Source: Candidatus Krumholzibacteriota bacterium
GTDB lineage: Bacteria; Krumholzibacteriota; Krumholzibacteriia; Krumholzibacteriales; Krumholzibacteriaceae
DNA length: 60,607 nt
Direction of reading: 5' to 3'
NCBI GenBank assembly: GCA_030667985.1
Contig: DAOUUU010000004.1
Coordinates: 1 to 60,607 of the forward strand
The notes below the pieces were generated by a model. The model was given only the letters and a program-made list of their open reading frames with translations. It had not been told where the DNA came from and made no database searches. Below are positions 1-60,607 of the stretch, piece by piece. Each line of letters opens with the position of its first letter. Within the stretch, counting starts at the first letter, position 1. The position numbers and the translations under genes are program-made.

Positions 1-114
1 AGCCACATCTCGATCTAATTCACAATCGAGAGCTTTGTAGACTACACCAAATCCACCCTCGCCGAGGGTAGCTTGTATCGTATATCTATCTGGCAAGTTG
101 GGAGGTGCTTGCAT
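1..114 (-). CDS. Serine/threonine protein kinase, N-terminal fragment
   Basis: The 38 codons that fit in the window begin MQAPPNLPDRYTIQATLGEG and continue GFGVVYKALDCELDRDVA. This is the start of a Hanks-type kinase: the ATP-binding glycine loop G-E-G-G-F-G sits at residues 18-23 and the valine of strand beta-2 follows. The invariant lysine lies just beyond the window edge, so activity cannot be judged. The ATG at 112-114 has no Shine-Dalgarno, and a promoter-like element lies so close upstream that the mRNA may be nearly leaderless. The C-terminal part, which could be periplasmic or a repeat domain, is not visible. Confidence 0.85.
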   Translation of the reverse strand, partial: MQAPPNLPDRYTIQATLGEGGFGVVYKALDCELDRDVA

Positions 115-122
115 AAGTTACT

Positions 123-151
123 ATGTTAGTGGCAATAATAGAAAATGCCAA
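123..151 (-). promoter_or_regulatory. Sigma-70-type promoter for the kinase gene
   Basis: On the minus strand TTGGCA (5/6 to consensus) is followed after 17 bases by TAACAT (4/6). Transcription would start near 116, two bases before the ATG at 114, which fits the lack of a ribosome-binding site. The TGGCA/TGCCA pair here also forms an inverted repeat with an 11-base spacer. Confidence 0.45.
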
Positions 152-152
152 T

Positions 153-180
153 AAAAAACCCTCTCAATATTGAGAGGGTT
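153..180 (-). terminator. Rho-independent terminator of the ZU5-like lipoprotein gene
   Basis: Positions 157-180 are a perfect inverted repeat (AACCCTCTCAAT and its complement), followed on the minus strand by a run of six T (the A run at 153-158). It lies 26 bases past the stop codon at 206 and before the kinase promoter, so it separates the two minus-strand genes. Confidence 0.85.
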
Positions 181-205
181 GAGAAGGAGCAATCATGAGA
201 TTACA

Positions 206-766
206 TTAAGGCAGTATTGCTGCCCTGTGAGGGCAATCACCATATTCGCTGAAATGTTCCAACTTAGCTTTGAGCGCTCCATTTTCAATGTAACTTCCTA
301 TATAGTCCCATAGTTCGCTTTCTTCGTTGTACCAAAGCACATTGTGGTTATCCGCTTCCGTTTCCACGACGCCTAGGGGGAGGCTGAGAGTAACCTTTTT
401 GTTAAACTCTATCCCATGTGGTCCTAGGCGAACTACCGCTTCAGGGTATCGCGGCATCTCAATAGTTATCTCGGTATCCTCCGCCAGGGCGCCAGGAGGG
501 AAGTACAGACTGAAGTAACCGTTGCTGACAACGCCTCCTTCAGCTGCTGATACAACTTTCGTCGCCACCATTGTCGTTTGTATTTCTAGATCCGAGATCT
601 TATCGGAGGCAGGTAAAAGGCGGACGAAATTGGGATCTTCTATACCGGGCAGTAACATCTCCTGTGAGGGGGCAACAGGGGAGTAGGTCCCACAGCCCAG
701 GGCAGCCAGTACAATGAGGAAGGTAATAGGGGTGAGAATCTTATGGGCTGTTTTTCGTCCGCTCAT
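206..766 (-). CDS. Lipoprotein with ZU5-like domain
   Basis: 186 residues. A basic N-terminus and hydrophobic stretch end in a lipobox (AALGC, Cys25), so the protein should be lipidated and held at the envelope. Residues about 70-135 look like a ZU5-type beta domain: FPPGAL at 89-94, the alternating hydrophobic strand after it, and GPHGIEF at 115-121 followed by a beta strand. A second strand-rich unit with paired Trp (LWYNEESELWDYIG) follows. The start is well set: GGAGG lies 8 bases before the ATG. The gene stands alone between a consensus sigma-54 element at 848-862 and a strong terminator, so it is probably a single-gene transcript under sigma-54. The function is unknown; ZU5 modules generally act in protein interaction. 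Confidence 0.8.
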   Translation of the reverse strand: MSGRKTAHKILTPITFLIVLAALGCGTYSPVAPSQEMLLPGIEDPNFVRLLPASDKISDLEIQTTMVATKVVSAAEGGVVSNGYFSLYFPPGALAEDTEITIEMPRYPEAVVRLGPHGIEFNKKVTLSLPLGVVETEADNHNVLWYNEESELWDYIGSYIENGALKAKLEHFSEYGDCPHRAAILP

Positions 767-1136
767 TTTACCAAACCTCCGAATTGCGTCGATCTCAGAA
801 TTCCTTTCATTTCCTAATTCAGCTTTCCGCTGTCACAGGGGTATAAGGCAACGGAGGTGCCACGGGCCGAAAATGGGGCTCTGGCGGTGTGGATGGGGAG
901 GGAAAAAGACGTGAAATTGGGGGGAAAGTGTAATCGCCTATTTCGCGTAACCATTTGAATATATTGCTAGTTATCGTGGTATGCCGGCTATGGGACAGGG
1001 TGCTGCCGCAAAGGTTACAATTCCTAAATAGCGTGCCATTTGGGCATGCCGGAAAAGGGGCGATTGGGGATTATTCCGGGGGTTTGGGGTGCCTGATGGA
1101 GGATCTTATAGAGTAATGGAATTATCTATAGCCCGA
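767..1136. other. 370-base non-coding stretch between the lipoprotein and EBP1 genes
   Basis: I see no credible gene here. It holds the minus-strand sigma-54 element at 848-862, a TGCC/GGCA inverted repeat at 1034-1046 about 180 bases upstream of that element (a conceivable activator site, weak), and a hairpin at 1107-1130. The hairpin stem TATAGA/TCTATA is extended by TAAT/ATTA around a GGA loop. It lies just after the EBP1 stop on the transcribed strand but has no U run. Confidence 0.5.
848..862 (-). promoter_or_regulatory. Sigma-54 (-24/-12) promoter, perfect core match
   Basis: The minus strand reads TGGCAC-CTCCG-TTGC, matching the TGGCAC-N5-TTGC core at all ten fixed positions with the correct GG-to-GC spacing. 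The predicted start is near 836, giving a leader of about 70 bases to the lipoprotein ATG at 766. The window itself encodes RpoN and two activators of this class. Confidence 0.75.
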
Positions 1137-2597
1137 TCAGTCGTTTACGCCGACCGGTTCAAATACGCCGTTTTTGTGATTTTTCTTTGTCTCGGCGGCA
1201 TCGATTCCGTATTTCTTCATCTTGTACCGCAGTGTTCCCCGTCCTACCTTAAGAAGACCGGCCGCCTGGGTGACATTACCCCCCGTCCGGGCCAATGCGG
1301 CGAGTATCACACCCCGCTCGATCTCGTCCAAGGATGCGCCCTCCTGTGGAAGATCGACCCTGATCGTTCCCTCTTCTTCCTCGACGTTGACGATCGTTTC
1401 CTGATGCTCCTTCTCGATGGGGAGGTCGTGAGGGCTGATGCGCCCGTCCGTGCTCAGGAGCACCGCTCGCTCTATAATATTGATCAGCTCACGGACATTT
1501 CCCGGCCAGATGTATTCCTCGAGAGTGTTGACGGCATCCTTTGTCAGGGTGGTATTCTTCTTGTTCATCCGCTTGGCGAAGCGTTTGGTGTAAGCCTCGG
1601 CTATGGGGCGTATATCCTCGGGGCGAGCCCTTAGAGGAGGTACTGTGATCTCCAGGACGTTCAGGCGGTAGTAGAGGTCGCTTCTAAAGAGCCGTTCTTC
1701 CATGGCGTGCTTGAGATCTGTGTTGGTCGCCGAGATGATCCTGACATCCACCGGCAGGAACTTGGTCCCGCTGATACGCCTGATCGTTCTGGAATCCAAG
1801 AACTTGAGAAGCTTTGCCTGTAGGCCGTAGTCGATCTCGCCCACCTCATCGAGGAAGATAGTGCCTCCTGCGGCACACTCAAAGAGTCCCATCTTCTCTT
1901 CCTTGGCGTCTGTAAAGGCGCCCTTCTCGTATCCGAAGAACTCGCTCTCGAGAAGGTTTCGGGGGATAGCCCCGCAGTTGACCTCGATAAATGGCGCTTT
2001 GCGGCGCTCGCTCGCTTCGTGGATCGCCTTGGCCAGTGCTCCCTTGCCGGTGCCAGGCTCGCCGAGGATCATGACGCTGGTGAACTCGCTCTCGGCTACC
2101 TTCTTGGCGAGCTCTATCACCTCTCCTATCTTCTCACTCGTGCCAATGATCTCCCCGAAGCCTTGGGGCGTCTCGAGCCGCTTCTCCAGCGCTCGTCTCC
2201 GGCTGCGTTTGCCTATGCCTGCAGCCGCCCCGGCGAGTATGCCGGAGATGTCTGAACGTTCGAACGGCTTGTAGAGCGTATTACGGGCGCCGATCTTGAG
2301 CGAGAAGCGGTCCCCTCCGAAAAAGCCCTCAGGCAGCAGCAGGACGAGCTGTGCCTTTTGATTCTCTTCGTGCCACGATTTGAGGTTCGAGGCGACCGCG
2401 TCCCAGTCTTTTTGCTCACTGCTCTCGGGGACCGACCAGATCAGACAGTCTGGAGTCTTGTCCAGGGCAGCTTCCAGGAACTCTTCAAGCGTAGGATAGG
2501 CCAGGGCCTTCCACCCGCACTCCTCGCAGATAGCGCTGAGCGATTCAAGGCCCTTCGGATCGGGCTCGATTATAATGAGCTTTGGTTGCATAGCCAT
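1137..2597 (-). CDS. Sigma-54-dependent transcriptional activator with degenerate receiver domain (EBP1)
   Basis: 486 residues from the chosen start. Order: receiver-like domain (about 5-115), AAA+ sigma-54 activation domain (about 149-385), Fis-type helix-turn-helix near 430-465. Walker A is GEPGTGKG (179-186) and Walker B GTIFLDEVGE (245-254). The receiver keeps the acidic pocket (IIIEPDP) and the conserved LYKPF lysine, but the phospho-acceptor Asp is Ser55 (in PDCLIWSVP), so control by phosphotransfer is unlikely. The sigma-54 contact loop reads GAFTDA rather than GAFTGA. The frame is open to an ATG at 2660, but that codon lies inside a sigma-54 promoter element, so I place the start at 2597 (2591 is also possible; neither has a clear Shine-Dalgarno). 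It probably drives sigma-54 promoters nearby, possibly its own. Confidence 0.88.
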   Translation of the reverse strand: MAMQPKLIIIEPDPKGLESLSAICEECGWKALAYPTLEEFLEAALDKTPDCLIWSVPESSEQKDWDAVASNLKSWHEENQKAQLVLLLPEGFFGGDRFSLKIGARNTLYKPFERSDISGILAGAAAGIGKRSRRRALEKRLETPQGFGEIIGTSEKIGEVIELAKKVAESEFTSVMILGEPGTGKGALAKAIHEASERRKAPFIEVNCGAIPRNLLESEFFGYEKGAFTDAKEEKMGLFECAAGGTIFLDEVGEIDYGLQAKLLKFLDSRTIRRISGTKFLPVDVRIISATNTDLKHAMEERLFRSDLYYRLNVLEITVPPLRARPEDIRPIAEAYTKRFAKRMNKKNTTLTKDAVNTLEEYIWPGNVRELINIIERAVLLSTDGRISPHDLPIEKEHQETIVNVEEEEGTIRVDLPQEGASLDEIERGVILAALARTGGNVTQAAGLLKVGRGTLRYKMKKYGIDAAETKKNHKNGVFEPVGVND

Positions 2598-2656
2598 CGT
2601 ACTGTTCTGTGCCGCCCTAAACGTAAGTGGTATAACTGTGTTCTCCGTAAAGAAAT

Positions 2657-2671
2657 GCAAGATATATGCCT
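2657..2671 (-). promoter_or_regulatory. Sigma-54 promoter of EBP1
   Basis: The minus strand reads AGGCAT-ATATC-TTGC followed by AT: nine of ten core positions counting Y at -21, with the invariant GG and GC correctly spaced. The start site would be near 2645, giving a leader of about 48 bases to the ATG at 2597. This argues that the activator is itself sigma-54 dependent. Confidence 0.6.
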
Positions 2672-2704
2672 TGTTGGGTGTATGGCGCCCGGGAGATAGA
2701 AGGT

Positions 2705-2733
2705 TTGAAAGGGCCGGGGAAATCTGGTATCTT
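2705..2733 (+). promoter_or_regulatory. Sigma-70-type promoter for the metallopeptidase lipoprotein
   Basis: TTGAAA (5/6), 17 bases, TATCTT (4/6), with the start about 60 bases before the ATG at 2800. It is divergent from and close to the EBP1 sigma-54 element. Confidence 0.4.
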
Positions 2734-2799
2734 ATTAGATGTGATAATTATATGATTCAGGGGCATTTATCAGGGGCTGAGCATAATCAAAGGACAGAC

Positions 2800-4698
2800 A
2801 TGATGAGACGAGATAATAATCCATTTCGAGCTATTGGGGCCGTACGGTTGGGCATGGCGCTCGCTGCTTTTGCGGTCGCGGCTCTCATTTTCACAGGTGG
2901 CTGCGAGAACAAGACGGAGGTCGTACTGGACCCTCCCGTTGTGACATCAGTGACGCCGGAGAGCGCTGCGGCCGGTGATACGATTACGATTTCAGGGACA
3001 GGTTTCAGCCGGATCCCATCACAGAACAAGATTGTCGTCTCGGCGTGCAATGATCCGGATGCCGATTGCGACAGAGTATCGGTGGGGCTGACGGGCTCAA
3101 CGACCGAGCTCAGGGCCCTGGTCCCGGACGGCTCATTCAGCGGAAATCTCCGAGTGGAAAACCGTGAGTTATTGCTTGGAGGAGGTCCCGTGGGCGTTCC
3201 GACTCCAAGTGTGCCATCCAACTGGTACCCGATCGATGTGTTCCTCAATCCCGGGGATGTGGCGAAAGTATTCTTCTCCAGCGAGAGCTACGACTACTCG
3301 ATCCATACAGAGGGTGCAGACGATTACCTGCTGATTCTCTTCAACAGCGCTTCGACCAGTGATGATAACGAGACCTTTCTCTATTCGGTCGGCATAGATG
3401 TAGAGGGTTTCGGGGTGGCCGAGGGCGAAGAGGAGGAGAGCGTTGAGAAAGTAGAAGCAGCTCCCGGACTCATCAAAAGATACGACATCGGTGTTAAGAT
3501 GCGAAGGGAGGCGGCCGAGCACCTGAAGAGGATCTCTGAAGGCGGGGCGAAGCCTCTCGAGACGGAAACGGCCGTATCCAAGATCCAGGGGGCCGGAGCG
3601 GTGCCGCTTGCGGTCGATTTCAATGTCTACTCCGATCCGGAAGGCTCGAACACCGAGCCATCCAGCTACACGGTTGTCACCGCAGATCTCAAGTACGAGG
3701 GCACTTATACATTACTCTACGTCGACCAGAATACGACCCCGACACAGCTGTCCGATGCGGAGGCGGAGGAGCTAGGGATGATCTTCGATACGAGCATTCA
3801 TCCGACAAACCGAGGCGCCTTCGGCTCCGAGTCCGACATCAACCATGACGGGAAGGTAGCAATACTCTTGTCTCCGGTGATCAACGCCATGCCGTGTCCA
3901 GGCGGCGATTGTATCATCCTTGGATTCTTCAATCCGATAGACCTGCATCCCAGCCATGTAAGCCCCGCGGTCACGAACGGCATGGAGATCTTCTATACGC
4001 TGGTGCCCGATCCATCTTTCGGAGGAGCCGACTGGAAGGAGGAGAGCATCGAGTCGATCAAGAGCACCCTCGCCCATGAATTCCAGCATATGATCCTCTA
4101 TAATTACAGGGTCCTCATATATGGAGAGGGGCTCATCTCTTTATACATGGAGGAGCTTTGGCTGAATGAGGGGCTATCCCACATAGCTGAAGACCTGAAC
4201 GGTTTCTATTCCGACAATATAGGACGGGCCAATCTGTTCATGGGAGCACCGTGGGGTACGAAGCTGACATTTCGTTCAGACCACAGCTTAGAGAACAGAG
4301 GTGCGGCCTATCTATTCCTCAGGCTTCTCGGCGATCTGTACGGCGAGGGGATCTACCGGAGCCTGGTCCAGTCCCATTACGCCGGTACTGTTAATGTTGA
4401 GCGTGTGACCGGCACCAGTTTCCTGGAGCTCTTCGGAGACTGGAACGCTGCTCTTTATCTGAGCGGGCGCGGCATCACGGCCGATCCGCGATTTAACTAC
4501 AGTTCGATCGACCTGCTGGGGGATTTCTTGCCGCTCAACGTAACGGAGATCAACCTGCCTGTTTCGTCTATTGGAGCCTGGCAGCTAGCTATGGGGCCCA
4601 AGTTCATACGGCTGAACGCCTCGTCACAGATCTCGTACGATGTCACTCTCGGGACTTCATATGGGAGCTTGAATGCGGTCATTATCCGCCTCAATTAG
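2800..4698 (+). CDS. Lipoprotein with IPT/TIG domain and M30-like zinc metallopeptidase domain
   Basis: 632 residues from ATG 2800, which has AAAGGA six bases upstream. A signal sequence ends in a lipobox (IFTGGC, Cys35). An IPT/TIG immunoglobulin-like domain spans about 43-125 (PPVVTSVTPESAAAGDTITI). The C-terminal half carries HEFQH at 426-430 and NEGLSH with Glu457, the zinc-ligand pattern of gluzincin peptidases. The stretch before it (YVDQ, then DINHDGKVAILLSP) resembles hyicolysin-type M30 peptidases. All the usual zinc ligands and the catalytic Glu427 are present, so it is probably active outside the inner membrane. Its stop overlaps the next lipoprotein gene by 26 bases, so the two are co-transcribed. 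The family call is from motif memory. Confidence 0.78.
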   Translation: MMRRDNNPFRAIGAVRLGMALAAFAVAALIFTGGCENKTEVVLDPPVVTSVTPESAAAGDTITISGTGFSRIPSQNKIVVSACNDPDADCDRVSVGLTGSTTELRALVPDGSFSGNLRVENRELLLGGGPVGVPTPSVPSNWYPIDVFLNPGDVAKVFFSSESYDYSIHTEGADDYLLILFNSASTSDDNETFLYSVGIDVEGFGVAEGEEEESVEKVEAAPGLIKRYDIGVKMRREAAEHLKRISEGGAKPLETETAVSKIQGAGAVPLAVDFNVYSDPEGSNTEPSSYTVVTADLKYEGTYTLLYVDQNTTPTQLSDAEAEELGMIFDTSIHPTNRGAFGSESDINHDGKVAILLSPVINAMPCPGGDCIILGFFNPIDLHPSHVSPAVTNGMEIFYTLVPDPSFGGADWKEESIESIKSTLAHEFQHMILYNYRVLIYGEGLISLYMEELWLNEGLSHIAEDLNGFYSDNIGRANLFMGAPWGTKLTFRSDHSLENRGAAYLFLRLLGDLYGEGIYRSLVQSHYAGTVNVERVTGTSFLELFGDWNAALYLSGRGITADPRFNYSSIDLLGDFLPLNVTEINLPVSSIGAWQLAMGPKFIRLNASSQISYDVTLGTSYGSLNAVIIRLN

Positions 4699-5449
4699 CC
4701 TATGGCTAGCCCCTGCGCGCGTTTCCCTCCCTGGGCTAGCCCTTTTCCTGCTGCTTTGCCTGGTGGGCTGCGCCTCGAATCTCCCATCTATTATTCCCGT
4801 AGAGGAGCAGGCCGAGCTTATCGGCACCGTCACCATATCGGGTGAACATCCCTACGAGAGGCAGCTAATTCTGGCTGACACATCTGGAGTCTACTGGCTC
4901 ATCGAATCGTCCGAGTATGAAGGCGAGTTGCTCAAACTAGGGGGGCAGTCGATTCGCGCCCTGGGCATAGCCCGCACCGAAGAGTCAGGTTACAGAAGTC
5001 TGTTGCTGCGGTGGTATGACCTCCACCCGGAGCCTGGATGCATCTCGGGTGTCGGGATGCTGGAACGCTGGAACGGCGATCTCGTACTCGTTTCACCCCA
5101 TCAAGGGCGATCGGAGCAGGGGCAAAGGGTGTTGATCATCGAAGGCCCGCTGCGTTCTGTCCTGGAGATCCACATCGGTTACAGGGTCTGGATAACGGGG
5201 GAGTCTGTTCGTGCGCCTGGCAATGATGATGTTCTGAATCTTGCAGCGGAGCAGGATGAGATCGATGGCGGCGAGACCGGCCAGGACCTTGCGGATCCAG
5301 AAACCGGACGACCGGCCGGGAATGAAGATCCGTCTGCGCGCCTATCACTGATCAGAGTTGTCGCTTTGGAGTATGGAGTGCTCGGTCCGCCTATTCCGTC
5401 TCGGGAGGCTTTTCCACATAGCATTCTTCAAGATTCGAGTAGGCGATGA
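4673..5449 (+). CDS. Lipoprotein of unknown function with two beta-rich repeats
   Basis: 258 residues. The lipobox is LCLVGC (Cys33). Two similar beta-rich segments (about 48-115 and 122-175) each open with a GTV/GVG strand and end with an 'h-x-h-x-G' strand (IRALGIA, VWITGES); they could be OB-like folds but I do not recognise a family. The ATG has GGGAG five bases upstream and overlaps the upstream peptidase gene by 26 bases, so the two proteins may work together at the envelope. The last 59 bases overlap the convergent PqqD-like gene. Confidence 0.7.
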   Translation: MRSLSASISLWLAPARVSLPGLALFLLLCLVGCASNLPSIIPVEEQAELIGTVTISGEHPYERQLILADTSGVYWLIESSEYEGELLKLGGQSIRALGIARTEESGYRSLLLRWYDLHPEPGCISGVGMLERWNGDLVLVSPHQGRSEQGQRVLIIEGPLRSVLEIHIGYRVWITGESVRAPGNDDVLNLAAEQDEIDGGETGQDLADPETGRPAGNEDPSARLSLIRVVALEYGVLGPPIPSREAFPHSILQDSSRR

Positions 5450-5780
5450 AGCGGGCGTACTCGAGCTGCTGAAAGAATGATCCCAACCGTTCATGACAGG
5501 GTTCGATCTTATCGCTGAAGCGTCTCTGCATGACCTCTGCGATATCCCTGATATTTCTGTTTCCGTCACAGAGCATCCAGACGCTGCTGCCGATCTCGTC
5601 GAGTGTTAACCTGAGAAACGGCCGTTTTAGCCGCGGCTGCAGCCACTTGCGCATGAAGTCGCTCTTGAAGCGCGGCGCCTGGAGCGTGACGATCACATCC
5701 TCGTCCGTATTGTATTCGATTATACGGCAGGGCACGAGCTCGAGCAGGTTGATCTCTCTTCTTTGTTTCTTTCGTTTCAT
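5391..5780 (-). CDS. Orphan PqqD-like (RRE-fold) protein
   Basis: 129 residues. Residues about 58-112 have the PqqD/RRE pattern: LDEIGSSVWMLCDGNRNI, then IAEVMQRRF and a C-terminal helix with LEYARFI. In RiPP and PQQ pathways this winged-helix fold binds a precursor peptide. Here no radical SAM maturase or precursor lies next to it, and the basic N-terminal extension (KRKKQRREINLLELVP) matches a stand-alone form I associate with FCB-group genomes. It starts just after the OPT terminator with no good Shine-Dalgarno and ends inside the convergent lipoprotein gene. The role is unknown. Confidence 0.72.
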   Translation of the reverse strand: MKRKKQRREINLLELVPCRIIEYNTDEDVIVTLQAPRFKSDFMRKWLQPRLKRPFLRLTLDEIGSSVWMLCDGNRNIRDIAEVMQRRFSDKIEPCHERLGSFFQQLEYARFIAYSNLEECYVEKPPETE

Positions 5781-5787
5781 TGCAGAA

Positions 5788-5828
5788 GTAAAATAAAGCC
5801 CCGGGCATGGAATGTCCAGCCCGGGGCT
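5788..5828 (-). terminator. Rho-independent terminator of the OPT transporter gene
   Basis: AGCCCCGGGC (5797-5806) pairs with GCCCGGGGCT (5819-5828), with a further TGGA/TCCA pairing inside the loop. On the minus strand it is followed by TTATTTT. It lies 16 bases after the OPT stop and ends just before the PqqD-like start, so that gene may depend on read-through or its own promoter. Confidence 0.85.
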
Positions 5829-5843
5829 GAATAAAGTTTGTGC

Positions 5844-7838
5844 CTAGTCGTTTCTCTTCGCGGCTTTAATAGGTGTTGCGATCAACACATATGCCAGAAT
5901 CGCGAAAACTAATAGAGCGAGCCACGGGCTTCCCCCACTAATGACCTGTGGGAGGATCGCAGTACCTCCGCCGATCACGACAGTGGCCGCGATGATGATT
6001 CCCATCAGCGCCTGGCCGGCGATCAGGCCGGAGGCGAGCAGGATACCTGTGTTCTCGAACTTCTCCTTGTTCAGATTCTTCTTTTTCATCACCGAGTCTG
6101 CGATCCACTTGATGAATCCACCGCAGAAGATGGCGAATGTCGTGTGGAACGGGAGATACATCCCGACCGCGATGAGCATCGGCGACGGGGCGCCGATCAG
6201 TATCAGGCCGATCGAAAAGATTGCTCCCATTATTACGAGAGGCCACGCCATCTGGCCGGTGATGATACCCTGGCTGAGCATCGCCATCAGGCCGGCCTGA
6301 GGGGCCGGCAGGAGCTCGCCGCCGATACCGCCCATTTCGGCGTAACCGGTGTGCAGCAGCTGCAGGACGAGGGCCATGACGAAGGCGGCCGCGATGACGC
6401 CGATGATACAGCCCAGCTCCATCGCCTTCGGCGTACCTCCCAGGATATGTCCAGTCTTCAGATCCTGTATGATGTCACCCGCTACACCGCTCGAGCAGCA
6501 GACGACGGCCGCCACACCGAGTACGGCAGCTATACCGAACGCTCCCTTCACGCCCACTATCACCATCAAGATCGCGGCTACGATCAGGGTCGAGAGCGTA
6601 AGCCCGGAGATCGGATTGTTGCTCGAACCGATCGTGCCGACGAGAAAACCCGCCACGGCGGCGAATAGAAAACCAGCCACCGTCATCACGACCGCCGAGA
6701 CGATCGCTCCGATGAGGTTGTGACTGAAGTGGTAGTAGAGGATCGCGATGGGGATCACGAGCAAGATGATCGCGATGATCGTTCCCGAATATGGAAGGTC
6801 GCGTTCGATCCTGCTGGTCTCTGAGTCGCTCTTGCCCTTGCCGATCTTCTTCAGATCGCCGAAGGCCCGCGCTATTCCCGTTCCAAGCGATTTGCGCATT
6901 GTGAATAGCGTGTAGAATGCGCCTACGAGCATCGCGCCGACCGCGAGCGGCCGCACCTGGGAGTTCCAGACAGCGGCCGAGGTCTGTAGCCAATCGGTCG
7001 TGCCGCCATACGTGCCGTTGATAAAGATAAATAGCGGCACTAGCATCATGTGGCCAAAGACACCGCCCGCGAAGACGATCGCGGCGAGCTTCGGACCGAT
7101 GATGTAGCCGACACCGAGCATTGCCGGGGAGGCGTCGGGGGACTCGATAAAGATGCCGCCCTGCGGATTCGTCGCCGCTCCCACCTGTTGGAAACCGCTC
7201 GTTAGCAGCTTGAAGTTTTTGACCACAGGCAGGACCCAGAATTGTTTGACGTATCCCCTTATCATGAGGAGGCCGAAATCGTTCCTTAAGAGCTCGAGCA
7301 GGGCCGATAGCCCTATCATGCCAAAGACATACTTGGCGCCCGTGGCATGACCCTGTCCAGCCTTTACGATCTCGGCGCAGGCCACGCTCTCGGGGAACGG
7401 GAGCGACTTGTCCTCGATCAGCACTCTCCTGAGGAAGATAACGAAGAGTACGCCGAGAATACCTCCGACGAGCATGAGCGCCGTGCTTTCCCAGTAGTGG
7501 ATATTATCCCAGATCGGCTCTCCCGTCGCCGGATTCCTGGCGATGAGAAACGCCGGGATAGTGAAGATGGCGCCGGCGACAATAGCCTCGCCGACCGCGG
7601 CCGTGGTACGGCATGTGTTCTCCTCGAGGATTGTACCCCGCAGGAGCCGCAGCGCCGCCATGGCCATTACGGCTGCGGGAAATGTGGCCGCCACGGTCAT
7701 TCCAGCGACCAGCCCCAGGTACGCATTGGCCGCGCCGAGGATAATGGAGAGAAAGGCGCCGACAACAACCGCTTTCAGCGTAAATTCCTTCATCTGTTCG
7801 TTGGCCGGTACATAGGGCTTGAATTCCTGATCGCCCAT
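5844..7838 (-). CDS. OPT-family oligopeptide transporter
   Basis: 664 residues, almost entirely hydrophobic segments (about 15 predicted membrane spans) separated by short loops. The N-terminal part (FTLKAVVVGAFLSIILGAAN) and the 'EENTCRTTAAVGEAIVAGAIF' region, here with conserved T and E/A-rich helices, match the bacterial OPT family, which imports peptides or metal chelates with protons. The start is strong: AAGGAAGGAGGG precedes the ATG by about 6 bases. It ends at a strong terminator and is divergent from a sigma-54 activator. The substrate cannot be told from sequence. Confidence 0.9.
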   Translation of the reverse strand: MGDQEFKPYVPANEQMKEFTLKAVVVGAFLSIILGAANAYLGLVAGMTVAATFPAAVMAMAALRLLRGTILEENTCRTTAAVGEAIVAGAIFTIPAFLIARNPATGEPIWDNIHYWESTALMLVGGILGVLFVIFLRRVLIEDKSLPFPESVACAEIVKAGQGHATGAKYVFGMIGLSALLELLRNDFGLLMIRGYVKQFWVLPVVKNFKLLTSGFQQVGAATNPQGGIFIESPDASPAMLGVGYIIGPKLAAIVFAGGVFGHMMLVPLFIFINGTYGGTTDWLQTSAAVWNSQVRPLAVGAMLVGAFYTLFTMRKSLGTGIARAFGDLKKIGKGKSDSETSRIERDLPYSGTIIAIILLVIPIAILYYHFSHNLIGAIVSAVVMTVAGFLFAAVAGFLVGTIGSSNNPISGLTLSTLIVAAILMVIVGVKGAFGIAAVLGVAAVVCCSSGVAGDIIQDLKTGHILGGTPKAMELGCIIGVIAAAFVMALVLQLLHTGYAEMGGIGGELLPAPQAGLMAMLSQGIITGQMAWPLVIMGAIFSIGLILIGAPSPMLIAVGMYLPFHTTFAIFCGGFIKWIADSVMKKKNLNKEKFENTGILLASGLIAGQALMGIIIAATVVIGGGTAILPQVISGGSPWLALLVFAILAYVLIATPIKAAKRND

Positions 7839-7911
7839 CTAGACCCTCCTTCCTTGAAAAAAGAGAGCGAAAGTGATGCGGTAAAAAACTGACGATAATG
7901 CAAGTCAAGGC

Positions 7912-7941
7912 ATGGTATCGGTAGGGTTCATAATTAGTCAA
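7912..7941 (-). promoter_or_regulatory. Sigma-70-type promoter for the OPT transporter
   Basis: On the minus strand TTGACT (5/6), 18 bases, TACCAT (4/6). A second CCTTGACT copy lies 33 bases downstream (7903-7910 on the plus strand), so the same octamer occurs twice and could instead be an operator pair. Confidence 0.4.
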
Positions 7942-8045
7942 GGAAAGATAGCGTCGGAGAACTGACACACCGGGATGATGGAGGTGGTTCGTATAAATGG
8001 AGGAAGTCTCTGTCACTGTGTGCAATGGAGGTTTTCTGTGGGAGT

Positions 8046-8060
8046 GGGAACACTATTTGC
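8046..8060 (+). promoter_or_regulatory. Possible sigma-54 promoter of EBP2
   Basis: GGGAAC-ACTAT-TTGC: the invariant GG/GC dinucleotides have correct spacing, and two of the six -24 positions deviate from TGGCAC. The start would be near 8072, giving a leader of about 52 bases. A TATAAA at 8110-8115 nearer the ATG is an alternative sigma-70 -10 element without an obvious -35. Confidence 0.35.
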
Positions 8061-8123
8061 CTTAATGGTCATAATAAGGCGGCTGGTACTGCGATACGAC
8101 TCTGGTAATTATAAACATTTATC

Positions 8124-9647
8124 ATGGAAGCGATCTTCTCACATTTCCTCGAAGTGGCATGCTCCGTTTGCCGAGCATCCCGCGTTGGCCTGAAAGTTGT
8201 CTGGGATGGGGACGGCAGCCCGTTCGTTCTTACCGAGCGGTGGTTTGATGCCGGCGTGTATGAACATAGTATCCCTAAGCGCCCCGGCGCTCTGCAGCTG
8301 CCGCTGTTTCCCGCTGAGGGGATTCTCGTCGAGCCTGGGATTTCTCATGGGGCGCGAGCGGCCTTCGAGAAGTCACATTCGTTCTCGGCAGGATCGTATG
8401 CCGGGGCGGCGCTAATGGAGGGGGGTATCGTGGCGCCGCGGGAGAGCGTCCAGAGCGGATTGCATGATAGGGATGCATGGAACCTGTCGATGGTCGATCA
8501 CGAGTGCAAGTGTACCGGCCGGCTCGATTCATTCATGATCGAGTTTCGGGCTTTTCTCCCATATGACATAAGTGACGACCGGTGTGATACGGCGCGGAAC
8601 GTTTACCGGGTGATTCCGCTCCTCGAGTGGCTGGTTGGATCGTGCTGTCCATCGATCAGTTCACTGCGCCCCGGTGAGACTCAGCTCTCACCGCCGTTTG
8701 TCGGGGATTCCCGGTCGATCAGAGAGCTCAAGCAGCAGGTCAGGCTCGTTGCTCGTTCGGATGTCCATGTTCTCATAGAGGGAGAGAGCGGGACGGGGAA
8801 AGAGGTGATCGCGCGGAACGTCCATTCGCTGGGCCCGAGGAACCCGAGGCCTCTTGTCATACTCAACTGTCTCGAGATGCCGCCGGCGCTCATGCAGAGC
8901 GAGTTGTTCGGACACCTGAAGGGCTCGTTCACCGGCGCCTCTCGGGACAGGATCGGCCTTATAGAGAGCGCAAGCGGGGGCACGCTCTTTCTAGACGAGG
9001 TTGGAGAGATGCCGAAGGCCCTTCAGGCGATGCTGCTCAGGGTCCTGCAGGAGAAAGAGGTTAGAAGGATTGGCGAGAGCGCGAGGCGGAGGGTCGATGT
9101 GAGGTTCGTATTCGCGACGAACCGCAACTTGCGTGAACTCGTCGTAAAGAAGAGGTTCAGGCTCGATCTCTACCACAGGATGTCCAGCGTTCGGTTTCAC
9201 ATCCCGCCGCTCAGGGAGAGAAGATCCGATATTCCCCCTTTGGCGCAGTATTTCCTGGAGCTCTCTGCTCGGAAGAGCGGACACCTCGAGCGCAGCATCA
9301 CATCCGCGGCGATGAAAAGGTTTCTCGCTCACTCATGGCCGGGCAATGTGAGGGAGCTGAGAAACGAGATCGAGCGGGCGATCGCCCTTTATCCCGAAGC
9401 AAGGAAGATCGAGGCTTCCATGCTATCGCCGCATATCGGGTGTGGCGAGGTGGAGGTGTCGGACGAGGAGCTCGTCAAGCTCCACGAAGCGGTCAAGCGG
9501 CTCGAGTGTCGCATGATAGGGGAGGCCCTCGAGACCTTCCATGGAAACCGTACACGGACAGCCAATCATCTCGGGATAACCAGGCAAGGTCTGCTCAAGA
9601 AGCTCAAGCGGTACGGGATCTCTCCACCACGCCGCAACGCTGATTGA
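8124..9647 (+). CDS. Sigma-54-dependent transcriptional activator (EBP2)
   Basis: 507 residues. The N-terminal 190 residues are an input region I cannot assign (possibly a GAF-type fold). Then come the AAA+ domain with Walker A GESGTGKE (220-227), the sigma-54 contact loop GSFTGA (267-272) and Walker B GTLFLDEVGE (286-295), and a Fis-type helix-turn-helix near 470-502 (NRTRTANHLGITRQGLLKKL). All elements for remodelling RNA polymerase-sigma-54 are intact. There is no receiver domain, so it is probably controlled by ligand or partner protein. No clear Shine-Dalgarno precedes the ATG. It is divergent from the OPT transporter, and sensing of a transported compound is one plausible role. Confidence 0.88.
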   Translation: MEAIFSHFLEVACSVCRASRVGLKVVWDGDGSPFVLTERWFDAGVYEHSIPKRPGALQLPLFPAEGILVEPGISHGARAAFEKSHSFSAGSYAGAALMEGGIVAPRESVQSGLHDRDAWNLSMVDHECKCTGRLDSFMIEFRAFLPYDISDDRCDTARNVYRVIPLLEWLVGSCCPSISSLRPGETQLSPPFVGDSRSIRELKQQVRLVARSDVHVLIEGESGTGKEVIARNVHSLGPRNPRPLVILNCLEMPPALMQSELFGHLKGSFTGASRDRIGLIESASGGTLFLDEVGEMPKALQAMLLRVLQEKEVRRIGESARRRVDVRFVFATNRNLRELVVKKRFRLDLYHRMSSVRFHIPPLRERRSDIPPLAQYFLELSARKSGHLERSITSAAMKRFLAHSWPGNVRELRNEIERAIALYPEARKIEASMLSPHIGCGEVEVSDEELVKLHEAVKRLECRMIGEALETFHGNRTRTANHLGITRQGLLKKLKRYGISPPRRNAD

Positions 9648-9665
9648 TTTAAGCCAGGATACGGC

Positions 9666-9695
9666 TTGTTCGAATAGCGTCGGTTCACGTATAAT
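9666..9695 (+). promoter_or_regulatory. Promoter of lnt with overlapping dyad
   Basis: TTGTTC (4/6), 18 bases, then a perfect TATAAT, about 30 bases before the lnt ATG. A GTCGGT/ACCGAC inverted repeat (9679-9684 and 9698-9703) straddles the -10 box and could be an operator. Confidence 0.5.
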
Positions 9696-9726
9696 CCACC
9701 GACATATTATTCTACGGAGACAAGAG

Positions 9727-11304
9727 ATGAAGCATTGGTACGAGGAGTACAGGGAAGAGATTCTGACAGCCGGGCTAAGCGGCCTGATGCTGGCTCTATG
9801 TTTCCCGCCCTATCCGACGAGGTTTTTTTGCTGCTTCGCTCTTGTGCCGGTCTTTAGATATCTCATCGTTCGATTCGACGGCCGCCAGGCGAGGGATAGC
9901 GTTGGAAGAACCACTAGCCTGAAACGATTCTTCTTTGTCGGATATCTGACGGGGTTTGTCTTCTCCCTGCTGCTGCTCTACTGGGTCGCGAACCTGATCC
10001 CGGCCTCAAGCGCCAGCATGCCATGGATCATGGGGCCTGCCGTTGTGGTACTATCTCTATATCTCGCCCTTTATCCAGCTCTGTTTTCCTTTGTGACCGC
10101 AGCTCTGGCTAAAAGGTGGGGAATAACTGCGCTCATAACGGCACCCGCCTTCTGGTCCCTTACCGAGTTCATGCGGGGGAGAGGAGAGCTCGGTTTCCCA
10201 TGGGGTCTTATCTCTGGCTCTCTCGCCGCCCATCCTGTGGCCATACAGGGAGTTTCTATATACGGACCCTTCGGTCTGTCATTTGTCATCGTGGCGGTGA
10301 ACCTGCTGATCGCTGGTCTGCTATTCATGCGCTCGAAACGGATCAGGGCCTTCTCGCTCACCCTTATGCTGATCGTCGTTGTGGGGCACCTGGTCTGGGG
10401 AGCTGCCGAGATCAAACGCGTCGAATCGAACGGCCGCGCGCTGGGCGGAACGGCAGTCATCATACAGCCCAACCTCGATCTCGCTATAAAGTGGAAACCG
10501 GAGTACCGCGATTCCATCTTCACAGAGATCGAGAGGCTTGCCCATGACGCCGCGGATATGGATGCGACACTTGTCATCTTCCCCGAGACGGCGGCGCCAA
10601 TATCCTTCAAGTTCGCCACCCTCTATCGCGAGCGCATGAGGCTCGCTGCTTTGCGTGATGGAGTGGACATCCTGACCGGCCACGTCGATCACATCGAGCT
10701 CGACGGTGAATGGCATGCCTACAACTCCGCCAGCCTCTTCGAAAGCGACGGCGATCTGCAGGCGACTTACAACAAGATGAACCTGCTCCCGTTCGGCGAG
10801 CGGATACCGCTCAGTCAGTTCTTTCCGGTCCTGAGCAAGATAGATTTCGGTCAGGCGAACTTTCTTCCCGGCAAGGACCCAGTCCGCTTCGAGACCGGAG
10901 TGGGCAAGTTTGGCGTTCTGATATGTTTTGAGTCGGCGTTCAGCTACTTCGCCAGGGACTATGTTCTGAATGGCGCCGATGTCCTCGTCAACATCACGAA
11001 CGATGGCTGGTTCGGCAGTACGAGGGGCCCCAAACAGCACGCCGAGCTTGCGATCCTGAGGGCGGTGGAAAACCGTGTGCCCCTGTACCGCGCTGCCAAT
11101 ACGGGTATATCGATGGTCGTCGACCCTACAGGCAGGATATCAGCGAAGGTGGGGCTGGATAAGCAGGGAATGATACTCGCACGCAGTTACCGCAGCGAGA
11201 AGCTATCCTTCTTCTGCAGACACGGGCACATGACTTATTTCGTCATGGTCGCGGTCAGTCTCGCTGCCGTGCTCCTGCTCGGTGCGTTCAGGCGTTTAGA
11301 GTAG
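9727..11304 (+). CDS. lnt: Apolipoprotein N-acyltransferase
   Basis: 525 residues. About six N-terminal membrane spans precede a periplasmic nitrilase-fold domain. The catalytic triad is visible: Glu287 in FPETAAP, Lys350 in YNKMNLLPFGE and Cys400 in GVLICFESAF. A final membrane span closes the protein near 503-520. Lnt adds the third acyl chain to lipoproteins at the inner membrane, which suits the many lipobox proteins in this window. It stands alone, with its own promoter, and is convergent with the Omp85-like gene five bases away. Confidence 0.95.
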   Translation: MKHWYEEYREEILTAGLSGLMLALCFPPYPTRFFCCFALVPVFRYLIVRFDGRQARDSVGRTTSLKRFFFVGYLTGFVFSLLLLYWVANLIPASSASMPWIMGPAVVVLSLYLALYPALFSFVTAALAKRWGITALITAPAFWSLTEFMRGRGELGFPWGLISGSLAAHPVAIQGVSIYGPFGLSFVIVAVNLLIAGLLFMRSKRIRAFSLTLMLIVVVGHLVWGAAEIKRVESNGRALGGTAVIIQPNLDLAIKWKPEYRDSIFTEIERLAHDAADMDATLVIFPETAAPISFKFATLYRERMRLAALRDGVDILTGHVDHIELDGEWHAYNSASLFESDGDLQATYNKMNLLPFGERIPLSQFFPVLSKIDFGQANFLPGKDPVRFETGVGKFGVLICFESAFSYFARDYVLNGADVLVNITNDGWFGSTRGPKQHAELAILRAVENRVPLYRAANTGISMVVDPTGRISAKVGLDKQGMILARSYRSEKLSFFCRHGHMTYFVMVAVSLAAVLLLGAFRRLE

Positions 11305-11309
11305 ATATT

Positions 11310-12674
11310 CTAGAAAAAGAAACCCGCGTTAACGGACCAGACACCGTTTGTCTGCATCTGCCATGCGTAGTCGACGGTGAGTATGCCCTTCTTGACAAGT
11401 ATGATATTCATACCGCAGCCGAAACCGCTGTGGAGGAGTTCCTGGTCGAAGGTCTGGGAGGAATTCCAGCAGGCGCCGCTGTCGAAGAAGAGGTGGAAGT
11501 CCGTTAAGATGAGGGGATTGTTAGGGTCGTCCAGAGTCTCGAAGTTTATCGGCAGCCGCAGCTCGGAGTTTACAAGGATGCTGTTTGTCCCGCTCAGCAC
11601 ACCGAAATCATAACCGCGGATGGTTCCCTCGCCGCCGAGGTGGCTCAGCAGCAGGAGCGGTACATTACCGCCCTTCGTGAATTCAGCCCTCGAGCGCAGT
11701 ACACCGATGACCTTCCCTAGCTTGTAGTACCCGTTTCCCCATGCCCAGTAGCGGAAGTTCTTGATCTCTGAGTTTCCCTGGATTATCCCCCAGTCCTTCC
11801 TGCCCCCCGTTATCATGAAACCGCGAGAGGGGTAGAAGTCCCTGTCTAGAAAGTCGACCATCAGCGCGGCCTCGAAGGTCGTGAATGTGCCGCTCGGTGT
11901 GGGGGGGACCGTCTCATCGTAGGCCATGGTGTCGGCTACATCGATGATGTCAGCGCCAGGTCTTAGCGACAGGTGCAGATAATCTGTCAGGTTGATGCGG
12001 ATCTCGGCGCCAGCTCCGAATCGTCTTACGCGCTTGTCTACGAGCAAACGTCCGTAATCGGGATATGGGTAGTCATAGTCCGCGTATGAGACCGCGAGCC
12101 CAGCGCCCACATAGGGCTGTTCCATGAACCAGGGTTTGAGGAAGGAGGCCTGTACGATCAAGGCTCCTCCTAGAAGAAGTTTCGCCCGGAGATCCTCGTT
12201 CATCCCGCGTATGTTCTTATCTTCAAAGTAGACGCCGAAGGACCAATCGTTTGTCAGTGCCCTGCTCAAAGCTGGCCTGACGATACGTGTGACCTCGTCG
12301 CTAATTACGATTGCGAGCTCGATGCCTCCGCCCTGCCGGTCGGGAAGTACGCGGAGAAATGCCGATTTCACACCTGAGAGTGCAGCGACGCGCTCGAGGC
12401 CCTCCTCGGTAATATCGGGGTTGAATGTGTCGCCCGGCTCGATTCCGAACCTGCTCAGAACGATGCTTCTTTTAATGTTGTGACCGCCGACGATCGATAT
12501 CTTCGTTACGGTCTTGTCGACCGGCTGATCCTGGAGTGTGGACGCGACAGCTTCTGTTTGCTGGGAAAGATCTGGATCAAAGGGTGAAGCCTCATCAGAT
12601 ACAGCGTCCATGGGCATGACGAGCAGGAGCGCTGTTGCGATAAAGCAATATATTATGCGGTTGGCAGATACCAT
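11310..12674 (-). CDS. Omp85-family outer-membrane protein with one POTRA domain
   Basis: 454 residues. A signal peptide is followed by a single POTRA domain (about 55-130, including ISIVGGHNIKRSIVLSRFGI) and then a C-terminal beta barrel. The barrel carries the IRGY motif of the Omp85 L6 loop (EGTIRGYDFG) and ends in Phe-Phe-Phe, an outer-membrane assembly signal. It is far shorter than BamA (five POTRA, about 800 residues), so it resembles short Omp85 or TamA/ShlB-like proteins of unknown cargo. It is not next to tamB, bamD or a phospholipase domain. Confidence 0.82.
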   Translation of the reverse strand: MVSANRIIYCFIATALLLVMPMDAVSDEASPFDPDLSQQTEAVASTLQDQPVDKTVTKISIVGGHNIKRSIVLSRFGIEPGDTFNPDITEEGLERVAALSGVKSAFLRVLPDRQGGGIELAIVISDEVTRIVRPALSRALTNDWSFGVYFEDKNIRGMNEDLRAKLLLGGALIVQASFLKPWFMEQPYVGAGLAVSYADYDYPYPDYGRLLVDKRVRRFGAGAEIRINLTDYLHLSLRPGADIIDVADTMAYDETVPPTPSGTFTTFEAALMVDFLDRDFYPSRGFMITGGRKDWGIIQGNSEIKNFRYWAWGNGYYKLGKVIGVLRSRAEFTKGGNVPLLLLSHLGGEGTIRGYDFGVLSGTNSILVNSELRLPINFETLDDPNNPLILTDFHLFFDSGACWNSSQTFDQELLHSGFGCGMNIILVKKGILTVDYAWQMQTNGVWSVNAGFFF

Positions 12675-12825
12675 TATAAATGTCCTCGCTTTCGATTGAT
12701 AACAAGATACCGGCGGCGCATGGGCCGGTCAATCTGTTTCTCCCTGTCAGGCTACCGGTGGTGTATCCAACTGTCGGACAGAAGCAAACTGCGCGCGGAG
12801 CATCTAATATGGGACAGAATATCGA

Positions 12826-12854
12826 TTGTCACCTCATCAGTTATCCTATACAAT
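12826..12854 (+). promoter_or_regulatory. Promoter of the chrA-alaX-pcm-hdac operon
   Basis: TTGTCA (5/6), 17 bases, TACAAT (5/6), with the start about 55 bases before the ATG at 12916. It lies in the 241-base region divergent from the Omp85-like gene. I saw nothing else clear in that region. Confidence 0.6.
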
Positions 12855-12915
12855 CCCCCTCGGTCGGTGCATCTGCAGCGCCGCACGGGCTTTGACCGGA
12901 AACGGGGCTTGCCGC

Positions 12916-13440
12916 ATGGCTATCTACTGGTCGATCTTTCTTTCGTTTCTCAAGGTGGGGCTCTTTGGCTACGGCGGAGGCCCCGCGATGATTCCTCTGA
13001 TAGAGAAAGAGGTTGTCGGCAATCAAGGCTGGCTGACAGCGGAGGAGTTCATCGACGCGCTCGCGATGGCAAATACCCTGCCTGGCCCGATCGCTACCAA
13101 GATGGCGCTCTGTATCGGGCTTCGAACGGGAGGCCCCGGTGGAGCGGCGGCGGCGATCGTCGCAATGCTCCTGCCCTCGACCATCTTTATCCTGATCCTG
13201 ACCACGTTCTACTACAAATATCGTAATGTACCGAGTGTCCAGGGGATCATCCGTGGCGTGAGGCCGGTCGTCATAGGACTTCTGATGGTAACCGTCGCTC
13301 ACCTCGCGCCGCGGGCCGTATTCACATGGGATACATTCCTTCTGGCGTTCGTATCGTTTATTGTAGTCTTTTACCTCAAGGTCCATCCGATCTATCTGAT
13401 CGCGGTCGCGGGTCTCGTAGGCTTTGTCTTCTACCGCTGA
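12916..13440 (+). CDS. Single-domain chromate transporter (CHR family)
   Basis: 174 residues, about five or six membrane spans. The N-terminal motif FLKVGLFGYGGGPAMIPLIE and 'NTLPGPIATKMALCIG' are the CHR domain signatures. Proteins of this half length usually occur as adjacent pairs that together form a transporter; here only one copy is present, so it may be a homodimer. The start at 12916 is chosen because the frame upstream runs through the promoter; only a weak ACGGGG precedes it. It is first in an operon with alaX, pcm and a deacetylase. Chromate is not necessarily the natural substrate. Confidence 0.82.
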   Translation: MAIYWSIFLSFLKVGLFGYGGGPAMIPLIEKEVVGNQGWLTAEEFIDALAMANTLPGPIATKMALCIGLRTGGPGGAAAAIVAMLLPSTIFILILTTFYYKYRNVPSVQGIIRGVRPVVIGLLMVTVAHLAPRAVFTWDTFLLAFVSFIVVFYLKVHPIYLIAVAGLVGFVFYR

Positions 13441-13469
13441 CCGGTTCTCTCATCAGGAGAGGTATAGTT

Positions 13470-14690
13470 ATGACAGGTGAGGAGAGACAGTTCCTGACCG
13501 ATTCCTACCGGGTCGAATTCGAATCAACAGTTCGTGAGGTTGTTGCCCTGGATGAAGGAAAGGCGGGCGTCTACCTCGATGAGACCCTCTTCTACCCCGA
13601 ATCCGGCGGGCAGCCAGCGGACCGAGGCGCCCTGAACGGTCAAGAGGTCAGCGGCGTGCAGGAGACGGACAGGGGAGTTATGCATGTAGTCGATGGGAGT
13701 TTCACAGGGGGTGATAAGGTTGAAGGCAAGGTCGACTGGAAGCGCCGCTTCGATCACATGCAGCAGCACTCGGGGCAGCATCTACTCTCCCGTGTATTTC
13801 TCGACGATCACGGGCTCCGTACGATCGGCTTTCATCTGGGAGAGCGTACCTGCACGATAGACTTAGGCGGCGAATCGGTCACAGAGGAGCAGTGCTCGTC
13901 TGTCGAACAGCGATGCAACGAGCTCATCTGGAAGAACATATCGATAGCGGACAGGACGGTGAGCAGGGACGAGTACGAGAAGATATCAAGCGGCGATGTC
14001 AGGTCGCGCCTGCCCGATGACGTGGAAGAGGTCAGGATCGTCGAGATATCGGAGCTCGACCGTTCCACCTGTTGCGGGACGCACGTGAAGGCGACGGGCG
14101 AGATCGGAATAATCAAGATACTGCGTGTCGAGCGGGTCAAGGGGGGTCCCAGGATCGAGTTCGTCTGCGGTGGGAGGGCGCTCTATGATTATGCAGGCAA
14201 GCACGCTATGCTATCAGCTCTAGCCGGACGTTTCAGCACCGACTGGACCGAGCTGGAGTGTGTCATCGACAAGCTCTCAGACGAGAACAAGACTCACAGA
14301 AAAAGGATTGAGGAGCTCGGCACCGAGCTAGCACGATTCCGCGCTTCCGAGCTCTCGCAGCCTACGGCCACGATCGGCGATTACTGTGTCGTGAAGCGCC
14401 TGTTTGATGATGAGGATGCGGGAGCGTTGAGGGAGACGGCGAACGAGGTGCGCGGGCAAGGTAAGACAATCGTCCTCTTTGCCGCAGCGGCGCCCAAGCC
14501 ATCGCTCATCTTCGCCTGCTCCAAAGATGTTCCGCTCGATATGGGCGAGCTTCTCAAGCGCAGCGCTTCCATCGCCGGGATGAAGGGGGGAGGAGGAGGG
14601 GACTACGCGCAGGGCGGAGGCGGTAGCGGAAAAGGACTCGAGCAAGCACTCGATGAGGCGGAAAGCATGATCCGAGAGATGCTCTCATGA
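13470..14690 (+). CDS. Alanyl-tRNA editing protein (AlaX type II, with DHHA1 domain)
   Basis: 406 residues from ATG 13470, preceded by AGGAGAGG. It is a free-standing editing domain that hydrolyses Ser- or Gly-tRNA(Ala). Residues 1-90 are the beta-barrel start (ETLFYPESGGQPADRG). The zinc motifs HMQQH (96-100) and CCGTH (201-205) are intact. A coiled coil around 265-290 leads to a C-terminal DHHA1 domain with the glycine-rich tail GGGGGDYAQGGGG. No aminoacylation domain is present. Its last four bases (ATGA) overlap pcm, so translation is coupled. Confidence 0.92.
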   Translation: MTGEERQFLTDSYRVEFESTVREVVALDEGKAGVYLDETLFYPESGGQPADRGALNGQEVSGVQETDRGVMHVVDGSFTGGDKVEGKVDWKRRFDHMQQHSGQHLLSRVFLDDHGLRTIGFHLGERTCTIDLGGESVTEEQCSSVEQRCNELIWKNISIADRTVSRDEYEKISSGDVRSRLPDDVEEVRIVEISELDRSTCCGTHVKATGEIGIIKILRVERVKGGPRIEFVCGGRALYDYAGKHAMLSALAGRFSTDWTELECVIDKLSDENKTHRKRIEELGTELARFRASELSQPTATIGDYCVVKRLFDDEDAGALRETANEVRGQGKTIVLFAAAAPKPSLIFACSKDVPLDMGELLKRSASIAGMKGGGGGDYAQGGGGSGKGLEQALDEAESMIREMLS

Positions 14691-15343
14691 AGGGCGAAAA
14701 GGTCGGAGATCCGGACGAGAAGCGCGCGGCGATGGTGAAACAGCAGCTCGTCACGCGGAGTGTTAAGGACGGCCGGGTGCTGGAAGCGATGCGCAAGGTT
14801 CCACGCGAACGCTTCGTGCGCGAAAAAGACCTCGATCTCGCTTTCTACGACGGCCCGCTCTCTATCGGATGCGGCCAGACGATATCCCAGCCATACATAG
14901 TCGCCTATATGACCGAAGCACTAGGAATAGGTCCTGAGGACCGCGTGCTGGAGATAGGTACCGGTTGCGGCTACCAGACAGCTGTGCTGGCCGAGGTCGC
15001 AGCCAAAGTCTACACGATCGAGATCGTCGAGGAGCTCGCCGAGAGATCGAAGATACTCCTTACTGAGCTCAGCTACACGAATATCCACTTCAAGACAGGG
15101 GACGGCTCTCTGGGCTGGCCCGAGCACGCGCCATACGATGCGATCATGGTGACGGCGGCTCCGGCGCATCTGCCCGACCTACTCATAGAACAGCTCGCCG
15201 AGGGCGGGCGTATGATAGTGCCGGTCGGCAGGTACGAGCAGTATCTGGAGCTCGTGACAAAACATGGAGACGAAATCAAAAAGAGGGGCCTGATCGGCGT
15301 CCGTTTCGTTCCGATGACCGGCTGTGTGCAGGGGGATCAGTAA
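14687..15343 (+). CDS. pcm: Protein-L-isoaspartate O-methyltransferase
   Basis: 218 residues, the normal length. It repairs isoaspartyl residues in aged proteins using S-adenosylmethionine. Motifs seen: VPRERFV near the start, IGCGQTISQPYIVAYM, the SAM-binding LEIGTGCGYQTAVLAE, and the post-motif LAEGGRMIVPVG. The start codon overlaps the alaX stop and its own stop overlaps the next start (TAATG), so three genes are translationally linked. Pairing of a tRNA-editing enzyme with a protein-repair enzyme suggests a quality-control operon (inference). Confidence 0.94.
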   Translation: MKGEKVGDPDEKRAAMVKQQLVTRSVKDGRVLEAMRKVPRERFVREKDLDLAFYDGPLSIGCGQTISQPYIVAYMTEALGIGPEDRVLEIGTGCGYQTAVLAEVAAKVYTIEIVEELAERSKILLTELSYTNIHFKTGDGSLGWPEHAPYDAIMVTAAPAHLPDLLIEQLAEGGRMIVPVGRYEQYLELVTKHGDEIKKRGLIGVRFVPMTGCVQGDQ

Positions 15344-16278
15344 TGGTCGGATATATATATCACGATCTCTTCGTAAAGCACCTCGAGGGTTACACGCACG
15401 TAGAAAGCCCGCAGCGACTAACTGCAATCTGGGAGGGGGTCAAGGCGAGCCCAGTCGCCGGTTCCCTCGAGTTCATAGAGGCGGAGCCGGCCGAGCTGAG
15501 CTGGATCGAACGCGTACACGACCAGGAATACGTTAAGGGTATCCTTTCACTAGAGATCGACCAGGCGGTCGTCCTCGATTGGGGCGATACGGTGGCGACG
15601 CCCGCATCTATAGACGCCGCTCTCCATGCCGCTGGAGCGGGCGTGCAGGCTGCAAGGCTCGTGCTGGACGGAAAGCTCTCGAGCGCCTTTTGCGCAGTGC
15701 GGCCTCCCGGCCATCACGCCGAGAGGAACCGCGCAATGGGTTTCTGCATATTTAATAACATAGCTGTCGCCGCCGCAGATCTCGTCGAAGCGCAAGGTCT
15801 CGATCGCGTCGCGATAGTAGACTGGGACGTCCATCACGGAAACGGCACAGAAAGCATCTTCATCGAAGACGATAGGGTCCAGTACATCAGCCTCCACCAG
15901 TTTCCGCCTTATCCGGGCACCGGCCACGCAGAGACGGTGGGCACGGGAAGTGGTACCGGTTTCAATCTGAATATCCCCATGGGCACTGGAGCGGGGGATT
16001 CGGAATACCTGGAGGTTTTCGAAAAGACCGTGATTCCCGCTCTCGACGAGTTCAAACCGCAGTTCATTCTGATGTCGGCCGGCTTTGACGGTCACGGGGA
16101 AGATCCGTTATCTGGAACGATCCTCTCGAGTGATTTCTACGGCACGATGACGACGATGCTTAAAGGTTGTGCGCAGCGTCACTGCGATGGAAGGATCGTA
16201 TCGATGCTCGAGGGAGGCTACGACCTCGACGCCCTCGCCGAGTCGGCCGAACGGCACATCGCAGCATTAATATCATAG
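15343..16278 (+). CDS. Histone-deacetylase-family amidohydrolase (AcuC/class II type)
   Basis: 311 residues, full length for bacterial deacetylase-like proteins. Zinc and catalytic residues are visible: RPPGHHAERNRAMGFCIFNN holds the His pair, DWDVHHGNGTE gives Asp162 and His164, and the C-terminal MSAGFDGH supplies the second zinc Asp. Near the end EGGYDLDALAES carries the conserved glycines. Likely substrates are acetylated lysine or acetylpolyamine; sequence alone does not decide. It is the last gene of the chrA-alaX-pcm operon and is convergent with the polyferredoxin gene. Confidence 0.92.
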   Translation: MVGYIYHDLFVKHLEGYTHVESPQRLTAIWEGVKASPVAGSLEFIEAEPAELSWIERVHDQEYVKGILSLEIDQAVVLDWGDTVATPASIDAALHAAGAGVQAARLVLDGKLSSAFCAVRPPGHHAERNRAMGFCIFNNIAVAAADLVEAQGLDRVAIVDWDVHHGNGTESIFIEDDRVQYISLHQFPPYPGTGHAETVGTGSGTGFNLNIPMGTGAGDSEYLEVFEKTVIPALDEFKPQFILMSAGFDGHGEDPLSGTILSSDFYGTMTTMLKGCAQRHCDGRIVSMLEGGYDLDALAESAERHIAALIS

Positions 16279-16308
16279 TAAAATTCAATGCTAGTGCTGA
16301 GTGAGGAT

Positions 16309-17874
16309 CTAAAGCTCGAGGTAGAGTTGGTTGTCTTCGCTGCGGCTCTCGTTGATCGAGCTGACACGCACGGCTGGTAGGTCTATGACTGGACACTTGT
16401 TCTCGCAGATGCCGCAGCCGGTGCAGAGGGCGGGCTTTACGATTGGCTTCTTGAGTATAAATAGATTCCCCTCCTCGTCGACCGCTTCCTCCTCGATAAA
16501 CTGGATCGCCTTCTCCGGCACTGGGCAGTGCTCCTCGCAGACGATGCAGTTGCGGCCGTAGACGTAGGGGATGCACCTGTTCTTGTCGAACATCGCGAGG
16601 CCGATACGTAACTCCTGCTTCTCCTCGACTGTGACCTTCCTGATCGCTCCTGTGGGGCAGACCTGCGAGCAGAGATTGCAGTTGTACTCGCAGTAGCCTA
16701 GAACAGGGACCAGTACAGGCGTCCACATTCCCTCGAGCCCCGCCTCCATGAAGGTGGGGTGAAGGCCGTTGGTGAGACAGACCTTCATGCACTCGCCGCA
16801 CTTTACGCACGTGCGTATAAACTCCTTCTCTGGCAGAGCGCCGGGTGGCCTGATAAGAAGCGGGTGGGGACGCTTGCTAGCGATCCCGATACTAACCGCC
16901 GGTACCATTGCGAGTGCACAGGCGCCGCTCGTTACGATCCAGCGCCGCCTGAGGTCGACATTGCCTGTGCCGGTCACTTTTGTCGTAGCATGTATCCTGA
17001 TCGCATCGGCGGGGCAGACCTCCCGGCAGTTGTAGCATACGAGGCACTCACGGCTCGCCCACTCACCCGTTGGAAACGGCGTCGCGTCCCCCTGACAGGC
17101 GACTGTACACTTCCTGCAGCTTATGCACTTGTGACCGTCTACATCGACCCTCGCCGCCATCTGCTTCCATCCGATCAAGCCCAGGAGCCCTCCCAATGGG
17201 CAGAGGTAGCGGCACCAGAAGCGCGGCGCCAGAAGGTTGAGGCCGAGTATCACGGTGAAGATCAGGCCGATGAATATCGTCTGTCTGAAGACGGGCTGCT
17301 CGAATGCGAGTACCGTCCCGATCATTGCCGAGTAGAGCGTGTCGAGCGCCGGGCTTATACCGGGGATTCCGAGCGAGTAGTTGAAGTCGAAGATGGCGCG
17401 CACCATCTTGTTTACGACCGGGTTGTATCCGATGGCGAATGAGCGGATCGTAAGCGAGATGGGATCGAGAAATCCCGCCGTGTTCCATCCGAAGACAGCC
17501 GCTACCAGAACGAAGGCCAGGATGTAATATTTAATAGGCCGCAGGCCAGGGAAGCGTCCCTCGTTCTTTATCGGCTGGGCCCGCTTCATCTTGAACCATC
17601 CGACGATCGTGTTGAGCGTTCCGAGGGGGCAAACCCACCCGCAGAAGAACCTGCCCAGGAAAATCGTGAGAACGACGACGACCAGAGAGAGCAGGAACAT
17701 CGCCTGGACCTTGTGGGCGGCGAGCAACGAGCTCAATGCGATTAGAGGATCGAAATCGAGGAAGAGCTTGACCGGCATACCGAGCTCGTTGTTCCCCTTG
17801 TACTCGGTCTGTATGAAGAGGACGATAAAGAAAGCGAGAAACAAGATCTGTGATGTCCGGCGAAGGTTTTTCAT
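16309..17874 (-). CDS. Membrane polyferredoxin, NapH-like and NapG-like parts in one chain
   Basis: 521 residues. Part one (1-245) is NapH-like: membrane spans with the paired FCGWVCPLG and CRYLCPLGG cysteine motifs. Next are two CX2CX2CX3C motifs (CISCRKCTVAC, CLVCYNCREVC). Part two begins with DLRRRWIVTSGACALAMVPA, which looks like the twin-arginine signal of NapG, and carries four more cluster motifs, including CEYNCNLCSQVC and CTGCGICENKC. That gives about six [4Fe-4S] sites. Proteins like this pass electrons between quinol and periplasmic partners. It follows a Tat-exported DUF362 protein by five bases, which is probably its partner. No nitrate reductase genes are present. Confidence 0.86.
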   Translation of the reverse strand: MKNLRRTSQILFLAFFIVLFIQTEYKGNNELGMPVKLFLDFDPLIALSSLLAAHKVQAMFLLSLVVVVLTIFLGRFFCGWVCPLGTLNTIVGWFKMKRAQPIKNEGRFPGLRPIKYYILAFVLVAAVFGWNTAGFLDPISLTIRSFAIGYNPVVNKMVRAIFDFNYSLGIPGISPALDTLYSAMIGTVLAFEQPVFRQTIFIGLIFTVILGLNLLAPRFWCRYLCPLGGLLGLIGWKQMAARVDVDGHKCISCRKCTVACQGDATPFPTGEWASRECLVCYNCREVCPADAIRIHATTKVTGTGNVDLRRRWIVTSGACALAMVPAVSIGIASKRPHPLLIRPPGALPEKEFIRTCVKCGECMKVCLTNGLHPTFMEAGLEGMWTPVLVPVLGYCEYNCNLCSQVCPTGAIRKVTVEEKQELRIGLAMFDKNRCIPYVYGRNCIVCEEHCPVPEKAIQFIEEEAVDEEGNLFILKKPIVKPALCTGCGICENKCPVIDLPAVRVSSINESRSEDNQLYLEL

Positions 17875-17879
17875 TCAGT

Positions 17880-18785
17880 CTATCCCAGGCTGATTTCTTT
17901 GAGGCCCATGTTCAGAAAATCGGCCGTGCCGAGGCCGCGTTCCGCGCCGATTCTTATATGCTCGAACTCGGCTGGATCTTTGCCAAAGAGGGTGGCGCCG
18001 AAGGCGTCTATCGCGACAGGGTCCGTGCTCGCGGCGACAGTGTCTAGCTTCTTGACGTCCTTCATCGTTCCCGAAGCCGGACCGCGGGCGGTGAGTATCC
18101 TGTTCGCGTCCAATATGTTGAGTGTGGGTTTAAAGTAGGCGGCGAGATCGACACAGCTCTCGGGGAGCTTCTGGTGCAGGCGGTTTCTCGCTCCGCCGAT
18201 CAGCCCCATCAGGTTCTTCATCGAGAGGGTGAGGCCGGATAGCCCGTGGTGCTTCGCGATCGGAATATTAATAATCTTGTCCGCCTCGATGACGTCCCCG
18301 TAGACCTCCCACTCCTTTAGCACCTCTCCGCCTAGATTCACCTTTTTGAACTTGCGATCCTCCATGAAGCCGACATCGGCTCCCGCCTTCTTCGCCGCGT
18401 CCTGTATACCGCTCCGTTTGTAGCACCGACGGGCGTCGTTGCAGGTATTGTCGGCGACCAGGACCTTCTTGGCTCCGGCCTCCCTGGCCATCTCTATGAC
18501 GGTGCTGACGACGAGCGGATTGGTCGTCGCGGCCTGCTCGGGCACCCGGTCCCACGAAATGTTGGGTTTCACGAAGACCACGTCGCCCTTCGAAACGAAA
18601 GAGCCCATACCTCCCAGCAGCTCGACCGCCTTTCTCGTCGTCGCCGCGATATCGGTCCCCTTGACGATCGACATGTTGATCTTATCCGCCTGGCCGAGCG
18701 TGAAGGCCCTGAGGCTATCAATCGACAGCAGGCTGCCCGCCGCGCCGCCAGCCAGTATCTGTAGGAATGTCCTTCTGTCCAACAT
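17880..18785 (-). CDS. DUF362-domain protein with Tat signal
   Basis: 301 residues. The N-terminus DRRTFLQILAGGAAGSLL is a twin-arginine signal, so the protein is exported folded. The rest matches DUF362: FVKPNISWDR, the PLVVSTVIEMAREAGAKKV stretch, and 'MKNLMGLIGGARNRLH'. DUF362 proteins often sit beside ferredoxin domains; here the iron-sulphur part is supplied by the next gene five bases away. A periplasmic redox or maturation role is likely, but the chemistry is unknown. Confidence 0.85.
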   Translation of the reverse strand: MLDRRTFLQILAGGAAGSLLSIDSLRAFTLGQADKINMSIVKGTDIAATTRKAVELLGGMGSFVSKGDVVFVKPNISWDRVPEQAATTNPLVVSTVIEMAREAGAKKVLVADNTCNDARRCYKRSGIQDAAKKAGADVGFMEDRKFKKVNLGGEVLKEWEVYGDVIEADKIINIPIAKHHGLSGLTLSMKNLMGLIGGARNRLHQKLPESCVDLAAYFKPTLNILDANRILTARGPASGTMKDVKKLDTVAASTDPVAIDAFGATLFGKDPAEFEHIRIGAERGLGTADFLNMGLKEISLG

Positions 18786-18828
18786 GTTGCCCTGCCTTTG
18801 CTGTGTAAGAGTGCTTTTGCATCATATC

Positions 18829-18857
18829 ATTATAATACCGGTTTTAACCCCCGTAAA
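18829..18857 (-). promoter_or_regulatory. Promoter of the DUF362-polyferredoxin operon
   Basis: On the minus strand TTTACG (4/6), 17 bases, then a perfect TATAAT. It lies in the 271-base region divergent from the PP2C phosphatase. A plus-strand TATAAT at 18910-18915 may serve that gene, but its best -35 (TTCCAA) is 19 bases away. Confidence 0.5.
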
Positions 18858-19056
18858 GTGTAAACCCGCCTGGAGCGGCCCGAGTTCCAACGCTTGCCGC
18901 TCCATCCTATATAATGATAAATCCCGAGATTAGATTAACGTTAAGTGGTGTTTTATGTTTGCGCTACTAGCGTAGAGCGATTATTCTTACCATCGATTGT
19001 GGGGAGCCGGGCGCTGGATCCGGCATACTGGACCCGCTTCGACTGGGAGAGCAATA

Positions 19057-20244
19057 ATGGCGGACAAAGCGACATTTCATCCCAAGACCTTTTACCGGAA
19101 GCTCGACGCTCTACTGTTGCGGATAGAGGAGGGGGCCTCGACAGAGGAGCTCGTCTCACTCGTGCTCGAGGAGCTGGTCGGTTCCTTCGGGAGCGACCTC
19201 GGCATCGTAAACGGTTGTTTCTACAGGCGTCGGGTCGGCTTCTTCGGGCTCGTGAATAGACCTGTAGGCCAATGCGACTCGGTGAGCCCCGCCACTATCT
19301 ACCTCGGTTCAGAGGCGATGGATCTTCTCGCTCAGCACAAGAGCTACATCTTCACAGATACGATCGTCCCTCCATGGGGCAACAACAGCGTGGCCGTCCT
19401 GGTAGGCGAAGAGGACGAGTATCTGCTCATCTTCATGCTGGACGACGAGTGGGTGCGCGAGACGCTCGAATTCAGTCTTAACACGATCCGAAGCACCCTG
19501 AACTTCAGCAGATCGACGAGCCGCCTGCGCGCCGACCTCGAGGAGGCGGATGAGATCCAGCGGAGCCTGCTTCCCATCAAGGATCCGGAGTTCGAAGGGT
19601 ACGATATATCAGGCCGTTCTATTCCGGCCGAGCTCGTGGGTGGGGACCTCTTCGATTATCAGGACCTCGCCGACCACGTTCTGGGCCTCGCAATAGGCGA
19701 CGCGAGCGGTCACGGCTTGCCGGCAGCGCTTGTGGCGCGCGATGTGGTGACAGGCCTACGAATGGGAATGGAGCACGAGCTCAAGATATCTGGTGTGATA
19801 CACAAGCTGAACCGTGTGATCAACAGAAGCCGCCTTTCAACCAAGTTTATCTCGCTTGTCTACGGGGAGTTGGAGAGAAACGGGACCTTCGTTTATGTGA
19901 ACGCGGGCCATCCACCTCCCTATCTGATCAAAAAGGACTCGGTCGAGCCGCTCGCCACCGGAGGGACGATTCTCGGTCCGATCAAGGATACGATCTTCAA
20001 ACGCGGGTTTGCCTTTATCGACCCGGAGGATGTGCTGGTGTTCTTTACCGATGGGGTCATCGAGCGTGTGGACGCGGACGGCGAGATCTTCGGCGAGGAG
20101 CGTCTAGTGGAGTTCGTAGAGAAGAACAGGAAGAGGGAAGCACGTGAGATCATCGACCGCCTCTTTAAGCACCTGGACGAGTTTGGCGGCAAGGATAAGT
20201 GGCGGGACGACGCTACATTGATGATCCTCAAGCGGCTCGACTAA
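19057..20244 (+). CDS. PP2C-type serine phosphatase (RsbU/SpoIIE family) with N-terminal sensor region
   Basis: 395 residues from ATG 19057, preceded by GGGAGAG. Residues 1-160 look like a GAF-type sensor. A short helix (SRLRADLEEADEIQRSLLP) links it to the phosphatase domain. Metal-binding residues are present: VGGDLFDY, LAIGDASGHGLPAALVA and VFFTDGVIE. Such enzymes usually dephosphorylate anti-sigma-factor antagonists or act in stress switches; no anti-sigma genes are adjacent. Its stop overlaps the arsC stop by four bases (convergent). Confidence 0.9.
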   Translation: MADKATFHPKTFYRKLDALLLRIEEGASTEELVSLVLEELVGSFGSDLGIVNGCFYRRRVGFFGLVNRPVGQCDSVSPATIYLGSEAMDLLAQHKSYIFTDTIVPPWGNNSVAVLVGEEDEYLLIFMLDDEWVRETLEFSLNTIRSTLNFSRSTSRLRADLEEADEIQRSLLPIKDPEFEGYDISGRSIPAELVGGDLFDYQDLADHVLGLAIGDASGHGLPAALVARDVVTGLRMGMEHELKISGVIHKLNRVINRSRLSTKFISLVYGELERNGTFVYVNAGHPPPYLIKKDSVEPLATGGTILGPIKDTIFKRGFAFIDPEDVLVFFTDGVIERVDADGEIFGEERLVEFVEKNRKREAREIIDRLFKHLDEFGGKDKWRDDATLMILKRLD

Positions 20245-20684
20245 TCCGATCTGCCGGTAATCCCATCCAGAAAATCATCGATCCGACGGGAGATTTCGTC
20301 CCTGATCGCTCTGAAAGCGGATATCCGATCCTCTTTACTGCCGGTGACCGCCGCAGGATCGGTCAGGCTCCAGTGAATCCTCACCGCATCGCCGGGAAAA
20401 TATGGGCACTCGTCCCTCGCGTTGTCGCAGAGAGTGATGATGTAATTGAAGCCCTCGCCGAGAAATCGCTTTACATCCTTCGGCTCGGCCGCCGCGATGT
20501 CGATCTTGATCTCAGCAAGGGCCTTGACGGCAAGCGGGTGCAAAGCGTCCTTCGGCCTCGAGCCGGCGCTCACTATATTCATTGAGCCGCCGGAACAGGC
20601 TCGGAGAAGCCCTTCGGCCATCTGGCTCCTCGCCTGGTTACCAGTGCAGAGGAAGAGTACTTTATGCTTTTTTTCGGGCTTCAT
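20241..20684 (-). CDS. arsC: Arsenate reductase, thioredoxin-coupled type
   Basis: 147 residues from the ATG at 20684; an in-frame ATG at 20726 would add 14 residues but runs into the lon-like gene's upstream region. The phosphatase-fold P-loop FLCTGNQARSQ carries Cys13. The later TLCDNARDECPYFPG supplies the two cysteines of the thioredoxin-coupled relay (C-x6-C). It reduces arsenate to arsenite. No arsB, acr3 or arsR is nearby, so detoxification would need an efflux pump elsewhere. Confidence 0.9.
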   Translation of the reverse strand: MKPEKKHKVLFLCTGNQARSQMAEGLLRACSGGSMNIVSAGSRPKDALHPLAVKALAEIKIDIAAAEPKDVKRFLGEGFNYIITLCDNARDECPYFPGDAVRIHWSLTDPAAVTGSKEDRISAFRAIRDEISRRIDDFLDGITGRSD

Positions 20685-20750
20685 TTCGTCTAGTATAGTG
20701 CGATATTGCTGAAATTCAACAATCAATGATCGATACGCGGAGGCTGTGAG

Positions 20751-23189
20751 ATGAGCAAAGTATCAAAAATAAAGGAATTGCCCGTTAGCAAGCTTCGTTG
20801 GACTTGTCCGGCAAAGCTGTTGAAGTTCAAGACTACGGCTGATATCAAGCCGTGTATCGACATCATCGGGCAGGACCGCGCGCTCGAGGCGATCAAGATG
20901 GGGCTCGAGCTCGAGCACAGGGGCTATAACATCTTCATCACGGGCCTCGTGGGAACCGGTCGCACTACTACGATCAAGCGTCTTCTCGAGCAGCTCGAGA
21001 GGAAGGAGCCGATCCCGCCCGATATATGCTACCTGAACAGTTTCAAGAATCAGAATTTGCCCACATGCATAGAGCTCGAAGCGGGTCACGGCATAAAGCT
21101 CGCGGCCGATATGGACAATCTGATATTCGATCTGCTGCAGAAGATACCGGCCGTCTTCGAGAGTGATTACTACAAGGAGCGCCGCAAGGAGCTCATCGAG
21201 GAGATACAGGAGAAGCAGAGGGCGATTATCGGCACCTTTGAAGAGAGGATCAACAAAGAGGGCTTTACGATGATCCGCATACAGGTCGGCCCGATCATCA
21301 AACCGGAGCTCGTACCGACGATAGACGGCAACGCGATGAACTTTGCGCAGCTGACCCAGCTAGTGGAGGAGGGGAAGTTTCCCGAGAAGCGTATCGAAGA
21401 GCTCAAGGAGACGGCGATCGAGCTCAACGAAGAGATGGCGAATGTGTATACGCAGGTGAGGGACCTGGAGAGGGAGCTGCAGAGGATCATGGAGAAGCTC
21501 GACCGCGAGACGGTTCAGCCGCTCGTGCACGACCTGATCCAGGAGATCACACAACGGCACAAGAACGAAGCGCTCACCAAGGCATTGGCTGGTTTCGAGA
21601 ACGCCTTCATGAACAAGCTTGATCTCTTCCGCCCCAACGACGGGGAAGAGGAGACCAAGTCGAAGGTGGCTCTGACAGATCCCGGCTCTGCAGAGGATCC
21701 TTTCAGGGAGTTTCGAGTCAATATCGTCGTTGATAACTCGGAGACAAAGGCTCCTCCCGTGATCATCGAGAACTTTCCGAGCTTAAGGAATGTCTTCGGC
21801 GCCATCGAGCGCGACTTCGCGTTCGGCGGCATGGTGAAGGCGGATCACATGAGTATACAGGCCGGCTCCTTCCACAGAGCCAATGGCGGGTACCTCGTGA
21901 TGAACGCTCTCGATACCCTTATCGAGCCTGGTGTCTGGAAGATTCTGAAACGAACACTCAAGAGCGCGGAGGCGGTGATCCAGAGCTACGATCCATGGAC
22001 GCTCATGGGATCTTCCGCCCTAAAGCCCGAACCGATGCAGGTGAAGGTGAAGATAGTGCTCATCGGTGACGCTTACCTGTACTACATGCTCCAGGCGCAC
22101 GACGACGAGTTCCGCAAGATATTCAAAATACGGGCCGATTTCGACCGGGAGGTCGACAACAAAGCTGGTGTTATCAAGCAGTACGCGGGTTTCATCCGTA
22201 CCCTCTGCGACCGTGAGGAGCTGTCCTGCTTCGATAGGAGCGGAGTGGCGGCGATCGTCGAGTACGGAGTCCGTCTGGCGGGAAGGCAGAACAAGCTCTC
22301 GACGAGATTCAGCGAGATAGCCGATATGATACGCGAATCCGATTTTCAGGCCCGCAGCGAAAAGAGCAAGAACGTCAAACGGGAACATGTACAGAAGGCT
22401 TTCGACGCGAGGGTCAAGAGGGCAAACCTGATGGAAGAGAAGATTCAGGAGCGTATCGACGACGGGACGCTCATGATAGATACGAAAGGCGCCGTGGTGG
22501 GACAGGTGAACGGGCTCAGCGTCTACAATATGGGAGATTATATGTTCGGCCGGCCGTCACGCATCACGGCCCGCACGTCCCTCGGAAACTCGGGGGTCAT
22601 CAACATAGAGCGTGAAGCCGATATGAGCGGGCGTACACATAACAAGGGAGTGCTCATCCTGGCCGGCTACCTGAGGGGTAAATTCGGCGGCGAGCATCCG
22701 CTCGTGATGAGCGCGAGCCTCTGCTTCGAGCAGTCATATGGAGGTGTCGATGGGGACAGCGCCAGCTCGACCGAGCTGTACGCCATACTTTCGAGCATCT
22801 CCGAGCTGCCTCTGCGCCAGGATCTGGCCGTGACCGGCTCGATAAACCAGAAGGGGGAGATCCAGCCTATCGGCGGCGTGAATGTGAAGATCGAGGGATT
22901 CTTCAAGGTCTGCAAGGCGCGGGGGTTAAAAGGAACCGAAGGGGTCATCATACCGCACCAGAACGTGCGGGACCTGATGCTCAATGACGAAGTCGTCGAG
23001 GCTGTCGGCAAGAGTAAGTTCCATATCTATCCTATCAAAAACGTCGACGAGGGGATCTCGCTCCTGACCGGCGTTTCGGGCGGCAGGATGCTGAAGAGCG
23101 GAAGGTACTCGAAGGATTCCGTGAACGATCTAGTTCAACTGAGGTTTATAGAGATGGCCCGGCTCTTTAAGGGATTCAAGAAGGAGTAG
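20751..23189 (+). CDS. Lon-related ATP-dependent protease (AAA_32/LonC-like)
   Basis: 812 residues, preceded by GGAGG. Residues about 30-80 hold the nucleotide loop GLVGTGRTT (Arg instead of the Walker A Lys, as I recall for this Lon-like subfamily). A long coiled coil follows (about 140-270). The Lon proteolytic domain is C-terminal: Ser670 in GDSAS and Lys713 in GGVNVKIEG, 43 residues apart as in Lon. It is a cytosolic quality-control protease distinct from classical Lon. It stands alone and is divergent from arsC. Confidence 0.92.
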   Translation: MSKVSKIKELPVSKLRWTCPAKLLKFKTTADIKPCIDIIGQDRALEAIKMGLELEHRGYNIFITGLVGTGRTTTIKRLLEQLERKEPIPPDICYLNSFKNQNLPTCIELEAGHGIKLAADMDNLIFDLLQKIPAVFESDYYKERRKELIEEIQEKQRAIIGTFEERINKEGFTMIRIQVGPIIKPELVPTIDGNAMNFAQLTQLVEEGKFPEKRIEELKETAIELNEEMANVYTQVRDLERELQRIMEKLDRETVQPLVHDLIQEITQRHKNEALTKALAGFENAFMNKLDLFRPNDGEEETKSKVALTDPGSAEDPFREFRVNIVVDNSETKAPPVIIENFPSLRNVFGAIERDFAFGGMVKADHMSIQAGSFHRANGGYLVMNALDTLIEPGVWKILKRTLKSAEAVIQSYDPWTLMGSSALKPEPMQVKVKIVLIGDAYLYYMLQAHDDEFRKIFKIRADFDREVDNKAGVIKQYAGFIRTLCDREELSCFDRSGVAAIVEYGVRLAGRQNKLSTRFSEIADMIRESDFQARSEKSKNVKREHVQKAFDARVKRANLMEEKIQERIDDGTLMIDTKGAVVGQVNGLSVYNMGDYMFGRPSRITARTSLGNSGVINIEREADMSGRTHNKGVLILAGYLRGKFGGEHPLVMSASLCFEQSYGGVDGDSASSTELYAILSSISELPLRQDLAVTGSINQKGEIQPIGGVNVKIEGFFKVCKARGLKGTEGVIIPHQNVRDLMLNDEVVEAVGKSKFHIYPIKNVDEGISLLTGVSGGRMLKSGRYSKDSVNDLVQLRFIEMARLFKGFKKE

Positions 23190-23214
23190 GGCGAAGCATC
23201 AGAGGGAGAAGAAT

Positions 23215-24210
23215 ATGCCCGAGATAAGGCAGAACCCGGCTACGAAGGAATGGGTCATCATCGCTACCGAAAGGGCCAAACGCCCCGAGGATTTCCTGAA
23301 AGATGACGCCCGAGCGATAGAGCTTCCGAAGCATGACGAGGATTGTCCCTTCTGTACAGGGAACGAGAAGCTGACGCCGCCTGAGATCATGTCGAAGAAA
23401 ACGAAGAACGGCGACTGGAGTCTAAGGGTGGTCCCGAACAAATTCGCGGCGCTTGTACCAGAGGGCGAAGCGGTCAGGGAAGAGGATTCGGATTTCTTCA
23501 GGAGCATGGAAGGGGTGGGACAACACGAGGTCGTGATAGAGACGCCGGTGCACAACCTCTCCTTTGGTCAGTACAGCGACCGCAAGATGACAGAGATCGT
23601 CACAGCATTCAGGGAGCGTTACGTTGACCTGACAAAAGACGAACGTTTCAAGTTGATCAAGATATTCAGAAACAACGGAAAAGCGGCGGGTACATCGTTG
23701 GAACACCCGCACTCACAGATAGTGGCGACGCCGGTCGTGCCGTTACACATCCGGCACAGGCTAGAGGCCGCGACGAGGTATTACGACGATCACGGAGCTT
23801 GTGTTTTTTGCAGGATGATAGAGATGGAGATAAAGGAGAAGTCGCGCGTCGTTATCGACGACGACCGGTTTCTTGTCATAGAGCCTTTCGCAGCACGGGT
23901 CCCGTTCGAGACATGGGTACTCCCGAAGGAGCATAGGGCGACGTACGGAGAAGTGAACAACTCGGAGCTCAAGGATTTTGCCAGGGTGCTGAACAGGGTT
24001 TCGGAGAAGCTCTACAGGGGGCTCTCGAATCCTGCTTACAACCTCGTCATCCGGACCGCGCCCTCGGGGGAGGAGGGGGAAGAGTACTATCACTGGCACG
24101 TGCAGATCATTCCCCGCCTCACGACGCCGGCGGGATTCGAGCTAGGAACCGGCGTTTACATCAATACGACATTACCCGAGGCGACCGCCAAGTTTCTGAG
24201 GAGCGTGTAG
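23215..24210 (+). CDS. galT: Galactose-1-phosphate (or related hexose-1-phosphate) uridylyltransferase
   Basis: 331 residues. Zinc-site cysteines CPFC and CVFC are both present. The active-site segment is EHPHSQIVATP (HPHSQ; the second His is the uridylylated nucleophile). EYYHWHVQIIPR near 285 is a second His-rich motif. It moves UMP between UDP-glucose and sugar phosphates. No galK or galE lies nearby, so a nucleotide-sugar role for envelope glycans is as likely as galactose breakdown. An imperfect hairpin around 24236-24253 followed by CGTTTTA may end the transcript. Confidence 0.9.
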   Translation: MPEIRQNPATKEWVIIATERAKRPEDFLKDDARAIELPKHDEDCPFCTGNEKLTPPEIMSKKTKNGDWSLRVVPNKFAALVPEGEAVREEDSDFFRSMEGVGQHEVVIETPVHNLSFGQYSDRKMTEIVTAFRERYVDLTKDERFKLIKIFRNNGKAAGTSLEHPHSQIVATPVVPLHIRHRLEAATRYYDDHGACVFCRMIEMEIKEKSRVVIDDDRFLVIEPFAARVPFETWVLPKEHRATYGEVNNSELKDFARVLNRVSEKLYRGLSNPAYNLVIRTAPSGEEGEEYYHWHVQIIPRLTTPAGFELGTGVYINTTLPEATAKFLRSV

Positions 24211-24327
24211 CCCAAGGGAGTGGATCCGCTGTCAAAGCGCCGGTCCGCGGGCTCGTTTTAACGTGAAAACACTCTGGAACGGATACGGTGTTGTATGTGT
24301 ACAAACAAGACATAAAAGGAGGAATCG

Positions 24328-25626
24328 ATGTCATCGATGAATATCAGATCTATAATGCTGCTCAGCCTGGGCCTTTTCGTTCTCTCTCTTTTGGGATGTG
24401 GCTCAAAAGACGAGAAACTCCCCGATGTTCCGATCGGAGTAAACCTGGTAAAGAATTCTTCATTCGAGCAATGGATCGGCGATGTACCGAGGGACTGGGA
24501 GCTGAGGATGTACGGGGAGGAGGGGGAGAATAGGGTCTATTACGGCAGATCCTCGGAGCAGAAGAATACGGAGAATTATTCCTTCTATATCAGGGGTGTT
24601 TACAATACGGACGAGTGGTATCTTTTGGTCCAGCGCGTGCCGATCATTCCAGATTACATGACCACCTTCTCCGGCGCCATGAGTTCGAAAAACGTCAAGC
24701 TCAACGATGGACAGGAACGGCGGGCGAACATCTTCGTCAACTTTCTCGATCGCGATGGCAATAGGATCAATGACCGCGGGTATGCCGACGCGCTTACGCC
24801 GAGCAGGCGGGAATCGACTCACTGGTCGATTGACAAGAGAACGGTGAGAGCGCCTCGAAACGCCTATTATGCGGAAATAGGAGTCATCAACTCGCAGACC
24901 GGATTCATGTTCTTCGATGATATCGAACTTGTTATCGAGGAGCCGATTCCATGGAAGAGCAAGGACAGCAAGTATATCACATATTATTTTCTCGAGGGTA
25001 ATCCCATGCCGAAGGAGGCCATAGATAGAGAGACGGCTCTCATAGAGGATTACGCCAAGCGCCTCGGCATCAAGGTCGAGGAAAAATTGAAATATTTCTA
25101 TTACCCGTCCGAGGATCAGCTTCAGAAGATCCTCGGCATACGCAAGGGTCATCAGAGGGCTCTCTGGGAGCGTAAGGAACTCCATACGACCGAACAGTAT
25201 GAGGACCATATCGTTATCCACCTGCTCCTGGCGCACTTTGGATACCCCCCATACGGTATCGGTGAGGGTATCGTCTTTGCTCTAATAGGGAACTGGTTCG
25301 GCCAGGATCTCCATCTCTACTCGAAGACCTACCTGATGGAGCTCAAGATACCTCCGCTCTTCAAGGTGCTTACCGTGCAGGAGATAAACGAAGCCGACGG
25401 GGAGATCATAATCCCGGCCTGGGGCTCGTTCTGTACATATCTGATCGACAAGTACGGCATGGAGACCTTTATGCAACTCTACAGGCGTACGGACGGCATA
25501 GAGGATTCGGGCGCTTTCAATGTGCATTTCAAGGATCTCTACGGTGAGGACTTCCCCGTCGTCGACAGAGAGTGGAGACTACATATCCTGCGGTATCAGG
25601 GAGAAGCGAAAGAAGGAGAGTCATAA
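24328..25626 (+). CDS. Lipoprotein with carbohydrate-binding-like domain and degenerate gluzincin domain
   Basis: 432 residues, strong AGGAGG before the ATG. The lipobox is LSLLGC (Cys24). Residues about 37-205 look like a galactose-binding jelly roll (NLVKNSSFEQW, GFMFFDDIELVIEE at its end). Residues about 230-420 resemble a peptidase-MA domain, but the HExxH motif reads HIVIH (294-298): both zinc histidines and the later Glu313 (GIGEG) remain while the catalytic Glu is Ile. It is therefore probably a catalytically dead zinc-binding protein. The Nudix gene starts three bases after its stop. Confidence 0.72.
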   Translation: MSSMNIRSIMLLSLGLFVLSLLGCGSKDEKLPDVPIGVNLVKNSSFEQWIGDVPRDWELRMYGEEGENRVYYGRSSEQKNTENYSFYIRGVYNTDEWYLLVQRVPIIPDYMTTFSGAMSSKNVKLNDGQERRANIFVNFLDRDGNRINDRGYADALTPSRRESTHWSIDKRTVRAPRNAYYAEIGVINSQTGFMFFDDIELVIEEPIPWKSKDSKYITYYFLEGNPMPKEAIDRETALIEDYAKRLGIKVEEKLKYFYYPSEDQLQKILGIRKGHQRALWERKELHTTEQYEDHIVIHLLLAHFGYPPYGIGEGIVFALIGNWFGQDLHLYSKTYLMELKIPPLFKVLTVQEINEADGEIIIPAWGSFCTYLIDKYGMETFMQLYRRTDGIEDSGAFNVHFKDLYGEDFPVVDREWRLHILRYQGEAKEGES

Positions 25627-25629
25627 GGC

Positions 25630-26118
25630 ATGGCCATGGAATTCTCGCACTGCCCGATGTGCGGGGCGGTGCTGGCGCCGTTCGATGAGGGCGGGCGCCG
25701 CCGCATGAAGTGCGGCGGATGCGGTTTCATCCAGTACTTGAATCCATCTTCGGCGGTCGGTGTTCTCATCCTGACCGACGAGGGAGTGCTCCTGGTCAAG
25801 CGGCGGTTCGAACCATACAAGGGAAAGTGGGTCATCCCGAGCGGATTCATAGAGTATGAGGAGGATATGAGGGAGGCCGCGGTGCGGGAGACCCTCGAGG
25901 AGACCGGGCTCGAGGTCGAGCTAACGGGCCTCCATGCCGCCGAATCGTGCTTCGACGATCCACGCGGCAATACTATCCTGGTTCTGTTCAATGGCAGGAT
26001 CACCGGCGGCACGCTCGAACCGGGCGATGACGCCGACGGGGCCGCGTTCTTTCCCCTGGAACGGCTCCCCGACATCGCGTTCGAGGCTCACAGAAAAGTG
26101 CTCTCAGGGCTTTCGTGA
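25630..26118 (+). CDS. Nudix hydrolase with N-terminal zinc ribbon
   Basis: 162 residues. CPMCG and CGGCG near the N-terminus form a zinc ribbon, as in NudC-like and related Nudix proteins. The Nudix box GFIEYEEDMREAAVRETLEE plus TGLEV fits GX5EX7REUXEEXGU. It hydrolyses nucleoside-diphosphate-linked compounds; the substrate is not determinable. It lacks the extra NudC domain. Its end overlaps the convergent 40-codon MetS-like gene by 15 bases. Confidence 0.92.
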   Translation: MAMEFSHCPMCGAVLAPFDEGGRRRMKCGGCGFIQYLNPSSAVGVLILTDEGVLLVKRRFEPYKGKWVIPSGFIEYEEDMREAAVRETLEETGLEVELTGLHAAESCFDDPRGNTILVLFNGRITGGTLEPGDDADGAAFFPLERLPDIAFEAHRKVLSGLS

Positions 26119-26226
26119 GCGCGCCTTGCGTTTTTCTATCTTCCAGACCAAAGAGACAACCGTTATGAATCCGCCCCAGACGAGGGAGCAGATCACTATC
26201 ATAAAGGCGATCGCCTGAGCGGTCAT
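26104..26226 (-). CDS. MetS-like small subunit of the NSS transporter
   Basis: A 40-residue protein read directly from the minus strand: it begins MTAQAIAFMIVICSLVWGGF, continues with a second hydrophobic half and ends in a strongly basic tail (KIEKRKARSRKP). It is a single membrane span of about 22 residues with a positive C-terminus. Its ATG overlaps the stop of the NSS symporter (ATGA at 26223-26226), the arrangement of metP-metS in actinobacteria, where the small MetS peptide is needed for methionine/alanine import. The last 15 bases overlap the Nudix gene on the other strand. Assignment rests on size, topology and coupling. Confidence 0.75.
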   Translation of the reverse strand: MTAQAIAFMIVICSLVWGGFITVVSLVWKIEKRKARSRKP

Positions 26227-27764
26227 GACTCCACCCTCTTTCCCATCTCACCCGCCGCGTGTATGTCGATGGTTTTCCTCTCGAAGAGCAGCCGCTTGAT
26301 AGGTTTGTTCAAGAGCAGGAGCAGGATGATAAGTCCCCCCCACTGCAACAGGCACGTGCCCACGCTGAAGGCCCGCAAAGGATGCCACCAGTAGTCTGGA
26401 TCGTAGACGAGGATCGCCTGGGTGAACCACCAACCGATCATGGCCAGAAATTCGATCGGTATCAATACCTTGATCGCGAAATTGAAAACCCTTCCCAGCT
26501 TGAAGTCGTTATCGGCCGAGTCGACCATCTCCCGCCTGAACTTTTCAACGCCGTAGCTTATGATAGTCGCGGCAAAGAGCAGTCCGCTGAGAAGGAGGCC
26601 GATGCCCCAGACCCAGTCCTGGTTCTGGAAGAAGTGCAGGTTCAGAGCCGAAGGTAGTCCAAAGAGAAAGCAGCCGGAGCCGACCAGGAAAAGGCCCTTC
26701 CGCCGGCTCATACCGAAATCCATCGTGATCCTGGTCCCCAGCTCCACCATAGCTATCAGCGATGACATGGCCGCTATCGAGAGGGCCAGGAAGAAGATGA
26801 AGAGAAAGAACCTGCCTCCAGCGATCTCCTCGAACAGCTTCGGGATCCAGATGAAGGTGAGACCCGTGCTCACGGGTCCAGTGTCGGTCACGGCCGATAT
26901 GGCCCGCTCGGCCGGGAGAATAGCGAAGACCGTCGGTATGATCGCGATCGCCGCGAGCAGGGAGGCGGAGTTGTTGCCCAGACCGGCCAGAAATGAGTTC
27001 GCGACGATGTCGTCGTCCTTGCGCATATAGACCGCGTAGGTCAGGATCAATCCCCAACCCGCTCCGGTCGACCAGGCGCTCTGCGACAATCCCTCGAGCC
27101 AGACCCGGTAGTTCAGGAGGGCGCGCCACTTGGGCTCGAACAGATAGTTGAGGCCGTCGGCCGCCCCGGGAAGCGTGACTGCGCGTACGGCCGCGATGAT
27201 GAGCAGTGTGAAGAGTGTGGGGATCAGGATCTTGTTCGCCCTCTCGATGCCGTTGACCACTCCGTGATATATGATCCAGGAGCTGAAGAGCACGGCGAAC
27301 AGATGAAAGAGAACCGGTTGCCAGAGCGATCCGGTGAATGAATTCCAGAACTCCATTGTCTGGGCGCCCCAGAGTCCTCCGCCCGCGGCTCCCACGGCAG
27401 CGAGATCGACGAGGGAGGCCAGCGTGTAGCGGAAACACCAGCCGGTCACGACACAGTAGTAAAATGTGATGGCTAGCGTGCAGATCCCGACGAATCCGCC
27501 CATCCAAGTGTGGCGAGGATTCATCGAGCCGAACGCTCCGATCGTGCCCATCCTCGTCTTCTTGCCCATTCCGAACTCGACGATGAGCAGTGGTATCGAC
27601 CAGAGAAATAGAAACAGGAACCATGGGATCAAAAAGGGCGCGCCGCCGTTCTGGGCCACCACTCTCGGAAACCGCCAGATATTTCCCGTTCCCACCGCCA
27701 TGCCGAGGGCGGCGAGCAACAAAGACCATCTACTCGTGAAGGTCTCCTTCAAGCTCCCTCCCAT
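26223..27764 (-). CDS. Sodium:neurotransmitter-symporter family transporter (MetP/TnaT-like)
   Basis: 513 residues with about 11-12 membrane spans. The span-1 motif AALGMAVGTGNIWRFPRVV is the NSS signature that forms the sodium and substrate sites. The bacterial members import amino acids with sodium. It is followed, with a four-base overlap, by a MetS-like small subunit, which makes neutral amino acids such as methionine or alanine good candidates. It lies 33 bases after the HEAT-cyclophilin gene on the same strand, so they may share a transcript. No clear Shine-Dalgarno precedes the ATG at 27764. Confidence 0.93.
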   Translation of the reverse strand: MGGSLKETFTSRWSLLLAALGMAVGTGNIWRFPRVVAQNGGAPFLIPWFLFLFLWSIPLLIVEFGMGKKTRMGTIGAFGSMNPRHTWMGGFVGICTLAITFYYCVVTGWCFRYTLASLVDLAAVGAAGGGLWGAQTMEFWNSFTGSLWQPVLFHLFAVLFSSWIIYHGVVNGIERANKILIPTLFTLLIIAAVRAVTLPGAADGLNYLFEPKWRALLNYRVWLEGLSQSAWSTGAGWGLILTYAVYMRKDDDIVANSFLAGLGNNSASLLAAIAIIPTVFAILPAERAISAVTDTGPVSTGLTFIWIPKLFEEIAGGRFFLFIFFLALSIAAMSSLIAMVELGTRITMDFGMSRRKGLFLVGSGCFLFGLPSALNLHFFQNQDWVWGIGLLLSGLLFAATIISYGVEKFRREMVDSADNDFKLGRVFNFAIKVLIPIEFLAMIGWWFTQAILVYDPDYWWHPLRAFSVGTCLLQWGGLIILLLLLNKPIKRLLFERKTIDIHAAGEMGKRVES

Positions 27765-27797
27765 TTTCTATAAATTTTTCACTGTCGCGGTCGCGGG

Positions 27798-29831
27798 TCA
27801 TTTCACGACGATGATATCGAATGTATCGCCGCGTTCGATCACATCGACTATCTCCATACCGCTGGTCACCCTGCCGATCACTGTGTAGCGCCCGTTCAGG
27901 TGCTGCTGCGGTGTGTGTGTTATGAAAAATTGGCTGCCCGGTGTGTCCTTTCCGGAGTGTGCCATGCCGACGGTGCCGCGTTCGTACCTGTGGAGGTTGA
28001 ACTGGCTTCTCAAGAAGTACCCTGCGTCTCCCCAGCCGTCCCCCCTCGGGCATCCGCCCTGGATGACGAATCCGGGAACGACACGGTGAAACGTGAGATC
28101 CTTGTAGAATCCCCGCTTTGCGAGCGTGATGATGCTCTGGACCATATTGGGAGCGTCGTCGCCGTAGAGGGTGATCTCTATGTCTCCACGGCCGGTCGTT
28201 ATTCTTATCTTCCGCTCACCCATCGGCAGGGCGGGTTCGCCCCAGGGAAGGTCGCCGCGCGGCCATTGACCTGAGGGCTGAGCTTTCAGAGAGCCCTTGA
28301 ATTGCTTCGACGCCTGAACTGCGGCTTGCCCGATGCGCGGATCGGGATCCCTGCTCGCCTCATTCAGGAACTTTAGAAGAGAGGGGACCGATTCTTCTCT
28401 GACGGTCTTTCTCTCTCCGATTGCGACGATCGCGCCCAGGACAGCGAGCTTCCGTTCGCTGTCCACGCGTTCGGAGCTCCTGGGGTAGAGACGTACAAGA
28501 TCGTCTATGGTCTCTTTCTCGGCGATCTTGCCGATTGACTCCGCGGCGATCGAGGCGACGACCCAGTCATCCCCGCCGATTGCTCCGAACAGTGCGTCGA
28601 TCGGTCTGTTACCCTCCTCATTCTCCTTGTAGAGGTCCTTTTCCTTGTGCCATGTCCCGAGTGCAGTGGCGGCCCCCTCGCGGACGAGCGGATCTTCACC
28701 GCCTGTGAGCGCAGAGACGAACAGAGGCAGGTCCTGCTTGTCCCCGGCAAGGCTGAGTGCCTCGAGCGCCGTCATCCTTTCGATCGGTGTGCCGCTACGG
28801 TAGACGGCGAGCAGACGTTCCCGCGACTGGTCCTCGCCAGTCACGCCGGCGGCCCTCAGCGCGGCGAGGCGCACCATGAGAGACTTCGAATCGAGCAGCG
28901 GTAATATCGCTTCAAATGTATCGTCTTCATCGATCTTCTCGAGTCCTAGCAGGGCGATCGTCTGCATATAGGGATCGGTGGAGGAGAGGAGCTCTACAAG
29001 GGCCCGGGCACATCTCTTGTCACCGATTCTGACGAGCGCCTCGGCAGCTTTCAGGGCCACCATGCGGTCTTGCCCTCCGGTCATGACGAACAGAGGATCT
29101 ATGGCCTTTTTCGATTTCATGCGTCCCAACGCCTCCACCGCGCGCATCTTGACCGCCGTATTCTCGTTCTCGAGGAGGTCGAGGACATGGTTCTCATGGC
29201 TTTTGTCCTCACACCTACCGAGTGTATAGGCGACACCGGCCAGGACCTTGGGGTCCGGATCGAATATCGCTGTGCCGCATGCGCTCACTGCAGTAGAGTC
29301 GTCCAGTCTCGATAGGGAGACGGCGGCAGCTACTCGCAGGGCGGTGCTGAAATTGCTGAGGTATGAGATTATCGGTTCGGCCGCCTCCGGTTCTCCCGTC
29401 ATGCTGAGCGCTTCGAGAACCCCGACCTTGATATTTTTCCCCCGCTTCTTGAGCGCGTATTTCAGCGGTTCTACCGAATCCTTGCCTCCGACGAGGCCGA
29501 GCGAGAAGATCGCCGTCTTCGCTACATCCTCGTTCTGATCCTTGCTAAGCTCGGCGAGCAGCGGCACGCCGGCCTGGTCGCCTATCCGGCCCAGTACCTC
29601 GGCGCACCTGAGGCGGACGAGGGGATTCGGGTCATGAGCGTAAGGAACGAGTCTCTCGGTATTAAGCGCCCTATTCTCTTCGATACGAGCCAGCTCGGTC
29701 AGCTTTTGCTTCCCCGATCTGGTCCCCAGGAGAGTGTCATACCTGCTCGCGCAGAACGCTGTGTCGCATACTAAGAGAAGGAGCACAAGCGCTGATAGCG
29801 CAGCGGAAAGGACCCCATGGATCGATCTCAT
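27798..29831 (-). CDS. Exported HEAT-repeat protein fused to a cyclophilin
   Basis: 677 residues; AGGAGG precedes the ATG. A signal peptide (ends near TAFCAS) leads to about a dozen HEAT/PBS-type helical repeats (LVRLRCAEVLGRIGD, AVKMRAVEALGRM and so on, about 60-510). The C-terminal 150 residues are a cyclophilin prolyl isomerase with FHRVVPGFVIQGG and GSQFFITHTP, so the Arg and Gln/Phe active-site residues are intact. Isomerase activity in the periplasm with a HEAT scaffold for clients is likely. The 236-base region upstream, divergent from the secreted repeat protein, contains TATAAT-like boxes on the minus strand but no convincing -35. Confidence 0.9.
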   Translation of the reverse strand: MRSIHGVLSAALSALVLLLLVCDTAFCASRYDTLLGTRSGKQKLTELARIEENRALNTERLVPYAHDPNPLVRLRCAEVLGRIGDQAGVPLLAELSKDQNEDVAKTAIFSLGLVGGKDSVEPLKYALKKRGKNIKVGVLEALSMTGEPEAAEPIISYLSNFSTALRVAAAVSLSRLDDSTAVSACGTAIFDPDPKVLAGVAYTLGRCEDKSHENHVLDLLENENTAVKMRAVEALGRMKSKKAIDPLFVMTGGQDRMVALKAAEALVRIGDKRCARALVELLSSTDPYMQTIALLGLEKIDEDDTFEAILPLLDSKSLMVRLAALRAAGVTGEDQSRERLLAVYRSGTPIERMTALEALSLAGDKQDLPLFVSALTGGEDPLVREGAATALGTWHKEKDLYKENEEGNRPIDALFGAIGGDDWVVASIAAESIGKIAEKETIDDLVRLYPRSSERVDSERKLAVLGAIVAIGERKTVREESVPSLLKFLNEASRDPDPRIGQAAVQASKQFKGSLKAQPSGQWPRGDLPWGEPALPMGERKIRITTGRGDIEITLYGDDAPNMVQSIITLAKRGFYKDLTFHRVVPGFVIQGGCPRGDGWGDAGYFLRSQFNLHRYERGTVGMAHSGKDTPGSQFFITHTPQQHLNGRYTVIGRVTSGMEIVDVIERGDTFDIIVVK

Positions 29832-30067
29832 ATATTTCCTCCTGGTTTATACAAGGTTACTTTTTCCTGCCACCATAAAGGCCGTCATGTCAAGGAGTAT
29901 TATAAATACGTGCATATTCGGTGCCGTATTACGATTGAGCAATCGGAAAAACTGTGGTACAATGCGTTTCCGAAAGTTAAGATGATCAGGTTGTTACGGG
30001 TCATTTCCAAAAGCGGCTCAAGAGCACATTCCCGGTGCTGTGATCACTGATAGTGGGGTAGATTGCC

Positions 30068-32020
30068 ATGAGAAGCGTCATACGTCTTGTTATTCTCGTA
30101 TCGTCCGCCGCCCTGTTGACCATTGTCACACCTATCGAGGCGGGCTTTATAGCGGATGGTTTCGGAATCTATACGGGTCCCTTTGACCAGAAGGACGCCC
30201 GGCTTGCACAAGACGGCTCAGGGGGGGCGATCATTGTCTGGGAGGATGCTGACAGCGGTTACAGGATAGTCGCTCAGAGGATCGATTCGGCGGGGCGCCC
30301 AAAGTGGGGAGATCAGGGGATTGTCGTTTGCGATGAGACCGGAGGCCAGAACAACCCGCTCATCGTAACGGACGGCTCGGGTGGCGCGATCGTCGTGTGG
30401 AATGACGGGCGGAACGGTAATTACGATATCTACGGTCAGCGTCTCGATTCAGACGGAGTTATACAGTGGGTGAATGGTGGTGTGGGCATCGTCACAAAAA
30501 CCGGCGACCAGTATCTGGAGGGGATCATCCCCGAGGGTGGCGGGGCGATCGTCCTCTGGACCGACTGGGGTGACGGATTATCAGATATCAAGGTGGAGAT
30601 TCAGCGCATCGACGCTGGAGGGCTGCTTCTCTGGGCCGCATCCGGCGTTTCCGTCTCGAATGGGACCGGAGGCCAGGAGGAACCCTGCATCGCATCCTGT
30701 TCATCAGGCGGTGCGATCGTGGCGTGGCAGGACGGCCGCGGCGGTTTTGATATATATGCCCAGTCGATATCCTCCGCTGGAGCGGCCCTCTGGGATGCGG
30801 GCGGAGTCGTCGTCTGCGCGGAGATTGAGGCCCAGTATGATCCTGTTATCATCCCTGACGATGCGGGAGGTGTGATTGTCGCGTGGACCGATTACCGAAA
30901 TGGAAATTTCCGCTGCGATATCTACGCTCAGCGTCTGGATGGTTCGGGTGCGGGTTTATGGCCGGCCGGCGGAGTGGCCGTCTGTATAGCCCCGGAGAAT
31001 CAGTGGTGTGAGGCGATGATCGGAGACGGATCAGGAGGTGCTATCATCGCCTGGGGAGATTTCCAGTCGAGCGGAGAAGATGTCTATGCCCAGCGGATCG
31101 ACATGGACGGCGCGGAACTCTGGTCCTACAACGGAGTAGCCGTTTGTGCCGCGTCCGGGAGCCAGTGGTATATAAGGACCGTTTCGGATGGAGCGGGCGG
31201 GGCGATCGTGAGCTGGGTCGACTGGCGGTCGGGTGTCGCGATGGACTACGATATCTATGCACAGAGGGTAGACGCCTCGGGCATGATGCGATGGGCGCCT
31301 GACGGCTCCGGTATCTGCATGGCGGACGATGACCAGAGCGACGCCGAACCTATCAGCGACGGAGCGGGTGGGGTGTTCGTGGTGTGGAAAGACAGGCGGA
31401 ACGGAGACTATGACATATACGCGTCACGTATCAATACGGACGGTGATCCGGTAGCGACCCTTCTGGCCGCCTGCTCGATAGATCTCGAAGGGATATATCC
31501 CAGGCTGACCTGGGCCCTGATAGAGGAGCCGGGGGAGAGGGTGTTCTTCGTGTTTCGGAGCACGGACGGGGGCGTGTCGTTCGATGAGATCCGCGATGCG
31601 GCCGTTACGGTGAAGGGCCGCACCTGCATTTTCGTCGACACGGATTGCGTTCCCGGCACCGAATGTATCTACCGGGTCGAGATGTTCGATGAGGGTGAGC
31701 GCACGCTCCTCCTGGAGGCCGGACCGATACATGTGCCGGATCTCAGGCTCGTTCTCCGTCAAAATCATCCGAATCCTTTCAATCCATCGACGACGATAGA
31801 GTATATCCTCCCCTCTGAATGCAGGGTCTTGCTTGCCGTCTACGATCCGGCCGGGAGGCTTGTCGCCCGTCTCGTCGACACGGAGCAGCAGGCCGGCCCT
31901 CACACAGTCGTCTGGAACGGGCGCGGCATCAGCGGCAGCGATATCCCTTCCGGCGTCTATTTCTACCGTCTGCAGGCGGGAAAGCTCAACGAGACCCGCA
32001 AGATGCTCCTTTTGCGGTAG
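30068..32020 (+). CDS. Secreted repeat protein with FlgD/T9SS-like C-terminal sorting tail
   Basis: 650 residues. A signal peptide (cleaved near IEAG) is followed by about eight repeats of some 55 residues, each with SGGAIIVWEDxR-type, DIYAQRLD and a short G-x-x-VC strand, a pattern of beta-propeller or related blades (about 30-470). A fibronectin-like segment (about 480-560) precedes the tail: LRQNHPNPFNPSTTIEY, then GRLVARLVD, GSDIPSGVYFYRLQAG and KMLLLR. That tail is typical of surface-sorted proteins in FCB bacteria. It is probably a cell-surface binding protein; the ligand is unknown. Confidence 0.82.
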   Translation: MRSVIRLVILVSSAALLTIVTPIEAGFIADGFGIYTGPFDQKDARLAQDGSGGAIIVWEDADSGYRIVAQRIDSAGRPKWGDQGIVVCDETGGQNNPLIVTDGSGGAIVVWNDGRNGNYDIYGQRLDSDGVIQWVNGGVGIVTKTGDQYLEGIIPEGGGAIVLWTDWGDGLSDIKVEIQRIDAGGLLLWAASGVSVSNGTGGQEEPCIASCSSGGAIVAWQDGRGGFDIYAQSISSAGAALWDAGGVVVCAEIEAQYDPVIIPDDAGGVIVAWTDYRNGNFRCDIYAQRLDGSGAGLWPAGGVAVCIAPENQWCEAMIGDGSGGAIIAWGDFQSSGEDVYAQRIDMDGAELWSYNGVAVCAASGSQWYIRTVSDGAGGAIVSWVDWRSGVAMDYDIYAQRVDASGMMRWAPDGSGICMADDDQSDAEPISDGAGGVFVVWKDRRNGDYDIYASRINTDGDPVATLLAACSIDLEGIYPRLTWALIEEPGERVFFVFRSTDGGVSFDEIRDAAVTVKGRTCIFVDTDCVPGTECIYRVEMFDEGERTLLLEAGPIHVPDLRLVLRQNHPNPFNPSTTIEYILPSECRVLLAVYDPAGRLVARLVDTEQQAGPHTVVWNGRGISGSDIPSGVYFYRLQAGKLNETRKMLLLR

Positions 32021-32049
32021 GAGCCGGTTCCCAGCCGCCCTCTTCTGCT

Positions 32050-32079
32050 TTGACTGATAGATCGATTCCATATTACAAT
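32050..32079 (+). promoter_or_regulatory. Promoter of the ecfT-truA operon
   Basis: TTGACT (5/6), 18 bases, TACAAT (5/6), about 70 bases before the ecfT start. Confidence 0.5.
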
Positions 32080-32153
32080 CTATTCGGGCGCCGTTTTTTG
32101 ATGGCGCTGTTGATTCTCGTGAAATATTTCCCGCGTGCCGAGTGAAGGATCTC

Positions 32154-32912
32154 ATGGCTATTCCAGGTATTCAATTCGTCGAGGGCGATACATATCTATA
32201 CCGCCGTCATCCGATGGCGAAGCTCATCGTATTCCTGATGCTGATCGCCGGCCTGCTCCTCTTCCGAAACCGTGCCGTGCCGGCCGTGGCCTGTGTGCTC
32301 CTTTTCGTCTCTTACCTGGGCGCCGGGTTGGGGATGGGAAGATACCTCAAAGTTGCGGGAAGATTTCTGTTCTTTGCCCTTCTGATCGTTGTTGCGCATC
32401 TGGTCCTTCTCCGGCAGAGCGGATCGGTGCCGGAGCGTCTGATGTCGGGATTTGTGCAGGCCGTTCGGATATTCGATCTGCTCGTTCTTGCGGGGCTCTT
32501 TACCGCCGTGACCGATCCTGTCGATCTGACCGATGCCCTGATCCGGGGGATGAGGCCGTTGGAGAGGGCGGGCGTGCGTACAGGGGAACTCTCCCTGATG
32601 CTCATGATCGTTTTCAGCTTTCTGCCTCTGATGGGAGAGGAGGTCGAGCGTCTCGCCATCGCCCAGGGCGCCAGATGCGGATTCGGAAGGGGTCCCGTGC
32701 TGCGGATACGCAATTCGGTTCCGCTTCTCGGGGCGCTTGTCGTCGGAATCATGCGAAGGTCCGAAGAGTTGGAGTTATCCCTTGCGGCGAGGCGGTACGA
32801 TACAACGAGTGCGCGCCGCACGGACGGAGGGTTGCGGATGGCCGGCGGCGATTACGTGTTCAGCGCGATCGCAGTAGCACTGTTCGCGGTGGGGGTCTAT
32901 GCGAAACTTTAA
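32154..32912 (+). CDS. Energy-coupling factor transporter transmembrane protein (EcfT/CbiQ family)
   Basis: 252 residues from ATG 32154, chosen because AAGGA lies four bases upstream; a GTG at 32142 has none. About five membrane spans. The two Ala-Arg-x coupling motifs that dock onto the ATPases are recognisable: AQGARCG and LAARRYD. EcfT joins a substrate-binding S component to the ATPases EcfA1 and EcfA2. None of these is next to it; only truA follows, with a 14-base overlap. In Firmicutes ecfA1-ecfA2-ecfT-truA is the normal order, so this is a partial remnant or uses distant ATPases. Confidence 0.85.
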   Translation: MAIPGIQFVEGDTYLYRRHPMAKLIVFLMLIAGLLLFRNRAVPAVACVLLFVSYLGAGLGMGRYLKVAGRFLFFALLIVVAHLVLLRQSGSVPERLMSGFVQAVRIFDLLVLAGLFTAVTDPVDLTDALIRGMRPLERAGVRTGELSLMLMIVFSFLPLMGEEVERLAIAQGARCGFGRGPVLRIRNSVPLLGALVVGIMRRSEELELSLAARRYDTTSARRTDGGLRMAGGDYVFSAIAVALFAVGVYAKL

Positions 32913-33621
32913 GATGACGATCGAATATGACGGCACCGATTTCTCCGGCTGGCAGATACAGCCGAACAGAAGAACGGTGCAGGGCGAGCTTTACAGTGCC
33001 CTGGAGAGACTCGGCGGCGAGGAGACTCTCGTCACGGGGGCAGGCAGGACAGATGCCGGAGTGCATGCCACCGGCCAGGTCGCCAATGTGAGGATCGATA
33101 CCAGGCTCTCGGCCGGAGAGTTGACGAAAGCGGTCAATGCATCGCTCCCCGGCGATGTACTGATCAAAGGAGCCCTGGAGGTCCCGCTCTCTTTCAGCGC
33201 GCGCTTCCACGCCAGGAGCAGGAGCTATCGCTATATATTCATCCGGCGCCGTTCGGCCGTGTGGAGAAAATACTTCTATCTTTACGACGGGCCCCTCGAT
33301 ATCGCCTCGATGCAGAGGGAGGCCGCAAGCCTCGCCGGAGAGAGGAATTTCAGCTCGTTCTGTTCTTCTGCGGATATGAGTAAGTTCAAGAGGTGCAGGG
33401 TGATAGATGTCGGTGTAATCGATACGCCGCCTCTCTTGACCTTTCACATCACGGCCGATCACTTTCTCCATAATATGGTTCGGGCCCTGGCCGGGACACT
33501 CCTCGAGATCGGGAAGAACAAGCCGTTAAATCTCAAAGAGATAGTGGAAGCCGGCGACCGGACCGCGGCGGGCCCCACGCTGCCGCCTCACGGCCTCTAT
33601 CTGGTCGAGGTCCGTTATTGA
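32899..33621 (+). CDS. truA: tRNA pseudouridine(38-40) synthase
   Basis: 240 residues, normal length. The N-terminal KMTIEYDGTDFSGWQIQP and the catalytic loop GRTDAGVHATGQV with the nucleophilic Asp are intact, as are FSARFHARSRSYRYIF and the C-terminal HFLHNMVRALAGTLLEIG. It modifies the anticodon stem-loop of many tRNAs. Translation is coupled to ecfT by a 14-base overlap. Confidence 0.96.
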   Translation: MRNFKMTIEYDGTDFSGWQIQPNRRTVQGELYSALERLGGEETLVTGAGRTDAGVHATGQVANVRIDTRLSAGELTKAVNASLPGDVLIKGALEVPLSFSARFHARSRSYRYIFIRRRSAVWRKYFYLYDGPLDIASMQREAASLAGERNFSSFCSSADMSKFKRCRVIDVGVIDTPPLLTFHITADHFLHNMVRALAGTLLEIGKNKPLNLKEIVEAGDRTAAGPTLPPHGLYLVEVRY

Positions 33622-33660
33622 CCGCCGGGCCGCCACTCCTTCCGATCGCGGTAAAATCGG

Positions 33661-33689
33661 TTGAGTGAGTCCGCTTCTCCATGTATAAT
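33661..33689 (+). promoter_or_regulatory. Promoter of the transaldolase gene
   Basis: TTGAGT (4/6), 17 bases, perfect TATAAT, with the start about 60 bases before the ATG at 33757. Confidence 0.6.
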
Positions 33690-33756
33690 ACTTTTTTAGG
33701 AATTTTCGGCGGGATCATTTATCAGAAGTATAGATCTTAAGGGAGGAACCGGATAT

Positions 33757-34404
33757 ATGAAATTCTTTATCGATACAGCAAATGTGGAACAGATACGGGA
33801 AGCGGCCACCCTCGGCGTGCTCGACGGAGTAACGACGAACCCTACACTGCTTTCGAGAGAAAAGGGATTGTTCAAAGAGATCCTCAAAGAGATCTGCTCG
33901 GTAGTGCCCGGTCCGGTGAGCGCGGAGGTTGTATCGCTCGAAGCGGAAGTGATGGTGAAGGAGGGGAAAGAGCTTTGCAAGATCGCCGATAATATCATCA
34001 TAAAGGTGCCATGTATCCGGGAGGGAGTGAAGGCGATCGGGATGTTCAAGAAGGAGGGCATACAGACCAATGCGACCCTCTGTTTCTCGGCAAACCAGGG
34101 CCTTCTCGTCGCCAGGGCGGGGGCCACGTATGTCAGTCCCTTTGTGGGCCGTCTCGACGATATAGGCCATCCGGGTATGGAGATCGTCAGGGATCTGGTG
34201 ACTATCTATAACAATTACTCGATTGCGACACAGGTGATCGTATCCAGTGTGCGTCATGCTCAGCATGTCTACGAGGCGGCGATGATGGGAGCGGACGTTG
34301 TGACGATCCCCTTCAAGGTCATCGAGCAGTTGATCAAGCATCCGCTCACCGATAAGGGCATCGAGAGCTTCCTGAAAGACTGGGAGAAGGTGCAGAAGAA
34401 GTAA
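33757..34404 (+). CDS. Transaldolase (short, TalC/fructose-6-phosphate-aldolase type)
   Basis: 215 residues, the length of the short class. [15 protein letters not shown] and [10 protein letters not shown] form the first strands, and Lys83 in IIIKVP is the Schiff-base lysine. [29 protein letters not shown] completes the barrel signature. It exchanges dihydroxyacetone units in the pentose phosphate pathway, or acts as a fructose-6-phosphate aldolase; these two cannot be separated here. GGGAGG lies ahead of the ATG. A hairpin TCCCGG/CCGGGA at 34453-34470 follows but without a T run. Confidence 0.92.
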
Positions 34405-34505
34405 CGCCCCGCCCGGGACGTGTACGTCCGCGCGTTTATGGCGATACTGGCATCCCGGCCTGAACCGGGAAGATGATCACCCCCGTACTAATGGAGTGAA
34501 AGCTC

Positions 34506-35708
34506 GTGAGACCGTTTGAATCTCGCTGGGAAAGGTTTTTCCCTTACATGCTGGGAGCGATGTTCGGCCTCTCGGTCGCTCTTCTCGTGATTTCGATCAT
34601 CATGTTCATGAGGATCGGAGACCGCACGGGCGGCGGCTCTGCCATATCCGGCGGCCGTATCAGTGAGAACATCGATCGTGAGCGGAGCGGAGCAATCACG
34701 GAAGCGACGAGGATCGTCAGTCCGACAGTCGTGTCGATAACGACGCTGCGGACGGCCCTCGTTCGCCCCAACCCATTCCTGAACTACCACAGGCTATTTC
34801 AGAGATACTTTTCCAACAGACCTGTTCCAGGGGCCTACAGGGAGCGGTATTCGATATTCGGATCGGGCGTGATCGTCAGTCAGAACGGGTACATAATGAC
34901 GAATGAGCACGTAGTCCGGGACGCGGAACAGATCGTCGTGACACTCAGCGACGGCAACGAGTTGGACGCCGAGCCGGTAGGATCCTCGGTCGTGTACGAT
35001 CTGGCGCTTGTCAAGATAGACGCAAGTGGCCTTCCCTTCGCGCCGCTCGGTGAATCGGTCGATCTGGAGATCGGCGAATGGGTCATCGCAATCGGCAGCC
35101 CGTTTGGCTATCTCCTCAACGATACTCAACCGACCGTCACTGTCGGCGTAATAAGCGCCCTGAACAGGGATGTGAAATCCAACCCCGAGAGCAACGCGAT
35201 CTTCAGGAACATGATCCAGACCGACGCCGCGATAAATCCGGGCAACAGCGGAGGACCGCTCGTGGCGAGTAACGGCGAGGTCGTCGGGATTAACACATTC
35301 ATCTTCTCGGACGAAGACGGAACGACACTCGGCATGGGATTCGCGATTCCGGTCAATATCGCAAAGATGGTCATGGATGAAGTCAGGCAGTACGGCAAGG
35401 TGAGGGGAGTCTGGACCGGTCTCATAGTGGCAGAAATGAACCCTAATATGGCGGCAACTCTCGGCATCAACACGGTCAGCGGACTCCTGGTGGACCGTAT
35501 CATCGAGGGAAGCCCCGCCGCGAACGCCGACATGCAGGTCGGCGATGTCATCGTGGAAGCGAGCGGAATGGTAATCGAGAACGCGCATGATGTGTCTAGA
35601 GCGATCTACGGACTCCATGTCGGTGATATTATCGAGCTGGTCGTTCTCAGGGGCGGAGAAAGAAAGGCGATCGGCCTGGAATTGGCGGAGACGCCGAGCC
35701 GTATATAG
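34506..35708 (+). CDS. HtrA/DegS-like serine protease, membrane-anchored, one PDZ domain
   Basis: 400 residues from a GTG with GGAG nine bases upstream. One N-terminal membrane span (about 14-36) leaves the rest in the periplasm. The trypsin-fold triad is intact: His in TNEHVV, Asp in YDLALVKI and Ser in NPGNSGGPL. A single PDZ domain follows (about 305-395). One PDZ and a membrane anchor resemble DegS more than DegP, so a regulatory or quality-control role in envelope stress is likely. It stands alone; no sigma-E/RseA genes are near. Confidence 0.93.
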   Translation: MRPFESRWERFFPYMLGAMFGLSVALLVISIIMFMRIGDRTGGGSAISGGRISENIDRERSGAITEATRIVSPTVVSITTLRTALVRPNPFLNYHRLFQRYFSNRPVPGAYRERYSIFGSGVIVSQNGYIMTNEHVVRDAEQIVVTLSDGNELDAEPVGSSVVYDLALVKIDASGLPFAPLGESVDLEIGEWVIAIGSPFGYLLNDTQPTVTVGVISALNRDVKSNPESNAIFRNMIQTDAAINPGNSGGPLVASNGEVVGINTFIFSDEDGTTLGMGFAIPVNIAKMVMDEVRQYGKVRGVWTGLIVAEMNPNMAATLGINTVSGLLVDRIIEGSPAANADMQVGDVIVEASGMVIENAHDVSRAIYGLHVGDIIELVVLRGGERKAIGLELAETPSRI

Positions 35709-35751
35709 ACGATTTCGTCGAACATAGTGATGCGCGAAAGGAGGTTTTATT

Positions 35752-37071
35752 TTGATACCGAGATATTCTCTACCCGACATATCGAAGATCTGGTCGGACA
35801 AGTACAAGTACGACCTGTGGCGTGACATAGAAGTGCTCTACTGCGAGGGATTGGCCGAGGTGGGCCTGATTCCAAAGAAGGCGGCGCGCGAGATCAAAAC
35901 GCGAGCGAGTTATAACCTGAAAAGTGTACAGAGGATAGAGAAGAGGACGCGCCACGACGTGATCGCCTTTCTCACCGACATGTCGAATCGTATAGGGCCC
36001 TCGGGCAGGTATCTCCATATGGGGATGACGAGCTCGGACCTGCTCGATACGACTCTTGCCTGCCAGATGAATGCGGCGGGCATGCTGATCCTCCGCAAGC
36101 TCAAGAAATTCCGGACCGTGCTGAAAAATCAGGCGAATCGCTACCGCTGGACTCCGATGGTCGGCCGTACGCACGGAGTGCATGCCGAGCCCATCACATT
36201 CGGGCTGAAACTCCTCGTCTGGTATGCGGAGACGGCGAGAAACGTCGAGAGGCTCGAGAGGGCCGTGGAGGAGATCTCAGTGGGAAAGATGACCGGTGCG
36301 GTGGGGACGATGACGCATGTCGATCACCGGGTCGAGCGGTACGTCATGATGAACCTCGGCCTCAAGACCGAATCGATCACGACGCAGATCATCCAGCGCG
36401 ACCGCCACGCTGCATTTCTTTCGACGCTGGCGCTCATCGGTTCTTCGCTTGATAAGATGGCGACCGAGATCAGGTCCCTGCAGCGCACCGAGGTGGACGA
36501 GGTGGAGGAACCCTTCACAAGGGGGCAGAAGGGTTCGAGCGCGATGCCGCACAAGAAGAATCCGATCCTCTGCGAGCGGGTGAGCGGTATGGCGAGGATC
36601 CTGAGGGGTAACGCTCAGGCCGCGTTCGAGAACATACCGTTGTGGCACGAGCGTGACATCAGCCATTCATCGGTCGAGCGGGTCATCATACCCGACTCGA
36701 CGATGATCCTAGCATATATGCTCGAGAAGTTCACCTGGGTAACGGCAAATCTCAAGGTCAACAAGAAGGCGATGATGGACAACCTGGAGAGAACGGGCGG
36801 TCTGGTCTACTCCCAGCACGTCCTATTGTTGCTGGTCGAGAAGGGCATGAAGCGTGAAGAGGCATACAAGATAGTGCAGTCGGCTGCCATGCAGAGCCTC
36901 AAGTCGAAAAAATCCTTCAAGGAGCTCGTGGCCTCTAACGCCAAGGTCAAGAAGATCTGCAAGGAAGAGGAGATTGATAGGGCATTCGATCTCCACTCTC
37001 ATCTAGAGCGGGTCGATTTTCTGTTCAGCAGGGTACTCTCCCGCCGGGGGAGGCCGAAGAAGGGGTCGTAG
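35752..37071 (+). CDS. purB: Adenylosuccinate lyase
   Basis: 439 residues from a TTG start, chosen because AAAGGAGG lies seven bases upstream and the protein then begins MIPRYSLPDISKIW as in known PurB. Fumarase-superfamily signature GSSAMPHKKNP and the TSSDLLDT and GRTHGVHAEP motifs are present. It acts at two purine steps, on SAICAR and adenylosuccinate. It opens a five-gene purine cluster; purL follows 18 bases later. Confidence 0.97.
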   Translation: MIPRYSLPDISKIWSDKYKYDLWRDIEVLYCEGLAEVGLIPKKAAREIKTRASYNLKSVQRIEKRTRHDVIAFLTDMSNRIGPSGRYLHMGMTSSDLLDTTLACQMNAAGMLILRKLKKFRTVLKNQANRYRWTPMVGRTHGVHAEPITFGLKLLVWYAETARNVERLERAVEEISVGKMTGAVGTMTHVDHRVERYVMMNLGLKTESITTQIIQRDRHAAFLSTLALIGSSLDKMATEIRSLQRTEVDEVEEPFTRGQKGSSAMPHKKNPILCERVSGMARILRGNAQAAFENIPLWHERDISHSSVERVIIPDSTMILAYMLEKFTWVTANLKVNKKAMMDNLERTGGLVYSQHVLLLLVEKGMKREEAYKIVQSAAMQSLKSKKSFKELVASNAKVKKICKEEEIDRAFDLHSHLERVDFLFSRVLSRRGRPKKGS

Positions 37072-37089
37072 GGAGGCCGGGCGAGGCGG

Positions 37090-39525
37090 ATGGCCCGGTA
37101 TCGAAAACGCCGGGCGCACGATCGCTCGAGAAAGAAAGGACAGACACTCTTGGTCACAGGGACGATTCCGATTGTTGCCAGGGACGACGGGGAGATAAAG
37201 AAGACACTCTCGGAGAATGGGTTCAACCTGACCGTGACGGAAGCGCGGAGAGTCGCGGAACTGCTCGGCAGGGACCCGACGGTCGTCGAGATCACAATAT
37301 TCAACACGATGTGGAGCGAGCACTGCAGCTACAAAAGCAGCAGGAAGACGCTCGGCGAGATGTTGCCGACGAAGGCTCCCAACGTGGTGCTCGGTCCGGG
37401 CGAGGACGCCGGGATAATCCGGTTCGCAGAGGCGGAGGACGGAGACTGGTACTGTCTCGTTATCGCTCACGAGAGCCACAATCACCCCTCTCAGCTGCTT
37501 CCCTACGAGGGAGCGGCGACCGGCATAGGAGGCATCGTGAGGGATGTCTACTGCATGGGCGCCGATGTGGTCGGAGTCCTGGATCCTCTCCGCTTCGGGG
37601 ATCCGGCGGGACAGAAGGGGCGGCAGTCCATAGCGATCGCGCGGGGAGTCGTCGAGGGGATAGCCGGGTATGGTAATCCGCTCGGCGTGCCGAATCTGGG
37701 AGGGGATATCGTCTTCGATGCCGGTTACGACGAGAACTGCTTAGTTAATGTAGTGGCGGTCGGCATCGTCAAGGAATCGAGGATTCTCCGTTCCAGGGTG
37801 CCGGACGATGCCGCGCACAAACCCTACAAGATCATACTCGTCGGCAAGCCGACAGACGATTCCGGATTTGGAGGAGCCGCCTTCGCCAGCGAAGATCTCG
37901 CGAGCGAGGAGGAGGCCAACAGAGGCGCTGTACAAGTCCCCGATCCCTTTCTCAAGAGGGTGCTGGCCGAGGCGAACAAGAGGGTGTTCGAGCTGGCCGA
38001 ACGGCAGGGCTCGGCGATCGGATTCAAAGATCTCGGAGCGGGAGGGATCTCGTGCGCGACCAGTGAGATGGCGCACGCCGGTGGATTCGGTGTGACGATC
38101 CATCTCGACCGGGTCAACCTCGCCGTCGGACAATATCCACCCGCAGTGGTCTCATGCTCGGAGACCCAGGAACGGTATGCGCTCGCAGTGCCCCTGGAGA
38201 TGGTGGATGATGTGCTACAGATCTACAACGAGGATTTCGATCTGCCCCATATCTATCACGGAGCGGGAGCAGTAGTGATCGGCGATGTCCTCGAGGAGCC
38301 GGTCTACCGGATTGAAAGCGGTGATAGAGTGGTCTGCGAGGCTCCGATCGATGTTATCACGACCGGCATATCGTACGACAGGGCCAGGAAGCCGCGCCGC
38401 GGTAGATTCGAGGAGCCCGAGCTGGATGCTTCGCGCTCGCTGCACGACGATTTCCTCTCTGTCATCTCATCGCCCAACATCGCGTCGAAGAACTATGTTT
38501 TCAAACGCTACGATTCCGAGGTGCAGGGAAGGGCCGTGCTGAGACCGGGAGAGGCGGACGCGGGCGTCATAGCGCCTCTCGAGGGCCGCGACGTGGGGCT
38601 AGCCTTCTCCGTCGACGGCAATCCATTCTACGGGATCATCGATCCCTACCAGGGTGGAGCGCTGGCTGTCTGCGAGGCGGCACGCAACGTGGCCGCCGTT
38701 GGAGCGGTTCCATCGACGATCACCGATTGCCTCAACTACGGCAATCCGGAGATCGAGGAAGTCTTCTGGGAATTCAGCGAGGGTGTAAGGGGGATAGGCG
38801 ACGCCTGTAGGGGCATCGGACTCATCTCGCACGAGGGGAATCCCCTGCCGGTCGTCAGCGGCAATGTGAGTTTTTACAACCAGGGTGAGAGCGGCAAGGC
38901 GATTCCGCCTTCGCCCATCATCGCCTGTGTCGGCGTGGCCGAGGATTTCTCGCGGTGCAGATCGATCCAGTGGAAAGATGAGGGCGACGCCGTCTACTAC
39001 ATAGGTGAGCCTCTAGACGAGCTTGGCGGCAGCGAATATTATCGGGTGATCTATGGAACACTCGGGGCGAATGTGCCCGAGGCCGATTTCATCCGTGAGA
39101 AGAATCAGATAAAGACCGTTATAGAAATGCATTCTAATGGTTGGGTGAGGGCCTGCCACGATACGTCACAGGGAGGGCTTCTCACTGCTCTCGCGGAGAT
39201 GGCCATAGGGGGCCGTGGATCGGGCCGCCTGGGGCTAAAGGTGGATCTCGAGGAGTTCGCTGGAACCGGACTCGAACCGGAGAAGATACTCTTTTCCGAA
39301 ACGGGCGGATTCATCGTCGAGCTCCCGGCCGGGATAGAGCGTGATGTGCTCGCTCTCTGCGCGAGGAACCGTGTCAAGCTTTACAAGCTGGGTACACTGA
39401 CAGGCCGTTCGAAACTCGAGGTGCTGCTGAAAGGAGAACGTCTTGCGCACTGGCCCATAGACGAGCTCCGCGACGTATTCATGGATGGCTGCAGGGGAAT
39501 ATTCGGCCTCGAGAAGAAGAACTGA
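37090..39525 (+). CDS. purL: Phosphoribosylformylglycinamidine synthase, large subunit (small-PurL type)
   Basis: Up to 811 residues. It makes FGAM from FGAR using ammonia from PurQ in a complex held by PurS. Motifs: NTMWSEHCSYKSS, the catalytic AHESHNHPSQL region and GAATGIGGIVRDV, then two AIRS-like halves with GFKDLGAGG and CHDTSQGG. The length is above the usual 720-750; the first 25 residues are basic and unlike the family. A TTG at 37150 with AAAGGA upstream would give 791 residues and may be the true start. It needs the PurS and PurQ encoded just downstream. Confidence 0.95.
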   Translation: MARYRKRRAHDRSRKKGQTLLVTGTIPIVARDDGEIKKTLSENGFNLTVTEARRVAELLGRDPTVVEITIFNTMWSEHCSYKSSRKTLGEMLPTKAPNVVLGPGEDAGIIRFAEAEDGDWYCLVIAHESHNHPSQLLPYEGAATGIGGIVRDVYCMGADVVGVLDPLRFGDPAGQKGRQSIAIARGVVEGIAGYGNPLGVPNLGGDIVFDAGYDENCLVNVVAVGIVKESRILRSRVPDDAAHKPYKIILVGKPTDDSGFGGAAFASEDLASEEEANRGAVQVPDPFLKRVLAEANKRVFELAERQGSAIGFKDLGAGGISCATSEMAHAGGFGVTIHLDRVNLAVGQYPPAVVSCSETQERYALAVPLEMVDDVLQIYNEDFDLPHIYHGAGAVVIGDVLEEPVYRIESGDRVVCEAPIDVITTGISYDRARKPRRGRFEEPELDASRSLHDDFLSVISSPNIASKNYVFKRYDSEVQGRAVLRPGEADAGVIAPLEGRDVGLAFSVDGNPFYGIIDPYQGGALAVCEAARNVAAVGAVPSTITDCLNYGNPEIEEVFWEFSEGVRGIGDACRGIGLISHEGNPLPVVSGNVSFYNQGESGKAIPPSPIIACVGVAEDFSRCRSIQWKDEGDAVYYIGEPLDELGGSEYYRVIYGTLGANVPEADFIREKNQIKTVIEMHSNGWVRACHDTSQGGLLTALAEMAIGGRGSGRLGLKVDLEEFAGTGLEPEKILFSETGGFIVELPAGIERDVLALCARNRVKLYKLGTLTGRSKLEVLLKGERLAHWPIDELRDVFMDGCRGIFGLEKKN

Positions 39526-39585
39526 TACGATTCGTTCCGGGGATGCGCAGGCGCGCCCTGGGCCCGCTTCAGGAAAGGAGCATAC

Positions 39586-40416
39586 GTGCCGGAGACCTTT
39601 CAAGACAAGGTTGCGATCATTCAGTTTCCCGGCGTCAACTGCGAGTACGAGACTGCGCGGGCCGTCAGGATGGTCGGCCTCGAAGCTGAGCTGTTCAGGT
39701 GGAACGAGGACCCGCACATGCTCGACCACTGCTCTGCCGTGATCCTGCCTGGTGGATTTTCCTACCAGGACCGGATCAGGGCGGGCGTCGTCGCGGCCAA
39801 GGACAAGATCATGGGCAAGGTCAGCGAGCTCGCGCGCGAAGGGCGGCCGGTCCTAGGTATATGCAACGGAGCCCAGGTGCTGGTCGAATCGGGCCTGATC
39901 CCTGGTATACACTGGGAACGTGTGGATCTGGCGTTGGCCCCGAATATCATGGCGGATAGGGAAGGGTATTATTGCACATGGATCTACCTTCGCTGCGAGG
40001 AGAGCGGCTGTGTCTGGACGCGGGCGTTCAGAACCGGGGAGGTCGTGCCGATGCCCATCGCCCACGCGGAGGGACGGTTCGCCATCACCGACCGGGATGT
40101 TCTCGGGGAGATGGAGAAGCAGGGGCAGATAGCCTTGCGCTACTGCACACCGGCGGGGGAGATCGATGAACGGTTCCCCGTGAATCCGAACGGTTCAGTA
40201 TCCAACATCGCCGGCGTCTGCAACGCTGAAGGAAATGTGCTCGCGATGATGCCTCATCCCGAACGGGCGACCTGGCTGCGGCAGGTGCCGGAAGACCTCG
40301 GGGGGCCCTGGGGCGGAAAACGGACGAGTTCGTCGGGTGACAGGAATGGTCTAGAAGCAGAGGGGCCGGGGATGATGTTCTTCTCGTCGCTCGCCGCAAA
40401 GGAGGTCGATGAGTAA
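39586..40416 (+). CDS. purQ: Phosphoribosylformylglycinamidine synthase glutaminase subunit
   Basis: 276 residues from a GTG preceded by AGGAAAGGAG. It is a class I glutaminase: nucleophile Cys93 in LGICNGAQVL, and the His/Glu pair in MMPHPERATW. The N-terminal VAIIQFPGVNCEYETARAVR is typical PurQ. It is about 45 residues longer than common PurQ. Part of the excess is a C-terminal tail after the active-site His, a layout I associate with archaeal and some FCB-type proteins. Its stop overlaps the next start (TAATG). Confidence 0.95.
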   Translation: MPETFQDKVAIIQFPGVNCEYETARAVRMVGLEAELFRWNEDPHMLDHCSAVILPGGFSYQDRIRAGVVAAKDKIMGKVSELAREGRPVLGICNGAQVLVESGLIPGIHWERVDLALAPNIMADREGYYCTWIYLRCEESGCVWTRAFRTGEVVPMPIAHAEGRFAITDRDVLGEMEKQGQIALRYCTPAGEIDERFPVNPNGSVSNIAGVCNAEGNVLAMMPHPERATWLRQVPEDLGGPWGGKRTSSSGDRNGLEAEGPGMMFFSSLAAKEVDE

Positions 40417-41000
40417 TGGCACGCTTTGATCTCTGGGTGAAGCTCAAGGTCATCGATCTCGTGGCTCAGACTGCCTGGATGACGCTGACCGAGAAACTCG
40501 GTCTCGAGGGAGAACTGCTCGGGCTCGCGCGCTATTCCTTCTGGAGGATGGAGATCGAAACGGATGACGGGCCGGCTGCTCTGGATGAGATCGATCGCGT
40601 AATCCGGCTGGACAGCGCCTTTACCAACCAGAACAAGCATCTCTACATGCTCAGGATGGATGAGGGCCCGGCCAGGGGCGACCTCCTGCTCGACAAGGAT
40701 TATCCTGTTCTCGTAGAGAATGGCGGCGGCAGGAGCGGTTTCGCGGTCGATTGCCTCGTGCGGGAGCTCGATACTGAGCGGGAGGAAGGCTATCGAAGCA
40801 GGCTGAACGCAAGACTGGAAAATATTCAGGTGAACGGACTCGCGGCCGGCGAGGTGTGGCGTATTCTCCTCGATGCCGGGAACGAGAAGGAAGCGGAGCA
40901 AAAGGTCGAGAGGATCGTCGTCACGACATCGAGACGGGAAGGACTGCTGCTCAATCCGCATTACCAGCGGCTCGAGATCCTGTCCATTGTCCCCATCTGA
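40416..41000 (+). CDS. purS: Tandem-duplicated PurS-like subunit of FGAM synthase
   Basis: 194 residues. PurS is normally about 80 residues of beta-alpha-beta-alpha-beta fold. Here two such units can be read: about 3-80 (LWVKLKVIDLVAQTA to NKHLYML) and about 108-194 (FAVDCLVRELDTERE to PHYQRLEIL). They resemble each other directly: GLARYSFWRMEIE against GLAAGEVWRILLD, each followed by a helix and a final strand. Position between purQ and purF, with a one-base overlap with purQ, and absence of any other PurS in the cluster support the call. PurS bridges PurL and PurQ and normally works as a dimer, so a single-chain double unit would replace the dimer. The first unit is the less obvious match. 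Confidence 0.75.
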   Translation: MARFDLWVKLKVIDLVAQTAWMTLTEKLGLEGELLGLARYSFWRMEIETDDGPAALDEIDRVIRLDSAFTNQNKHLYMLRMDEGPARGDLLLDKDYPVLVENGGGRSGFAVDCLVRELDTEREEGYRSRLNARLENIQVNGLAAGEVWRILLDAGNEKEAEQKVERIVVTTSRREGLLLNPHYQRLEILSIVPI

Positions 41001-41068
41001 TGGAGACGGCGCCCCGGTATGATTCTGAATGGGCGAATGAACGTTTTATGTAATTTGAAAGGATGTCT

Positions 41069-41080
41069 CCTGTATACAGG
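41069..41080. repeat. Perfect 12-base palindrome before purF
   Basis: CCTGTATACAGG, self-complementary, in the 97-base gap between the PurS-like gene and purF, 18 bases before the purF start. It could be an operator or a processing stem. No PurR-box family can be assigned. Confidence 0.4.
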
Positions 41081-41097
41081 CGGCACGATGAAAGCTG

Positions 41098-42534
41098 GTG
41101 AGTAGCGTGAAGGAAGAGTGCGCCGTATTCGGTGTTTATGGCCATGAGGAAGCGGCCCAGATCACGTATCTCGGACTCTACTCGCTGCAGCACCGCGGAC
41201 AGGAGAGCAGCGGGATAGTCACGTCCGATGGAAAGAGGGTCTACGAGCACAAGGATCTCGGTCTCGTCTCGAAGGTCTTCAACGAACGGATCATCAAGCA
41301 CCTCAGTGGGCACATGGCGATCGGCCACAACAGGTATTCCACGACGGGACTCACTCGCCTGGAGAACGTCCAGCCGTTTCTCGTGAACTGCAAGATCGGA
41401 AAGATCGCGGTGGCTCACAACGGCAATCTCGTCAACGCGGTCGAGATCAGAAACGCAATGGAGAACGAGGGCTCGATCTTTCGAAGCACGATGGACAGCG
41501 AGATCATAGTCCACCTGATCGCCCGGAGCAAGGAGAAGAGACTCGAAGATATGATCGCCGAGGCGCTCAATTCCATAAAGGGTGCTTTCTCGCTCGTTTT
41601 CATGACCAAGAGCAAGATCATCGCCGCCCGCGACACCCGCGGTTTCAGACCCCTCTGCATAGGCAAGCTGGGCGACAGCTGGATCTTTTCCTCGGAGAGC
41701 TGCGCGTTCGATCTGATAGGCGCCACATATATTCGTGAGGTGGAACCGGGAGAGGTGTGTGTCATCGACGAGAACGGCCTGGAATCGATCCGGTTCGCCG
41801 AGCCGGAGGAACGGCTGCACAAGTGCATCTTCGAATTCATCTATTTTTCCAGGCCCGACAGCAAGGTCTTCGGCGAGAACGTGGACAAGGTGAGGCGCGA
41901 ACTGGGGAGAAGGCTTGCCGATGAATCGCCCACTGAAGCCGACTTCGTGATCTCGGTACCCGACTCGAGCAACACGATCGCCCTGGGGTATGCGGAGAGG
42001 TCGAAGCTGCCGTTCGAGCTGGGCTTGATAAGAAATCACTATGTCGGACGGACATTCATACAGCCGAGGCAGAAGAACAGAGACTGGGATGTAAGGATCA
42101 AGTTCAACCCGGTCAGGGGGGTCCTCAAGGGAAAGAGGATCGTTGTAGTGGACGATTCGATCGTCAGGGGCTCGACGATGAAGAAACTTGTCACGATGCT
42201 CCGGCAGGCGGGCACGGCCGAAGTCCACCTCAGGATCGGGTCTCCTCCGATAGAACATTCATGCTATTATGGAATAGATACACCGACACAGGGCGAGCTG
42301 ATAGCATCGACACATTCGGTGCAGAAGATCCAGGAGTTCCTCGGAGTAGACAGCCTTCGATACCTTTCTATCGAAGGCCTGCTCGCCTGCGTGAGCGATC
42401 CGGAGACCTTCTGCGTCTCGTGTTTCAGCGGCGCCTATCCCATCACGCGCCACGGCGAGTACGAGAAGGACGTATTCGAGGACACGAAAGTGTGCGGAGA
42501 GGGCCCGGAAGTCAAAGGGGAGATGGAGAGTTGA
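41098..42534 (+). CDS. purF: Amidophosphoribosyltransferase, iron-sulphur type
   Basis: 478 residues from the GTG at 41098; a GTG at 41107 is also possible. A short propeptide precedes the catalytic Cys (KEECAVFGVYGHEEA), which must be exposed by cleavage as in Bacillus. The N-terminal Ntn glutaminase is followed by the phosphoribosyltransferase domain with VVVDDSIVRGST. Four cluster cysteines are visible: in HKCIFEFIYFSRPD, in EHSCYYGIDTP and the pair FCVSC near the end, so it is the oxygen-sensitive [4Fe-4S] form. It commits PRPP to purine synthesis and closes the purine cluster. Confidence 0.96.
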   Translation: MSSVKEECAVFGVYGHEEAAQITYLGLYSLQHRGQESSGIVTSDGKRVYEHKDLGLVSKVFNERIIKHLSGHMAIGHNRYSTTGLTRLENVQPFLVNCKIGKIAVAHNGNLVNAVEIRNAMENEGSIFRSTMDSEIIVHLIARSKEKRLEDMIAEALNSIKGAFSLVFMTKSKIIAARDTRGFRPLCIGKLGDSWIFSSESCAFDLIGATYIREVEPGEVCVIDENGLESIRFAEPEERLHKCIFEFIYFSRPDSKVFGENVDKVRRELGRRLADESPTEADFVISVPDSSNTIALGYAERSKLPFELGLIRNHYVGRTFIQPRQKNRDWDVRIKFNPVRGVLKGKRIVVVDDSIVRGSTMKKLVTMLRQAGTAEVHLRIGSPPIEHSCYYGIDTPTQGELIASTHSVQKIQEFLGVDSLRYLSIEGLLACVSDPETFCVSCFSGAYPITRHGEYEKDVFEDTKVCGEGPEVKGEMES

Positions 42535-42618
42535 ACGGGCGCAGAGAAGAACATTGTGAAGGATCCCGGGCGACCGGCGGCGCCGGGAACCTCGCGAGGA
42601 TTACTAGTACGGAGAATA

Positions 42619-45243
42619 ATGAATCTTCAAAATATCTCCAGATATCACGGAATCCTGCCGTTTGTAGGGAAGCCATCCAGATACGTAGACAACGAGTTGA
42701 ACCTTTCGTCGCAGGGGTTCAAAGAGGAAAATTACAACGTTCTCCTCGTTTTTCCCGATGTCTATGAGATTGGAATGTCCCATCAGGGTATCCGTTTCCT
42801 CTACGACAGGCTTTCCCGCCTGAAGGGAGTCGGCGTGGAGTTTGCCTTCGCGCCTTGGTCCGATATGGAGGAATTGATGCGCGCGGGCGGCGAGGTGCTG
42901 CGCTCGTGGCAGACCGGGACCCCGGCGCACAGGTTCGATATGTTGGGCTTCAGTCTCACCTACGAGCTCCATTACACCAATGTGCTTCTGGCGCTCGATC
43001 TAGCGGGGCTCTCCCTCGAGGCCTCGAAGCGTAAGGAGAGCGATCCGCTCGTTGTCGCGGGAGGCCCCTGTTGTTCCAATCCGCTTCCGATCCTCAATGC
43101 GCTCGACGCAGTCTTTCTCGGCGACGGCGAGGAATCGCTGCCGGAGGCTGTTCGGGCTCTCATGGAGCTGGGGGGCGCCCGGGTGGAAAGAGCCCGGAGA
43201 AAAGAAGCGCTGGCCGCGATCGATGGCGTCTATGTTGAGGGAGTAACGTCAGCCGCTCGTTTTCGCGTCTACGATTTCCGGCAGGGCGATCTGCCTAGAT
43301 CTCCTATCGTCCCGTCTGCATCGATCATTCATGACAGGCTTACCGTGGAGATCATGCGCGGCTGCACACGCGGCTGCCGTTTTTGCCATGCCGGCTCGAT
43401 CTACCGCCCGCGCCGGGAACGGGATGTGGGGGAAATAGTCGATGCGGTCCGGAAAGGACTCGATCGGAGTGGATGGGGGGAGGTCTCCCTGCTTTCTCTC
43501 TCCTCGTCGGATTACTCCTGTCTCGACGAGCTATTCGAACACCTCATGCCGGAGCTACAGAAACGAAAGGCCTCTCTCGCGATGCCCAGCTTGCGGCCCG
43601 AGACGATCACCGAGAGCATCATCACGGCGTTGGGAAGTATAAGAAAATCTGGATTCACGCTGGCGCCGGAGGCGGGAACCGAACGTCTTCGGCGGGTGAT
43701 TAACAAGGGAATGACGGACGGTGAGATTCTGGAAGGGTGCAGGAGGGTGATCGATGGGGGATGGCAGAACATGAAACTCTACTTCATGATCGGTCTTCCC
43801 ACCGAGGAAGAGGAGGATCTGGACGGTATCGTCGATCTCGTCGAGAAAGTACTCGGGATGCCGGGAGGACGGTTCAAGCTAGGGATCTCGATATCGCCCT
43901 TTGTCCCAAAACCCCATACCCCATTCCAGTGGGAACGGCAATGCTCGATCGATGAGCTGAAACGGAAGGAGTCCTACCTCGCGAAGAGGATCAAGGGCCG
44001 AAGGGTGCAGCTCGGCCTTCGCGATCCCGAGATCAGTATCCTCGAGGGGATCCTCTCACGGGGCGACCGCAGGCTCTGGCCCGTTCTGCTTGCCGCATAC
44101 GGGAAGGGTTGCAGGTTCGACGGTTGGAGGGACCGGTTCAGGTTCGATCTCTGGAAAAGCGCGATCGATGAACTGGGTCTCGGCATCGATGAATTGACAG
44201 GCGGATTCGACACCGGCGAGCCGCTCCCATGGAGCGCCTTTGAATCGAGGGTAAAGAAAGGGTTTCTGCTGAGGCAGAGGGAGAAGGCCTTCGAGGGGGA
44301 ACTGACTCCCGATTGCAGGGAGGACGACTGCGCGGGGTGCGGCGCATGTTCGGGTGGAAGGGAGGGGATGGGAACCGATAATGCGGCCGCAGGAGGGCGC
44401 GGCCCGGCAGAGAATCGGTTCGAACTGAAACCGGAGATCGCATCCGGCGAGGACATGCCGATAAACCGGTACCGCATTCTCTACGAAAAGAGAGGGGCCG
44501 CGCGGTTCATCACGCATCTCGAGACGATCGGGGTTGTCCAGAGAGCCATTCGGAGGACCGGACTTCCACTGAGCTACACGAGGGGATTCCACCCTCATCC
44601 ACGCCTGTCGATGGGCCCGTCGCTGCCCGTCGGTTTCGAGGGGCTGGGTGAGTTCTTCGATATCGAGCTTACCAGGTCGGCCGATATCCCGGTGGATCTC
44701 TTCGATGGGCTTTTCCCCCGGGGATTCGGGATCCTCGGGACGACGGGACCCTGCACACGCCGTCAGGCGAAGCTGCCCGTCCAGGCGGTCTACAAGTACC
44801 ATCTGGGATTTCAATCTTTCACCGGTTTACTCTCCGGGCTGACGAGTAGAGAGGAAAAGTTGTCTGTTGAAGATGATTTGTGGTATCTTCTGCTCGATCG
44901 CGCCGGCGGAGCTGACTGGCGGGAGCTCGTAACCGAAGAGCTCGTCACAGAACCCGCCCGCTGGCTCGAGACACGGCTCGTCGAGCTGTTCCGTTCCGGT
45001 GGAAGCATCATCGATGTGAAGGGGAACAGCAGGTCTTGCCTGGGTTGTGCGGCCGGGCCGGCTGGCGACGCGCATACGCTGGAAATTTCGGTCCCGGCAG
45101 GACAGAGGGGAACTGTACGGCCCAGGGATATTGTCCGGGCCTATCTGCCCCATCCCCTGTCGGAACTGATCGAATATACTAGAACTGAGATATTGTACGA
45201 ACAGGAAGGAAAATGCCTCGGCCCGATCGATCTGATCGAGTAG
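42619..45243 (+). CDS. B12-binding-like radical SAM protein fused to DUF2344 (TIGR03960 + TIGR03936)
   Basis: 874 residues from ATG 42619 with GGAG upstream. Part one (about 1-610): an N-terminal region starting NISRYHGILPFVGKPSRYVD, a cobalamin-binding-like fold (NVLLVFPDVYEIGMSHQGI) and a radical SAM core with the CTRGCRFC cluster motif. Part two (about 640-870) is a DUF2344 domain starting RYRILYEKRGAARFITHLET and HPHPRLSMGPSLPVGFEGL. The two are separate or fused proteins in other phyla and lie, as here, beside RNase E/G and L21/L27. The reaction is unknown; a ribosome- or RNA-linked modification is a common guess from synteny. Confidence 0.93.
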   Translation: MNLQNISRYHGILPFVGKPSRYVDNELNLSSQGFKEENYNVLLVFPDVYEIGMSHQGIRFLYDRLSRLKGVGVEFAFAPWSDMEELMRAGGEVLRSWQTGTPAHRFDMLGFSLTYELHYTNVLLALDLAGLSLEASKRKESDPLVVAGGPCCSNPLPILNALDAVFLGDGEESLPEAVRALMELGGARVERARRKEALAAIDGVYVEGVTSAARFRVYDFRQGDLPRSPIVPSASIIHDRLTVEIMRGCTRGCRFCHAGSIYRPRRERDVGEIVDAVRKGLDRSGWGEVSLLSLSSSDYSCLDELFEHLMPELQKRKASLAMPSLRPETITESIITALGSIRKSGFTLAPEAGTERLRRVINKGMTDGEILEGCRRVIDGGWQNMKLYFMIGLPTEEEEDLDGIVDLVEKVLGMPGGRFKLGISISPFVPKPHTPFQWERQCSIDELKRKESYLAKRIKGRRVQLGLRDPEISILEGILSRGDRRLWPVLLAAYGKGCRFDGWRDRFRFDLWKSAIDELGLGIDELTGGFDTGEPLPWSAFESRVKKGFLLRQREKAFEGELTPDCREDDCAGCGACSGGREGMGTDNAAAGGRGPAENRFELKPEIASGEDMPINRYRILYEKRGAARFITHLETIGVVQRAIRRTGLPLSYTRGFHPHPRLSMGPSLPVGFEGLGEFFDIELTRSADIPVDLFDGLFPRGFGILGTTGPCTRRQAKLPVQAVYKYHLGFQSFTGLLSGLTSREEKLSVEDDLWYLLLDRAGGADWRELVTEELVTEPARWLETRLVELFRSGGSIIDVKGNSRSCLGCAAGPAGDAHTLEISVPAGQRGTVRPRDIVRAYLPHPLSELIEYTRTEILYEQEGKCLGPIDLIE

Positions 45244-45263
45244 GGGCAGCACAGGTCAGAAAT

Positions 45264-46790
45264 ATGAAAAAGGAAATCTTGATCAACTACACGCCTCGGG
45301 AGGTCCGCATCGCGATCCTCGAGGACAAGGAGCTCGTGGAGTTCCTTATCGAACGTGAAGACAGCCGGAGGAGCGTCGGGGATATTTATCTCGGACAGAT
45401 CTCGGCGGTCATACCGGGCATCCAGGCGGCCTTCGTCGACATCGGCCAGGAGAAGGCGGCGTTTCTGCACGTGAGCGACGTCGCGACCGGATCTATTGAT
45501 CCGGAGCTGCTAGACGACGACGAGATCGATCTCGGCAGGAGGAGGCGGAGAACGTACGCGCCCATCGAGTCGCTGCTCAAGAAGGGACAGGAGATCGTCG
45601 TGCAGGTGCGCAAGGAGGCGATAGGGACAAAGGGCCCCCGAATATCATCGCAACTCTCGCTGCCGGGCAGGTACGCGGTTCTGATGCCCAATCTGGATCA
45701 TATCGGGATCAGCAAGAAGGTCGACAACCGCAAGGAGCGGCAAAGGCTTCGAAGCATAGTGCGCAGATACCGTCCAAAGGGAGCGGCCATCATAGTACGC
45801 ACGGCCGGCCACGGAGTCAGCAGCGATCAGATAAGGGATGATATCAAGCATCTGGAAAAGCTCTGGAATGACGTTCGCAAGAAGGTCGAACAGGCGACGC
45901 CGCCCGCCATTGTGCACGAAGACGTCGATCTCACCGTCTTCGCGCTGAGAGACCTCTTTACCGATCAGGTCGATCAGATCATCATCGACAGCAAGGAAGA
46001 ATACGACCGCCTCAGATCCTATCTCAAATCGATGGCTCCACAACTCTCATCCCGCGTCAGGTTATACAAGGAGAAGGTGCCGATTCTGGATTACTACGAA
46101 ATCGAGCGCGAGATCGAAAAGACCCTCGAGCGCAAGATCTGGCTCAAGAAGGGGGGGTACATAGTCATCGAGCACACCGAGGCGCTCGTCTCGATCGACG
46201 TAAACACAGGCCGGTTCACCGGCAAGCGGAATCAGGAAGAGACGATATTCGAGACGAATCTCATCGCTGCACGGGAAGTCGTCCGGCAGCTCAGGCTTCG
46301 CGACATAGGCGGGATCATCGTGGTCGACTTCATCGATATGGAAAAGGAATCGAACCGGAAGAAGGTATTCAGCGAGTTCCGCCAGGCGCTCCGCAAGGAC
46401 AGATCGAGGGCCCGCGTATCGCCGATAAGCGATCTGGGGTTGGTAGAGGTGAGCAGAAAACGCGTCCGGCCGAGCCTGCTTCACTTCTACAGCGAAGAAT
46501 GCCCCTACTGCACTGGGAGCGGCAAGGTGCTCAGCATCGAATCAATGGCGATGAAGGCGGAGCACTGGATCAGACGTATCGGTTCGCTCGGAAGGGAAAG
46601 GGGTATCCAGTTCAGAGTCAACCCGATCCTTGGCATCTATCTCAATGATGAGAAGGAAGAGGAGCTCCACGAGCTTGCGAGAAAGAACAACCTGAGGCTC
46701 GAAATCATCAAGGATCCCCGGATGCACAGGGAGGAATTCGGCGTATTCTCATTCGATGGTAAGAGGGACTTGAAAACGGAGTTTGTATAA
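45264..46790 (+). CDS. rng: Ribonuclease E/G family protein
   Basis: 508 residues from ATG 45264 with AGGTCAG upstream. An S1 domain (about 30-125: SVGDIYLGQISAVIPGIQAAFVDIG) precedes the catalytic region. The metal-binding Asp residues sit in VSIDVNTGRF and GIIVVDFIDME. The zinc-link CPYCTGSGK is the CPxCxGxG motif near 420. Its length and lack of a long C-terminal scaffold match RNase G, which trims 16S rRNA 5' ends and degrades mRNA. It starts 20 bases after the radical SAM gene. Confidence 0.94.
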   Translation: MKKEILINYTPREVRIAILEDKELVEFLIEREDSRRSVGDIYLGQISAVIPGIQAAFVDIGQEKAAFLHVSDVATGSIDPELLDDDEIDLGRRRRRTYAPIESLLKKGQEIVVQVRKEAIGTKGPRISSQLSLPGRYAVLMPNLDHIGISKKVDNRKERQRLRSIVRRYRPKGAAIIVRTAGHGVSSDQIRDDIKHLEKLWNDVRKKVEQATPPAIVHEDVDLTVFALRDLFTDQVDQIIIDSKEEYDRLRSYLKSMAPQLSSRVRLYKEKVPILDYYEIEREIEKTLERKIWLKKGGYIVIEHTEALVSIDVNTGRFTGKRNQEETIFETNLIAAREVVRQLRLRDIGGIIVVDFIDMEKESNRKKVFSEFRQALRKDRSRARVSPISDLGLVEVSRKRVRPSLLHFYSEECPYCTGSGKVLSIESMAMKAEHWIRRIGSLGRERGIQFRVNPILGIYLNDEKEEELHELARKNNLRLEIIKDPRMHREEFGVFSFDGKRDLKTEFV

Positions 46791-46802
46791 AGGGGAGGCT
46801 TA

Positions 46803-47609
46803 ATGGAGAACGTATACGATAAATTGGTCGAATTTGCGATGACGTTCGGCATCAAGATCATCGGTGCGATCTTGATCCTCATCGTCGGACGGATCGTTGC
46901 CGGTATCTTTCGCAGCCTCGTGACCAGGCTGATGCGAAAGACGAAGACGGACGAGTCGATCGTCACCTTCGTCCGCAGCTTCACCTACGTTGTGGTCATC
47001 ACCTTCGCCATAATCGCGGCCCTGGCCAAGTTCGGCGTGCAGACAGCGTCATTCATAGCGATCCTTGGAGCGGCCGGCTTCGCGGTCGGCTTCGCCCTGC
47101 AGGGCTCGTTGAGCAGTTTCGCGGCGGGAATTCTCACTCTCGTATTCAAGCCCTTCCGTGTCGGGGATTTTATCGCCGCGGCGGGCGTGGCGGGCACCGT
47201 GAAGGAGATCAAGCTGTTCAGCACAGTCATCGCGACACCGGACAACATCATGGTCATCGTGCCGAACAACAAGATCTACGGCGATGTCATAAAGAACATA
47301 ACCGGATTCGATACGCGAAGGATCGATATGGTATTCGGTATCGGCTATAGCTCGTCGATCCCAAAGGCGGTCGAGATACTGATGGGGATCATGAAGGCGG
47401 ACGAAAGGGTCCTCACGGAGCCCGCGCCGATGGTCGCAGTCGCCGAGCTGGCCGATTCGAGCGTGAATCTGGTAACCAGGCCGTGGGTCAAGAGGGAAGA
47501 CTACTGGGACGTCAAGTTCGACATCATCCGCAAGGCGAAGGAGGCGTTTGACGAGGCCGGTATAGAGATTCCCTTTCCCCAGCATTCGATTCACATGGTG
47601 CAGGAGTAG
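46803..47609 (+). CDS. mscS: Small-conductance mechanosensitive channel (MscS family)
   Basis: 268 residues, near the minimal MscS length. Three membrane spans; the pore helix and beta domain appear as GAAGFAVGFALQGSLSSFAAG followed by FKPFRVGDFI, a close match to the MscS signature. It opens under turgor to release solutes. GGGGAGG precedes its ATG 12 bases after rng. It is an unusual insertion between rng and the L21/L27 genes, which usually follow rng directly. Confidence 0.95.
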   Translation: MENVYDKLVEFAMTFGIKIIGAILILIVGRIVAGIFRSLVTRLMRKTKTDESIVTFVRSFTYVVVITFAIIAALAKFGVQTASFIAILGAAGFAVGFALQGSLSSFAAGILTLVFKPFRVGDFIAAAGVAGTVKEIKLFSTVIATPDNIMVIVPNNKIYGDVIKNITGFDTRRIDMVFGIGYSSSIPKAVEILMGIMKADERVLTEPAPMVAVAELADSSVNLVTRPWVKREDYWDVKFDIIRKAKEAFDEAGIEIPFPQHSIHMVQE

Positions 47610-47659
47610 GGGAGGTCCGGCGGGCTGAAATGTCATCGAATGAGTTGAGTTTTTTGAAC

Positions 47660-47688
47660 TTGACTTGGCCTGCCCCGTTTGTTATCAA
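47660..47688 (+). promoter_or_regulatory. Promoter of rplU-rpmA
   Basis: TTGACT (5/6), 17 bases, TATCAA (4/6), about 35 bases before the rplU start. A further TTGAACTTGACT repeat surrounds the -35. Confidence 0.55.
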
Positions 47689-47724
47689 TATATTTCCTTT
47701 GCGATTTACAGGAGGTTTGGAGAA

Positions 47725-48036
47725 GTGTACGCGGTTGTTCAATTAGCTGGTAAGCAATTCATGATGAAGCCCGAAGAACGGGTCAAGGTGCCGCTCCTCG
47801 ACGTAGAACCGGGAAGTGTTATAAAGTGTGAAGATGTATTGGTTTATGCGGACGGCAAGGATGTGCGGGTCGGCCGCCCGAACCTGGATGGGATATCGGT
47901 GACGGCCGAAGTGCTCGAGCATGGCCGTGATAAGAAGATCATTGTCTTCAAGATGAAGCGGCGTAAGGGGTACCGGCGGAAGAAAGGGCACCGGCAGGGG
48001 TATACTCTGCTAAAAGTAAAAGAGATATCGGGATAG
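47725..48036 (+). CDS. rplU: 50S ribosomal protein bL21
   Basis: 103 residues from a GTG; GGAGG lies nine bases upstream and the product then starts [14 protein letters not shown], matching bL21. The C-terminal [19 protein letters not shown] binds 23S rRNA. It is first in the L21-L27 pair after its own promoter. Confidence 0.97.
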
Positions 48037-48073
48037 CAGGCCGACGTTCCAGATTGGGAGCTCTGAGAGAGTC

Positions 48074-48328
48074 ATGGCACATAAAAAAGGTGTAGGAAGT
48101 TCGAAAAACGGTCGTGACAGTAATGCCAAGAGACTGGGCGTGAAGAGATACGCGGGGCAGGAGGTCACCGCCGGGACGATACTCGTCCGCCAGCGCGGCA
48201 CCAAGATCCACGCGGGCATCAACGTGGGCAAGGGCGGCGACGATACTCTGTTCGCCCTCGCCGACGGCACGGTCAAATACGAACGTTTCGGACGGTCGAA
48301 AAAGAAAGTGTGCGTCTACGCTCACTAA
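48074..48328 (+). CDS. rpmA: 50S ribosomal protein bL27
   Basis: 84 residues, typical length. It begins [21 protein letters not shown], with the N-terminal arm that reaches the peptidyl-transferase centre. No cleavable N-terminal extension of the Firmicutes type is present. Confidence 0.97.
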
Positions 48329-48357
48329 AAAGCTGGGATTCATATGATGGATTCATC

Positions 48358-48406
48358 AGGAGAACCCGGAGCAGGCGATGTTCCGAGAAGGTTCTCCTTT
48401 TTTTTT
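48358..48406 (+). terminator. Rho-independent terminator after rpmA
   Basis: AGGAGAACC (48358-48366) pairs with GGTTCTCCT (48390-48398), followed by an unbroken T run of nine to 48406. The loop is 23 bases. It ends the rplU-rpmA transcript 29 bases after the L27 stop. Confidence 0.85.
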
Positions 48407-48420
48407 AGGGGGGTGACCGT

Positions 48421-49077
48421 ATGAAGGTAAAGTACCTCGGACACGCCGCTTTCGAGCTGGTCTCGGATGGAGGCACAAAGATCGTATTCGATCCCTACGA
48501 GTCGGGATCGTACGATGGCGCTCTCAGGCATAAGCCGATAAAAGGCGTCTACGATCTCGCTGTGGTCAGCCACGAGCATCCCGACCACTGCGACATGAGT
48601 GTGAAACAGAGCGCGAAGTATGTAGTAGACGCGCCGGGAGAGTTCGACATCATGGGCCTGCATGTGAAGGCGAGCCCGACATACCATGACGAATCGAAAG
48701 GGAGCGAGCGCGGCGGAAATCTTGTCTCGGTCGTCGATCTAGACGGAATGAGGGTTGCGCATCTTGGAGATCTGGGGCACTCTCTGAGCGAGGAAGAGCT
48801 CGAGGGGATCAAGGGCGTCGATCTGCTGCTCATTCCGGTCGGAGGTTTTTTCACGATAGACGCCGCGGTTGCGGCGGAACTTGTGCGGAAGGCGGAACCG
48901 AAGGTCGTCATCCCGATGCATTTCAAGACCGACAAGATAGATTTTCCCATTGCGCCCGTCGACGAGTTCACTTCTCTCATGGAGAACGTCGAGATGGCAG
49001 GCGGCAGTACATTCACAATCACAGGAGATGAAAGCACGGGGGAAATGCGGGTAGTGGTCCTTGACCCCGAGCTCTAG
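48421..49077 (+). CDS. Metallo-beta-lactamase-fold hydrolase (UlaG/UPF0173-like)
   Basis: 218 residues. The HxHxDH zinc motif reads SHEHPDHCD near 43-50, and the further ligands lie in HLGDLGH and PMHFKTD. It begins with the typical MKVKYLGHAAFEL. It is soluble, with no signal peptide, and is a hydrolase of unknown substrate. It follows the rpmA terminator closely, so its promoter must lie within or just after it; none is clear. Confidence 0.9.
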   Translation: MKVKYLGHAAFELVSDGGTKIVFDPYESGSYDGALRHKPIKGVYDLAVVSHEHPDHCDMSVKQSAKYVVDAPGEFDIMGLHVKASPTYHDESKGSERGGNLVSVVDLDGMRVAHLGDLGHSLSEEELEGIKGVDLLLIPVGGFFTIDAAVAAELVRKAEPKVVIPMHFKTDKIDFPIAPVDEFTSLMENVEMAGGSTFTITGDESTGEMRVVVLDPEL

Positions 49078-49100
49078 TCATTTGGAAAGTGAGGAGTGAG

Positions 49101-49943
49101 ATGAAAGAGATCGACGCAGCGAAGATCACTAAAGAGGTGGCGCGTCTGTGCATGGAGGCGAACTTCGAGCTCGGAGAGGATGTTTTAAAGGCGATCGAAG
49201 AGGGTTTCGAAAAGGAGGAGTCACCAGTCGGCAAGGAGATACTCAGACAGCTGCTGGAGAACGCCGAGATCGCCAAAACTGAGCGGATGCCCATCTGTCA
49301 GGATACGGGACTAACGGTCATTTTCCTCGAACTGGGGCAGGATGTCCGGATCATGGGAGGGGACCTCGAGACGGCCATAAACGAAGGGGTCCGGAAGGGG
49401 TATACGGAAGGGTACCTGCGTAAATCGGTGCTGGGAGATCCCCTCGAGCGCGTGAATACCGGAGACAACACCCCGGCGGTGATCCATACGAAGATCGTTC
49501 CGGGCGATGTATTCCGGATGTATGTTGTGCCCAAGGGCGGGGGAAGCGAGAACATGAGCAGGGTCGCGATGCTGAAACCGGCGGATGGCGTCGACGGCGT
49601 CAAGGAGTTCGTCATCGAGTCTGTGCGCACCGCGTCGGCGAATCCGTGTCCGCCCGTCGTCGTCGGAGTAGGAGTCGGCGGGACCTTTGAACAGTGCGCG
49701 ATAAACTCGAAGAGGGCGCTTCTGCGGGAGATAGGGAGCGAGCATCCCAACCCCTTCTACTCGGAGCTCGAAAAGGAGCTGCTGGTAAAGGTCAACGAGC
49801 TTGGCGTGGGGCCGCAGGGTCTGGGAGGCATTGTGACCGCCCTCGCTGTTTTTATCGAGGCGGCGCCCTGTCATATCGCGTCATTACCTGTCGCGTTGAA
49901 CTTGAACTGTCACGCGGCACGTCACAAAATGGTCGAATTATAG
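49101..49943 (+). CDS. Class I fumarate hydratase, alpha subunit
   Basis: 280 residues from ATG 49101, with GAGGAG four bases upstream; an earlier in-frame GTG at 49089 overlaps that site. The [4Fe-4S]-ligand cysteines can be seen in MPICQDTGLTVIF, EQCAINSKRALL and, C-terminally, in LNLNCHAARH. It pairs with the separate beta subunit downstream; together they equal one FumA chain and interconvert fumarate and malate. Confidence 0.93.
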   Translation: MKEIDAAKITKEVARLCMEANFELGEDVLKAIEEGFEKEESPVGKEILRQLLENAEIAKTERMPICQDTGLTVIFLELGQDVRIMGGDLETAINEGVRKGYTEGYLRKSVLGDPLERVNTGDNTPAVIHTKIVPGDVFRMYVVPKGGGSENMSRVAMLKPADGVDGVKEFVIESVRTASANPCPPVVVGVGVGGTFEQCAINSKRALLREIGSEHPNPFYSELEKELLVKVNELGVGPQGLGGIVTALAVFIEAAPCHIASLPVALNLNCHAARHKMVEL

Positions 49944-50028
49944 AGAAAGGCGGGTGGTCCGGGTCGAGCATGCCGCCGATCCGACCGATCGCGCCTCAAG
50001 GCAGGAACACAATCCAGGCAGGTGAATC

Positions 50029-50580
50029 ATGGCTGAATATTCCTTGAAGACCCCCCTTGAAGAGAAGGATGTGCGCAAACTCGTGGCCGGAGACAAGGTC
50101 TCGCTTTCCGGCATCGTCTATACAGCCAGGGACGCGGCTCACAAGCGCCTCGTAGAGCTCCTCGAGCAGGGAAAAGAGCTTCCGATGTCCCTCGAAGGAC
50201 AGATCATCTACTATGTAGGTCCCGCTCCTACGCCGCCCGGGAAGGCGATCGGTTCGGCCGGGCCCACTACGAGTTACCGGATGGATCCATATACGCCGGC
50301 GCTGATAGAGAACGGTCTCAAGGGGATGATCGGCAAGGGCGAGCGCAACGAAAAGGTGGTCGATGCGATGAAGGAGCACGGGGCCGTCTATTTCGCCGCT
50401 ACCGGCGGAGCCGCGGCGCTCATCTCCAAGCGCATAACGGGCGCCGAAGTGATCGCCTATGAGGATCTCGGCGCGGAGGCGATCCGCGAGCTCACAGTCG
50501 AGGATTTTCCCGTTATCGTCGCCCAGGACTCGAGCGGCGGCAACATCTATACGGAAGGTCAAAAGAAGTACAGAAAGTGA
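50029..50580 (+). CDS. Class I fumarate hydratase, beta subunit
   Basis: 183 residues, AGGTGA before the ATG. It matches the C-terminal half of FumA: LVAGDKVSLSGIVYTARDAAH, GPTTSYRMDPYTPALIENG and 'AVYFAATGGAAALISKRI'. The 85-base gap to the alpha subunit shows no terminator, so both are co-expressed. L-tartrate dehydratase has the same architecture and cannot be fully excluded. Confidence 0.93.
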   Translation: MAEYSLKTPLEEKDVRKLVAGDKVSLSGIVYTARDAAHKRLVELLEQGKELPMSLEGQIIYYVGPAPTPPGKAIGSAGPTTSYRMDPYTPALIENGLKGMIGKGERNEKVVDAMKEHGAVYFAATGGAAALISKRITGAEVIAYEDLGAEAIRELTVEDFPVIVAQDSSGGNIYTEGQKKYRK

Positions 50581-50647
50581 CTTATCCGGACCGGCGGGGC
50601 CATTGCTGCCCTCCGTCCGGCTCAAGTGTAACCGGGAAGGATTTTCC

Positions 50648-53073
<2,426 letters not shown>

Positions 53074-53085
53074 CGGGGAAGGGAC

Positions 53086-53916
53086 ATGGAACAGTTTGAT
53101 ATAGCCGGACAGGACGTTTCATTCCACAAAACTCCATTACTCATCGCGGGTCCCTGTGTACTCGAGGATGTCGAGGACGCTATCAGGGTTGGGACGGAGT
53201 GCGCGGCGATCGCCGAGCGGGAAGGATTTTTCTATATCTTCAAGTCGAGTTATTTAAAGGACAACCGTTCATCGATCAGTTCTTACGCCGGTCCCGGTCT
53301 GGAGAAGGGGCTCGAGATGCTCGCGCGGATCGGGAGCGAAACGGGCGCACCACTGCTCACAGATATTCATAGCGCAGGGGAGGCCGCAATGGCCGCAGAG
53401 GTTTGTGATGTGCTCCAGATCCCGGCGTTTCTCTCCAGGCAGACGAGTCTTGTCGCGGCGGCCGCGTCGACCGGCAAGGTGCTCAACCTGAAGAAGGGCC
53501 AATTTCTCTCTCCGGAGGAGATGCATCTCGCCGTCGAAAAAGCGCGCAGGAACGGCGCAGGGGGCGTGATGGTGACCGAGCGGGGCACCTTCTTCGGTTA
53601 CCACAATCTCGTCGTCGATTTCACCGCCTTTCCCAGGATGAGGGACCTCGAAGTGCCGATGATCTTCGACGCGACCCATTCTCTCCAGCTGCCCGGAAGG
53701 CTGGGGAACAGATCGGGCGGGCGCCCGGGCTTAGCCAGATATCTCGCGAGAGCTGCGGCCGCGGCGGGTTGCGACGGACTCTTCGTGGAGACACACTTCG
53801 AGCCGATGACATGTGAATGCGATGCAGAGGTTATGCTGCCTCTCGACGAGCTTCCGCGGCTAATCGAGGAGACCGGCAGACTGTTCGAGCTGGTGCGCGG
53901 CTTTGAAGGGGAATGA
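53086..53916 (+). CDS. kdsA: 3-deoxy-8-phosphooctulonate synthase
   Basis: 276 residues. Motifs IAGPCVLE, IFKSSYLKDNRSSI, GPGLEKGL and the late DATHSLQLPG are those of KDO8P synthase. The Cys in GPCVLE marks the metal-dependent class (metal-independent enzymes have Asn there). It condenses arabinose-5-phosphate, made by the next gene, with PEP. Twelve bases separate it from pyrG and six from kdsD. Confidence 0.96.
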   Translation: MEQFDIAGQDVSFHKTPLLIAGPCVLEDVEDAIRVGTECAAIAEREGFFYIFKSSYLKDNRSSISSYAGPGLEKGLEMLARIGSETGAPLLTDIHSAGEAAMAAEVCDVLQIPAFLSRQTSLVAAAASTGKVLNLKKGQFLSPEEMHLAVEKARRNGAGGVMVTERGTFFGYHNLVVDFTAFPRMRDLEVPMIFDATHSLQLPGRLGNRSGGRPGLARYLARAAAAAGCDGLFVETHFEPMTCECDAEVMLPLDELPRLIEETGRLFELVRGFEGE

Positions 53917-53922
53917 GGCGGG

Positions 53923-54942
53923 ATGGCAAAAAGGACAGCAGACAAGAAATCTCAGGAGACATCCCAGACCAAGGACCTGATCGGCTTCGGACGCGAGGTC
54001 GTATCGCTGGAGATAGACGGGCTCAAGGAGCTCGAGCGCGGTATCGGACCGGATTTCGCGCGGGCCGTCCGGCTTCTTCTCGAATGCAGGAGTAAGATCG
54101 TTGTCTGCGGCATCGGCAAATCGGGGATCGTGGCGCGAAAGATCGCGGCGACATTCAGCAGTACTGGAACACCATCGGTCTACCTCCATCCGGTCGAGGC
54201 CGCTCACGGCGATATGGGCATGGTGACGGTGGACGACGTTTTTCTCGCGATAAGCAAGAGCGGCAGTAACGAAGAGCTCGCAAAGCTGCTCCCCTACCTG
54301 AAGGCAATAAAAGTAAAGATGATATCGATCACCGCTTCCGCTGGCTCCGGCCTCGCCGAGGCGAGCGATATCGTACTCCTGACCAATGTCGGCCGTGAGG
54401 CCTGCCCGATGGATGTGGTCCCGACGACCAGCACGACAGCGGCTATGGTGCTCGGTGACGCTCTCGCCGTCGCCGTGTTCAGAAGCCGGGATTTTGGCAA
54501 GGACGATTTCGCTAAGCTCCACCCGAGCGGCGCTCTAGGGAAAAGGCTCTTGCTCACGGTCGGTGAGCTGATGCATGGGGGAGACGATGTTCCGGTCGTC
54601 CGCGCCGATACACCCCTAAGAGAGGCGCTCGTAGAGATTGTCGACAAGAGGCTGGGCTGCACCGGAATAACCGATTCGGGCGGCAGGCTCGTCGGGATCA
54701 TAACCGACGGCGATCTGAAGCGTATACTGATCAGGAACCGCGAGGCCTTCGACGATCCGGTCGAAAGTCTCATGACACGCAATCCCCGCGCCATAACACC
54801 AGATGTGCTCGCCATAGAAGCGCTCGAGAAGATGGAGATAGAGCCCCCCAGTCCTATATCGCAGCTCTTTGTCGTGGACGAGCTGTTCCGTCCTATCGGT
54901 GTCGTTCATATCCACGACATCATCCGATCCGGCCTAAAGTAA
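53923..54942 (+). CDS. kdsD: D-arabinose-5-phosphate isomerase (SIS plus two CBS domains)
   Basis: 339 residues. The SIS isomerase domain (about 55-195) includes GIGKSGIVARKIAATFSSTG and HPVEAAHGD. Two CBS repeats follow (about 215-339), and MLTVGELMHGG-like sequence starts the first. It makes arabinose-5-phosphate from ribulose-5-phosphate for KdsA. kdsC, the phosphatase that usually comes next, is absent; a 191-base gap and a sigma-54 element come instead. Confidence 0.95.
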   Translation: MAKRTADKKSQETSQTKDLIGFGREVVSLEIDGLKELERGIGPDFARAVRLLLECRSKIVVCGIGKSGIVARKIAATFSSTGTPSVYLHPVEAAHGDMGMVTVDDVFLAISKSGSNEELAKLLPYLKAIKVKMISITASAGSGLAEASDIVLLTNVGREACPMDVVPTTSTTAAMVLGDALAVAVFRSRDFGKDDFAKLHPSGALGKRLLLTVGELMHGGDDVPVVRADTPLREALVEIVDKRLGCTGITDSGGRLVGIITDGDLKRILIRNREAFDDPVESLMTRNPRAITPDVLAIEALEKMEIEPPSPISQLFVVDELFRPIGVVHIHDIIRSGLK

Positions 54943-54966
54943 CCCTCCGCAGACACTTACATCAGT

Positions 54967-54981
54967 TGGCATAGAGATTGC
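54967..54981 (+). promoter_or_regulatory. Sigma-54 (-24/-12) promoter of the lpxL-lptC-lptB-rpoN operon
   Basis: TGGCAT-AGAGA-TTGC followed by T: it agrees with TGGCAY-N5-TTGCW at every position. The start would be near 54993, giving a leader of about 140 bases to the lpxL GTG at 55134. The gap before lpxL shows no terminator after kdsD, so the operon may also receive read-through. The operon includes rpoN itself. Confidence 0.75.
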
Positions 54982-55133
54982 TTGACTGCTATTCGCCCCT
55001 ATGGTACATGATGAAGTGTGACAAGGATTTTGGCGTTTTTTTCAGCACTGTGGCCATTATATGAGACACAAGGTCTCGAGAAACAGAGGGAGATGGTGTT
55101 TCTGTCCGAAACAAGGTGGGTGGAGGAGGAGGG

Positions 55134-56030
55134 GTGAAGAGGAAACTCCGCAGATGGCTGGCCCAGCTCCTTGTGAAAACACTGATCATGGTAACTCGCA
55201 TCATGCCGAGACGTGCTGGACTCGCGCTGTTCTCTCGGGCCGGAGCGGCCGCATTCAGGTTTTATCCAAAGGATAGGGAGCGCACGCTCGAGAATCTCGG
55301 GCTCGCCTTTCCCGATACGGATCCTATGATCGTCAGGGCAATGGCGAAGGGGTCCTTCGCAGCCCTTGGGAGCAACGCATTCGATGCGCTAAGACTCACA
55401 TATCTGAAGCCCGGGCGAGTGCTCGAGCTATGTTCGTTCGACGGCGAGCATCATCTGAAGGGGGCATTGGAGCGTGGAAGGGGCGTTATCTGTCTCTCGG
55501 GACATATCGGGTGTTGGGAGTTGATGGGCGGATATTTGTCAGCGAAGGGGTACCGTGTGAACGTCATCGCTCGGGACTTGCATGACGAGAGGATGAATGA
55601 CATACTCGTCAATATGAGGCTTCGCCACGGAATCGTCTCGATACCTAGAGGATCCGGCGCCGTAGCGGGGTACAGGGCGTTGAAACGCGGCGAGATACTC
55701 GGGATGCTGATAGATCAAGACATAGATGTGGACGGTATAATGGTTCCCTTCTTCGGGGTTCCGGCCCACACGCCGAGAGGCGCCGCCGTTTTCGCGTTGA
55801 GGAGCGGGGCGGAAATCGTTCCGATGGCTGTTTATATGCAGCCGGGCGGAGAGCACAGGATCATGATCCTTTCCCCTCTCGAGTTTCCGTCCGAGGAACT
55901 CGGCGAGCAAGAGAGGATCGATGAACTGACCGAGCGCTGCAGCGAGGCGCTGGAGAGATTGATAAGGATCTATCCCCAGCAATGGGTCTGGTTTCACGAC
56001 AGGTGGAGGCGGAGCGGACAGGAGTCATGA
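55134..56030 (+). CDS. LpxL/LpxM-family lipid A (Kdo-dependent) acyltransferase
   Basis: 298 residues from a GTG preceded by GGAGGAGG at 55122-55129. An N-terminal membrane segment anchors it. The HX4(D/E) catalytic motif is GHIGCWE, and IPRGSGAVAGYRALKRGEILGML and DGIMVPFFGVPAHTPRGAAV are typical of the family. It adds a secondary acyl chain to lipid A. It is slightly shorter than LpxL (about 306). Its stop overlaps the lptC start (ATGA). Specificity for lauroyl, myristoyl or another chain cannot be read. Confidence 0.9.
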   Translation: MKRKLRRWLAQLLVKTLIMVTRIMPRRAGLALFSRAGAAAFRFYPKDRERTLENLGLAFPDTDPMIVRAMAKGSFAALGSNAFDALRLTYLKPGRVLELCSFDGEHHLKGALERGRGVICLSGHIGCWELMGGYLSAKGYRVNVIARDLHDERMNDILVNMRLRHGIVSIPRGSGAVAGYRALKRGEILGMLIDQDIDVDGIMVPFFGVPAHTPRGAAVFALRSGAEIVPMAVYMQPGGEHRIMILSPLEFPSEELGEQERIDELTERCSEALERLIRIYPQQWVWFHDRWRRSGQES

Positions 56031-56629
56031 GGAGAGAGTCGATAATAAGATACATCGTGCCGGTCATGATGCTTGCCATGGTAATTTCCTGCGAAAGCAT
56101 CGATAACAAGGGACGGTCCATAGGCGCCGATGATATACCAGATCAGGAGTTCACCGATTTTACGACCGTAGAGAGCGATTCGGGCGTAGTAAAATGGGTT
56201 CTTTCCGCTCCCGTCGCCAGGGTGTACAACGCGAGCAAGCTACTGGTAACCGACGATCCGAGGATCGAGTTCTACAACGAGGATGGATCGCTCGCTTCGG
56301 TGTTGATCGCCGAGAAGGGTGAATACAATCAGGTCACTCACGATCTCACCGCTCTCGGATCGGTAGTCGTGACGAGCGCCGAGGGGTACAAGCTGGAGAC
56401 CGAGAGCCTCGTCTGGGTGGAGACGGTCGAGGAGATCCACACTGAGGACTTCGTGCGCTTCACCAAGGGAGAGGATGTATTGACAGGGTACGGATTCCAG
56501 AGCGACCCGAATCTCGAGAACGTAGAGATCTTCAGGGATGTCAAAGTGTTCCTGAGGGATCAAGAGGGCTTCGTCGATGAAGAGGTCAGGAAAGAGACCG
56601 AAGAGAGAGAGGGGAGCAAAGATGAGTGA
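56027..56629 (+). CDS. lptC: LPS export ABC transporter periplasmic protein LptC
   Basis: 200 residues from ATG 56027 with AGGAG upstream. A membrane or lipoprotein-like N-terminus (LAMVISC, Cys near 24) precedes the beta-jellyroll strands about 50-160 ([32 protein letters not shown]) of the LptC/OstA fold. It receives LPS from the LptBFG pump. lptA, normally next, is not between lptC and lptB. The C-terminus is highly acidic ([12 protein letters not shown]). Confidence 0.85.
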
Positions 56630-57377
56630 TTCCCCTGCTTCTGTGACCGGAAACTCCACTGGACTCTCATGCGACGGCCTCGTCAAGGTGTACGGAAAGA
56701 GGCGAGTGGTCGACGATGTCTCCTTCAGGGTAAACAGGGGTGAGGTCGTAGGTCTTCTGGGGCCGAACGGAGCCGGCAAGACGACCTGTTTCTATATGCT
56801 CGTAGGCATGATCCGGCCGGAAGAGGGGAGTGTGACCCTCGACGGTGAGGAGTTGAAGGATCTGCCTATGTACAAACGGGCGCGGAAGGGTATCGGATAT
56901 CTTCCTCAGGAGGCGAGTGTTTTCAGGCGAATGACGGTCGAACAGAATCTTCTCGCGATACTCGAGACCCTGTCCCTGTCGAAACAGCAACGGAATGAGA
57001 GGCTGGAAAACCTACTCAAGGAACTCAATATAGAGCATCTTCGCAAGAGCTTCGGATATCAGCTCTCCGGAGGAGAGCGTAGGCGTGTCGAGATAACGAG
57101 GTCGCTTGTTACAGAACCTTCTTTTATGCTCATGGACGAGCCCTTCGCCGGAATCGATCCGATTGCGGTTCAGGATCTGCAGACGATAGTCGGCGATCTC
57201 CGGCGCCGCGGACTGGGCGTCCTCATCACCGATCATAATGTAAGGGAAACATTGTCAATAACCGACAGAGCGTATATCTTGTACGAGGGGAGCATAAAGC
57301 GAACCGGGACGTCGGATGAGCTCGCATCGGACCCTGTAGTCAGGGAGATCTATCTGGGAGAAGCGTTTCGCCTGTAG
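56622..57377 (+). CDS. lptB: LPS export ATP-binding protein LptB
   Basis: 251 residues from ATG 56622 with GGGGAG upstream. Walker A is GPNGAGKT, the signature LSGGERRR, Walker B and switch [13 protein letters not shown], then [11 protein letters not shown]. It powers LPS extraction from the inner membrane with LptF and LptG, which lie elsewhere. It overlaps lptC by eight bases. Confidence 0.96.
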
Positions 57378-57395
57378 CACAGTGATGAAAGTGGA

Positions 57396-58793
57396 ATGGA
57401 TATGAAGCTCGGACAGTATATGCGCCAGACACAGCGGCTCGTCATGACGCCGCGGCTGCAGCAGGCATTGAAACTTTTGCAGATGCCGACCCAGGAGCTC
57501 CAGCAGGTGCTCAAACAGGAGATCCTCCAGAATCCCCTTCTCGAAGAGATTGACGAGGAAGTCGAGGAGACTATCGAAGACGAAGAGTCGGAAGAGGAAG
57601 ACGAAGACAAAGACAAAGATGAGATCGATTGGGACGACTACTTCGAGACAGGGTTCGGGTTGGGGAGCGGTTTCGCTGAGGAGGAGGAGAGGGAGGAGTT
57701 TCTAGAGCGGGTCCCCGTCGCAAAGCAGAGCTTTTCCGATTTCATGATGAGCCAGCTCAGGCTCGCGACCGACGACGAGCAGGATCTCGAGATCGGCGAG
57801 TACCTGATAGGAAGCCTCGACGACTCGGGCTATCTCACCTGCCCTCTCAAGGAAGTAGCCGACACATTCGGCGTTGCAGAGGAGAGGGTGGAGGTCGTGC
57901 TCAAGATCATCCAGACATTCGAGCCGTCCGGAGTGGGGGCGCGTAATCTGAAGGAATGCCTTCTCATGCAGCTAGCGACGAAGGATCTCCTCGATACGGT
58001 CGCGGCCCGTATCGTCGAGAATCACTTCGATGAGTTCAAACAGAAGAAATATCTCGATATCAGCAAGAAGCTCAAGATCTCGCTCAAGGAGATACAGGAA
58101 CAGGCAAAGGTTATAGGAACGCTCAATCCGAAACCCGGTCTCGATATTATCGCTGACGAGCCGAAGTATGTGATACCCGATCTTATAGTGGAGCGAGTGG
58201 GGGAAAAATATGTGGTTTTTCTCAACGATCGGAACATCCCGCGTCTCAGGATCAGCCAATCGTACCGCAATGAACTGCAGCGCAACCCCCGGATCAGCAC
58301 CGAGACGAAGGATTTCATCCAGGGGCGGCTCAAGAACGCCAAATGGCTGATCCAGACGATCGAACAGCGCAGGCGTACGATGATCAAGGTGATGGAGAGC
58401 ATAGTGGAGGAACAGCGGGATTTCTTCGATCATGGCGCGGTCCACATGAGACCCCTCACGCTTCAGCAAGTAGCGAGCAAGATAAGCATGCATGAGTCGA
58501 CTGTAAGCCGGGTTACGACAAATAAATACGTCCAAACACCCCGCGGCGTCTACGAGCTCAAGTTCTTTTTCGGCTCGGCTCTGGGAACCCAGTCGGGGGA
58601 CGAGGTCTCCGCGAAGAGCGCAAAGATCCGGATCAGGGAGATCATAGAGAATGAAGATTCCAAGAAGCCGTTGAGCGATCAGAAGATTGCGGATATACTA
58701 AAGAAGGACGGACTGATCATTGCGCGGCGTACTGTCGCCAAGTATCGAGAACAGCTTGGCGTACTTCCTGCTAGACATAGGAAACAGTACTGA
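57396..58793 (+). CDS. rpoN: RNA polymerase sigma-54 factor
   Basis: 465 residues. Region I is the Gln/Leu-rich activator-interacting part (LQQALKLLQMPTQELQQVLK), region II is acidic (EEDEDKDKDEIDWDDYFE), then the core-binding domain, a helix-turn-helix (TLQQVASKISMHESTVSRV) and the RpoN box ARRTVAKYRE that reads the -24 element. All parts are complete. It follows lptB by 18 bases in an operon whose promoter looks sigma-54 dependent. The start could also be the ATG at 57402. Confidence 0.97.
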   Translation: MDMKLGQYMRQTQRLVMTPRLQQALKLLQMPTQELQQVLKQEILQNPLLEEIDEEVEETIEDEESEEEDEDKDKDEIDWDDYFETGFGLGSGFAEEEEREEFLERVPVAKQSFSDFMMSQLRLATDDEQDLEIGEYLIGSLDDSGYLTCPLKEVADTFGVAEERVEVVLKIIQTFEPSGVGARNLKECLLMQLATKDLLDTVAARIVENHFDEFKQKKYLDISKKLKISLKEIQEQAKVIGTLNPKPGLDIIADEPKYVIPDLIVERVGEKYVVFLNDRNIPRLRISQSYRNELQRNPRISTETKDFIQGRLKNAKWLIQTIEQRRRTMIKVMESIVEEQRDFFDHGAVHMRPLTLQQVASKISMHESTVSRVTTNKYVQTPRGVYELKFFFGSALGTQSGDEVSAKSAKIRIREIIENEDSKKPLSDQKIADILKKDGLIIARRTVAKYREQLGVLPARHRKQY

Positions 58794-58826
58794 TCCGAGA
58801 AGTACTTGTTTTACAAGAGACGATAC

Positions 58827-59756
58827 ATGACATTACAGACTGAGTCCCGCCGCTCGAACAGATTGCCCCACTGGCTGCGGAGGCGGATACCTACCCTCGC
58901 CGAGTGCAGCCTGGTAGAGAGCACGGTCAAGAAACACGATCTCCATACGATATGCCGTGAGGCGCTGTGCCCCAACAGAGCCGAATGTTACTCAAAGGGT
59001 AAGGCGACATTCATCATTCTTGGTGACATCTGCACGAGGGGATGCCGTTTCTGTTCGGTAAAAAAGGGCGTGCCCTCCCTTCCCATGGAGGAGGAGGCCG
59101 GGAGCATAGCCCTTGCTGTGGATGAACTCGGTCTGAAGCATGTCATCGTGACATCAGTAACACGAGACGACCTGCCGGACGGTGGAAGCGGTCATTACGC
59201 CGCGGTGATACGTGCGCTCAAAGCGCTGGATCCCCCTCCTACAGTGGAGGTGCTTGTTCCCGATTTTGGTGGGAACGAAAGGGCGGCGAAGACCGTATTA
59301 CAAGCAGGTCCCGATATCTTTTCTCACAACATGGAGACCGTCAGGCGATTGTATCCGGAATTGAGGAGAGGCGCCGAATACGACAGGTCGCTTCTCCTTT
59401 TGGCCAATGCAAAGCGGGAAAACGAGGAGGTGATGACGAAGTCAGCAGTGATTCTCGGGTTGGGAGAGAATCGCAGGGAGATCCGTGTGCTCTTCGAGGA
59501 TCTCCGTAAAGCCGATTGCGATTTCCTGGCCGTCGGCCAGTACCTGCGCCCGGGAATGGATCAGGTGCCGGTTTCAGAGTATGTTCAGCCGGATCTTTTC
59601 TGCATCCTCGAAAAGGAAGCGTACAGATTGGGGTTTCTTCAGGTAACTTCAGGACCTCTTGTGCGCAGCTCCTATCAGGATATCCGTATAGACGATTTCC
59701 GGCCGGACCGGTGCCATACTGGTGATTCAAGCGTTGCGAGAAGGAGTGTGCCATGA
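58827..59756 (+). CDS. lipA: Lipoyl synthase
   Basis: 309 residues from ATG 58827; a TTG at 58806 is also open, and neither has a strong Shine-Dalgarno. The auxiliary cluster motif CREALCPNRAEC (CX4CX5C) and the radical SAM motif CTRGCRFC are both intact. It inserts sulphur into octanoyl groups of lipoyl domains. lipB is not nearby, and its place between rpoN and hpf is unusual. Its stop overlaps the hpf start (ATGA). Confidence 0.95.
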   Translation: MTLQTESRRSNRLPHWLRRRIPTLAECSLVESTVKKHDLHTICREALCPNRAECYSKGKATFIILGDICTRGCRFCSVKKGVPSLPMEEEAGSIALAVDELGLKHVIVTSVTRDDLPDGGSGHYAAVIRALKALDPPPTVEVLVPDFGGNERAAKTVLQAGPDIFSHNMETVRRLYPELRRGAEYDRSLLLLANAKRENEEVMTKSAVILGLGENRREIRVLFEDLRKADCDFLAVGQYLRPGMDQVPVSEYVQPDLFCILEKEAYRLGFLQVTSGPLVRSSYQDIRIDDFRPDRCHTGDSSVARRSVP

Positions 59757-60298
59757 AGCTGACAACGACAGCTAGACATTTCGAAGCCAGCCCCGAATTG
59801 TTGGATCATGCAGAGCAGAGGCTCGTCAAGCTCAAACGATTCTTTGATCATATTCTGCATGTTGATGTCATTATGTCTGTAGAGAATTTCAGGAATATCG
59901 CAGAGGTGAAAGTACATGTGAACGGCCATGATTTCACTTCGAAGGAAGAGTCGAAAGATATGATTCTTTCGGTAGACAAGGCCGCAAAAAATCTGGAGAG
60001 ACAGATGAAGAAATTCAAGGGCAAGATCATCTCAAATCATCATAAACCGAGGCCGGGCGGGGTCATCGAGTTCCCCGAGGAGATAGTCATAGATTCCGGC
60101 AGTGTCGGAAAAGAGGAGTTGGAGATCCTGGAGAACGTTCCGCGAGAGGTTCCGGACATCAGTGTCGAAGAGGCAATTATCCAGATGGAAGACAAAGAGG
60201 ATCATTTTCTTCTTTTCAATGAGAGGAATTCGGGTAAACTAAAACTTGTCTATAAACGCCCCGATGGTCACTACGGAGTGATCAAGACTTCGGATTGA
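59753..60298 (+). CDS. hpf: Ribosome hibernation promoting factor, long form
   Basis: 181 residues, the long-form length. The N-terminal domain (about 1-100: TTTARHFEASPELLDHAEQR, KVHVNGHDFTSKEE) binds the 30S subunit. The C-terminal domain (about 128-181: VEEAIIQMEDKEDHFLLFNE, YKRPDGHYGVI) dimerises ribosomes to 100S. Position after rpoN and before hprK is a conserved neighbourhood. Confidence 0.95.
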   Translation: MKLTTTARHFEASPELLDHAEQRLVKLKRFFDHILHVDVIMSVENFRNIAEVKVHVNGHDFTSKEESKDMILSVDKAAKNLERQMKKFKGKIISNHHKPRPGGVIEFPEEIVIDSGSVGKEELEILENVPREVPDISVEEAIIQMEDKEDHFLLFNERNSGKLKLVYKRPDGHYGVIKTSD

Positions 60299-60408
60299 TC
60301 CCGGCGTCCGGTGCGTTTACAGTTTGATCACGTATGCTGGAGGAATAGATACGGCAGCTGCCAGCGAGATCGGCAGTCGGAATTTCGTTCATACGAATGG
60401 AGGCGATG

Positions 60409-60607
60409 GTGGGGTCGGAATACTCGGTTCAGCAGTTTTTCGATGAGACCTCCGAGGAATTCAATTTCGAGGTGCTTTCGGAGAATATCGAGAGCAAAAT
60501 CCCGATAACATCGACTGACATTCACAGGCCCGCATTCGCGTTGACCGGGTTTATGGAGAACTATCTCCACAAGCGGATCCAGATCCTGGGGGAGACGGAA
60601 CTGTTAT
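60409..60607 (+). CDS. hprK: HPr kinase/phosphorylase, N-terminal fragment
   Basis: 66 codons up to the window edge. The fragment begins VGSEYSVQQFFDETSEEFNF and carries TDIHRPAFALTGFMENY followed by HKRIQILGETEL, matching the HprK/P N-terminal domain (rPalaLaGyf...RiqvlG..E). A GTG at 60409 with GGAGG five bases upstream is the likely start; ATGs at 60397 and 60406 are worse placed. The kinase domain lies outside. HprK controls phosphotransfer of HPr and, with rpoN and hpf here, fits a PTS-linked regulatory cluster. Confidence 0.8.
   Translation, partial: MGSEYSVQQFFDETSEEFNFEVLSENIESKIPITSTDIHRPAFALTGFMENYLHKRIQILGETELL

Follow-up and report, generated by a model that had tools for sequence, protein, structure and literature searches.

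Genes for sigma-54 adjoin LPS-export genes in most diderm bacteria, and the reason for this linkage, which is itself already known, is an old open question (PMC3162934). The window analysed here, a stretch of 60,607 nucleotides from a Candidatus Krumholzibacteriota bacterium, carries such a cluster, lpxL-lptC-lptB-rpoN, and an earlier note made from the sequence had proposed that a sigma-54 promoter lies ahead of it and drives it. The questions raised by this locus are whether sigma-54 regulates the operon that encodes it and, if it does, in which direction.

The operon and the sigma-54 element ahead of it

The names lpxL, lptC, lptB and rpoN were all borne out by profile matches (Table 1), and a profile check identified the upstream gene as a KdsD-type SIS/CBS isomerase. 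RpoN has all three sigma-54 domains (activator-interacting, core-binding and DNA-binding). The lpxL frame is open from 55116; the GTG at 55134, which is preceded by a GGAGGAGG ribosome site, is the preferred start, and given this start the gap ahead of the gene is 191 bases, as had been described. The overlaps of 4 and 8 bases within the operon and the 18-base gap ahead of rpoN were also correct. The statement that the operon ends in rpoN was wrong, as lipA (58806/58821-59756) and an hpf-type gene follow it. The presence of lipA between rpoN and hpf was a feature of families f1 and f2 only; the remaining families of the class showed no lipA at that place.

Table 1. Positions of promoter elements, putative start sites and genes in the window.
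Feature	Position	Strand	Basis
Sigma-54 -24/-12 element TTGGCATAGAGATTGCT	54966-54982	+	GG at 54968-54969, GC at 54980-54981; matrix score and conservation
Putative sigma-54 transcription start	54993	+	12 nt past the C of the -12 GC; element geometry only
Sigma-70 -35 element TTGACT	54982-54987	+	First T is the last T of the sigma-54 element; conserved offset
Extended -10 element TGG-TACATG	55002-55010	+	-10 hexamer at 55005-55010, 17 bp past the -35
Putative sigma-70 transcription start	near 55016-55018	+	Element geometry only
lpxL-type lipid A acyltransferase	55134-56030	+	PF03279, E 9e-47; orthologues in place in relatives
lptC	56027-56629	+	TIGR04409 above cut-off
lptB	56622-57377	+	TIGR04406 above cut-off
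rpoN (sigma-54)	57396-58793	+	PF00309, PF04963, PF04552; TIGR02395
lipA (lipoyl synthase), downstream part of operon	58821-59756	+	TIGR00510 above cut-off
hpf, long-type ribosome hibernation factor	59753-60298	+	PF02482 and PF16321; TIGR00741

The sigma-54 element sits between kdsD, which ends at 54942, and lpxL. The core match that had been claimed, TGGCATAGAGATTGCT, is present at 54967-54982 with the right -24/-12 spacing (TGGC-N7-TTGC, with the GG and GC correctly spaced and in consensus context); the interval first given for it, 54967-54981, had the correct start and missed the final T at 54982. On an approximate sigma-54 weight matrix based on the published consensus, whose scores are relative only, the element scored 17.6 bits where the maximum is 21.7, against 12.5 bits for the runner-up on either strand of the 60-kb window. 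Markov-1 random sequence of matched composition would be expected to produce a score this high about 0.06 times per 60 kb when both strands are counted; for the coding strand of the intergenic gap the figure is about 0.0001. The 16-mer TGGCAYNNNNNTTGCT has only three occurrences in the 2.5-Mb genome. A chance match can draw on the expectation of one such score per approximately 1 Mb of random sequence, both strands counted, but is refuted by the conservation of the element at the same junction across the phylum and in other phyla, and we consider its probability to be negligible.

Conservation of the junction and the adjoining sigma-70 elements

RpoN was found in 58 class genomes and the upstream regions were compared, which gave 49 readable junctions and nine that were unreadable (contig ends). 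A sigma-54 site lies ahead of the first operon gene (lpxL or lptC) in 45 of the 49 readable junctions, so that conservation upstream of lpxL in relatives, the test named in the earlier note, was observed. In three of the four exceptions (L103, L106 and L114) kdsD abuts lpxL with no intergenic gap, leaving no room for a promoter, and in the fourth (L088) lpxL is truncated. The gene upstream varies, being kdsD, a permease-type gene in one genus or a methylase-type gene in another family, and despite this a core of approximately 45 bp is unchanged.

Apparent loss of the site at rpoN in L083, L087, L082, L068, L072 and L098 was rejected as it was a product of scaffold gaps or contig ends, the site being recovered with lpxL or lptC on another piece. 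L083 and L087 are in one-contig assemblies (G036 and G042) in which runs of N join lptC to unrelated DNA, representing scaffold errors, and lpxL with its promoter region (the composite promoter described below) is located elsewhere in the assembly.

Alignment of the class sites revealed further conserved blocks downstream of the sigma-54 element. The aligned sites had been chosen by sigma-54 score alone, and the -35 and -10 blocks had no role in their selection. TTGAC was found exactly, at a fixed offset from the sigma-54 element, in 37 of 45 sites, and the mean match to TTGACA at the -35 offset was 5.09 of 6 positions, versus 1.47 ± 0.30 at other offsets (45 sites). In the 35 sites outside family f5, the mean match to TATAAT at the -10 offset was 3.69 of 6, versus 1.52 ± 0.38 elsewhere; the TA of the -10 was present in 33 of these sites, exactly 17 bp past the -35, and the T and G of an extended -10 were present in 26 and 22 of them, respectively. 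The spacer columns carried near-zero information, which argues that the conservation of the -35 and -10 is not simple sequence inheritance. As a control, 14 other sigma-54-like sites in the same genomes, several of which precede lipoprotein or SPFH genes, were examined and only one was followed by TGAC. Together, these alignments indicated conservation of a single unit, made up of a sigma-54 site and, fused to it, a predicted sigma-70 -35/-10 promoter with a fixed 17-bp spacing. In the window this promoter, TTGACT-17-TACATG, matches five of six positions at the -35 and three of six at the -10, plus the extended -10, and those of relatives are stronger. The sigma-54 site falls inside the footprint of the sigma-70 holoenzyme, with one base common to the end of the -12 and the -35.

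Family f5 (L100-L115) has a -12 box of the form NTGCT throughout, with C, G or A in place of the first T; its TTGACG is mostly retained and its -10 at 17 bp is weak or absent. The lone control site with TTGAC (L174, G027:C241) is also from family f5 and lies before a gene for a MglA-like GTPase, about 20-25 kb from rpoN; the 16-mer of L174 occurs at a similar distance from rpoN at G031:C32:142116.

The composite pattern TGGCAY-N5-TTGCTTGAC-N18-TA was then searched in 289 genomes. There was a single occurrence in each of 27 Krumholzibacteriota genomes, and the pattern was present in two of 209 genomes of other phyla, both times between kdsD and lpxL-lptC-lptB-rpoN. The phylum of one of these outside matches comprised seven genomes, all of which have exactly one sigma-54/-35 match, directly after kdsD, with the contig extending to lpxL and lptC in six of them; for the other outside match, only one of five genomes in its phylum had the pattern. 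In a third lineage (G213) this junction carries TTGGCATAGTATATGCTTGACA-N17-TAACAT. In several more phyla a sigma-54-like site precedes lptC or lpxL with no -35 fused to it, and no sigma-54 site was found in a record named Eisenbacteria (L122) with the same gene order. By these matches, the predicted fused element is kept across Krumholzibacteriota and in at least three neighbouring lineages.

Two readings in which only one of the sigma factors acts here were weighed against these data. The view of the earlier note, a pure sigma-54 promoter beside which the TTGAC and TATA-like sequences are incidental, agrees with the conservation of the site and with the weak -10 of family f5; we judge it very improbable given the frequency of TTGAC at the class sites, the -10 at 17 bp in four phylum-level lineages and the rarity of TGAC at the control sites, and it would also leave essential LPS-export genes wholly dependent on an activator. 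A pure sigma-70 promoter, with TGGCAY-N5-TTGC being the site of another regulator, is improbable as well: the sigma-70 elements are good and the extended -10 is frequent, but invariant bases separated by a variable gap of 4-5 bases are exactly what sigma-54 recognises, and sigma-54 is itself a product of the operon.

Proposed direction of control at the composite promoter

Conservation gives strong support to an action of sigma-54 at the start of the operon that encodes it, and because the fused element is conserved across lineages at this junction, sigma-54 very probably controls its own production. This much of the original proposal held, based on the conservation of the site. The accompanying picture of a simple sigma-54 promoter driving the operon was incomplete, as a sigma-70 -35/-10 is fused to the site and no conserved upstream enhancer was found. 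Comparison of the conserved junctions did not find a shared upstream enhancer; the only common upstream words were kdsD codons, and enriched words were for this reason rejected as a candidate enhancer, with lineage-specific enhancers being possible. Since the neighbouring gene changes, the core stays and no upstream word is shared, an enhancer would not be part of the conserved unit. The fused sigma-70 promoter and the lack of a conserved upstream enhancer suggested that sigma-54 may repress, rather than drive, the operon.

We propose, at what we consider to be about an even chance, that this is a composite promoter at which sigma-70 drives the operon and a closed sigma-54 complex occludes it, in negative autoregulation. 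The sigma-70 promoter, TTGACT-17 bp-TACATG with an extended -10, would supply the essential LPS-export genes and sigma-54, and sigma-54 holoenzyme, stably bound yet closed without an activator, would cover the -35. At high levels of sigma-54, this closed complex would exclude the sigma-70 holoenzyme and expression of the sigma-54 operon would fall. The bound complex could also be made to transcribe by an active enhancer-binding ATPase.

Both sets of elements, their fixed geometry and their conservation at the operon are present in the sequence itself; binding, mutual exclusion and the direction of control are what we infer from them. The base common to the -12 and the -35 implies that the two holoenzymes could not occupy the composite promoter together. 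No activator is needed for sigma-54 holoenzyme to form a stable closed complex, and the default effect of sigma-54 should thus be to block the sigma-70 promoter. The absence of a shared upstream enhancer leans towards occlusion and is no proof of it. Against occlusion, the -10 of the window (TACATG) has only three of six matches, and a functional enhancer may be neither conserved nor upstream. In family f5 the sigma-54 site (as NTGC) and TTGAC are retained next to a weak -10, a combination that pure occlusion does not predict and that is explained by neither occlusion nor activation.

The genome encodes approximately 15 clear enhancer-binding ATPases, which makes activation possible. In the activating version of the same composite promoter, sigma-70 would provide a basal level and an enhancer-binding protein would activate through sigma-54 in response to a signal, and the resulting positive autoregulation would be coupled to LPS export. 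We regard this as plausible at well short of even chances. Consistent with it are the near-consensus -24/-12 element and the number of activators, the inference of rpoN autoregulation through sigma-54 promoters in several classes in a 2025 survey (PMC12316311), and the link of sigma-54 to LPS and envelope genes (PMC3162934). It is weakened by the lack of a conserved upstream enhancer, by the unchanged core behind upstream genes that differ among families, and by the precise fusion to the -35, which activation does not need.

Extending the occlusion proposal, we speculate, a little short of evens, that sigma-54 is mainly a DNA-bound repressor in several phyla, where its closed, activator-free holoenzyme would set the level of its own operon and so tie LPS acylation and export to the pool of free sigma-54. 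The composite promoter would then be a concrete link between the adjoining genes, with the amount of free sigma-54 able to set LPS export. If true, sigma-54 occlusion would here have been conserved in evolution; such a role has been proposed as pervasive and is documented at few promoters (PMC4551910).

Comparison with known systems and minor observations

Autoregulation of rpoN in several groups, rpoN-LPS linkage and overlapping sigma-54/sigma-70 promoters have each been known or inferred before. Sigma-54 represses overlapping sigma-70 promoters in E. coli, both in vitro and in vivo (PMC4551910), and repression of this type has been described for gonococcal pilE (cited in PMC6755734). At pilE and at E. 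coli argT, chaC, mdfA and patA, as here, a sigma-54 site overlaps the footprint of sigma-70 RNA polymerase, and repression there is by binding competition; those targets are unrelated genes in single species, whereas here the target is rpoN itself, with a geometry fixed to the base and conserved across phyla. Sigma-54 likewise acts on the promoter of its own gene at autoregulated rpoN promoters in the 2025 survey (PMC12316311), in R. leguminosarum, whose rpoN is negatively autoregulated (cited in PMC3538637), and at prxS-rpoN2 of R. etli and M. loti. Unlike the operon here, these cases, as described in the text available, have separate sigma-54 promoters (often NifA-activated) or a measured negative effect, with no lpxL-lptC-lptB and no fused sigma-70 promoter. 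The E. coli lptCAB-rpoN-hpf operon also clusters LPS-export genes, rpoN and hpf, but includes lptA, excludes lpxL and lacks a sigma-54-like site: from yrbG through rpoN, the coding strand contains zero sites of at least 9 bits. No prior description of the fused element at an LPS-rpoN operon was found in the open-licence literature, and the fused, deeply conserved form of sigma-54 occlusion and rpoN autoregulation appears to be new.

Several minor features of the junction and the window were also recorded. In genus g2 and one f4 genome (L075, L081, L086, L099 and L096), the sequence immediately upstream of the sigma-54 site contains GTTCC/ATTCC repeats with a phasing of roughly 10 bp; they are not general and are possibly a lineage-specific activator site. 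Just past the -10, a partly conserved AGTGTRAMARGGTTTTTTGCG-like stretch (55015-55050 in the window; L061, L062, L065, L084 and L157-L159, of families f1 and f7) may be an operator. An RNA leader hairpin (e.g., TGTAACA...TGTTACA in L062 and L065) was rejected, as folding was no better than that of shuffled sequences (z of about -2 to +1, most within 1), and an Rfam search of the leader stretch gave no match. Two of the approximately 15 candidate activators are encoded within the window, with PF00158 sigma-54 activator domains at 1647-2150 on the minus strand and 8700-9194 on the plus strand, 45-53 kb from the operon.

Other candidate sigma-54 sites were seen in these genomes. A family of lipoproteins of approximately 280 residues (MRKV...CS) has a conserved sigma-54-like site of the TGGCACACAG-STTGCT type 70-80 bases before the start codon (L163, L167, L168, L169 and L172, in relatives and on contig C114 of the genome of the window), and is probably a conserved member of the sigma-54 regulon. 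An SPFH-type gene (MSQFMEILEWFDxTGxEIVHR...) lies behind strong sigma-54-like sites of 17.5 and 17.9 bits at L166 (C98:2675 of the same genome) and L173.
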